NCBI GenBank assembly: GCA_013214635.1
Contig: JABSSC010000045.1
Location: 1 to 36,653 of the forward strand
DNA from: Paracoccaceae bacterium
GTDB taxonomy: Bacteria; Pseudomonadota; Alphaproteobacteria; Rhodobacterales; Rhodobacteraceae
Direction of reading: 5' to 3'
Length of the DNA: 36,653 nucleotides
Position numbers and translations under genes: made by a program. Each line of letters starts with the position of its first letter. Positions within the stretch are counted from its first letter, which is position 1. Below are positions 1 through 36,653 of the stretch, piece after piece. The notes under the pieces are model-generated. The model made no database searches. It worked only from the letters and a program-made list of their open reading frames with translations, and was not told the DNA's origin.

Positions 1-126
1 ATCCGTCGTGTTCTCGCGAAACGTCTGCTCGGTCCAACTGCCCGTCTCGGCATAGTCATAGAACATCTTGGGCACGCGCCGTTTGTAGATGCGTTTGAGG
101 TCAGCGATCTCGGTAATGACGGGCAT
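1..126 (-). CDS. lldD: FMN-dependent alpha-hydroxy acid (L-lactate) dehydrogenase, N-terminal fragment
   Basis: Only the first 42 codons are in the window; the gene runs off the left edge. The N-terminus (MPVITEIADLKRIYKRRVPK, then MFYDYAETGSWTEQTFREN) is typical of the FMN-dependent L-lactate dehydrogenase / glycolate oxidase family, which oxidises 2-hydroxy acids such as L-lactate to 2-keto acids at the inner membrane. The ATG at 126 is preceded on the minus strand by AGGA about nine bases upstream. The gene is divergent from the nitroreductase-MarR pair, and the 138-base gap holds two operator-like palindromes, so shared control is possible (inference). The family is clear; the exact substrate cannot be told from so short a piece. 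Confidence 0.75.
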   Translation of the reverse strand, partial: MPVITEIADLKRIYKRRVPKMFYDYAETGSWTEQTFRENTTD

Positions 127-202
127 GGGGCAATGTCCTGTTTTGGTAAGAATTTGTTACCGAAGCGGGATTTTGCCGTCCAGTATCAAAAATGTCTTGA
201 AT

Positions 203-250
203 AGTACGATATCAAACTAAATGCCTCCTCAGATAGTGCGATATCGAACC
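203..250. promoter_or_regulatory. Two operator-like imperfect palindromes, probable MarR sites
   Basis: AGTACGATATCAAACT at 203-218 and AGTGCGATATCGAACC at 235-250 match at 13 of 16 positions, are 32 bases apart (about three helical turns), and each is an imperfect dyad around GATATC. They lie in the gap between the divergent lactate dehydrogenase gene and the nitroreductase-marR pair. MarR regulators usually bind such 16-20 bp dyads beside their own gene. That the MarR protein encoded here binds them is inference. Confidence 0.6.
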
Positions 251-264
251 AAATGGAGACTGCC

Positions 265-1407
265 ATGACCATGACACGACGCAAGACACTGGCTCTAATC
301 GGGGGCGGGGCCGTATTGGCCGCCAGCGCCGGTGCAGGCATTGCCGTGACGCGCACACCCAACATCGCGACCGCGCCCTGGGCGCAAGCCGGCAGGTATG
401 ACGAAATCCGCCGCTACGCGCTCAGCTATGCGATCCTCGCGCCGAACCCGCATAACCGGCAGCCTTGGAAGGTTGATCTTGGCACGCCGGGGCAGGCGGT
501 TCTGTATGTCGATACCGACCGCCTGCTGCCGCACACCGATCCTTTCAGCCGTCAGATCGTTATCGGTCTGGGGTGCTTTCTTGAAGTGATGCGCATGGCG
601 GCGGCGGAGCGTGGATATGGCGTTGACGTCGCGCTTTTTCCCGAAGGGTCAGACCCCGAACGTCTCGACGCGCGGCCTGTCGCGGTGTGCAAGTTCACCG
701 AAGGGCAGGGCACGGCGGACCCTCTTTTCGCTCATGTCCCAAACCGTCGCAGCTTGAAAGAACCGTATGACGTCACCCGTCCAGTGGACGAAGACATCCT
801 TGCCCGCATTGTCTCAGCCGCTCAAACAACGGCATCGAGTGGCACCGTGAAACCTGCAGATATCGCCGAGTTCCGCGAGTTGTCACATGAGGCGCTGCGG
901 ATCGAGATCGAGACGCCCCATACCTATAAGGAAAGCGTCGACCTGTTCCGCATTGGTTCAGCAGAGGTTAACGCCAACCCTGACGGCATCGACTTTTCCG
1001 GACCCATGTTCGAAACGCTGGCGCTGACGGGCATGTTCACGCGCGAGATTGCGATGGACCAATCCTCGATGGCGTATCAGTCGGGGCTCGACGCTGTGTT
1101 CGCAAATGCAGACACAGGCATGGGATATATCTGGTCGGTGACAGCGACCAACACGCGTGAAGATCAGATTGCAGCCGGGCGCGACTGGGTGCGGTTAAAC
1201 CTGGCTTGCACCGCAGAAGGTGTCGCCACGCAACCACTCAGCCAGGCTTTGCAGGAATACCCCGAGATGGCCGCGCTTTATGACCAGATCCACGAAAGGC
1301 TGGCGCCCGCAGGTGGGACCGTGCAAATGTTTGCGCGGATCGGTTACGGAAAGGATGTCCCGGTCAGCCCGCGCTGGCCGATTGACGCCAAGATGATGAA
1401 TGGATGA
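265..1407 (+). CDS. Acg-family nitroreductase-like flavoprotein, Tat-exported
   Basis: A 380-residue protein with a twin-arginine signal at its N-terminus (TRRKTLALIGGGAVLAASAG, arginines 5 and 6), then a nitroreductase/Acg-type FMN-binding domain. The segment APNPHNRQPW just after the signal is typical of the family, which keeps FMN but whose reaction is unknown. The export signal places it outside the cytoplasm. An in-frame ATG exists at 253, but the GGAG at 255-258 sits six bases before the ATG at 265, so 265 is the likelier start. The 3' end overlaps the downstream MarR gene by eight bases, so the two are co-transcribed. A role in redox or nitro-compound handling is inference. Confidence 0.82.
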   Translation: MTMTRRKTLALIGGGAVLAASAGAGIAVTRTPNIATAPWAQAGRYDEIRRYALSYAILAPNPHNRQPWKVDLGTPGQAVLYVDTDRLLPHTDPFSRQIVIGLGCFLEVMRMAAAERGYGVDVALFPEGSDPERLDARPVAVCKFTEGQGTADPLFAHVPNRRSLKEPYDVTRPVDEDILARIVSAAQTTASSGTVKPADIAEFRELSHEALRIEIETPHTYKESVDLFRIGSAEVNANPDGIDFSGPMFETLALTGMFTREIAMDQSSMAYQSGLDAVFANADTGMGYIWSVTATNTREDQIAAGRDWVRLNLACTAEGVATQPLSQALQEYPEMAALYDQIHERLAPAGGTVQMFARIGYGKDVPVSPRWPIDAKMMNG

Positions 1408-1855
1408 GCACGACCAAACCTTGTATTTCCGACTGTTCAACGAGATCGGGATACTTGAACAGATCAGCCGCACCTTTCTTGAGGTGCGGTTGCCTGATGG
1501 GTTTATCGCCCCGCATTTCGCGGTGCTGAACCACCTAATCCGAGTGAAAGACGGGCGCACGCCGTTGGAGCTGGCGCGCGCCTTTCAGGTGCCCAAGACC
1601 ACCATGACACACACGCTGGCGGGTCTGGAAAAGGGCGGATTGGTCGAGATGAAGCCCAACCCGGAGGACGGGCGGTCAAAACGCGTTTGGATTACGCACG
1701 CGGGCCGGAGCTTTCGCAATCGGGCGATAGCCGATCTGTCGCCGCTCTTTGGCGCCTTGGCTGAAGCGTTTCCGCCCGACACCGTGGCCCAGATGATGCC
1801 CGAGCTTGAACGGTTGCGTATTTTTATGGACGATCTGCGCGACCGGGTGAGTTAG
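1400..1855 (+). CDS. MarR-family transcriptional regulator
   Basis: A 151-residue winged-helix protein of usual MarR size. The recognition region ([20 protein letters not shown], then LEKGGLVEM) is followed by the wing with [14 protein letters not shown], a strong MarR signature (DxRxxxxxLT type). It acts as a dimer that binds palindromic DNA and usually releases it on binding a small ligand or on oxidation. It overlaps the upstream nitroreductase gene by eight bases, so it is probably the operon's own regulator; the paired dyads at 203-250 are its likely operators (inference). Its 3' end overlaps the convergent trpA 3' end by four bases. Confidence 0.9.
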
Positions 1856-2643
1856 GCCGCGTGCGCGCCGTCAGCCAGTGACTTTATAAAGCCCAAAATG
1901 TCCTCAACCGCATCGCCGCGGCCAATGCGTTCGACGATGGCCGAGCCCACCACGGCCCCGTCCGCCGTTGCCGCGATATCGCGCGCATTTTCAGGTGTTT
2001 TGATCCCGAACCCAACCACGACCGGAAGGCCAGACGCCGCTTTGATCCGCGCAACTTCCGGGCCCACATCGCCCGCAACCGCATTGGCCGCACCCGTGAT
2101 CCCGGTGATCGAGACGTAATACACAAACCCTGAGGTGTTCCGCGCGACAGCAGGCAAGCGGCGGTCATCGGTTGTCGGTGTGGCGAGGCGAATGAAGTTC
2201 AGGCCAGCGGCTTGCGCGGGCAAGCACAATTCGCTGTCTTCCTCTGGGGGCAAGTCAACGATGATCAAACCGTCAATCCCGGCCTCTTTCGCCTCGTCCA
2301 GAAAACGATCCACACCGCGCGAATAGATCGGGTTGTAATATCCCATCATCACAATCGGGGTTTCGTTGTCCTCAGCGCGGAAGGTGCGCGCCATATCAAG
2401 CGTCTTTTGCAAGGTCTGCCCCGCCTCTAGCGCGCGCTGACCGGCAAGTTGGATCGTTGGACCATCAGCCATCGGATCGGTGAACGGCAGGCCCAGTTCG
2501 ATGATATCGACGCCGGCCTCTGGAAGACCCTTCATGACCTCAAGCGATGTGTCATAGTCCGGATCGCCCGCCATGATATAGGCCACGAATGCCTTTTTGC
2601 CCTCGGCCTGAAGCGCGGCAAATTTGGTGTCGATGCGTGTCAT
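1852..2643 (-). CDS. trpA: Tryptophan synthase alpha subunit
   Basis: Cleaves indole-3-glycerol phosphate to indole and glyceraldehyde 3-phosphate, passing indole to the TrpB subunit in the last step of tryptophan synthesis. Starting at the ATG at 2643 gives 263 residues, the family's usual length, and puts the catalytic acids exactly at Glu49 and Asp60 (in [20 protein letters not shown]). AAGAGG precedes this start at good spacing; an upstream ATG that would add ten residues has no such support. Phosphate-binding glycine segments near the end ([23 protein letters not shown]) are intact. trpB is not in the window; the upstream neighbour is the broken agmatine deiminase gene. Confidence 0.97.
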
Positions 2644-2733
2644 GGGCGACCTCTTGAAACTCGTTGGCTCCAACTGCCGAAAAGGGCGGGGGAAATCAAG
2701 CGGACTTGGGCGTGATGCGGCAAATGTCCGGCT

Positions 2734-3804
2734 CTAAACCGCTGGCATCTGCTGCGTGGCACAGTGAATGCCGCCGCCAAGCTCGCCCAGGGGGTCGGTA
2801 TTGAGCATCACGACCTCGCGGCCCGGATAAAGGCGTGCCAGCGCCTCCCGCGCGATCTCGTCTGTTTCCCTGTCTCCAAACTGCGCGCCGATCACCGCGC
2901 CGTTGCAGACATAGTAGTTCACGTAAGACGCCACGAAATCATAGCGCCGGATGCAGGGGCGGTTGGGCTCGGGGATCACTTCAAGGGTCAGCCCGGCGTC
3001 GCGCAGGATGTCGTGCGTCTCAACCGCGGCAGTGTGAAACGGGTCCTGCCGGTCGGGTCTGTCGGGCAGGTTCATCAGAACGCGACCCGGCCCGGTCAAT
3101 CGCGCAAGACTGTCGATGTGGTAATCGGTGATGTCCTCGCCCCGGACGCCGGGGGCCCAGATCATTCGGTCCGCGCCGTAGGCACCCAAAAGCCGGTCCT
3201 CGATCTGATCTCGGGTCAGGCTGGGGTTGCGATTGTCGTTCACCCAGCTGCTTTCATGCGCCATCAGCCAGCCGTGTCCGTCCTGTTCGACACCGCCCGC
3301 TTCGCCCTTGAGCCCGGACGGGATCAGGTCCAAACCCAGCCGCTCAGCGACGCGGGGGGCAATTTGGCTGTCGCGCCGGTTGACCTGCTTTTCACCCCAA
3401 CCGTTGAAGGCGACATGGCTGATCGCCCGGTCGCCACTTTAATTCACCACAAAGATCGGACCGGCGTCGCGGCACCACAGATCTTCGGTCGGGATATCCC
3501 ATAAGGTTACGTCGCCCGTCAGCTTGGCCCGTGCCAGCGCGTGGTCTTCCCGAGACGCCAGCATGATAACCGGTTCAAACGCCGAGATCGTGTTCGCCAC
3601 CTCGGCAATAGTCTCCTGCATATCGTCGAGAAACCGCCGGTCATCATACACCGCACGGCTGACCGGCCATTGCATGAAGGTCGCCTCATGGGGGTCTTCT
3701 TCTGCCGGCACGAAAAACCCATCCGTGGCAAAGGCAGGCGCCTGTCCCGACATCACGCCCAATGCTCCAATCCCGGCCCCGGCCAACACGTCCCGTCGTT
3801 TCAT
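2734..3804 (-). pseudogene. Agmatine deiminase-family gene with one in-frame stop
   Basis: Reading 3804 to 2734 on the minus strand in a single frame gives an almost complete agmatine deiminase/peptidylarginine deiminase-family protein of 356 positions, broken only by TAA at 3439-3441 (position 122). The N-terminus is Tat-like (MKRRDVLAGAGIGALGVMSG). Before the stop lies WCRDAGPIFVVN; after it come AFNGWGEK, GGVEQDGHG, DYHIDSLARL and the C-terminal GGGIHCATQQ with the catalytic Cys near position 348. Intact relatives hydrolyse agmatine to N-carbamoylputrescine. No good start codon with a ribosome site follows the stop closely. One base change from AAA, GAA or CAA would restore it, so this is a recent inactivation or a sequence error. 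Confidence 0.85.
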
Positions 3805-3911
3805 CGCCGCCCTGCGCCTGCTTCAAATCTGCACCGGGTCTTAGCACGGTGACGGCTTGCGGCCTACGGGGATGCACCGTATTGAGCGCGAAACACTCAG
3901 GAGACGGAACA

Positions 3912-5009
3912 ATGGGTTTCAAGACAGGCATCGTGGGCCTGCCGAATGTCGGCAAATCGACCCTGTTCAATGCGCTCACCCGCACGGCGGCGGCACAGGC
4001 GGCGAACTTTCCGTTTTGCACGATCGAGCCGAATGTCGGTGAGGTCTCGGTACCCGATGCGCGTTTGGACGTTCTGGCCGGGATCGCGGCCTCGAAAGAG
4101 ATCATTCCGGCGCGGATGACATTCGTGGATATTGCGGGTCTTGTGAAGGGGGCTTCAAAGGGGGAGGGGCTGGGCAATCAGTTTCTGGCCAACATCCGCG
4201 AAGTTGATGCAATCGCCCACGTTCTGCGCTGTTTCGAGGACGAGGACGTCACGCATGTCGATGGGCGCGTTGACCCGGTGGCCGATGCCGAGACGATCGA
4301 GACCGAGTTGATGCTGGCCGATCTGGAATCGATTGAGAAACGTCTGCAGGGTTTGTCGCGCAAGGTGCGCGGCGGCGACAAGGACGCCGTACAGCAGGAA
4401 CGGCTGTTGAAAGCGGCGCAAGCCGTGCTCGAAGAGGGCCGCCCGGCACGTGAGGTTGAGGTTGCCGACGAGGATGCCAAAGCGTGGAAAATGCTGCAGC
4501 TTCTGACGACGAAGCCCGTGCTTTACGTCTGCAATGTTGAGGAAGACAACGCGGGCGAGGGGAACGCGCAATCCGCAAAAGTTGCTGAGATGGCCGCTGC
4601 TCAAGGTGCGGCGAGCGTTGTTGTGTCAGCCAAGATCGAAGAAGAGATCAGCCAGCTTGACCCAGAAGAGGCCGAGATGTTTCTGAGCGAGCTTGGGTTG
4701 GAAGAGGCGGGGCTCGACCGCGTGATCCGCGCCGGCTACGAGCTTCTGGGGCTTCAAACCTACTTTACCGTCGGGCCCAAAGAGGCGCGCGCCTGGACGA
4801 TCCGCAAAGGCACGCTGGCCCCGCAGGCAGCGGGCGTCATTCACGGCGATTTTGAACGTGGGTTCATCCGGTCAGAGACCGTGGGCTATGACGACTATGT
4901 CGCCGCCAATGGCGAGCAGGGTGCGCGGGATGCGGGCAAGTTGCGCGTGGAAGGCAAAGGGTACGAAGTGAAAGACGGGGATGTCCTTCACTTCCTGTTC
5001 AACGCCTGA
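3912..5009 (+). CDS. ychF: Ribosome-associated ATPase YchF (Obg family)
   Basis: A 365-residue YchF/OLA1-type P-loop ATPase: Walker [10 protein letters not shown] at residues 9-17, G3 [16 protein letters not shown], the altered G4 NVEE that gives ATP rather than GTP preference, and a C-terminal TGS domain ([12 protein letters not shown]-like, then [20 protein letters not shown]). It binds ribosomes and affects translation and stress responses. The ATG at 3912 follows AGGAGA at 3899-3904 at seven bases, so the longer in-frame extension to 3762 is not used. It is divergent from the deiminase pseudogene and convergent with the DUF1330 gene. Confidence 0.97.
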
Positions 5010-5048
5010 GCCATCGTCCGGCTTCTTTGTTTTACAAATACTCTGGGG

Positions 5049-5077
5049 GCGCGGCCTGCCGCGCGGGGCGAAGCCCC
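5049..5077. terminator. Tandem hairpins between convergent genes
   Basis: Two adjacent perfect hairpins: GCGCGG/CCGCGC (5049-5054 with 5059-5064, loop CCTG) and GGGGC/GCCCC (5065-5069 with 5073-5077, loop GAA). They lie between the 3' ends of ychF and the DUF1330 gene. There is no proper T tract on either side, so termination in both directions is likely from position but not certain. Confidence 0.5.
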
Positions 5078-5091
5078 TCTGACAGCCGCCC

Positions 5092-5379
5092 TCAGGTGCC
5101 TTCGACGAGGATGAAGGTGCTTTCCGCCGCGGCATAGCGGATCTTGGCAACTTCCTGATATTCCTCGCTTTCATAAGCCGCTTTGGCCATTTCAAAGCTT
5201 GGAAATTCTACAACGACGTGACGCTGTTGTGTGCTGCCTTCACGCAGTTCGGCCGTGCCGCCACGCACGATGAATGTCCCGCCCATCCCTTCGATGATCG
5301 GCGTGTCCCGCGCGACGTATTCCGGATAGCTTTCGGGGTCGGTGACAGTGATATGCGCGATCCAATAGCCTTTGGGCAT
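5092..5379 (-). CDS. DUF1330 domain protein
   Basis: A 95-residue protein covering a whole DUF1330 domain (ferredoxin-like dimeric alpha/beta-barrel fold). Typical segments are KGYWIAHITVTDPESYPEY at the start, GGTFIVRGG in the middle and RHVVVEFPSFEMAKAAYESE near the end. No reaction is established for the family. AAGGA lies on the minus strand seven or eight bases before the ATG at 5379. It stands alone, convergent with ychF and divergent from the gene at 5649. No signal peptide is seen, so it is cytoplasmic. Confidence 0.88.
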   Translation of the reverse strand: MPKGYWIAHITVTDPESYPEYVARDTPIIEGMGGTFIVRGGTAELREGSTQQRHVVVEFPSFEMAKAAYESEEYQEVAKIRYAAAESTFILVEGT

Positions 5380-5648
5380 GGGGTGTCCTTTCGGTGGGCT
5401 GAATTTGCGCGCTCACTCTCACGGACACACGGGAATGTCTAGGTGGGAGCGGTGGTTCGGTGGTTCGCCTGTCAAAAGAATGCGGGTGAAAACCGGCCCC
5501 GCCCGCTCAATCAGACATTGCTGTTAGCCACTATTCGTGCACTACACGGCAAAAATGGTTCCTTGAAACCGGTTTTGCGGGCTTAAGGCTCGCCCAGACC
5601 CAGAAACTGGCATAGCTGTTCACCTATGGCAGCATTCTCTACAACGCA

Positions 5649-6182
5649 ATGAAGCGTCTAACAAACGGACAAGCCCCCGGCGGTGCGCCCTTTGTGATCG
5701 GTATGGCCTTATTCGTCATAGCTGCGGCAGGAATCTGGACCTCTGTTGAGCATACGAGAGGCCCCTTTGGCGAGTATGGTGAGGCCGAAATGGTCGCTGA
5801 AATTGAATCTGACCTCTCCATTACTTCTGACAGGAGCTATACGGTTGCGCAGTTGGAAGGCTGCCAATTGAAGGTCGTGACGCACTTTCCCTTAGCTTGT
5901 GAACAAGGTCTTTCGATGCGTGAGAAACATCAGGAAATTGACCTGACTACGGTTGAAAAGACCGAAATTTCCTATCGACGCGGACTGAGCATGCTACATT
6001 TTGAGGCCAAGCGCGGAAGTCGTGTCGACCGCGTAGAGGACTCTCACAATTGCGACGGCGACGTTGTGAGCATCCTTGGCCCGCGCCCGTCGATGGCGAC
6101 GTCAATCGTGTTCTCGTCCGAAATCGGTCAGTCTGCCGCCAAACGGCTCCAGCGCTACATCGCTTTAGTGTGTCGAGACTGA
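5649..6182 (+). CDS. Unknown protein with one N-terminal membrane segment
   Basis: I do not recognise this 177-residue protein. It has one hydrophobic segment near residues 14-31 (APFVIGMALFVIAAAGIW) behind a basic N-terminus, then a soluble part with four cysteines (near GCQLKV, LACEQG, HNCDGD and the end VCRD) that could pair in the periplasm. The ribosome site before 5649 is weak, so the start is uncertain. It looks less GC-rich than its neighbours and lies with the NERD gene next to tRNA-Asn, which would fit acquired DNA (inference). The coding call rests on length and a believable protein pattern, not on homology. Confidence 0.6.
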   Translation: MKRLTNGQAPGGAPFVIGMALFVIAAAGIWTSVEHTRGPFGEYGEAEMVAEIESDLSITSDRSYTVAQLEGCQLKVVTHFPLACEQGLSMREKHQEIDLTTVEKTEISYRRGLSMLHFEAKRGSRVDRVEDSHNCDGDVVSILGPRPSMATSIVFSSEIGQSAAKRLQRYIALVCRD

Positions 6183-6233
6183 GCAGTTTTCGTCGGTACG
6201 TTCAACTTGAAGCTTGCGGCGTATCGGAGCGCC

Positions 6234-7022
6234 CTAGACAATTTTTCGCCGGCCCCAACACTTCGGAAAATCCGCACACCCCCAAAAGGCCGTTCCGGTT
6301 TTCTTGCCAGTCCGTTTGACCATCTTGCCACCGCATTTGGGGCAGGCAACCGAGTCAGCAGTTTTGGCAGGCTTCGGTGTCTGAGGCTGTGCTCTCGCCG
6401 CAGCTTTGGCTTCAAGGTGGCGCACATGGTCTTTGCGCGCGGCGCGCGTATTGTCCAAGGCTTGGTTTTGCAGCTTATGGATGTATGCGTTGACTTGATC
6501 GTCGGAGATCACAGTTTGCTTGCGCACGCCGATAAGCCGACCAAGCGCTTGCAGTCCCCATGCCACGTTTTCGGGCATCGGTGTTTTGGGTTCTGCACTT
6601 CCGGTGAACACGACAAAGCTGTGCAAGTACTTTCGATCTATGCCGAGGATTCCCTCCACGGCTTTCACATGCGCATAGTTTTGGTGAAGTGGGTTCTGGA
6701 AGCGGCGCTTTTTGCCGCCCTTCTGAACCTGCGTCCATCTCTTCTGGTCGGCATCTCCGAAAATCCAACCGGAAAAGTTCTTGGTTTCGATCACGAAGAT
6801 CCCGTAGCGGGACAGTACGAGATGGTCCAATTGTGTGGTGCCACCCGAGATCGGCAGGATCAGATCCGACAGAACACGGTATTCCGAGGCATCGAGAACC
6901 GAGGTGAGCGTATTGTGAACTTTGCGTTCCCCTCGGGCGCCTATTCTTTCGGGGGTATTGTAACTGTTGTCGGCGGCACGGATTGCAGAGCGCACAGCGC
7001 TCTTGAGCAGAAACTTGAACAT
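6234..7022 (-). CDS. NERD-domain nuclease-like protein with C-terminal topoisomerase-type zinc finger
   Basis: A 262-residue protein. Residues about 28-140 form a NERD (nuclease-related) domain: GARGERKV at the start, then the PD-(D/E)xK core as QLDH (Asp66) and FVIETKNFSG (Glu79, Lys81). After a basic linker (AAARAQPQTPKPAKTA) the C-terminus carries a four-cysteine zinc finger of topoisomerase I type: CPKC, 18 residues, C, five residues, C. Both halves point to DNA binding; cleavage is inferred from intact core residues. It is convergent with the unknown membrane protein and lies between it and tRNA-Asn. A long plus-strand frame over the same bases is taken as a shadow. Confidence 0.87.
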   Translation of the reverse strand: MFKFLLKSAVRSAIRAADNSYNTPERIGARGERKVHNTLTSVLDASEYRVLSDLILPISGGTTQLDHLVLSRYGIFVIETKNFSGWIFGDADQKRWTQVQKGGKKRRFQNPLHQNYAHVKAVEGILGIDRKYLHSFVVFTGSAEPKTPMPENVAWGLQALGRLIGVRKQTVISDDQVNAYIHKLQNQALDNTRAARKDHVRHLEAKAAARAQPQTPKPAKTADSVACPKCGGKMVKRTGKKTGTAFWGCADFPKCWGRRKIV

Positions 7023-7182
7023 TGGGACTCTTGTTACTCGCAGCGGCTGTCCCAGAGACTACCGTTTGCAAGACGGGCGATCATGTCACGCAACTACGTG
7101 ATCCTGCGCGCGGAGTTTGCTCAACCGACCGTCGGGATTCAACCAAGCGCCGGGCGCGCCATCACATTAATTTTTGAAGATT

Positions 7183-7257
7183 TGGCTCCGGCGGTAGGGA
7201 TCGAACCTACGACCAATTGATTAACAGTCAACTGCTCTACCGCTGAGCTACGCCGGA
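7183..7257 (-). tRNA. tRNA-Asn (anticodon GTT)
   Basis: On the minus strand a full cloverleaf of 75 nt with encoded CCA: acceptor TCCGGCG paired with CGCCGGA, D arm GCTC/GAGC, anticodon arm GTTGA-CTGTTAA-TCAAT with GTT at 34-36, and T arm GTAGG-TTCGATC-CCTAC. Discriminator is G. GTT reads Asn codons. All stems pair. The 3' end faces the NERD gene. Confidence 0.97.
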
Positions 7258-7327
7258 ATACCGAGCGGCGATATAGCAACCGTGTGGGGCGCCGTCCAGA
7301 GGGAAATCGCAACTCTTTTGTGCATCG

Positions 7328-8227
7328 TTACGTCAGGTGAAACTGCGTGTCGGCGGACAGCGCTTCTGTGTGCGCAACAGTATTTTTATCAACAAGATCA
7401 ATGAGGTGTGCGAGGACGTTGCGTTTGGCAGCGGGCAGGAGTGTGGTGGGCGTATCGGAATAGATGCGGTTGGTCAGGTCATCTGCAGTTTGCGGGCCGG
7501 ATTTGAGCGCCTCCAGAATCTGGTGCGTGCGTTCGGCACGATGCGCGATCAACCAGTTGATCCGCGCCTGTGGATCTTCGATCGCAGGACCGTGGCCGGG
7601 AAGCAGTACCCGCGCCTGTTCCGCGCGCAACCGGGCACAAGATTTCAGAAATTGGCCGAGATCGCCATCCGGGGGCGAAATCAGAGTTGAGGCCCATCCC
7701 ATGACCAGATCGCCGGAGAGAATTGCATCGCCGATGGTAAAGCTCAAATGCCCGGCGAAGTGCCCGGGCGTCTCCAAGACCCCGATGCGAAAATCTCCAC
7801 AGGTGATGTCGTCGCCGTCGCGAAGCCGCTCGTCCGGGGCAAACGCGGCATCAATCCCTTCCCCCCCTGCGACCAGTCCTTGCTCTGCCAGTCTTTCCAT
7901 GACTGGTGAGCGCCCCTCACCAGCCCGGCCATAGGCGAGAACCGGCGCGGACAGGCGGTCTGCCACAAGGCGTGCGGCATCTGAGTGATCGATATGGGCG
8001 TGTGTGACCAAGACCGCTTTGCATGTTGCACCACCGACGGCGCCCAAGATCGCGGCGCTATGCGCATCGATGTTCGGACCGGGGTCCACGATCACCACCG
8101 GGTCTGTGCCTATGACATACGTATTGGTGCCCCAATAGGTCATGGGCGACGGGTTCGGCGCAAGGATACGTCGGATGCCGGGTGCCACGGAGCGGATTTC
8201 TGTTGGTTTCGGGGGTTTCTCTACCAC
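7328..8227 (-). CDS. MBL-fold metallohydrolase (LACTB2-like)
   Basis: A 299-residue metallo-beta-lactamase-fold hydrolase if started at the GTG at 8227. The metal site is THAHIDHSDAA (His76, His78, Asp80, His81), followed by ETPGHFAGHLSF, LSGDLVMGW and LLPGHGP, all in the right order for the glyoxalase II/LACTB2-like branch; the C-terminus carries the usual winged-helix-like tail. The substrate is unknown. The open frame continues upstream to 8440, but that part lies inside the divergent kinase gene and is not conserved-looking, while AAGG precedes 8227 at workable spacing. The two genes are divergent with 24 bases between starts. Confidence 0.88.
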   Translation of the reverse strand: MVEKPPKPTEIRSVAPGIRRILAPNPSPMTYWGTNTYVIGTDPVVIVDPGPNIDAHSAAILGAVGGATCKAVLVTHAHIDHSDAARLVADRLSAPVLAYGRAGEGRSPVMERLAEQGLVAGGEGIDAAFAPDERLRDGDDITCGDFRIGVLETPGHFAGHLSFTIGDAILSGDLVMGWASTLISPPDGDLGQFLKSCARLRAEQARVLLPGHGPAIEDPQARINWLIAHRAERTHQILEALKSGPQTADDLTNRIYSDTPTTLLPAAKRNVLAHLIDLVDKNTVAHTEALSADTQFHLT

Positions 8228-8251
8228 GGTCGAGCCCTTAGGTTTGCGGCA

Positions 8252-9574
8252 ATGAAACGGTTCCACATCCGCGATTACATGCCGCGCTCGCTCTATGGTC
8301 GGGCGGCGTTGATCCTGATGGTGCCGATCATCACGATCCAATTGGTTCTGTCGATTGTTTTTATCCAGCGTCTTTATGAAGACGTCACAGACCAGATGAC
8401 CGAGAACGTTCTGTTCGAACTGCGGTTTCTGCTTGAGCAAGTGAATACCGCCGAGACCGTGGATGCCGCCAACGCGGTTACCAGTCCCTTGGAATTTCCG
8501 CTGGGCATCAACCTGACACTGCCGGGGATCGTGCCGACCGAGGATAGCCGGGTTTGGTATGATCTTTCGGGACGGATCGTGATTGCGACTTTGCGAGAGG
8601 GTTTGCCGGGTGTGACCGGAGTGGATCTGGACAGCAATTCCCGGCTTGTGTTTCTGGGGCTAGAGACGCGCCACGGGCAGATGCTGATCGATTTCTCGCG
8701 CCGTCGGGTGTCGGCCTCGAACCCGCATCAGCTTTTGGTGATTGTGATCTTCGTGTCCATCCTGATGACGATCATCGCCTATATTTTCTTGCGCAATCAG
8801 TTGCGCCCGGTCAGGCGACTTGCGCGGGCCGCAGAGGCGTTTGGTAAGGGCCGCAATGTCCCGTATCGGGCATCGGGCGCGACGGAAGTCCGGGCCGCGG
8901 GGGCGGCGTTTCTGGAAATGCGCAATCGCATTGAGCGGCATATCGACCAGCGCACGCTGATGCTGTCCGGGGTCAGTCACGATCTTCGGACCCCATTGAC
9001 GCGGATGAAGCTGGAGCTTTCTCTGATGGAGCCGTCGGACGAGGTCACGGCGCTTAATCAAGAGCTCGAAGAGATGGAGTTGATGCTCGACACATTCCTG
9101 AACTTTGCGCGTGGCGCAGCGATGGAAGAGCCGCAAGACATCGATCCCGTGGCTTTAGCGCGGACCGTAGTGGATAAATACCGTCGGGCCGGGCATGACG
9201 TATCTCTTGCACAAGACCAAGGCCAACACGCGGTCATGTTGCGCCCTATGGCGGTTGAACGGGCGTTGTCCAACCTTGTTGGCAACGCCGTGCGACACGC
9301 CGACCGCGTTGAGGTTTCGGTCACTCTCACAGCGAATGTCGTTCGGTTTGATGTTGATGACAATGGTCCGGGCATCCCACCAGAGCGACGCGAAGAAGCG
9401 ATACGACCCTTCGCGCGCCTCGACGAGGCCCGCAATCAGAATGCCGGCGGGGCGGGCGTTGGACTTGGGTTGGCGATTGTCGCAGATGTTGCGCGCCAAC
9501 ACGGGGGCAAGCTGAGCCTTGAGCAGAGCGAGACGCTTGGCGGGCTAAAGGCCGTTATGCGGATCGCCGTATAG
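8252..9574 (+). CDS. EnvZ-like sensor histidine kinase
   Basis: A 440-residue membrane sensor kinase: transmembrane segments at about 17-38 and 161-180 around a periplasmic sensor of about 120 residues, a HAMP domain (LRNQLRPVRRLARAAEAFGKG), the H box SGVSHDLRTPLTRMK with phosphoacceptor His243, and a HATPase domain with N box NLVGNAVRHA, DNGPGIP and GAGVGLGLAIV. This order matches the EnvZ branch. No response regulator gene is adjacent, so its partner is elsewhere. The protein from the ATG at 8252 is complete; the upstream frame extension overlaps the divergent MBL gene and is rejected. The signal it senses is unknown. Confidence 0.93.
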   Translation: MKRFHIRDYMPRSLYGRAALILMVPIITIQLVLSIVFIQRLYEDVTDQMTENVLFELRFLLEQVNTAETVDAANAVTSPLEFPLGINLTLPGIVPTEDSRVWYDLSGRIVIATLREGLPGVTGVDLDSNSRLVFLGLETRHGQMLIDFSRRRVSASNPHQLLVIVIFVSILMTIIAYIFLRNQLRPVRRLARAAEAFGKGRNVPYRASGATEVRAAGAAFLEMRNRIERHIDQRTLMLSGVSHDLRTPLTRMKLELSLMEPSDEVTALNQELEEMELMLDTFLNFARGAAMEEPQDIDPVALARTVVDKYRRAGHDVSLAQDQGQHAVMLRPMAVERALSNLVGNAVRHADRVEVSVTLTANVVRFDVDDNGPGIPPERREEAIRPFARLDEARNQNAGGAGVGLGLAIVADVARQHGGKLSLEQSETLGGLKAVMRIAV

Positions 9575-9597
9575 CACCGTGCCCGTAACCACGTGAC

Positions 9598-10038
9598 ATG
9601 CTCAGGTCGTTTGGGTCGTGTAGTCCAAGTTGCACAAACGCCAAACTCGCCCACACGAAGCCATCCACCGTGCGCACTCCCAACGCAAACAACAAAGACT
9701 CAGTTCTTAACCCGGCATGCCGTGCCTTGCGCGAGGCATTTGATGACGATGTTGGCGCGATTCCACCTGAGGAGACCGTTGCCCGATTGCCGGGTCAAAT
9801 GACTGGATGGCGGACATCAGACCGGATCGATGTGCTGTGGCATCTTGTTCAGTACTTGGACGATTGCCTTGGGCAGTCGCTGTTTCAACCCGGTGGCGTT
9901 GCAATCTTTGACGCCTTTGCGCGGGCGCGTTCGCGCGCAATGCTGTTTCTTCAAAAAGAGATCGACGCATTGCCCAATGCGATGAAGGCGGATGGGGCAC
10001 TGCCATCTGGCGCCCCTGTGGGAACTCGTTTGCATTGA
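9598..10038 (+). CDS. Unknown small soluble protein, start uncertain
   Basis: A frame of 146 codons between the kinase and icd. I recognise no family. The part from about position 9700 onward reads like a real alpha-helical protein ([59 protein letters not shown]), whereas the first 25 codons are poor and the ATG at 9598 has no ribosome site. A GTG at 9670 in the same frame would give about 122 residues and is an alternative start. No signal peptide or membrane segment is visible. The coding call is moderate. Confidence 0.45.
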
Positions 10039-10123
10039 AATCGTCACCCTGCGGCAAGGGTGCACTCGACCTTTTGGACCAATAGGTTTAGGGCAGGGGC
10101 GACTCTGTATACGAGGGAATACA

Positions 10124-12334
10124 ATGACCGACAGCACCTCCGCCGATATCATCTATACCAAAGTGGACGAAGCGCCCGAACTGGCGTCGGCCTCGTTCCT
10201 GCCCATCATCCGTGCCTTTGCCGAAGCGGCAGGTGTGACGGTCGGGACCAAAGACATCTCATTGGCGGGGCGCATCATCGCGTCATTTCCTGAGCGGCTT
10301 ACAGCGGAACAACAGCAATCGGACGATCTGGCCGAACTTGGCCGTCTGGTGAAGACGCCGGACGCCAATGTCATCAAGCTTCCTAATATCTCGGCGTCGG
10401 TCCCGCAGTTGGTTGCGGCGGTGAAGGAGCTTCAGGCGCAGGGGTACAACTTGCCTGACTATCCCGAGACGCCAGAGACCGATGAAGAGAAGGACGTTCG
10501 CGCCCGCTACGACGCGGTGAAAGGTTCGGCGGTGAACCCGGTCCTGCGCGAAGGCAACTCGGATCGTCGCGCCGCTGTGGCCGTGAAGAAGTACGCGCAA
10601 GCCAACCCGCACCGGATGGGCGCGTGGAGCGCGGATAGCAAAACATACGTCGCCTCGATGCCGGGTAATGATTTCTTTGCCAATGAAGTGTCCACACGCC
10701 TCGATGCGGCTGCGACGGTTCGGATCGAACTTGAGGCCGAAGACGGCTCCGTCACCATTCTGAAAGAGGGGATCGAGTACCCGGCTGGTACCGTGGTGGA
10801 CGCGACATTCATGTCAGCAGCGACGCTAGATGCGTTTCTTGGGCATTCGATCGAAAAGACCAAGGAAGAGGGCATTTTGTGGTCTATCCACATGAAGGCC
10901 ACGATGATGAAGGTTTCCGACCCGATTATCTTTGGTCACGCGGTCAAAGCGTATCTCGCGCCCGTCTTTGATAAGTTCGGGTCTGAGCTTGATGCGCTGG
11001 GCGTCAATCCGAACTCGGGCCTTGGTGATCTTCTGGATCGTGTGAAAGATAACGCTGACATCATGGCATCGATTGAGGCGGCCATGGCCAACAACCCGCC
11101 GCTTTACATGGTCGACAGCGACCGTGGCATCACCAATCTGCATGTGCCCTCGGACGTGATCATCGACGCCTCGATGCCCGCGCTGATCCGCGCCGGCGGC
11201 AAAGGCTGGGGCCCGGATGGCAAAGAGCATGACTGCGTCTGCGTGATCCCCGACAACTCCTATGCTGGCGTCTATGACGAGACGATCAGTTATTTCAAAG
11301 AGACCGGCGCGTTGGACCCATCGACCTCGGGCGCGGTGCAGAACATCGGCCTGATGGCGCAGAAGGCGCAGGAATACGGCTCGCACCCGACGACGTTTGA
11401 GATCCCGTACAAAGGCACGATCCGCATGGTGACCGACGCCGGGATCACGCTGCACCAGCACGCGGTTGAGCCGGGCGATATCTGGCGGTCGTCCTCGGCA
11501 CGCCAAGCGCCGATTGAAGACTGGGTGAAGCTGGCCATTGACCGGCAACGGGCCGAAGGGTGTCAGGCGATTTTCTGGCTCGACGCGCAGCGGGCGCATG
11601 ATGCCGAGCTGATCGAGTACGTAATGCCGATCCTGAAAGCTGCGGGCGTAGAGGATAAGTTCCAGATCTTGGCACCGCGTGAAGCGACCCGTGTGACGCT
11701 GGAAGAAATCCGCACCGGTGCGAATTCGATCGCGATTACGGGCAACGTGCTGCGTGACTATCTGACGGACCTGTTCCCGATCCTTGAACTGGGAACGTCA
11801 GCCAAGATGTTGTCGATCGTGAAACTGATGCAGGGTGGCGGTCTTTTTGAAACGGGTGCGGGCGGCTCTGCGCCCAAGCACGTGCAGCAGCTTGTGGAAG
11901 AGAACCACCTGCGTTGGGACAGTCTGGGCGAGTTCTGCGCGCTGGGCGAGAGCCTGAAGTTCCTCGGTGAAACCAAGGGTAATGCGCGGGCGCGTCTGCT
12001 GGGGGAAGCTGTGGATGCCGCGACCCAAGGTGTTTTGGATCATGATCGGTCACCAGGCCGCAAAGTCGGCCAGCCTGACAACCGCGACAGCCATTTTTGG
12101 TTCGCGCTCTATTGGGCCGAGGCGTTGGCCGCGCAGACTGAGGATGCCCAGCTTGCCGCGCATTTCAAACCTATCGCAGAGGCGCTTGCGGCAAATGCCG
12201 ATAAGATCATAGCAGAGCTTGCCGATGCGCAGGGTGGTGCAGCCGAACTTGGTGGCTACTACCGGACGGATGATGCGCTGACCGGTGCAGTTATGCGCCC
12301 GTCGTCAACTCTGAATGCGATCATCGCAGGCTAA
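10124..12334 (+). CDS. icd: NADP-dependent isocitrate dehydrogenase, monomeric type
   Basis: A 736-residue protein of the monomeric (IDH-II) class, which converts isocitrate to 2-oxoglutarate and CO2 with NADP in the TCA cycle. Family segments run from end to end: [69 protein letters not shown] and GSAPKHVQQ near the C-terminus. The length is standard for the class, clearly different from the roughly 400-residue dimeric enzymes. The ATG at 10124 is preceded by GAGGGA at 10113-10118. It stands alone with a strong terminator just after it. A second, dimeric enzyme elsewhere in the genome cannot be excluded. Confidence 0.97.
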
Positions 12335-12360
12335 AAACCAGCCAGCGTGGAACAGTTAGG

Positions 12361-12387
12361 GGCGCGCCACGATTGGCGCGCCTTTTT
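12361..12387 (+). terminator. Intrinsic terminator after icd
   Basis: A perfect nine-base-pair GC-rich stem (GGCGCGCCA at 12361-12369 with TGGCGCGCC at 12374-12382, loop CGAT) followed by five T residues at 12383-12387. It begins 26 bases after the icd stop codon. This is a textbook rho-independent terminator. Confidence 0.93.
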
Positions 12388-12430
12388 CTATTCCGTTTAC
12401 GCTTGATTATTCCGTCTATCCGTAGAAAAG

Positions 12431-12476
12431 CACGCGACTGCGTGACTGGCCAACGATCGGATCGTTGGCGTAGTCA
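12431..12476 (+). promoter_or_regulatory. Two mutually exclusive hairpins before the 53-residue gene
   Basis: CACGC/GCGTG (12431-12435 with 12440-12444) overlaps the foot of a longer hairpin whose perfect core is CCAACGAT/ATCGTTGG (12450-12457 with 12461-12468, loop CGG) and whose outer arm is TGACT/AGTCA (12443-12447 with 12472-12476). Bases 12443-12444 would be shared, so the full forms exclude each other. The element ends 25 bases before the small gene's ATG. No T tract follows. A role in control of that gene, or as an operator dyad, is inference. Confidence 0.4.
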
Positions 12477-12501
12477 TCTGCTTCAGTCTTGAGGTTTGGT
12501 T

Positions 12502-12663
12502 ATGAGCACCCAGCAATTCGTATTGCGGATCGTTATTCATGTTGTGAACGCGCTTCTGTTGGCGGCGCTGCTTGCGTATTTGTTTTTTGCGCCAGCAGCC
12601 AATGCGGCGTTGGTGATCACTCCCGAAGCAGGCGTATCGCTGGCTTTGGTTGAAGGCGCTTAG
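12502..12663 (+). CDS. Small membrane or exported peptide, 53 residues
   Basis: A short gene not matched to any family. The ATG at 12502 follows GAGG at 12491-12494 at seven bases. The product has a short N-terminus, then one long hydrophobic stretch (about residues 8-32, VVNALLLAALLAYLFF included) and an APAANA-A segment that would suit signal peptidase cleavage; the rest is LVITPEAGVSLALVEGA. It may therefore be a single-span membrane protein or a tiny secreted peptide. It lies alone between the icd terminator and the convergent sulfotransferase gene, behind a hairpin-rich leader. Good ribosome site and hydrophobic pattern support coding; function is unknown. Confidence 0.6.
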   Translation: MSTQQFVLRIVIHVVNALLLAALLAYLFFAPAANAALVITPEAGVSLALVEGA

Positions 12664-12691
12664 CGGCTTAGGGCAGTTCGTGGGCCTGCAC

Positions 12692-13774
12692 TTACTGTTT
12701 TCCAAGCCATCGTTTGGCACGTTGCAGCAAAGACGATTTGTTCGTCTTCTGCGGCGGTGGGGTGATGATCTGAGCCATCGCCTCGATCAGGTCATCGGGT
12801 GTCTGCCCAATGCGCTGCACACTCTGACCGGTTGTCTCGGCCAGCCAGGAAACTGTTGTGGGCGCGACGGTTAAAAGATCTTCTTCTGAGCGAATTGCGT
12901 GTGGCGGATCCGGCGCAACAGGTTCCGCCATGTTCCATCCCATACGCGCTTCGGACCAGGTGTATTGGCGTGAAAGATCTTCTCGGACGGGTGCCAGAAC
13001 CTGTTCCGAAAACTGCAGCTTGGGACCTTTGAGATCACTTAAGGCACCTATCAATCGACCGTCACCGGGTATGATTCTTGGATGCTTTTTGCGCCAGATG
13101 AAGAGAAGCTTTACCGCCTCGCTTGAGAGGGCGGTGTTGGCACGCATGCCTGTTACGCCATTCTCGGGCAGCTCGATCCCTAGCCAATCAGCAAAGTCGC
13201 AAATCACGGAGCGGTCGCGAAATCGGTCAACCAAGTATGGCCGATAAAGCAGCCTCGCTTCGCTAAAAAGCTCCTCCAGAGGCTGAAATCGAGACGCATA
13301 GTCAATCATCTTGGCATTTTGCATCGTGCCAAAAGGAACAAATTTCCCTCGGAGGAGGGTTTGGAACTTTGCGTGAAGATACGAAAGTGGTGGGCGGATA
13401 TACGCAAAAACTTCAGTTTCCGCCTTGCCAGAAACGTTTGACTGTATTTGTTCCAGCAGGGTCTCTAACGCGTTACTCCGCATTAGGCTCACACCTTCTC
13501 CGGAGATGATCGCCGTTTGAGCCCGGGCCGCCTGCAACCGCGTTTCGATAAGCTGCTGCGCTTCCGCCGCGTTCGACGCAAAGGATGGTTGCGGAAGACC
13601 ATTGTCGGGGCGTTCTCGCCCGGCATAGGCCTGATGTAGGATGTTGCTGGCGTTTGGGTGTATGAAGCGCAGGTATTCCCAACCCGGCCCATCGCCCAGT
13701 TCCGACAGCGCATTCTGGATGGCTGTCGTTCCGGTCTTGTGCATTCCAACGTGCAAAACCACACGGTCGGGCAT
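12692..13774 (-). CDS. Sulfotransferase-family protein
   Basis: A 360-residue protein whose N-terminus RVVLHVGMHKTGTTAIQNAL (residues about 4-23) is the PAPS 5'-phosphosulfate-binding loop of sulfotransferases. The 3'-phosphate-binding part is likely around EVFAYIRPPLSYLHAKFQ. These enzymes move sulfate from PAPS onto hydroxyl or amino groups of sugars, lipids or polymers; the acceptor here cannot be named. The C-terminal half is less familiar and ends in a basic tail (KSSLLQRAKRWLGKQ). It has no operon partner and lies between the small peptide gene and the CAT tRNA. Surface polysaccharide modification is a common role in related bacteria (inference). Confidence 0.8.
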   Translation of the reverse strand: MPDRVVLHVGMHKTGTTAIQNALSELGDGPGWEYLRFIHPNASNILHQAYAGRERPDNGLPQPSFASNAAEAQQLIETRLQAARAQTAIISGEGVSLMRSNALETLLEQIQSNVSGKAETEVFAYIRPPLSYLHAKFQTLLRGKFVPFGTMQNAKMIDYASRFQPLEELFSEARLLYRPYLVDRFRDRSVICDFADWLGIELPENGVTGMRANTALSSEAVKLLFIWRKKHPRIIPGDGRLIGALSDLKGPKLQFSEQVLAPVREDLSRQYTWSEARMGWNMAEPVAPDPPHAIRSEEDLLTVAPTTVSWLAETTGQSVQRIGQTPDDLIEAMAQIITPPPQKTNKSSLLQRAKRWLGKQ

Positions 13775-13887
13775 CTGGGCGTCCTGCTTGCAGACCTGAG
13801 GAGAAATCGAGGGAAGTCTAAAGGGCAGTGCGGACGTTGTTCAACGTTTTCATCAAGATGAACGAAACACCTGCAGGAGCGGTGGTT

Positions 13888-13964
13888 TGGTAGGCCCGGA
13901 GGGACTTGAACCCCCAACCAAAGCGTTATGAGCGCTCTGCTCTAACCAATTGAGCTACAGGCCC
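13888..13964 (-). tRNA. tRNA with CAT anticodon, probably tRNA-Ile2 (or elongator tRNA-Met)
   Basis: A 77-nt cloverleaf with encoded CCA: acceptor GGGCCTG with CGGGCCT, D arm GCTC/GAGC, anticodon arm GAGCG-CTCATAA-CGCTT with CAT at 34-36, T arm GGGGG-TTCAAGT-CCCTC, discriminator A. The G1-U72 pair rules out the initiator (C-A mismatch). Pairs C4-G69 and C5-G68 are those TilS uses in E. coli tRNA-Ile2, and the 5' GGGCCTGTAGCTC resembles alphaproteobacterial tRNA-Ile, so lysidine-modified Ile2 is likelier than Met. The gene is certain; the amino acid is not. Confidence 0.93.
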
Positions 13965-14072
13965 GCCTGAACCGCTGATATCAAAGGGAGAGAGCGGGTC
14001 AAGGTGCCATGGTGGACAGCGCTGTCTGCGGGTGCTAGCGACCGCCAAAGAACTGCGAGAGGCGAGTTGGGC

Positions 14073-15119
14073 ATGACACAAGGCAAAAACGGTCTGACCT
14101 ACAGCGATGCGGGCGTTGATATCACCGCCGGCAATGACCTTGTGGACCGGATCAAGCCGGCGGCAGCGCGGACAAAACGCCCCGGCGTTATGGACGGGCT
14201 TGGTGGGTTTGGCGCGTTGTTCGATCTTAAAGCTGCTGGATATGAGGACCCGATCCTTGTTGCTGCGACCGACGGTGTGGGCACCAAGCTGCGGATTGCC
14301 ATCGACACGGGCCATGTGGATGGGGTCGGCATCGATCTGGTTGCGATGTGCGTGAATGACCTTGTGTGTCAGGGCGCTGAGCCTTTGTTTTTCCTAGATT
14401 ATTTTGCAACCGGTGCGCTGGACGTGGACACGGGCGCGCGCGTCGTCGAAGGGATTGCTGCGGGATGTGCAGAAGTCGGCGCGGCTCTGATCGGTGGTGA
14501 AACGGCCGAGATGCCGGGCATGTATCCCGATGGCGACTTTGATCTTGCGGGGTTTGCCGTTGGCGCGATGGAGCGGGACCAAAGCCTGCCGCGTGATGTG
14601 GCAGCGGGTGATGTATTGATTGGGTTGGGGTCGAACGGCGTGCATTCCAACGGATACTCGCTGGTTCGACGTGTGATCGAGGTTGCAGGTCTTTCTTTTG
14701 ACGATCCCGCGCCGTTCGCCGACAGCTCGCTCGGTGAAGCCCTTCTGGCGCCCACGCGCCTCTATGTGCGCGCTGTACTCGCGGCGCTTCGGTCCGGCGG
14801 CCTCCATGCGGCTGCGCATATCACTGGTGGGGGGCTGACGGAAAACCTCCCGAGGGTGTTGCCGGAAGGCTTGGGCGCAAGTGTGGATTTGTCGACCATC
14901 ACCCCGCCTGCTGTTTTCGCTTGGCTGGCTGAAGCCGGGGGGATTGCCGAGGCCGAGATGTTGCGCACATTCAATTGCGGTGTGGGCATGGTTCTGGTCG
15001 TCGCGCCGGATGCTGTCGACGGCGTCATGGTGGCTTTGCGGGCCGAAGGTGAAGACCCCGTTGTCCTTGGCGCGCTGAGCGAGGGCGAGGGTGTCACCTT
15101 TACCGGGGCGCTTTTTTGA
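14073..15119 (+). CDS. purM: Phosphoribosylformylglycinamidine cyclo-ligase (AIR synthetase)
   Basis: Fifth step of purine synthesis: ATP-driven closure of FGAM to AIR. The 348-residue protein shows [20 protein letters not shown] at the start, [14 protein letters not shown], the metal/nucleotide segment [45 protein letters not shown] and [16 protein letters not shown], all PurM hallmarks in order. The ATG at 14073 has AGAGG ten bases before it and gives the family's usual N-terminus; the open frame runs upstream to 14004 without support. The stop overlaps the purN start by four bases, so the two steps are translationally coupled. Confidence 0.97.
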
Positions 15120-15712
15120 CCAAACGCGTTGCGATCCTGATCTCGGGCGGCGGGTCAAACATGGTTCGCCTTGTCGAAGATATGGCCATCAATCATCCGG
15201 CGTCACCGGTTCTTGTGCTTTCCAACAGACCGGAGGCCGGCGGCTTGGCCAAGGCGGCGGCGCTTGGTGTGCCAACGGCGGTTGTCGATCACAAGGACTA
15301 TGCCGGCGATCGCCCGGCGTTTGAGGCGGCGATGTCGTCCGTCTTGGACGATGTCCGCCCGGATATTCTGTGTCTGGCCGGGTTTATGCGCATTCTAACG
15401 TCGGATTTCACGCGCGCTTGGGAAGGGCGGATGCTGAACATCCACCCTTCGCTCCTGCCAAAGTATCGGGGTCTGAATACCCATGCGCGTGCGCTTGAGG
15501 CTGGAGACACAGAGGCCGGATGCACCGTGCATGAAGTCACGGCCGATCTGGATGACGGACCGATCCTTGGTCAGGCGCGTGTGCCAATCCTTTCCGGAGA
15601 CACACCCGACACCCTTGCTGACCGAGTGTTAGTGCAGGAACACACCCTGTATCCTGAGGTCCTGCGCCGGTTTGCCGCCGGGGATCGTACACTGGTAAAC
15701 TTGCCGACATGA
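15116..15712 (+). CDS. purN: Phosphoribosylglycinamide formyltransferase
   Basis: Transfers a formyl group from 10-formyl-tetrahydrofolate to GAR, the third step of purine synthesis. The 198-residue protein has [13 protein letters not shown] at the start, [10 protein letters not shown], the active-site block [20 protein letters not shown] with the catalytic Asn and His, and [19 protein letters not shown] with the catalytic Asp. The start codon is TTG, overlapping the purM TGA (TTGA at 15116-15119); this gives a normal PurN N-terminus, and no ATG or GTG does. Such coupling lets terminating purM ribosomes start purN. Confidence 0.96.
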
Positions 15713-15776
15713 GACTTTCGCCCTACACCGTTGCGAATGGCCAAGAAGACTAAACAAAGACGAGCAGCCACCTGAG

Positions 15777-16934
15777 ATGATCACGATTACAACCACCGAG
15801 GGGCTGGCTGCGTTCTGTGAGCGGGCTCGCGCAGAACCCTATGTCACCGTAGACACCGAGTTTCTGCGTGAACGGACCTATTACTCCAAACTCTGCCTTG
15901 TACAGGTTGCCCTACCGGGCGAGGGCGACGATACGGCCGTTCTGATTGACCCACTTGTCAACGAGATGGACCTGCAGCCGCTCTATAATCTGATGGCCGA
16001 TGAAAGCGTGATCAAAGTCTTTCACGCCGCGCGGCAGGACGTCGAGATCTTCTTTATCGATGGCGGTGTGATCCCGACGCCGCTCTTCGACACGCAAGTC
16101 GCTGCGATGGTGGCTGGTTTCGGGGAACAGGTTGGGTATGAGACCCTTGTGCGCAAGATCGCGAAGGCCAATCTCGACAAGTCGTCCCGCTTTACCGATT
16201 GGTCGCGTCGTCCGCTGACCGATGCACAAAAGACCTATGCGCTGGCAGACGTGACGCATTTGCGGGTCATCTACGAATTTCTCGCTGCTGATCTGGAGAA
16301 AACCGGGCGTCGGGCATGGCTGGATGAGGAGATTGCGACGCTGACAGACCCTCGCACCTATACCACCCGTCCCGAAGACGCGTGGCGGCGGGTCAAAACG
16401 CGGACAAACTCGGGGCGGTTCATGGCTCTGGTTCAGGCGCTTGCGGCGTTCCGCGAAGGCTATGCGCAGACAAACAACGTTCCCCGCAGCCGTGTCTTTA
16501 AGGATGATGCGCTGATCGAACTGGCATCGACCAAACCGCGCAACGAAAAGGATCTGGGACGATCGCGTCTTTTGCTACGAGAGGCGCGTAAGGGAGACAT
16601 TGCCGCCGGCATTCTTGAGGCGATCAACAGCGCGTTGGCGCTTCCGTCAGATGCGCTTCCCAAGCCGGACAAGAGCCGGGACAAATTGCAGGTCAACCCG
16701 GCCTTGGCCGACCTTTTGCGGGTGCTTTTGAAAGCCAAGGCCGAACAGGCCGGTGTGGCGCAGAAGTTGATCGCAACCTCGGCGGATTTGGATGGGTTGG
16801 CTGCAGGGCTGCGCGATAGCGCCGCGCTCAGCGGATGGCGCAAAGATGTATTCGGCTCGGATGCTTTGGATTTGTGCGATGGCAAGATCGGTTTGCGCGC
16901 GGACAAGGGGCGCGTGGTGACCGTGTCGCTTTAA
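15777..16934 (+). CDS. rnd: Ribonuclease D
   Basis: A 385-residue 3'-5' exoribonuclease that trims tRNA and other small RNA precursors. The DEDDy exonuclease site is complete: VTVDTEF (Asp26, Glu28), FHAARQD (Asp88) and YALAD (Tyr154, Asp158). An HRDC domain follows at about residues 205-290 (FMALVQALAAFREGYAQ, then VFKDDALIELAS). Length is normal. The ATG at 15777 has only a weak ribosome site. It lies 64 bases after purN on the same strand and may share its transcript; its 3' end faces the lipoprotein gene, only six bases away. Confidence 0.95.
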   Translation: MITITTTEGLAAFCERARAEPYVTVDTEFLRERTYYSKLCLVQVALPGEGDDTAVLIDPLVNEMDLQPLYNLMADESVIKVFHAARQDVEIFFIDGGVIPTPLFDTQVAAMVAGFGEQVGYETLVRKIAKANLDKSSRFTDWSRRPLTDAQKTYALADVTHLRVIYEFLAADLEKTGRRAWLDEEIATLTDPRTYTTRPEDAWRRVKTRTNSGRFMALVQALAAFREGYAQTNNVPRSRVFKDDALIELASTKPRNEKDLGRSRLLLREARKGDIAAGILEAINSALALPSDALPKPDKSRDKLQVNPALADLLRVLLKAKAEQAGVAQKLIATSADLDGLAAGLRDSAALSGWRKDVFGSDALDLCDGKIGLRADKGRVVTVSL

Positions 16935-16940
16935 CGCGCG

Positions 16941-17537
16941 CTACCGGCGCAATGTTCTCGCGTTGCGCTCGGCAATGATTTGGACTTCGCTTACACCCTC
17001 AAGCTGTTGGTTTGTCAGGAATATCGCAGCGGTGACCTCACGCGTTTCAGGTGTTCCTGCCGGGCGCGACACGGTTTGGGGTACAGGCGCGTTCTGAGGA
17101 CTCCCTCCGAAGGATATACCGCCGCTCGATGGGCTACCTGCAGCGGTATTGGTGTCGGTGCGCACGCGGCCTTCCTGCGTAGGAGCGTTTGTCAACGGAG
17201 GCGCTATCCGGAATTGATAGCTCAGCGTTCCGTCCAACGGTTCCCCGTCAACGCGGTCGAGAACCAATCCCGTTTGCCAGAACCCTTGCGTTGGTGGCAA
17301 ACCAGTGGCCAGTATGATGACCCCGCCTGGGGTACGTTCAATCGCAACATCGGTGATCTGCTCAACGAGCAGACGATTGTCGGTCGAAAGCCGCTGTTCA
17401 ACCGGGATCAACGTGTCGGGTATGTCGCGCCCGTCGAACCACGTGGCGGGATTCCAGCTTCGACCGCTGCCCGTTTCGCGCGAACAGGCCGCGAGGGCTA
17501 ACCCCAAGACCGCCAAAAGGATCACAGTCCGCCGCAT
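16941..17537 (-). CDS. Unknown lipoprotein
   Basis: A 198-residue protein with a lipoprotein signal: MRRTVILLAVLGLALAAC, with LAAC as lipobox and Cys18 as the expected lipidated residue. The mature part carries no family I recognise: a beta-rich segment (PGGVIILATGLPPTQGFW, GTLSYQFRIAPP), a low-complexity Gly/Ser/Pro stretch, then a conserved-looking end (EVTAAIFLTNQQLEGVSEVQ). GGGGAAG lies a few bases before the ATG. It is divergent from sufE with 122 bases between. It is probably anchored in the outer or inner membrane facing the periplasm. Confidence 0.82.
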   Translation of the reverse strand: MRRTVILLAVLGLALAACSRETGSGRSWNPATWFDGRDIPDTLIPVEQRLSTDNRLLVEQITDVAIERTPGGVIILATGLPPTQGFWQTGLVLDRVDGEPLDGTLSYQFRIAPPLTNAPTQEGRVRTDTNTAAGSPSSGGISFGGSPQNAPVPQTVSRPAGTPETREVTAAIFLTNQQLEGVSEVQIIAERNARTLRR

Positions 17538-17659
17538 ATTCTTCCCCGTCCCGTCGTCGTGCCTTCTGACTAGCTCAATTGTCGGCCAGAGAAAACCCGC
17601 CTGAGGGCTGGACGCGGGCGGTCAATCGCCATACCTCACGGCCCAAAGGAGACCCCCAA

Positions 17660-18088
17660 ATGGCCACGCCCGCGTTTGAAGAGATCGCAGATACGTTTGA
17701 GTTCCTTGAGGACTGGGAAGACCGCTATCGGCACGTCATTGATATGGGCAAATCAATGCCGCCACTGGAAGACGCGTTCCGGGTTCCCGCAACCAAGGTG
17801 GATGGTTGCGCAAGTCAGGTATGGCTTTTGCCCGAGATCGAAGGGCAGGGGCCTTCCGCCACGTTCCAGTTTCGCGGTGCAAGCGATGCAATGATTGTGA
17901 GCGGCCTGATCGCGGTTCTCAGAGCGCTCTACAACGATGTTGCTGTCGCGGACGTCCTGAGAATAGACGCGCCAGCGGAACTGGCGCGTCTAGGCTTGAA
18001 CGATCATCTGTCCGCACAGCGGTCCAACGGTTTGCGCGCGATGGTCGAGCGCATCCGCCTATTGGCCGCCGAAGCTGCTGGCGCCTGA
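17660..18088 (+). CDS. sufE: SufE-family cysteine desulfuration protein
   Basis: Accepts persulfide sulfur from the cysteine desulfurase SufS and hands it to the SufBCD scaffold for Fe-S cluster assembly. The 142-residue protein spans the whole family: FEFLEDWEDRYRHVIDMGK, then the acceptor site KVDGCASQVWL with Cys50, and the C-terminal LSAQRSNGLRAMVERIR. The ATG at 17660 follows AAGGAG at 17646-17651 at good spacing. No other suf gene is in the window. It directly abuts the convergent DUF3604 gene, with no base between the stop codons. Confidence 0.95.
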   Translation: MATPAFEEIADTFEFLEDWEDRYRHVIDMGKSMPPLEDAFRVPATKVDGCASQVWLLPEIEGQGPSATFQFRGASDAMIVSGLIAVLRALYNDVAVADVLRIDAPAELARLGLNDHLSAQRSNGLRAMVERIRLLAAEAAGA

Positions 18089-20011
18089 TCAGCCTTCGGG
18101 CGTGTACCAGATGGGCGAGGAATAGGCCCGCTCCTGATGGGTCAGTTGCGCTTCTTCGGGAAGCTCGATGCCAAACCGCACCTTGTCATAGACGACCCAA
18201 CGCGGTGTCGGGATCTCAAGCGCGCGAACGTAGTAGAATGCACGTTCGGCGGGGTCGAAGTCGGGGTCTGTCCAGACGGTCGTCAGCTCCGACGCACCAA
18301 TGGAGTTCTGCCAACTTGCCGTTTCCAGATCGACGGTGTTGCCGACGTCGGGAAGCATGCCACTTCCATCCGGTTCGCGATCGTCTGACCAGGCGACGTC
18401 ATAGACTTTTTCCTGAAGCGTGCCGTCGGTGTCGAGCCAACCTTTGATAACCTGAACGCGGTCGAGGTTGGCGCCAATCGGGTCGCGACCCGCCGCAATC
18501 AGGAATGTCGGCGCGCCGTCACCTTCCTGCGGACGAAGATCGCTGCCCATAGGAACGCCGCGGGTATAGCCCGCCTCTGCGATCGATCTTGTTTGTAGGT
18601 CGTCATCGTTAAAGTCCCAGCCGCCGAACATGCGCAGCCAGATGCGCGGGCCTGTCGTGGCATAGGTTTCGCGCCGTTTGAAGGCGTCAAAGATGGCCGA
18701 GCGGGTGTTCTCGGTCGCCCAGACAGCCGTATAGCCCGACGCGACAAGGGTGTGGCCCTCAAACGCGCCAAGGTCGCTTTCAACGAAGGGATGCAACACG
18801 CGGGTCGCGGAGGGCTCCGCGCTGACCGACTTACCGAAATAGTTGTCTTCCTCAGCCGTTGTAAGCGACGTGTGGCTGTCCGTCCCGCCGCCCATACCGA
18901 ACTTGTAAGGGTTCACGCCGAACTTTTCTTCGAGCATCAGCCCGCGCTTGAGCGCTTCGCGAGCATATTCGCCCGCCAACATATCTTCGGTTTTGAGCTC
19001 CGTGATGTCGAGGTTGCCGACATCCCAGTTCTCGTAATCCGCGAATTCATCGTCAGGAGAGAGAAACGGGTGCGTCTCACCGTCTCCCTTGATCTGGGTG
19101 ACCTCGTAATGTGGCTCCCACTTGGCGCGGTTCGCGACGTATTCCTCGTCAACCTTGCCGCCGTGATACGTATCTTCTGTTGGAAACATCCAGCCGTTTG
19201 ACAGGTTGCCGTTGTGGGCAAACGCAACGGCGCGGCCGCCGGTGCGGGCCTGATAGTCTTCAAGCCACTCATAAAGAGAGTTCGGGTTCGTATCGCCGAA
19301 GGGGGGTTGGGTGACGGGCGGCACGACTTGAAGCGCGCGGATCGGCCCGTCGCGCAGCATGACATTGCGGTGCAGGTTGAAGCCCTTGGGCACGCTGGTC
19401 CATTCAAAGCCGATGAAGGCGGTGAAGTTACCGGGTTCGTTGGCGCGTTCTGCCGCCATCACGATGTGTTCCCATGTGAATGCGAAGCCGTCCGCACCGG
19501 GGCTGTAGGAGTTCAAAAGGGCTTCGGGCAGGGTCATCTGGGAGAAGTTCCCGATGATGTCGAATGCCGCTTCGGCTGCGGCTTGTCCGCCTTCCGAATA
19601 CCCTTCGTACCACTGCAAGCCTTTGGGGTCGGCCAAAACGCCAGGCTTGCCCGCCTGAAGGTCAGGTGCAAAGCCCATCAGGTCGGTGTGGTCGGTCAGG
19701 ACCATCCAATCGAGTGGGCGGGCGAGCCGGACTGGCTGACCAGTGGAGGACACGACCTTTTCGCCCTTGGCAAAGGCCCAAGCCGTGTCCGGGAGAAGCG
19801 TATTACCGAACGCGCCCGCGTCCAGTGACAGGCCCGTGTGGAGGTGCGTATCCCCCCACAAGGGGCGTTCAGGGAAGTTTCGATTGGCGTAGGGAGAAAA
19901 CGGTTTTTCAGGGAATGTACCTTCCGCCGCTGCTTCACTGGGGACCCCGTCAGCTTTGGCCATTCCGGCGACCAGACTGAGTACCACGACGCCGTTGAGC
20001 AACCTTCTCAT
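18089..20011 (-). CDS. Exported DUF3604 domain protein
   Basis: A 640-residue DUF3604 protein. A signal peptide ([20 protein letters not shown]) is followed by the family's histidine-rich motifs: [15 protein letters not shown] (His57, His59), [25 protein letters not shown] and GGGTDSHTS. These recall the PHP-type metal-dependent phosphoesterases, so a metal hydrolase in the periplasm is a fair guess, but no reaction is established. The ATG at 20011 has GGGAGG eight bases before it; ATGs at 20017 and 20047 fit less well. The gene is behind two overlapping inverted repeats at 20058-20096, so it is likely repressed or induced by a regulator encoded elsewhere. Confidence 0.9.
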
Positions 20012-20057
20012 GTGCATATCCTCCCTGTGCAGATGTTCAGGGCGCAACTTGTATCGA

Positions 20058-20096
20058 GTTATGTCAATATGTTACGACATAACACTGTGTCGTAAC
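20058..20096. promoter_or_regulatory. Overlapping inverted repeats, probable operator of the DUF3604 gene
   Basis: GTTATGTC (20058-20065) pairs with GACATAAC (20076-20083), and GTTACGACA (20071-20079) pairs with TGTCGTAAC (20088-20096). Both are perfect, and they share the middle arm, giving three related half-sites (GTTAYGWC type). They lie 47-85 bases before the DUF3604 start. TetR- or GntR-like dimers bind such sites; the regulator is not identified. Confidence 0.6.
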
Positions 20097-20157
20097 GCGC
20101 CCCTTTCGAATGACAGCAAGTCCTTGAAAGTAAGTTAAAAAACTGCATATTGGCAGT

Positions 20158-20802
20158 TCATTTTGATGCGCTGATCGAACGCAGTTCCGTTGCGAGGTCG
20201 CCGTAGCCCGTAAACCGCCGCTCAAATGCCAGCCCCAAGCGGTTCGCGCAGTCTTGCGCTTTGTCCGTTAATACCGGGTCGTCGAACTGTGCTTGATAGA
20301 CCAGCTTTTCGTAATGGGCGAAGTACATGTCGCGAAGCTCAGGGTGGCGGTCAAGCCCCAGAGGCCGCCAGACGAAGGCATCAAACTGCCGAACGAGGAA
20401 ATCGGTGAGGTAGAAGGCTGTAAATTCGTCTTCCGACCGCTCGGCGAAGGCCGCATTGCCTTCAAAAAACGAATAGCAATGGGGGCCTTGAAGCATCTCA
20501 ACGCCCAATTCCTTGCACTTTTTCTGCAAAAGCCCGCCGGTGCCGCAATCGGCATAAACCACAAAGATATCATCGTAGTCGGGGCGATGTTTTGTGACCG
20601 CGTCGGCGACGGCATCGGGGATTTTCTCAGGATGGTTGTGCAAGATCGCGGGCAGGCAGGCGAGATCAAGGTGATCCCAGCCATTTAGGGATTTGAGCGC
20701 CAGGATCTCATGCGCCAGCGCCCCGCATGCCAAAAGCAGAACGCGCCCCTTTTGCGCCGGGTCCAGCCCCGCCTGTGTAAGGGTCGCGTCCGAAAGGGCC
20801 AC
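20158..20802 (-). CDS. DUF1638 domain protein
   Basis: A 214-residue protein covering a full DUF1638 domain: VLLLACGALAHEILAL, ACLPAILHNHPEKIPDAV, VVYADCGTGGLL, GPHCYSFFEGN. The conserved Cys and His residues suggest a metal or cofactor site. The family often sits beside corrinoid methyltransferase genes, as here, where the corrinoid protein is three genes upstream; its reaction is not established to my knowledge. The start is a GTG that directly follows the TAA of the YbjQ-family gene, so the two are coupled. A shared role in methyl transfer is inference from neighbourhood. Confidence 0.88.
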   Translation of the reverse strand: MALSDATLTQAGLDPAQKGRVLLLACGALAHEILALKSLNGWDHLDLACLPAILHNHPEKIPDAVADAVTKHRPDYDDIFVVYADCGTGGLLQKKCKELGVEMLQGPHCYSFFEGNAAFAERSEDEFTAFYLTDFLVRQFDAFVWRPLGLDRHPELRDMYFAHYEKLVYQAQFDDPVLTDKAQDCANRLGLAFERRFTGYGDLATELRSISASK

Positions 20803-21138
20803 TTACTTGAGCCGAACCGCCGTGCCGTAGACCAGCACTTCGGACGCCGCGTTTTGGATAGTGGAGGTTTCGAACCGCACGGCAACGACGGCGTCGGCGC
20901 CAAGGTCCCACGCGTGGTCGATCATCCGGTCAAACGCCTGTTCCCGCGCCCCGGCGAGGAGCGCGGCGTATTCCTTGACCTCGCCGCCAACGATGTTGCG
21001 CATGCTGGCCACGATATCGGACCCGATATGTTTCGCCCGCACGGTGGAGCCGCGCACGATGCCCAAAGGCTCTGCAATCTCCCGCCCAGGGATCAGGTCG
21101 GACGTGACCGACAGGATATCACTTTTCAATGCGGTCAT
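20803..21138 (-). CDS. YbjQ/UPF0145 family protein
   Basis: A 111-residue YbjQ-type protein: ILSVTSDLIPGREIAEPLGI, the core VRGSTVRAKHIGSDI and the end HAWDLGADAVVAVRFETST. The family has a dodecin-like compact fold and is named heavy-metal-binding without firm proof. It follows the small membrane protein gene with a 20-base overlap and abuts DUF1638, so all are one transcription unit. The usual length is about 105-110, so it is complete. Confidence 0.9.
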   Translation of the reverse strand: MTALKSDILSVTSDLIPGREIAEPLGIVRGSTVRAKHIGSDIVASMRNIVGGEVKEYAALLAGAREQAFDRMIDHAWDLGADAVVAVRFETSTIQNAASEVLVYGTAVRLK

Positions 21139-21337
21139 AGTGGTTGTCGTCTTTGTTTCTGATGCGATCGATCACAACGCGCGCCGCGACAACCGCCACA
21201 AGCGCGACCGGCACGAAGATGAGCCATCCGTAGTCCGGAATGGCGACCGCGGCCATCAAAAGCCAGCCCAACCAAACCGTGACCGCGCCGGCGGCCAACA
21301 CGATCACGAGGATCAATACAAATCTATCCAGTGGCAT
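21119..21337 (-). CDS. Small two-span membrane protein
   Basis: A 72-residue protein with two hydrophobic segments (about residues 6-33, RFVLILVIVLAAGAVTVWLG included, and 37-56, GWLIFVPVALVAVVAARVVI) joined by a short turn, and a charged cytoplasmic-type tail (RIRNKDDNHYDRIEK). The ATG at 21337 follows AAGGAG at seven bases; the longer in-frame start at 21367 does not. Its end overlaps the YbjQ gene start by 20 bases, suggesting joint translation and perhaps a membrane anchor for the YbjQ protein (inference). No family recognised. Confidence 0.72.
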   Translation of the reverse strand: MPLDRFVLILVIVLAAGAVTVWLGWLLMAAVAIPDYGWLIFVPVALVAVVAARVVIDRIRNKDDNHYDRIEK

Positions 21338-21400
21338 AACGCATCTCCTTCCCAAGGATATGCCCATGCTTCATGGCAATTCCAAGACTTGGGCTCGGCG

Positions 21401-22105
21401 TTATCCGCTAGCCAACTGGTTGTGCTTGCGCGCCATGAACTCCTTGGCCGTTTCAACCGCCACGGCTGCATCCCGGCAATAGGCATCGGCCCCAATCGCG
21501 CGGCCAAACTCTTCGTTCAGCGGTGCGCCGCCGACCAAAACGACGTAATCGTCCCGGATGCCCATCTCGTTCATCGTGTCGATAACGACCTTCATGTAAG
21601 GCATCGTGGTGGTCAGCAGAGCGGACATGCCAAGGATATCGGGCTCTTCTTTTTCCAGAGCCTCAAGATAGGCTTCGACCGCGTTGTTGATGCCCAGATC
21701 CACAACTTCGAAACCCGCGCCCTCCATCATCATCGACACAAGGTTTTTGCCGATGTCGTGGATGTCGCCTTTAACGGTTCCGATCACCATTTTGCCCATG
21801 CGCGGCGCGCCGGTTTCGGCGAGGAGCGGTTTGAGGATGCTCATCCCCGCTTTCATTGCGTTTGCGGCCAGAAGCACCTCTGGCACAAACAGGATGCCAT
21901 CGCGGAAGTCGTCGCCCACAATCTTCATGCCGCCAACAAGCGCCTCGGTCAGAACACGGTAAGGTGCCCAGTCACGCCCGAGAAGAATATGGACGCCTTC
22001 TTCGATCTCTTCCTTCAGACCGTCGTAAAGGTCGTCGTGCATCTGAAGGACAAGTTCCTCGTCATTCAGTTCCGACAGGATGATGTCGTCTTCTTCGTCA
22101 GACAT
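21401..22105 (-). CDS. Methyltransferase cognate corrinoid protein (B12-binding)
   Basis: A 234-residue corrinoid protein with an N-terminal helical cap (about residues 20-100, with VLTEALVGGMKIVGDDFRDG) and a Rossmann-type cobalamin domain. The base-off/His-on signature is GDIHDIGKN with lower ligand His116; further sites are GMSALLTTTM and VVLVGGAPL. It carries a methyl group between a methyl donor protein and a methyl acceptor protein. AAGGAG precedes the ATG at 22105 at seven bases. The homocysteine methyltransferase gene lies 1.3 kb away, so this may be the B12 module of a split methionine synthase (inference). An independent demethylation pathway is the alternative. Confidence 0.93.
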   Translation of the reverse strand: MSDEEDDIILSELNDEELVLQMHDDLYDGLKEEIEEGVHILLGRDWAPYRVLTEALVGGMKIVGDDFRDGILFVPEVLLAANAMKAGMSILKPLLAETGAPRMGKMVIGTVKGDIHDIGKNLVSMMMEGAGFEVVDLGINNAVEAYLEALEKEEPDILGMSALLTTTMPYMKVVIDTMNEMGIRDDYVVLVGGAPLNEEFGRAIGADAYCRDAAVAVETAKEFMARKHNQLASG

Positions 22106-22215
22106 GTACGTGCTCCTTGCCGGTGACACCCGGCGTCTTGATAGCCCTTGATCGAAAAAACTGCCTCGTCAGACGCGACCGATTGCGACACCGGGAAGGC
22201 TGCAACCGACCTTTG

Positions 22216-22229
22216 CTGACACGTGTCAG
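22216..22229. promoter_or_regulatory. Perfect 14-base palindrome between divergent genes
   Basis: CTGACACGTGTCAG is a perfect palindrome lying 110 bases before the corrinoid protein gene and 66 before the radical SAM gene. The hexamer TGACAC recurs at 22124-22129 in the loop of a GCCGG/CCGGC hairpin next to the corrinoid gene's ribosome site. It looks like an operator; the regulator is unknown. Confidence 0.4.
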
Positions 22230-22268
22230 TGATGTCCGGGCATGGCTTAGGGTTAATTGCTGGTAAAT

Positions 22269-22283
22269 GTTCTTATTTTGTTC
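22269..22283. promoter_or_regulatory. LexA (SOS) box of alphaproteobacterial type
   Basis: GTTC-TTATTTT-GTTC is an exact match to the alphaproteobacterial LexA-binding motif GTTC-N7-GTTC. It ends 12 bases before the ATG of the radical SAM gene, where bound LexA would block transcription or early elongation. An exact direct repeat with the right spacing in a promoter is unlikely by chance, though eight fixed bases do recur in a genome. Confidence 0.65.
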
Positions 22284-22295
22284 TAGTGTGCCGGA

Positions 22296-23381
22296 ATGCC
22301 TGAGCCAGATGAGATCATACCTGCTGACCGACGTCCTGGGCGGGCGTCGAGCACCAATGCGACCGGGCGGTTTGAACGGCATGACCGAGTGCGGTTTGAC
22401 GATGGCTGGGCGCCGGATGACGACCTGCCGCCTGCCCGGACCGAGGTGACGGAAGAACGCCCGAGGCAGGTTCTGACCCGCAACACGTCGCCGGACATCA
22501 GCTTTGACCGTTCGATCAACCCTTATCGCGGATGCGAGCACGGCTGCATCTACTGTTTTGCCCGCCCGACGCATGCCTATCTTGGGCTGTCTCCGGGATT
22601 GGATTTTGAGACGCGTCTGATCGCGCGCCCCGATGCGCATGAACAATTGGCGCGGGAATTGGCCCGCAAGTCCTACAGGCCAGCGACAGTCGCTATCGGG
22701 ACGAACACCGATCCCTACCAGCCCATCGAAAAGGGGTATCGGTTGATGCGCCGTCTTCTGGAGGTGCTGGAGGCGCATAATCACCCCGTTGGTATTGTCA
22801 CCAAAGGCACGTTGATCGAACGCGACATCGATATTCTGTCGCGTATGGCCTCGCGCGGGCTGGTGAATGTGGGGATTTCGGTGACCACGATGCAACCGGA
22901 TGTCGTGCGCGCGATGGAGCCGCGGGTGCCGGCACCAAAACGTCGGATTGAAACGATCCGGCGCTTGTCTGATGCCGGAATTCCGGTGCGAATTTGTGCG
23001 TCTCCCATGATCCCCGGTCTGACCGATCACGAGATCGAGGCGCTTCTTGAGGCGGGGGCGGAGGCGGGTGCGCGGGCGGCCACATATATCATGCTGCGCT
23101 TGCCGCGTGAGGTTGCCGGGCTTTTTCGCGATTGGATTGAAGACCGGTTTCCGGACCGGGCTGCCAAGGTCATGCGCGCGGTACGCGACAGCCAAGGCGG
23201 GACGGATTACGACCCGACCTTTGGGCAGCGCATGCGCGGGCAGGGGGTTGCCTCGGAACTTCTCAATCACCGGTTCAAGCTTGCGTGCAAACGGCTCGGA
23301 CTGGCTCAGGATCTGCCGCCTTTGCGGACTGACCTTTTCGCGGTCCCTCCGCGTCCCGGTGATCAATTGAGTTTGTTCTGA
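22296..23381 (+). CDS. PA0069-family radical SAM protein (SplB-like)
   Basis: A 361-residue radical SAM protein with NPYRGCEHGCIYCFARPTHA, where Cys80, Cys84 and Cys87 form the CxxxCxxC site for the 4Fe-4S cluster. Further blocks are IGTNTDPYQPIEK, VGIVTKGTLIERD and GISVTTMQPD, matching the PA0069/Rv2578c group related to spore photoproduct lyase. Its substrate is unknown, though the relationship suggests DNA or nucleotide chemistry. An SOS box ends 12 bases before the ATG, linking it to DNA damage (inference from the site). It is divergent from the corrinoid gene and convergent with the methyltransferase gene. Confidence 0.93.
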   Translation: MPEPDEIIPADRRPGRASSTNATGRFERHDRVRFDDGWAPDDDLPPARTEVTEERPRQVLTRNTSPDISFDRSINPYRGCEHGCIYCFARPTHAYLGLSPGLDFETRLIARPDAHEQLARELARKSYRPATVAIGTNTDPYQPIEKGYRLMRRLLEVLEAHNHPVGIVTKGTLIERDIDILSRMASRGLVNVGISVTTMQPDVVRAMEPRVPAPKRRIETIRRLSDAGIPVRICASPMIPGLTDHEIEALLEAGAEAGARAATYIMLRLPREVAGLFRDWIEDRFPDRAAKVMRAVRDSQGGTDYDPTFGQRMRGQGVASELLNHRFKLACKRLGLAQDLPPLRTDLFAVPPRPGDQLSLF

Positions 23382-23402
23382 GCCAAGCACTGCAGCACGT
23401 GT

Positions 23403-24416
23403 TCAACCGCGCGCGCGACGGCGCCGGGTTCTGGCCGGGGGCGCTGCACCATCTGTGCCGTCACTTTCGGATGAAAACCCACCAATCGCTTGAGCGATTT
23501 GTTCAAGAGATGGGCGGGGGCCACGCGGCGTTTCTTCAAGTGCAGACCGCATACGCTCAAGATGTGCGGGCGTCGTTCCGCAGCATCCGCCGATGATCTT
23601 GGCGCCACAATCGCGGGCCAAAACGGCGTAATCCGCCATGAGTTCGGGTGTTCCATCATACAGGATCGCACCATCCACGTACTTAGGGATCCCCGCGTTG
23701 CCTTTGGCGATCAGCGGCTTTTCCGCACCCGCCGCGGAGAACCCCAACATCGTGCGCAACAGATCGGACGCCCCGACACCACAGTTTGCCCCAAAGGCCA
23801 CTGGTGCATTGGGCATCTTGTCGACAATGCGCGCCAGTTCAGCCGATGTGATCCCCATCATCGTTCGCCCGGCTGTGTCAAAGCTCATCGTCCCGCACCA
23901 TGCGATCCCGGCCATGTCGGCCGCTTGAGCTGCAGCCTTGAACTCATCGGGCGCGCTGATCGTTTCGATCCAGACAACGTCCGCCCCACCGTCTTTGAGC
24001 GCTTCGGCTTGCTCGTGAAAAATCTCAACTGCTGAGTCGTAGGAGAGCGGGCCCATCGGCTCCATGATCTCACCCGTCGGCCCCATGGACCCCGCCACAA
24101 CAACCTTGCGCCCTGAGGCGTCGGCCACTTCGCGACCCAGTTCCGCGCCAGCCCTGTTAAGTTCACCGACGCGCTTTTGTCCGTCATGAAGTTTCAGGCG
24201 CGCTGCGTTCCCTCCAAATGTATTGGTAAGGAACATGTCGCTTCCGGCGTTTACGAACCCGGAATAGAGCGCACGAATACGATCCGTGTGATCGACGTTC
24301 CAAAACTCCGGCGCGTCGCCCGAGGCCAACCCCATATTAAACAGATTGGTGCCTGTTGCCCCGTCGGCGAGGATCCAATCGCGATCGGCGAGCATTTGGC
24401 TGAGAGCGTCGGTCAT
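23403..24416 (-). CDS. bmt: Betaine/homocysteine S-methyltransferase
   Basis: A 337-residue zinc-dependent homocysteine methyltransferase. The pattern LADGATGTNLFNMG opens the barrel, FLTNTFGGNAARL follows, and the zinc ligands are Cys212 (FGANCGVG) and Cys278-Cys279 (IGGCCGTTP). It moves a methyl group from betaine or from a corrinoid protein to homocysteine, making methionine. Roseobacters often lack a full MetH and use split parts; with the corrinoid protein nearby this could be the homocysteine module (inference). AAGGA precedes the ATG at six bases. The C-terminus ends in a basic tail (PARTRRRRARG) beyond the core domain, an odd addition. Confidence 0.92.
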   Translation of the reverse strand: MTDALSQMLADRDWILADGATGTNLFNMGLASGDAPEFWNVDHTDRIRALYSGFVNAGSDMFLTNTFGGNAARLKLHDGQKRVGELNRAGAELGREVADASGRKVVVAGSMGPTGEIMEPMGPLSYDSAVEIFHEQAEALKDGGADVVWIETISAPDEFKAAAQAADMAGIAWCGTMSFDTAGRTMMGITSAELARIVDKMPNAPVAFGANCGVGASDLLRTMLGFSAAGAEKPLIAKGNAGIPKYVDGAILYDGTPELMADYAVLARDCGAKIIGGCCGTTPAHLERMRSALEETPRGPRPSLEQIAQAIGGFSSESDGTDGAAPPARTRRRRARG

Positions 24417-24441
24417 ACGAGGTCCTTACAGTCACAGAGAT

Positions 24442-24463
24442 AAGGGCCGCAAAAGCGGCCCTT
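24442..24463 (-). terminator. Hairpin between the zeta inhibitor gene and bmt
   Basis: A perfect nine-base-pair stem AAGGGCCGC/GCGGCCCTT (24442-24450 with 24455-24463) with a four-base loop. It lies 86 bases after the stop codon of the upstream minus-strand gene and 26 before bmt. The tail on the minus strand is ATCTC, only weakly T-rich. It is most likely the terminator of the zeta gene; an attenuator in the bmt leader is the alternative. Confidence 0.5.
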
Positions 24464-24548
24464 TGTTGCCTGCTCGTGCCACGTGGGCCACGGCAGTACA
24501 AATGCAAATAATTCAACTCGATCATGAGCCTCGTTCAGAGAGGCGGGG

Positions 24549-24863
24549 TCAGGCCTCGTCCATGATCTGTTTCTGTGCCAAGGGAAGTAGTTCGGCCATC
24601 TTCGCGCGGATCGTATCAGCATCGGCCTTGTCGCCAAGATCGCCCGCGAGCTTGCGGACCACGTCCTCGTGCCCGGCTTCTTCGAAATCGGCTTTCACGA
24701 CCTCTTTGGCATAATCGGCGGCCTCGGCCTCTGACTTACCCAGTAACTCGGCTGCCCACATGCCGACCAGCTTGTTGCGGCGTGCAACGGCTTTGAACTG
24801 CATCTCTTCATCATGGGCGAATTTGCTCTCGAACGCGTTTTCGCGATCGTCGAAAGTGCTCAT
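24549..24863 (-). CDS. F1-ATPase inhibitor, zeta-subunit type (DUF1476)
   Basis: A 104-residue DUF1476 protein very like the zeta subunit of Paracoccus denitrificans ATP synthase: MSTFDDRENAFESKFAHDEE at the start, then FKAVARRNKLVGMWAAELLG, AKEVVKADFEEAGHEDVVRK. In that family the N-terminus blocks reverse rotation of F1, stopping ATP hydrolysis. The ATG at 24863 follows AAGGA at nine bases; the open frame extends upstream to 25022 but that part is not zeta-like. It is divergent from purC with a 161-base gap. Its presence supports an alphaproteobacterial origin. Confidence 0.93.
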   Translation of the reverse strand: MSTFDDRENAFESKFAHDEEMQFKAVARRNKLVGMWAAELLGKSEAEAADYAKEVVKADFEEAGHEDVVRKLAGDLGDKADADTIRAKMAELLPLAQKQIMDEA

Positions 24864-24926
24864 ACTTCGGTGTCCTTCGTTAAGGGCTCGCGCGATTACT
24901 ATAGATATGATCATTCCCTCGCGCGG

Positions 24927-24948
24927 GGGCAAGAGGCGGTTCTTGCCC
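24927..24948. promoter_or_regulatory. Inverted repeat in the zeta inhibitor-purC divergent promoter region
   Basis: GGGCAAGA (24927-24934) and TCTTGCCC (24941-24948) form a perfect eight-base-pair inverted repeat with a six-base spacer. It lies 76 bases before purC and 63 before the divergent gene. It may be an operator or a leader hairpin of purC. Confidence 0.35.
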
Positions 24949-25024
24949 GCGACGAAACGATCGCCTATATCGGCGCAACGCGCGCGACCGGCAGTCCCCG
25001 TCGCTTTTCTCTTTTGGAGCAATC

Positions 25025-25786
25025 ATGGCACGTCGCAAGAAGGTCTACGAAGGTAAGGCCAAGATCCTGTATGAAGGCCCAGAACCGGGCACCTTGGTTC
25101 AATACTTCAAGGACGACGCGACCGCGTTCAATGCACAAAAGAAAGATGTCATTGACGGCAAAGGCGTGCTGAACAACCGCCTGAGCGAGTTCTTCATGAA
25201 CGGCCTGACCCAGATTGGCGTTCCCAATCACTTCATCAAACGGCTCAACATGCGCGAGCAGTTGATCCGCTCGGTCGAGATCATTCCGCTTGAGGTGATT
25301 GTGCGTAATATCGCGGCGGGCACGATCAGCCAGCGGCTTGGGATCACGGAAGGCACACCGCTGCCGCGCCCCATCATCGAGTTTTGCCTTAAGGACGACA
25401 GTCTTGGCGATCCATTGGTCAGCGAAGAGCATATCATTGCGTTTGGGTGGGCCAGTCAGCAAGACCTCGACGATATGGTCGCATTAGCGCTGCGGGTGAA
25501 CGACTTTCTGTCGGGCTGCATGTTGGCCGTCGGCATCAAACTGGTCGATTTCAAAATTGAGATCGGACGGATCTGGGACAACGATTTCCAGCGCTTGATC
25601 GTCGCGGACGAGATCAGCCCGGACAGTTGCCGCCTGTGGGATATCGAGACGGGTGAGAAGCTCGACAAGGATGTGTTCCGCCGCGATTTGGGCAATCTTA
25701 ACGATGCCTACACCGAGGTGGCGCGTCGTTTAGGCGTTTTGCCGTCAAATGTCACACATGCGACCAAACCCACGCTGATCAACTGA
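25025..25786 (+). CDS. purC: SAICAR synthetase
   Basis: Phosphoribosylaminoimidazole-succinocarboxamide synthase joins aspartate to CAIR using ATP in purine synthesis. The 253-residue protein has [14 protein letters not shown] at the start, [20 protein letters not shown], the signature [29 protein letters not shown] and the nucleotide/metal block [16 protein letters not shown]. Length is normal and GGAG stands before the ATG. In many relatives purC, purS and purQ are close neighbours; here other genes lie between. It abuts the convergent aldo/keto reductase gene. Confidence 0.98.
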
Positions 25787-26590
25787 TCAGTCCCAGGTTG
25801 GGCACCACGGACCGTTGACCAAACGCATATCGCGGTCGAGCGCGTCAAGCCGGGCAAGTTGATCTGCTGAGAGCGTGAGTTCGGCTGCCTTGAGGTTTTG
25901 GCTGATCCGATCTGGTGAGCCTGCTGAGGGGATTACGGCGTAGCCTTTGGCCAAAAGCCATGCCAGCGCGATTTGTTCCGGTGTCGCGCCAAGCTCGCCC
26001 CCTATGTCTTTCAGCACCGGATTGGTCGAAACTGCACCACGCGCGAGCGGGGAATAGGCCGTCATGCGCACACCGAGAGACGCACAGTGGTCAACGATTG
26101 GTTGATTGTGTAGAAACACATGCAATTCGACCTGATTGGTCAGGATCGGACGATCTCCCAAAAGCCGCAGGGCTGCGTCCATGTAACGGATCGTAAAGTT
26201 TGATACGCCAAGGTTGCGGCAAAGTCCGGCGTCATAGACTTCGGCAAATTGCGCCATATAGTCTTTGATCGCGTATTCGTCGTTGATCGAGGGATAGTGG
26301 AGCAGCAACAAGTCCACCGGACCAACGCCAAGTTTATCCAAGGACGCCTCAACGTGCGGGCGCACTTGGCCAGGACCAAAGCTTTCTGGCGCAACTTTGG
26401 TCGTTATCCAAAGGTCTTCGCGGGGCAAGCCTGAGTCAGAGATGGCGCGTCCGACGAATTCTTCGTTTTCATAACCTTCGGCACAGTCCAAATGGCGATA
26501 TCCCGCCTCAAGCGCGGCAAGGCTGCCCCTGTAAGCGATCTCGCCGGGACGGTTCCAAGTGCCATAGCCAATTTGTGGGATGCTTTTCAT
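25787..26590 (-). CDS. Aldo/keto reductase
   Basis: A 267-residue NADPH-dependent (beta/alpha)8-barrel oxidoreductase. The catalytic tetrad is complete: Asp35 and Tyr40 in HLDCAEGYENE, Lys65 in WITTK, His98 in LLLLHYP. VSNF and the cofactor segment IPSAGSPDRISQNLKA are also present. It reduces aldehydes or ketones to alcohols; the substrate cannot be named. It shares four bases with the upstream NTF2-like gene, so both are co-transcribed and may act on one pathway. The 2,5-diketogluconate reductase-like branch is the closest by eye. Confidence 0.92.
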   Translation of the reverse strand: MKSIPQIGYGTWNRPGEIAYRGSLAALEAGYRHLDCAEGYENEEFVGRAISDSGLPREDLWITTKVAPESFGPGQVRPHVEASLDKLGVGPVDLLLLHYPSINDEYAIKDYMAQFAEVYDAGLCRNLGVSNFTIRYMDAALRLLGDRPILTNQVELHVFLHNQPIVDHCASLGVRMTAYSPLARGAVSTNPVLKDIGGELGATPEQIALAWLLAKGYAVIPSAGSPDRISQNLKAAELTLSADQLARLDALDRDMRLVNGPWCPTWD

Positions 26591-26976
26591 CGTTCCGCGC
26601 TTTCAAGGGTGTTCTTTCCGGTCATATACACACGAACCGAAGTGAACTGGCCATCCTCGATTTCAAAGAAGTTACAGTTCGACTTGGCCGTGATGCGCCC
26701 ATCATGTTCGACGTTCTCGACCGAGAAGCGGGACGCAATCTGTGATGATGTCGGATCGGGGACATGGACAAAGTCAAAATGCCGGACGGTTTTGTGACCG
26801 TCCCACAACCGTCGGAACATGCCAGAGATTTCTTCGTGGCCCTTTAGTTGGACACCATGCGTTTCAACTGAGAACGCGCACTCTGACGATAACGTCGCGA
26901 GGATGTCGTCCAAATCCTCCGCATCCACGGCGGCAAAGTAGTGTTCCACAAGGGCGATCTGGCCTTCGGGCGTCAT
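26587..26976 (-). CDS. SnoaL/NTF2-like protein
   Basis: A 129-residue cone-shaped alpha+beta protein of the SnoaL/NTF2-like group: VEHYFAAVDAEDLDDILATL opens it, then CAFSVETHGVQLKGHEEISG, and the closing strands FFEIEDGQFTSVRVYM. Members are small enzymes (isomerases, cyclases) or ligand-binding proteins, so function cannot be fixed. Its end overlaps the aldo/keto reductase gene by four bases. It is divergent from the racemase-fold gene at 27053. Confidence 0.85.
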   Translation of the reverse strand: MTPEGQIALVEHYFAAVDAEDLDDILATLSSECAFSVETHGVQLKGHEEISGMFRRLWDGHKTVRHFDFVHVPDPTSSQIASRFSVENVEHDGRITAKSNCNFFEIEDGQFTSVRVYMTGKNTLESAER

Positions 26977-27052
26977 GGTGGATTTGTCCTCTCTTTGCGC
27001 ATCAGCTAACTCACGCGGCAGGAATTCCCAACCTTAGGCAGGTAGAGTGCCC

Positions 27053-27823
27053 ATGAAACGCATCCTCGTTCTTGTTCCTTTCCCAATGTCCCAGGGCAAT
27101 CTTGATCTGCGACGCGACCAGACCGCTGCAGTCCAGCTTGGCCCGGACGTTGAGTTTGAGTTTCGCTCAACGCTTGCGGCCCCCAAAAACTATGTAAGCG
27201 GTTCCGACATGGCGCTGGCCGAGATCGGAATGCTGCAAGCCGGGCTGAGCGCCGAGGCGGACGGCTTCGATGCAGTTTGCATTGACACGATGAGTGATAG
27301 TGGCGTTGCGGCGCTGAGGTCTGAGCTGACAATCCCGGTGATTGGGCCGGGCAGAGCATCGATGTTGATGGCGATGATGCTGGGAAACCGGTTTTCGATT
27401 GTCACGATGTGGGATCGCTGGCGGCATCTCTACGAGAAGACACTGAACGAACTGCGTTTGCACCATGCCTGCGCCTCCATTCGTGCGCTAGATATTGCGC
27501 CCGACAATCGCGACCTACTGGCCGGAAAGGAGGATGAGGTCTTTCCAGCGCTTGAGGCGGCGGCGCGCGCCTGTATCGACGAAGATGGGGCTGAGGTGAT
27601 CGTTCTGGGATCGACCACGATGCATCAGGCGCATGGGTTTCTGTCAGAGCGGTTGGAGGTTCCTGTGATCAACCCCGGCCCACTGTCGTACAAAATGGCG
27701 GAAGCTGTTCTGGATCTTGGCCTTAGCCATAGCCGCAAGGCGCACCCGGTTTCGCCAGTCTCACGACGCGATCTGATCGATCAAATGATGGGATTTGCGG
27801 CGTCGATTGACCGCGATACGTGA
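27053..27823 (+). CDS. Asp/Glu/hydantoin racemase-fold protein with altered catalytic positions
   Basis: A 256-residue protein of the Asp/Glu/hydantoin racemase superfamily: RILVLVPFPMSQGNLDLR, then DAVCIDTMSDSGVAALRS, IPVIGPGRASMLMAMMLG, FSIVTMWDRW, and VIVLGSTTMHQAHGF near the second active site. In the family, two cysteines act as acid and base. Here the position before the first DxG segment is Thr (CIDT) and the second, usually GCxxM, reads GSTTM, so both appear replaced. A different reaction is therefore likely (inference from eye alignment). The ATG at 27053 is chosen; a GTG at 27047 would add two residues. Confidence 0.82.
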   Translation: MKRILVLVPFPMSQGNLDLRRDQTAAVQLGPDVEFEFRSTLAAPKNYVSGSDMALAEIGMLQAGLSAEADGFDAVCIDTMSDSGVAALRSELTIPVIGPGRASMLMAMMLGNRFSIVTMWDRWRHLYEKTLNELRLHHACASIRALDIAPDNRDLLAGKEDEVFPALEAAARACIDEDGAEVIVLGSTTMHQAHGFLSERLEVPVINPGPLSYKMAEAVLDLGLSHSRKAHPVSPVSRRDLIDQMMGFAASIDRDT

Positions 27824-27895
27824 CGTGGACCGTCTTGCAACGCGGGCCGGGCGAGGATAGTGGTCGCGCATCACGATCTGCTTGGGGACCGCACC

Positions 27896-28126
27896 ATGAA
27901 AGCACGCGTTCACATCATGCTCAAAAACGGCGTTCTCGATCCACAAGGAGCGGCGGTGCAGCATGCACTCGGCGCGCTTGGTTTCGACGGGGTAAACGAT
28001 GTGCGTCAGGGCAAGGTGATCGAGCTTGATTTGGCCGACGGCACCACGGAGGCCACCGTGGCGGATATGTGCGAAAAGCTTCTCGCCAACACGGTGATTG
28101 AAAGTTACCGGGTGGAGATGTTGTGA
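27896..28126 (+). CDS. purS: FGAM synthase subunit PurS
   Basis: Small subunit of the three-part FGAM synthase (PurS, PurQ, PurL), bridging the glutaminase and synthetase and helping pass ammonia. The 76-residue protein shows KARVHIMLKNGVLDPQGAAV at the start and GFDGVNDVRQGKVIELDLAD, as expected. The ATG at 27896 follows GGGGA at about seven bases. Its stop overlaps the start of the alcohol dehydrogenase gene, which stands between it and purQ. purL is not in the window. Confidence 0.95.
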   Translation: MKARVHIMLKNGVLDPQGAAVQHALGALGFDGVNDVRQGKVIELDLADGTTEATVADMCEKLLANTVIESYRVEML

Positions 28127-29166
28127 TGCGGGCCGCCCAGCTGACCGGCTGGCGCGCGCCGCTTGAGATCACGACGCTTCCCGATCCTGATTGCCCGCCC
28201 GACGGTGTTGTCCTGGATGTCTTGGCCTGTGGCGTGTGTCGGTCGGACTGGCATGCATGGACCGGGTCAGACCCGGATGTCTTGCTGCCCCATGTTCCGG
28301 GACACGAGTATTGCGGCACAGTTGTTGAGGTCGGGCCCAACGTCACACAATGGGCCGTCGGAGATCGCGTGATCGCGCCGTTTATTCTTGCGTGCGGAAC
28401 TTGTTCCGATTGCCAGTCCGGACATCAGACCATCTGCACCATCCAAGTTCTTCCCGGCTTTAACGCGCCCGGTGCCTTTGCCGAACGGGTGGCTGTGCCA
28501 TACGCGGATGCGAACCTCACGGAATTGCCCGAAGATATGGACCCGGCCCTTGCGGCGGCGCTTGGATGCCGCGTGACAACCGCATGGCATGCGCTAACGG
28601 GACGCGCAGCCCTTCAGCCCGGCGAATGGCTGGCCGTGTGGGGGGCAGGCGGTGTCGGTCTTGCCGCCGCGCTTCTGGGCAAGGCGATGGGGGCGCGCGT
28701 CGTAGTGGCCGATGTGGTGGCCGAAAAGCTCGATCATGCGTTGGTTTTGGGTATTGATGCCGCCGTCGATGCGCGGGGCGATGCTGTCGGGGCAATCCGC
28801 GAACTTACCAAGGGTGGGGCCGACGTTGCGGTTGAGGCGCTCGGTATCGAAGCAACGACCGCGAATGCGCTGAAATGCCTTCGCAAGCTCGGGCGTATGG
28901 TGCAGGTGGGTATGCCTGCTGGCGCTCATGCAGAGATGCGTTTGCCTTGGGACGCGGTTTATTCCGGGCAACTCGCGATTTACGGAACCCGCGGTATGCC
29001 TGCGCACCGCTATCCGTCGCTTTTGTCCCTCATGGCGGCAGGGGCGGTTGATCTATCGCCAATTGTCGCTCGTCGCGTGCCGTTGAGCGCCGCAACTGAA
29101 GAACTTGCGATATTCGACGGTCCCGCCGCTCCGGGCATTGCCGTCATCACCGATTTCACGTCTTAG
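28123..29166 (+). CDS. Zinc-dependent alcohol dehydrogenase family protein
   Basis: A 347-residue medium-chain dehydrogenase. The catalytic zinc site is Cys39 (ACGVCRSDWH) with His61-Glu62 (VPGHEYCG), the structural zinc is held by Cys91, Cys94, Cys97 and Cys105, and the Rossmann nucleotide site is VWGAGGVGLAAA. It oxidises alcohols or reduces carbonyls with NAD(P); the substrate is unknown. The start is GTG at 28123 or ATG at 28126, both overlapping the purS stop, with GGAG upstream. It sits between purS and purQ, with 13 bases to purQ, so it is co-transcribed with purine genes though no link in function is evident. Confidence 0.93.
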   Translation: MMRAAQLTGWRAPLEITTLPDPDCPPDGVVLDVLACGVCRSDWHAWTGSDPDVLLPHVPGHEYCGTVVEVGPNVTQWAVGDRVIAPFILACGTCSDCQSGHQTICTIQVLPGFNAPGAFAERVAVPYADANLTELPEDMDPALAAALGCRVTTAWHALTGRAALQPGEWLAVWGAGGVGLAAALLGKAMGARVVVADVVAEKLDHALVLGIDAAVDARGDAVGAIRELTKGGADVAVEALGIEATTANALKCLRKLGRMVQVGMPAGAHAEMRLPWDAVYSGQLAIYGTRGMPAHRYPSLLSLMAAGAVDLSPIVARRVPLSAATEELAIFDGPAAPGIAVITDFTS

Positions 29167-29179
29167 GAGACCCCACCCC

Positions 29180-29848
29180 ATGCGTGCTGCCGTTCTTGTT
29201 TTTCCCGGATCAAATTGTGACCGCGATCTTGCGGTTGCCTTCAATGCTGCAGGCTTCTCGGTTGATATGGTTTGGCATAAGGATGCCAGCCTCCCAGACG
29301 GGATCGACATTGTGGGCATACCCGGTGGGTTTTCGTTCGGTGACTATCTGCGCTGCGGGGCGATCGCCGCGCGTTCGCCCATCACAAAGGCGTTGAAAGC
29401 TCATGTCGAGCGGGGTGGGTATGCGCTGGGCATTTGCAATGGCTTTCAGGTCCTGACCGAAACCGGCCTTTTGCCGGGGGCGTTGATGCGTAATGCGGCA
29501 CTCAAATTCGTATGTCGGACCGTGCCACTTGAAGTCGCGACCGCGAGTAGTGCCTTCACCGAAGGGTATTCACGCGGGCAGGTTCTACAAATCCCGGTGG
29601 CCCATCACGACGGCAACTACGTTGCGGATGACACATTGGCGGCGCAACTCAATGCCGAGGATCGCGTTGCGTTCCGCTATGGCGAAGAGGTTAACGGCGC
29701 GACGGATCGGATTGCCGGTGTGTTGTCAGAGAACCGGCGGGTGCTTGGCATGATGCCTCACCCTGAACGCGCGGCTGAGGCGGCACAGGGTTCATCTGAT
29801 GGCGCGGCGATGTTTGCGGGCTTGGCCGCAACTGCTTTGACCGCTTGA
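29180..29848 (+). CDS. purQ: FGAM synthase glutaminase subunit PurQ
   Basis: Class I glutamine amidotransferase that supplies ammonia for FGAM formation in purine synthesis. The 222-residue protein has AVLVFPGSNCDRDLA at the start, GGFSFGDYLRCGA, the nucleophile Cys86 in LGICNGFQVL and the His-Glu pair in MMPHPERA. AGGAGA precedes the ATG at 29180. It works with PurS (two genes upstream) and PurL (not seen). The dctB-like gene follows 31 bases later on the same strand with no clear terminator. Confidence 0.97.
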   Translation: MRAAVLVFPGSNCDRDLAVAFNAAGFSVDMVWHKDASLPDGIDIVGIPGGFSFGDYLRCGAIAARSPITKALKAHVERGGYALGICNGFQVLTETGLLPGALMRNAALKFVCRTVPLEVATASSAFTEGYSRGQVLQIPVAHHDGNYVADDTLAAQLNAEDRVAFRYGEEVNGATDRIAGVLSENRRVLGMMPHPERAAEAAQGSSDGAAMFAGLAATALTA

Positions 29849-29879
29849 GCGAGGGGCGCAGGCCGCTTACCTTACAGTT

Positions 29880-31637
29880 ATGTCTCAGACGACCACCAAC
29901 GACACCGAGCTTCCGCGCAAGGGAAGCTGGCGGTTCAGGTTTTTCTTCCTGGCCTCAATCGCTGCTGCGGCAACGGTGGTCTGGGTCACAAACCAACTCC
30001 TTACGGAACGGTTCACGGAAAGCACGCGTAACCGGGCAGAGGTGCGCCTAGCCTCTTATAGCGGTCAACTGATCAGTGAGTTGCAGCGAAACTCTGTCGT
30101 GCCGTTGCTGCTGTCGCGCGATCCAGCCTTGATCGGGGCGCTGAATTCCGGCGATTTTACGCAGTCGAGCCAGCGACTGATTTCGTATCGCGATGAGATT
30201 GGCGCGGCTGATCTGCGCCTTCTGGATGCGGACGGCCGGGTGGTTGCAGCTTCGGACCGGAATGAGTTGGGGGCGAGTTACCGAAACGAACCTTATTTTG
30301 TGAACGCACTGCGCTCCAACGACACGGTTTTCACGACAGTTCAACTTGAAAGCGGCGCGTCGGCCTTTTCCTATTCGCGCAAGATGGAGGCCGGACCTGA
30401 GCAGATCGGTGTGATTGTCGTCGAGGTCGATTTGGGCAAGTTTCAGCGCACTTGGGCCGGGTTCTCGGACGCTGTGGTCGTTGCCGATAGCGAGGGGCGG
30501 ATCATCCTGTCAACCGAGAGTCGCTGGCGCGGCCGCACCGAAGAAGAGGCGTTGCAATTGCGCTCTGCGCCGTCCGCTATTCAACGCGCCGTGCGCGCGA
30601 CGGCCGATTGGACAGCGCTGCCGCCCGATGCCTATCTCGCGGGTGAAGCCGTTATGCGGCAGGAAAGCCGCATCGGATTCCAGGGTTGGAAGATCACAAG
30701 CTTTACCACTTATGCCGGTGTACGTGACCGTGTGAACGCGGTCGTCGCACTGGAAGTTATGGGATTTGCGATTCTTCTTGCGGCGGCGTTCTATTTCCGA
30801 AGCCGCAACGTGACGTCGCGATTGCTGTTTTCCCAGCGCGAGTCGGCTGATTTGCGCCAGTTGAACGCGGTCTTACAGCGAGAAATTGCCGAGCGTGAGA
30901 AAGCGGAAAAGAACCTCGAAGTTGCCGAACAGACGATCCAGCAATCCTCGAAATTGGCCGTTCTGGGCGAGATGTCGGCGGCGGTCAGCCACGAGTTGAA
31001 TCAACCACTTGCCGCGATGAAGACCTACCTCGCTGGAGCGCGTCTATTGCTGCAACGCAACCGGCCCGAAGAAGCGTTGTCGTCCTACCAACGGATCGAC
31101 GACCTGATTGACCGGATGGGTGCCATTACCCGACAGCTCAAAAGCTATGCGCGAAAAGACGGCGAAGATACTGAAATCGTTGATGTTCGCAACGCTGTTC
31201 AATCCGCACTTGAGATGATGGAGCCGCAATTGCGGCAGCGCAATATTCCGATCACCAAGACACTTCCCAAGGACCCCGTCCTGACCTTCGCCGACCGCAT
31301 CCGGCTGGAGCAGGTTTTGGTCAACCTGCTACGTAATGCGCTTGATGCGACGTCGGGCGTACCGGACGCGGCGATTGATATTCTGGTCTCGAAAGGCGAC
31401 GAAATCTCGATCGCGGTGCGTGACAATGGTGCTGGTATCGACAACTTCGACAGTCTGTTCGAGCCCTTCTACACGACGAAGAAACCGGGGGATGGCGTGG
31501 GGCTTGGCCTTGCCATTTCATCGTCTATCGTCAACGACCTTGGGGGGCGCCTGACGGCGCGCAACGGATCCGAGCGCGGAGCCGTGTTCGAGGTGCGCTT
31601 ACCGATCAGTCGCGAACAAATCGAGGCAGCCGAGTAG
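29880..31637 (+). CDS. dctB: DctB-type sensor histidine kinase
   Basis: A 585-residue membrane kinase: transmembrane segments at about 21-40 and 288-306 enclose a double-Cache (PDC) periplasmic sensor with YRNEPYFVNALRSNDTVF, as in C4-dicarboxylate sensor DctB. A coiled coil (LNAVLQREIAEREKAEKNLE) leads to the H box AVSHELNQPLAAMKTY with His371, then NLLRNALDAT, DNGAGID and GDGVGLGLAISS. It is paired with the regulator gene seven bases downstream. No dicarboxylate or TRAP transporter is nearby, so the ligand is inferred from family only. Confidence 0.93.
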   Translation: MSQTTTNDTELPRKGSWRFRFFFLASIAAAATVVWVTNQLLTERFTESTRNRAEVRLASYSGQLISELQRNSVVPLLLSRDPALIGALNSGDFTQSSQRLISYRDEIGAADLRLLDADGRVVAASDRNELGASYRNEPYFVNALRSNDTVFTTVQLESGASAFSYSRKMEAGPEQIGVIVVEVDLGKFQRTWAGFSDAVVVADSEGRIILSTESRWRGRTEEEALQLRSAPSAIQRAVRATADWTALPPDAYLAGEAVMRQESRIGFQGWKITSFTTYAGVRDRVNAVVALEVMGFAILLAAAFYFRSRNVTSRLLFSQRESADLRQLNAVLQREIAEREKAEKNLEVAEQTIQQSSKLAVLGEMSAAVSHELNQPLAAMKTYLAGARLLLQRNRPEEALSSYQRIDDLIDRMGAITRQLKSYARKDGEDTEIVDVRNAVQSALEMMEPQLRQRNIPITKTLPKDPVLTFADRIRLEQVLVNLLRNALDATSGVPDAAIDILVSKGDEISIAVRDNGAGIDNFDSLFEPFYTTKKPGDGVGLGLAISSSIVNDLGGRLTARNGSERGAVFEVRLPISREQIEAAE

Positions 31638-31644
31638 GGGGGTC

Positions 31645-32982
31645 ATGCCGCAGTCTATGAAAATTGCGATTGTCGACGACGAGCAGGATATGCGTCAGTC
31701 GATCAGTCAGTGGTTGGCCTTGTCGGGGTTTCAGACCGAAACCTTTGGCAGTGCCGAGGACGCGCTCAAATCCGTTGGTGCGGATTTTCCAGGAGTGGTC
31801 GTATCGGATATTCGCATGCCGGGCATGGACGGGATGGCGCTACTCAAACGCCTGATGAGTGTCGACAAGGCGCTACCGGTGATCATGATCACGGGCCACG
31901 GCGACGTTCCTATGGCTGTTGAGGCGATGCGGATCGGTGCCTTCGACTTTCTGGAAAAGCCTTTCAACCCAGATCAGATGACCGAACTTGCCAAGCGTGC
32001 GACGTCGAACCGGCGCATGACACTGGACGGTCGGGCGCTCCGCCGCGAGTTGTCGGATGGTACGGGCCTGATGAAAAAGCTGGTGGGCAACTCCCCCGCG
32101 ATGGAGCGCCTCCGCGAAGACATCCTCGACCTTGGTCAGGCGGATGGGCATGTCTTGATTGATGGTGAGACTGGCACCGGCAAAACCTTGGCCGCTCATG
32201 CGCTTCATGCGGTGTCAGGTCGGGCAGGGAAAAAGTTCATCCTGCAATCCTGCGCGTCGCTGGATGAAGAAACGATGGCTCGCAAGCTCTTCGGGCCATT
32301 TGAAGAAGGTGGGGAACTTCCGCTGGTCGAGGCGGCGCGCGGCGGAACTTTGGTTCTTGAAGATATCGACGCCTTGGCACCTGCGCTTCAGGCACGACTG
32401 CTGACGTGGATCAATGAACAAGGCACTCCCGCGGAAACCCGGCTTGTCGCAATCTCGAACTTGCAAGTACAAGGTAAGACGGTCGAGGATGTGATACGCC
32501 CTGATCTGTTTTTCCGCTTGTCTGCTTTGCGCATCACGCCGCCGCCACTGCGCGCGCGGGGCGAGGACATTTTGACGCTGTTTGCCCGATTCTCTGAGCG
32601 ATTTGCCGACGAGTACGGTTGCGAAGCGCCCGAGCTAACAGCGCAAGAGGCCGCTGATCTTTTGCAGGCGCCTTGGCCGGGGAATATTCGACAGCTGTCC
32701 AACATCGCTGAGCGTGCCGTCTTGCAAAGCCGACGTGGGACGGGGACGATTACGTCTTTGCTGATGTCGGACGCGGATGAAACGCAGGCGACGCCTACGA
32801 TGACGACCGAGGGCAAGCCGCTAAAGGAATATGTTGAAGCCTTTGAGCGTATGTTGATCGATAGCACGATGCGTCGCCATCGTGGTTCGATCGTTGCAGT
32901 CATGGACGAGCTTTGTTTGCCGCGCCGGACGTTGAACGAAAAGATGGCCAAATACGGCCTTCAGCGTTCGGATTATCTCTGA
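31645..32982 (+). CDS. dctD: DctD-like response regulator lacking the GAFTGA loop
   Basis: A 445-residue NtrC-type regulator: receiver domain with phosphoacceptor Asp55 (VVSDIRMPGMDG), AAA+ domain with Walker A GETGTGKT (174-181) and the putative Arg-finger block RPDLFFRLSAL, then a C-terminal Fis-like helix-turn-helix (RHRGSIVAVMDELCLPRRTL). The sigma-54 contact loop GAFTGA is absent: after LFG (215-217) comes PFEEGGELPLVEAAR, shorter than usual, and Walker B reads LVLEDID instead of LFLDEI. It probably does not open sigma-54 promoters in the classical way; Rhodobacter capsulatus NtrC is a known parallel. It is co-transcribed with dctB and with the gene four bases downstream. Confidence 0.9.
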   Translation: MPQSMKIAIVDDEQDMRQSISQWLALSGFQTETFGSAEDALKSVGADFPGVVVSDIRMPGMDGMALLKRLMSVDKALPVIMITGHGDVPMAVEAMRIGAFDFLEKPFNPDQMTELAKRATSNRRMTLDGRALRRELSDGTGLMKKLVGNSPAMERLREDILDLGQADGHVLIDGETGTGKTLAAHALHAVSGRAGKKFILQSCASLDEETMARKLFGPFEEGGELPLVEAARGGTLVLEDIDALAPALQARLLTWINEQGTPAETRLVAISNLQVQGKTVEDVIRPDLFFRLSALRITPPPLRARGEDILTLFARFSERFADEYGCEAPELTAQEAADLLQAPWPGNIRQLSNIAERAVLQSRRGTGTITSLLMSDADETQATPTMTTEGKPLKEYVEAFERMLIDSTMRRHRGSIVAVMDELCLPRRTLNEKMAKYGLQRSDYL

Positions 32983-32986
32983 ACCG

Positions 32987-33796
32987 ATGCGCATCATCAG
33001 CCTGAACGCCTGGGGCGGGGCAGAGTGGCCTGAACTTTCTCGCTGGCTGCCCGGATGTGATGCGGATGTGTTGTTCCTTCAAGAGGTCATTCGCGCCCCC
33101 CAGCCTGTGCCCGAATGGCTTATGTACAAGGACCCCTATCGGACTTTGGATCAACGGGGGGATCTGATGGCGGATGTGTCTGCCCGCCTGCCCGGGCATC
33201 AGCCTTACTTTGCGCCCGCTGCGCGAGGCCCGTTGGCAGACGCGACGGGTAAGGCCTTCACCACCGAACATGGGCTTGGAGCCTGGGTCGATCGGAACTT
33301 GGCCGTGACCGGCGTTGCGCAAAGCGCGCTCTATGGACGATATCGCCGCGATGGTTGGGGGGATGAGCCTGTGCCGCGCGCGTTGCAAGGGTTGCGTGTC
33401 TGTGACCCGTCGAGCGGTCAAGACGTACATGTGGTTAACTTGCACGGGTTGCGCGATCCCTCTGGTAAAGGCGACACTCCAGAACGAGACGTGCAATGCG
33501 CGCAGCTGTGCAACTTCATCGAACACTTTTGGGACGGGACGAGTGCGTTGGTCGTGATGGGGGACTTCAACCTTCTGCCTGACAGTGCGACGTTTTCAGC
33601 GCTTAAGGCCATGGGATTGCGCGATTTGATCTCGGAATACGGCATCACCGACACGCGTACCAAGCTCTATACCAAGCCCGGACGGTTTGCGGACTACGCC
33701 TTTGTCAGTGCAGGTGTGACGGTCACTTCGTTTTCTGCACCGGATCATCCAGTTTTGTCGGACCATCGCCCGCTCATTCTGGATATTGTGCCGTAG
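32987..33796 (+). CDS. Endonuclease/exonuclease/phosphatase family protein
   Basis: A 269-residue protein of the EEP fold: ISLNAWGG at the start (metal-site Asn), VLFLQEV (catalytic Glu), HVVNLHGL, VVMGDFNLLPDS (catalytic Asp-Asn), and SDHRPLILDI with the final Asp-His. All core positions of this magnesium-dependent phosphodiesterase superfamily are there. Members cleave DNA, RNA, nucleotides, sphingomyelin or inositol phosphates; this one cannot be placed further. No signal peptide is seen. The ATG is four bases after the dctD stop, so it belongs to that operon, which is an unusual partner. Confidence 0.9.
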   Translation: MRIISLNAWGGAEWPELSRWLPGCDADVLFLQEVIRAPQPVPEWLMYKDPYRTLDQRGDLMADVSARLPGHQPYFAPAARGPLADATGKAFTTEHGLGAWVDRNLAVTGVAQSALYGRYRRDGWGDEPVPRALQGLRVCDPSSGQDVHVVNLHGLRDPSGKGDTPERDVQCAQLCNFIEHFWDGTSALVVMGDFNLLPDSATFSALKAMGLRDLISEYGITDTRTKLYTKPGRFADYAFVSAGVTVTSFSAPDHPVLSDHRPLILDIVP

Positions 33797-34219
33797 GCAA
33801 TTCGTGAGCCGAGCACTTTTCGCCACGATTACCCATTGTCAACTGCCCCCCGCAGCCCTTATGTTGCGCTAATGGGCCGCACCCACATGCGGGCGGCTGG
33901 CCCTCCGTTATTCGACGTCTTGCAAGTTCAAATCCGTCAAACCCTCTCGGATCGACGCAAGGCCGGACGATAGGCCAAAAGGCCAAAGAAATTGCCCATA
34001 GAGCGCCCTTTACTGGCCCTGTGGGCCTTGAACGGGCGCTGCAACGTGCAAGCGCCGGAGAAGAAACGCGATGACGCGCGCGAGCAGTGTCGGGCAGAAT
34101 TCAAGGGCAGCACTCGCTGCACCCTTTGCCACACCGCGTGCGGTCGCCAAAATCAGCCATCCCATACGCAACGCCGCGCCGCCAGGCGCGCTGTCCCGAT
34201 TGGGATGCAGAAAGACATC
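33797..34219 (+). promoter_or_regulatory. Long structured upstream region of rne
   Basis: This 423-base stretch has no believable gene. It holds a possible promoter (TTGTCA at 33836-33841, 18 bases, TATGTT at 33860-33865) and then stable hairpins: GGCGCT/AGCGCC (34035-34040 with 34051-34056), GCAGC/GCTGC (34107-34111 with 34116-34120) and CGCGCC/GGCGCG (34175-34180 with 34185-34190). An outer stem CATCCCA/TGGGATG (34158-34164 with 34201-34207) would close over the last hairpin just before the start codon. Long structured leaders let RNase E control its own mRNA in other bacteria; the same role here is inference. Confidence 0.5.
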
Positions 34220-36653
34220 ATGGCAAAGAAAATGCTTATCGATGCCACCCACGCGGAGGAAACCCGCGTTGTGGTGGTCGACGGAAACAAGGTCGAGGAG
34301 TTTGACTTTGAATCCGAAAACAAACGCCAGCTTGCTGGCAACATCTATCTCGCCAAGGTAACACGCGTTGAGCCGTCGCTTCAGGCGGCGTTTGTCGACT
34401 ATGGCGGAAACCGTCACGGGTTTCTGGCGTTTACCGAGATTCATCCCGATTATTATCAGATTCCGGTCGCTGACCGGGAGGCTCTGATCGCGGAAGAGTT
34501 GGCTTACGCAGAAGCGCAGGCCGCCGAAGAAGACGAACAGCCCAAGCGCAAGCGCCGGTCGCGCAGCCGTTCCAAAGCGGCCAAGGCGAAATCGGATGAC
34601 GCAGTCGTCTCGCAAGAGGTCAAAGACACCCCCGACGCTTCAGAGAGTTCAAGTATTCCGGGGATGGATGTTGTCGATCTTGATGAAGGCGCTGATGCCG
34701 ACGAGGCGAGCTCTCCGATGGAGCGCGTTGCCGAAACACCCGTAGAAACTCCACAAGAGGCTGAGGCGGAAGCGGAGCAGCCGGACGTCGCAGAGGCAAC
34801 TCAAACAGCCCCAGAAGAAACGCCGACCGAAGAGCCGCCCGCGGAAGAGACAGCGTCCGTGGAAGCAACGGAACCAGACGCCCCGACGGCTGATGCGACC
34901 GATGACTCAGCAGCCGAGACCGCAGACGAGGCCGAAGATGACCAGCCCTATGTTGCGGCCAAGGATGCCAGCGACCGGGATGAAAGCATCGAATCCGTCG
35001 CGGAAGAGGACGTCGCCGAAGAAATCCGGCCTGCGCGCAAACCGCGTCCGCGTCGTTACAAAATTCAGGAAGTCATCAAGGTTCGCCAGATTCTCCTGGT
35101 GCAGGTGGTCAAAGAGGAACGCGGCAACAAAGGCGCGGCTCTGACCACGTATCTCAGCCTTGCCGGGCGGTATTGTGTTCTGATGCCGAACACTGCGCGT
35201 GGCGGCGGGATCAGCCGTAAGATTACCAACGCGGCCGACCGCAAAAAACTCAAAGAAATCGCAGGCGAGATCGATGTGCCCCGAGGCGCAGGCCTCATCA
35301 TTCGGACCGCAGGTGCCAAGCGCACAAAGACCGAGATCAAGCGTGACTATGAGTATCTGCAGCGGATGTGGGAGCAGATCCGCGAGTTGACGCTTCAGTC
35401 AATCGCACCCGCCAAGATCTATGAGGAAGGCGACCTGATCAAACGGTCGATCCGCGATCTCTATAACCGCGACATCGACGAAGTTCTGGTCGAGGGCGAT
35501 GCAGGATATCGCACGGCCAAGGACTTCATGAAGATGATCATGCCGTCCCACGCCAAGAACGTGAAGCACTACACCGAAGCGATGCCGCTCTTCGCACGCT
35601 ATCAGGTGGAGAGCTACCTTGCGGGCATGTTCAATCCGACTGTCCAGCTCAAGTCGGGCGGCTATATCGTGATCGGCGTGACCGAAGCGCTGGTTGCCAT
35701 CGACGTGAACTCAGGCCGCGCCACGAAAGAGGGCTCGATCGAGGACACGGCGCTCAAGACCAACCTTGAAGCTGCGGAAGAGGTAGCCCGTCAACTGCGT
35801 CTGCGCGACCTTGCAGGGCTCATCGTGATCGACTTCATCGACATGGAAGAGCGCAAGAACAACTCGGCTGTCGAAAAGCGGTTCAAGGATCGGCTCAAGA
35901 CCGACCGCGCCCGTATTCAGGTCGGCCGCATTTCGGGCTTTGGTCTGATGGAAATGAGCCGCCAGCGCCTCCGCCCTGGCATGCTTGAGGCGACGACTCA
36001 GCCATGCCCTCATTGTCACGGCACGGGTCTCATCCGGTCGGATGACAGCCTTGGCCTGACCATCTTGCGCCAGATCGAAGAAGAGGGCGTGCGCAAGCGG
36101 TCCCGCGAAGTTCTGGTCAAATGCCCTGTTGGTATCGCGAACTTCCTGATGAACCAAAAGCGTGAGCATATTGCTCAGATCGAGGCGCGCTATGGTCTTT
36201 CTGTGCGGATCGAAGGCGACCCGTTGCTAATCAGTCCCGATTTCTCGATTGAGAAGTTCAAGACTCAGACACGCGTTGTCACTGCAACGCAGCCAGTTGT
36301 GTCTGTCGATGCATCCTTGATGCCCGACGAAGACGAGATCGAAGAAGCTGAGGTCGTCGAGGCGGCAGCTGACGAAACCCAGACCGAGGACGAGAACAAG
36401 CCCAAGCGCAAGCGGCGGCGCCGTCGTCGGCGTCGGGGTGGCGCGCGGGATGATGAAGGTCAGACCGCCAATGCGTCGGCAGACGGAGAGGCTGCAACGT
36501 CAGATGGTGAAGATACACCCGCTGAAGACGCGTCGACTGCAGACACATCAGACAGCGAAGCGGCAACACCGGTCGTTGCCGAGCCGGAAACCGTGGAAGA
36601 CAAGCCAAAGCGTCGCCGCACGCGCCGCAAAAAGGCCGATCAGGTCGAAGAAG
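34220..36653 (+). CDS. rne: Ribonuclease E, 3' end cut by window
   Basis: Main endoribonuclease of mRNA decay and rRNA/tRNA processing, working in a degradosome. 811 codons are visible. The start MAKKMLIDATHAEETRVVVV fits alphaproteobacterial RNase E; an in-frame ATG at 34205 is possible. The S1 domain is interrupted after about residue 85 by some 190 acidic, Ala/Glu-rich residues and resumes near residue 280 (KIQEVIKVRQILLVQVVKEE). Catalytic Asp495 (VAIDVNSG) and Asp538 (IVIDFIDM) and the zinc-link CPHCHGTG (from Cys596) all lie exactly 192 positions after their E. coli counterparts. The C-terminal part begins with Arg-rich patches (PKRKRRRRRRRRGG) of RNA-binding type. Confidence 0.96.
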   Translation, partial: MAKKMLIDATHAEETRVVVVDGNKVEEFDFESENKRQLAGNIYLAKVTRVEPSLQAAFVDYGGNRHGFLAFTEIHPDYYQIPVADREALIAEELAYAEAQAAEEDEQPKRKRRSRSRSKAAKAKSDDAVVSQEVKDTPDASESSSIPGMDVVDLDEGADADEASSPMERVAETPVETPQEAEAEAEQPDVAEATQTAPEETPTEEPPAEETASVEATEPDAPTADATDDSAAETADEAEDDQPYVAAKDASDRDESIESVAEEDVAEEIRPARKPRPRRYKIQEVIKVRQILLVQVVKEERGNKGAALTTYLSLAGRYCVLMPNTARGGGISRKITNAADRKKLKEIAGEIDVPRGAGLIIRTAGAKRTKTEIKRDYEYLQRMWEQIRELTLQSIAPAKIYEEGDLIKRSIRDLYNRDIDEVLVEGDAGYRTAKDFMKMIMPSHAKNVKHYTEAMPLFARYQVESYLAGMFNPTVQLKSGGYIVIGVTEALVAIDVNSGRATKEGSIEDTALKTNLEAAEEVARQLRLRDLAGLIVIDFIDMEERKNNSAVEKRFKDRLKTDRARIQVGRISGFGLMEMSRQRLRPGMLEATTQPCPHCHGTGLIRSDDSLGLTILRQIEEEGVRKRSREVLVKCPVGIANFLMNQKREHIAQIEARYGLSVRIEGDPLLISPDFSIEKFKTQTRVVTATQPVVSVDASLMPDEDEIEEAEVVEAAADETQTEDENKPKRKRRRRRRRRGGARDDEGQTANASADGEAATSDGEDTPAEDASTADTSDSEAATPVVAEPETVEDKPKRRRTRRKKADQVEE

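Follow-up and report, generated by a model that had tools for sequence, protein, structure and literature searches.

A DctD-like response regulator without the sigma-54 interface, widespread in Rhodobacteraceae

The dctBD locus and its regulator

The window, i.e., the whole stretch of 36,653 nucleotides that was analyzed, carries a gene pair for a DctB-like sensor kinase and a DctD-like response regulator. The features of this locus are as follows.

29845..29873, + strand: sigma-70-type promoter of dctBD, TTGAGC-N17-TACCTT
29880..31637, + strand: partner gene, DctB-like sensor kinase (Pfam dCache_1, HisKA, HATPase_c)
31645..32982, + strand: DctD-like response regulator without sigma-54 interface, 445 aa (155 aligned orthologues, dN/dS ~0.08)
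31663..31989, + strand: receiver domain, residues 7-115 (PF00072, E 1.4e-31); D11, D12, D55, T83 and K105 invariant in 155 orthologues
31807-31809, + strand: phospho-acceptor Asp55, invariant in 155 orthologues
32164..32187, + strand: intact Walker A GETGTGKT, residues 174-181; Lys180 in 155/155, Thr/Ser181 in 155/155
32248..32250, + strand: switch asparagine position, here Ser202 (of 155: S 124, N 10, others 21)
32296..32340, + strand: L1/GAFTGA deletion site, residues 218-232, from the orthologue alignment
32350..32367, + strand: altered Walker B LVLEDI, E239-D240, from the residue table of 155 orthologues
32416..32439, + strand: shortened L2/pre-sensor-I hairpin, residues ~258-265, from the alignment; the structure model has no hairpin here
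32497..32517, + strand: Arg fingers R285 and R291, each in 155/155
32821..32979, + strand: Fis-type HTH with recognition segment PRRTLNEKMAKY

The regulator has the NtrC-type architecture, consisting of a receiver, an AAA+ domain, an AAA lid and a Fis-type HTH. The corresponding Pfam matches (Response_reg at residues 7-115, Sigma54_activat at 146-297, the AAA lid and HTH_8 at 397-437) all exceed the gathering cut-offs. With receiver, Sigma54_activat AAA+ domain and Fis HTH all present, the protein belongs by descent to the bEBP-derived AAA+ response regulators. Its receiver is 48% identical to the solved DctD receiver 1qkk.

The order purC-purS-(adh)-purQ-dctB-dctD-rne is found in 80 named loci, as far as the contigs reach, and pur-dctB-dctD is kept in most of the diverged members (44-60% identity). 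Neither the 80 named loci nor the diverged members have an adjacent transporter. In the window, the two promoter hexamers, TTGAGC (29845-29850) and TACCTT (29868-29873), are followed after 6 nt by the dctB ATG at 29880, and the -35 overlaps the purQ stop codon. The same architecture, with a TTG(A/T)-type -35 (CTTGAG), a 17-bp spacer, TAnnnT and the ATG ~6 nt further on, recurs in 66 of 80 loci (the window and 79 relatives), against a mean of 0.03 and a maximum of 1 in shuffled sequences. By its position, the dctB start is probably leaderless across the family. A generic promoter scan of the locus gave 1 match, with 1.0 expected by chance; such a scan misses the conserved dctBD promoter because of its strict hexamers. 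Besides this promoter, nothing in the purQ-dctB gap is conserved that could serve as a site for autoregulation.

Loss of the sigma-54 contacts and the altered ATPase site

bEBPs touch sigma-54 and the -12 region of the promoter DNA with two loops, L1 and L2 (PMC7175178). The window regulator reads LFG-PFEEGGELPLVEAAR-GGTLVLEDID, and the gap from LFG to GGT is 15 residues, compared to 21 in GAFTGA-bearing DctDs. A GAFTGA-like motif occurs in none of the 155 non-identical orthologues (0/155); their L1 stretch is 13-16 residues long in 153 cases, within 13-18 in 154 and 26 in one. The deletion of the sigma-54-engaging loop, claimed earlier from the window sequence by itself, is thereby confirmed across the clade. 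L2/pre-sensor I, the other loop that touches sigma-54, has been largely deleted along with L1: 145 of 155 orthologues have just 7 residues from the preceding helix to the sensor-I strand, fewer than canonical DctDs.

The altered Walker B noted in the same reading also holds for the orthologues. Its acids are in the order ED instead of the canonical DE, the first being E in 155/155 and the second D in 143, N in 6, G in 4, H in 1 and E in 1. A functional sigma-54 bEBP has a Walker A together with a DE-type Walker B; the clade has a sound Walker A throughout (155/155) and a Walker B other than DE. In bEBPs, the pair formed by the Walker B Glu and the switch Asn couples hydrolysis to loop movement (PMC7175178). 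The changes in L1, L2, Walker B and the switch Asn position are neither sequencing errors nor private to the window.

Other parts of the protein are strictly kept. Walker A and the HTH were rightly described as intact: the Walker A Lys, both Arg fingers, the sensor II Arg and the receiver residues listed above are invariant across the 155 orthologues, as are most positions of the recognition segment. Estimates of dN/dS (Nei-Gojobori, 344 close pairs with dS < 1) are 0.076 for the whole protein, 0.06 for the receiver, 0.097 for the AAA+ domain and 0.03 for the HTH. These values indicate that the protein is functional and that DNA binding is its most constrained part. In two diverged clade members, the Walker A Lys is replaced by Arg (GERGAGR) and the Arg-finger positions are altered. 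A single genus has a dctD orthologue broken in two near residues 300-303, probably by a frameshift (G049, contig C1, 1372291-1373618).

The loss of two loops, the altered Walker B and the split copy in that genus could suggest that the protein is the decaying relic of a sigma-54 activator. This is hardly credible, given a dN/dS of ~0.08, receiver and HTH residues that are invariant over 155 orthologues, and the conserved synteny and promoter.

An acid is present at the second Walker B position in 144 of 155 orthologues and the sensor I Asn in 148 of 155, so a loss of hydrolysis, as read from these residues, is not certain. Moreover, Caulobacter NtrC, which also has no GAFTGA, requires its Walker A and B residues (PMC10274813), and hydrolysis loss in the window clade should therefore not be taken as settled.

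In an AlphaFold model of the regulator, based on a 46-row alignment (pLDDT 88.4, pTM 0.56), the AAA+ core is intact and both the L1 and the L2 hairpin are absent. Foldseek ranks NtrX (5m7n-p) first for this model, followed by NtrC1, NtrC4, LuxO and VpsR. The global TM score is only ~0.5 because the domain packing differs; AAA+ domains alone give 0.7-0.8.

Sigma-54 in the family and the paralogous DctD clades

The distribution of the regulator was surveyed in 298 Rhodobacteraceae genomes, one per genus, and the protein search returned a match in 280 of them. The best matches fall into two ranges: orthologues, with E below ~1e-136 and ~50% identity and above, and matches to paralogues only, at ~1e-95 or worse. 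For a few short or diverged members with intermediate values, the assignment was made by synteny or by the tree. The cut-off for rpoN was passed by 92 of the 298 genomes, by one of them (G076) only just. In a hand count, an orthologue is present in ~196 of 206 rpoN-less genomes (~95%) versus ~78 of 92 rpoN-bearing ones (~85%). The clade is thus found in ~270 genera, most of them without rpoN; over a quarter have this sigma factor gene as well. The 155 aligned orthologues were drawn from both kinds of genera.

The window genome, in an assembly of 348 contigs that is 96.5% complete, gave no match to Sigma54_DBD or Sigma54_CBD (PF04552, PF04963); the controls of this search, E. coli, B. subtilis, Caulobacter and Bacteroides, were positive. 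In an assembly of this completeness, the missing rpoN is no proof by itself; a GAFTGA protein or activator was likewise not found in the window genome. Apart from the DctD-like regulator, its only bEBP-type proteins are a loopless NtrC and a HupR-like protein carrying GAIPGV. The HupR-like regulator, in which GAIPGV is a degenerate motif, adjoins a hydrogenase-type gene (contig C126, 952-2454). The NtrC has lost the whole L1 region and lies beside ntrB (contig C43, 1075-2448); NtrX was not found, possibly because the contig ends.

Since rpoN-less genera retain the orthologue, retention of the regulator does not need sigma-54, and for most of the clade sigma-54 dependence is excluded. Loop loss as a result of rpoN loss was considered and rejected: the loopless protein is identical in type in genera that keep rpoN, so it is no by-product of a recent loss of the sigma factor. 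Dating the loop loss by the place where rpoN was lost fails for the same reason. The presence of the regulator in 78 of 92 rpoN-bearing genera would fit a sigma-54 partnership that persists wherever sigma-54 exists, with another protein providing the function of the loop. This is very improbable, as ~196 of 206 rpoN-less genera keep a protein with the same features and both contact loops are reduced; an indirect role of sigma-54 is conceivable in the rpoN-bearing genera that carry the regulator. Action through sigma-70 promoters or through repression had been proposed in the sequence-only reading. Independence from sigma-54 is upheld by the lack of rpoN and of a GAFTGA activator in the window genome and by the retention in rpoN-less genera; judged from sequence, the action may be activation or repression.

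Besides the window clade, Rhodobacteraceae have two further clades of DctD paralogues without L1. The first (HTH GIGRRTLNEKI) lies beside a TRAP operon and has kept the DE of Walker B. The second (HTH LPRKTFYDKL) also has no Walker A Lys any more and is encoded upstream of a DctP-like gene. In ten loci of this dctP-linked clade, Walker A reads GAPGSGTP or GPPGSGIS while the DE of Walker B is kept, which is the reverse of the situation in the window clade. The recognition helix core RRTLNEK is common to the window clade and the TRAP-linked clade.

In the tree, each of the three DctD clades is single. The window clade (support 100) joins the GAFTGA-bearing DctDs, apart from NtrX, at a fork with support 93; the deeper order, and with it the place of the clade among DctD proteins, is tentative. 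An independent loss of the loop in the three clades was considered and not upheld, as AU tests do not reject joined clades (p 0.46 for the window and TRAP-linked clades, W+T; p 0.22 for W+C; p 0.19 for all). In ten further DctD-like loci, some of them from rpoN-less genomes, GAFPGA, GAFAGA or GAFPNA replaces GAFTGA. Several of the GAFPGA-type DctBD pairs have no dicarboxylate transporter within the stretch compared, and transporter linkage is used here only for the two paralogue clades in which it was seen.

In both paralogue clades, TGCGGANNTCCGCA palindromes lie between dctD and dctP. Palindromes of the TGCGGAAATCCGCA type were observed between the dctD paralogues and dctP in two sets of six and eight loci, sometimes in tandem, and in this mostly rpoN-less family they are likely, from their placement, to be the operators of the loopless DctDs at TRAP operons. 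The TGCGGANNTCCGCA palindrome presumably resembles the upstream site of rhizobial DctD. Both of these paralogue clades are missing from the window genome, as are exact copies of TGCGGANNTCCGCA. As a target operator in the window genome, TGCGGANNTCCGCA was rejected: 18 sites with one mismatch were found versus 9 for a reversed-pattern control, and of the 15 that were inspected, most lie in coding sequence, one is terminator-like and none is convincing.

A linked DctB-type kinase, as expected for a DctD, is present at the window locus, and among solved structures its sensor domain best matches V. cholerae 3by9 and S. meliloti DctB (2zbb/3e4o). In DctB, the Arg of the FRxYF/WRxYF motif binds the carboxylate. 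This Arg (FRDYF/WRPYF in S. meliloti and V. cholerae) aligns with a Glu in the window kinase (YRNEPYF), and the family consensus is variable at this position. A dicarboxylate transporter, either linked or bearing the operator, is lacking: no transporter is adjacent and no exact operator copy exists. As the other two clades flank dctP with operators and are both absent from the window genome, the best claims to dicarboxylate regulation in the family, judged by gene neighborhood, belong to those paralogues and not to the window gene. Of the normal DctB partner and dicarboxylate-type signaling proposed earlier, the DctB-like sensor domain stands; the motif Arg is displaced, the transporter is missing and the DctD-type operators lie beside other paralogues. 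The dicarboxylate assignment of the window regulator is accordingly weak. A true C4-dicarboxylate regulator, with DctD function rewired to sigma-70 promoters of dctPQM, is unlikely: the DctB-like sensor domain and the helix core shared with the TRAP-linked clade point to it, and the transporter-free loci, the operators adjoining the other two clades and the unconserved position of the motif Arg point away from it.

Proposed mechanism and comparison with known systems

At a probability of roughly 70%, the window protein descends from a sigma-54 activator and is now the DNA-binding half of a two-component system, controlled by phosphorylation, stabilized by ATP binding rather than hydrolysis and acting at sigma-70 promoters like R. 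capsulatus NtrC. The dctBD operon itself would be transcribed from its sigma-70-type promoter. Asp55 would be phosphorylated by the DctB-like kinase, and phosphorylation and ATP binding may together drive assembly on DNA, with hydrolysis weak or dispensable. The DNA-bound oligomer would then activate or repress sigma-70 promoters via contact or occlusion, as R. capsulatus NtrC does. The action at sigma-70 promoters is deduced from the absence of sigma-54.

Alternatively, the regulator could be a repressor or anti-activator only, with the phosphorylated oligomer blocking sigma-70 polymerase or another activator at its operators. Repression is seen at some Caulobacter NtrC sites, where binding occurs close to CtrA sites (PMC10274813), and the stronger conservation of the DNA-binding domain compared to the AAA+ domain fits this possibility, which has about one chance in three. 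The conservation of Walker A, the Arg fingers and sensor II shows that nucleotide-dependent assembly is still under selection, an observation compatible with activation and repression alike. In R. capsulatus, NtrC is a genuine activator (PMC10274813).

A broader version of the sigma-70 reading, to which we give slightly less than even odds, is that the DctD-like regulators of Rhodobacteraceae left sigma-54 as a group. The three GAFTGA-less clades would then have ATPase sites that degenerated in different ways, and the window clade would have turned into an AAA+ assembly switch that binds nucleotide without hydrolysing it and serves sigma-70 promoters; its signal may be other than a dicarboxylate.

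Where an organism lacks sigma-54, annotating such proteins as sigma-54-dependent is an error. The clade spans ~270 genera, with many marine bacteria among them, and offers a natural series from an AAA+ remodelling motor to an ordinary regulator. It is suited to asking whether ATP persists as a structural ligand, and the genera with and without rpoN are ready controls. GAFTGA-less relatives among the bEBPs are already known, namely NtrC, NtrX, HupR, VpsR and TyrR (PMC3162934, PMC10274813), and for Jannaschia, which lacks sigma-54, a putative activator whose GAFTGA is altered has been noted (PMC3162934). A description of the purQ-linked clade or its Walker B and L2 changes was not found in the open-access papers searched, which is no proof of novelty.

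The window protein shares with S. meliloti DctD and the GAFTGA-bearing alphaproteobacterial DctDs the receiver-AAA+-Fis HTH layout and the DctB-like kinase encoded upstream. Unlike in S. meliloti-type systems, there is no GAFTGA, no rpoN and no linked dctA or dctPQM, and the identity to GAFTGA-bearing relatives is ~40%. NtrX from Brucella (5m7n/5m7o/5m7p), which has no GAFTGA and binds ATP, is the best whole-chain match in both sequence and fold. However, the identity is only 31-32%, NtrX forms a separate clade in the tree and it keeps the DE of Walker B. HupR, VpsR, TyrR and DhaR are likewise bEBP relatives with a lost or altered GAFTGA that act at sigma-70 promoters (PMC3162934, PMC10274813), but they differ from the window protein in family, signals and targets.

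The comparison with R. capsulatus NtrC, drawn already in the sequence-only reading, is apt. R. capsulatus NtrC has no GAFTGA and acts with sigma-70, for which phosphorylation and ATP binding are needed and hydrolysis is not; it is reported to be independent of sigma-54, as is Caulobacter NtrC (PMC10274813). Like these two proteins, the window regulator has the group I bEBP layout with GAFTGA/L1 deleted and with Walker A and the phospho-accepting Asp kept. It differs from R. capsulatus NtrC in belonging to the DctD branch and in a Walker B that reads ED, EN or EG instead of DE, whereas the loopless NtrC of the window genome keeps DE.
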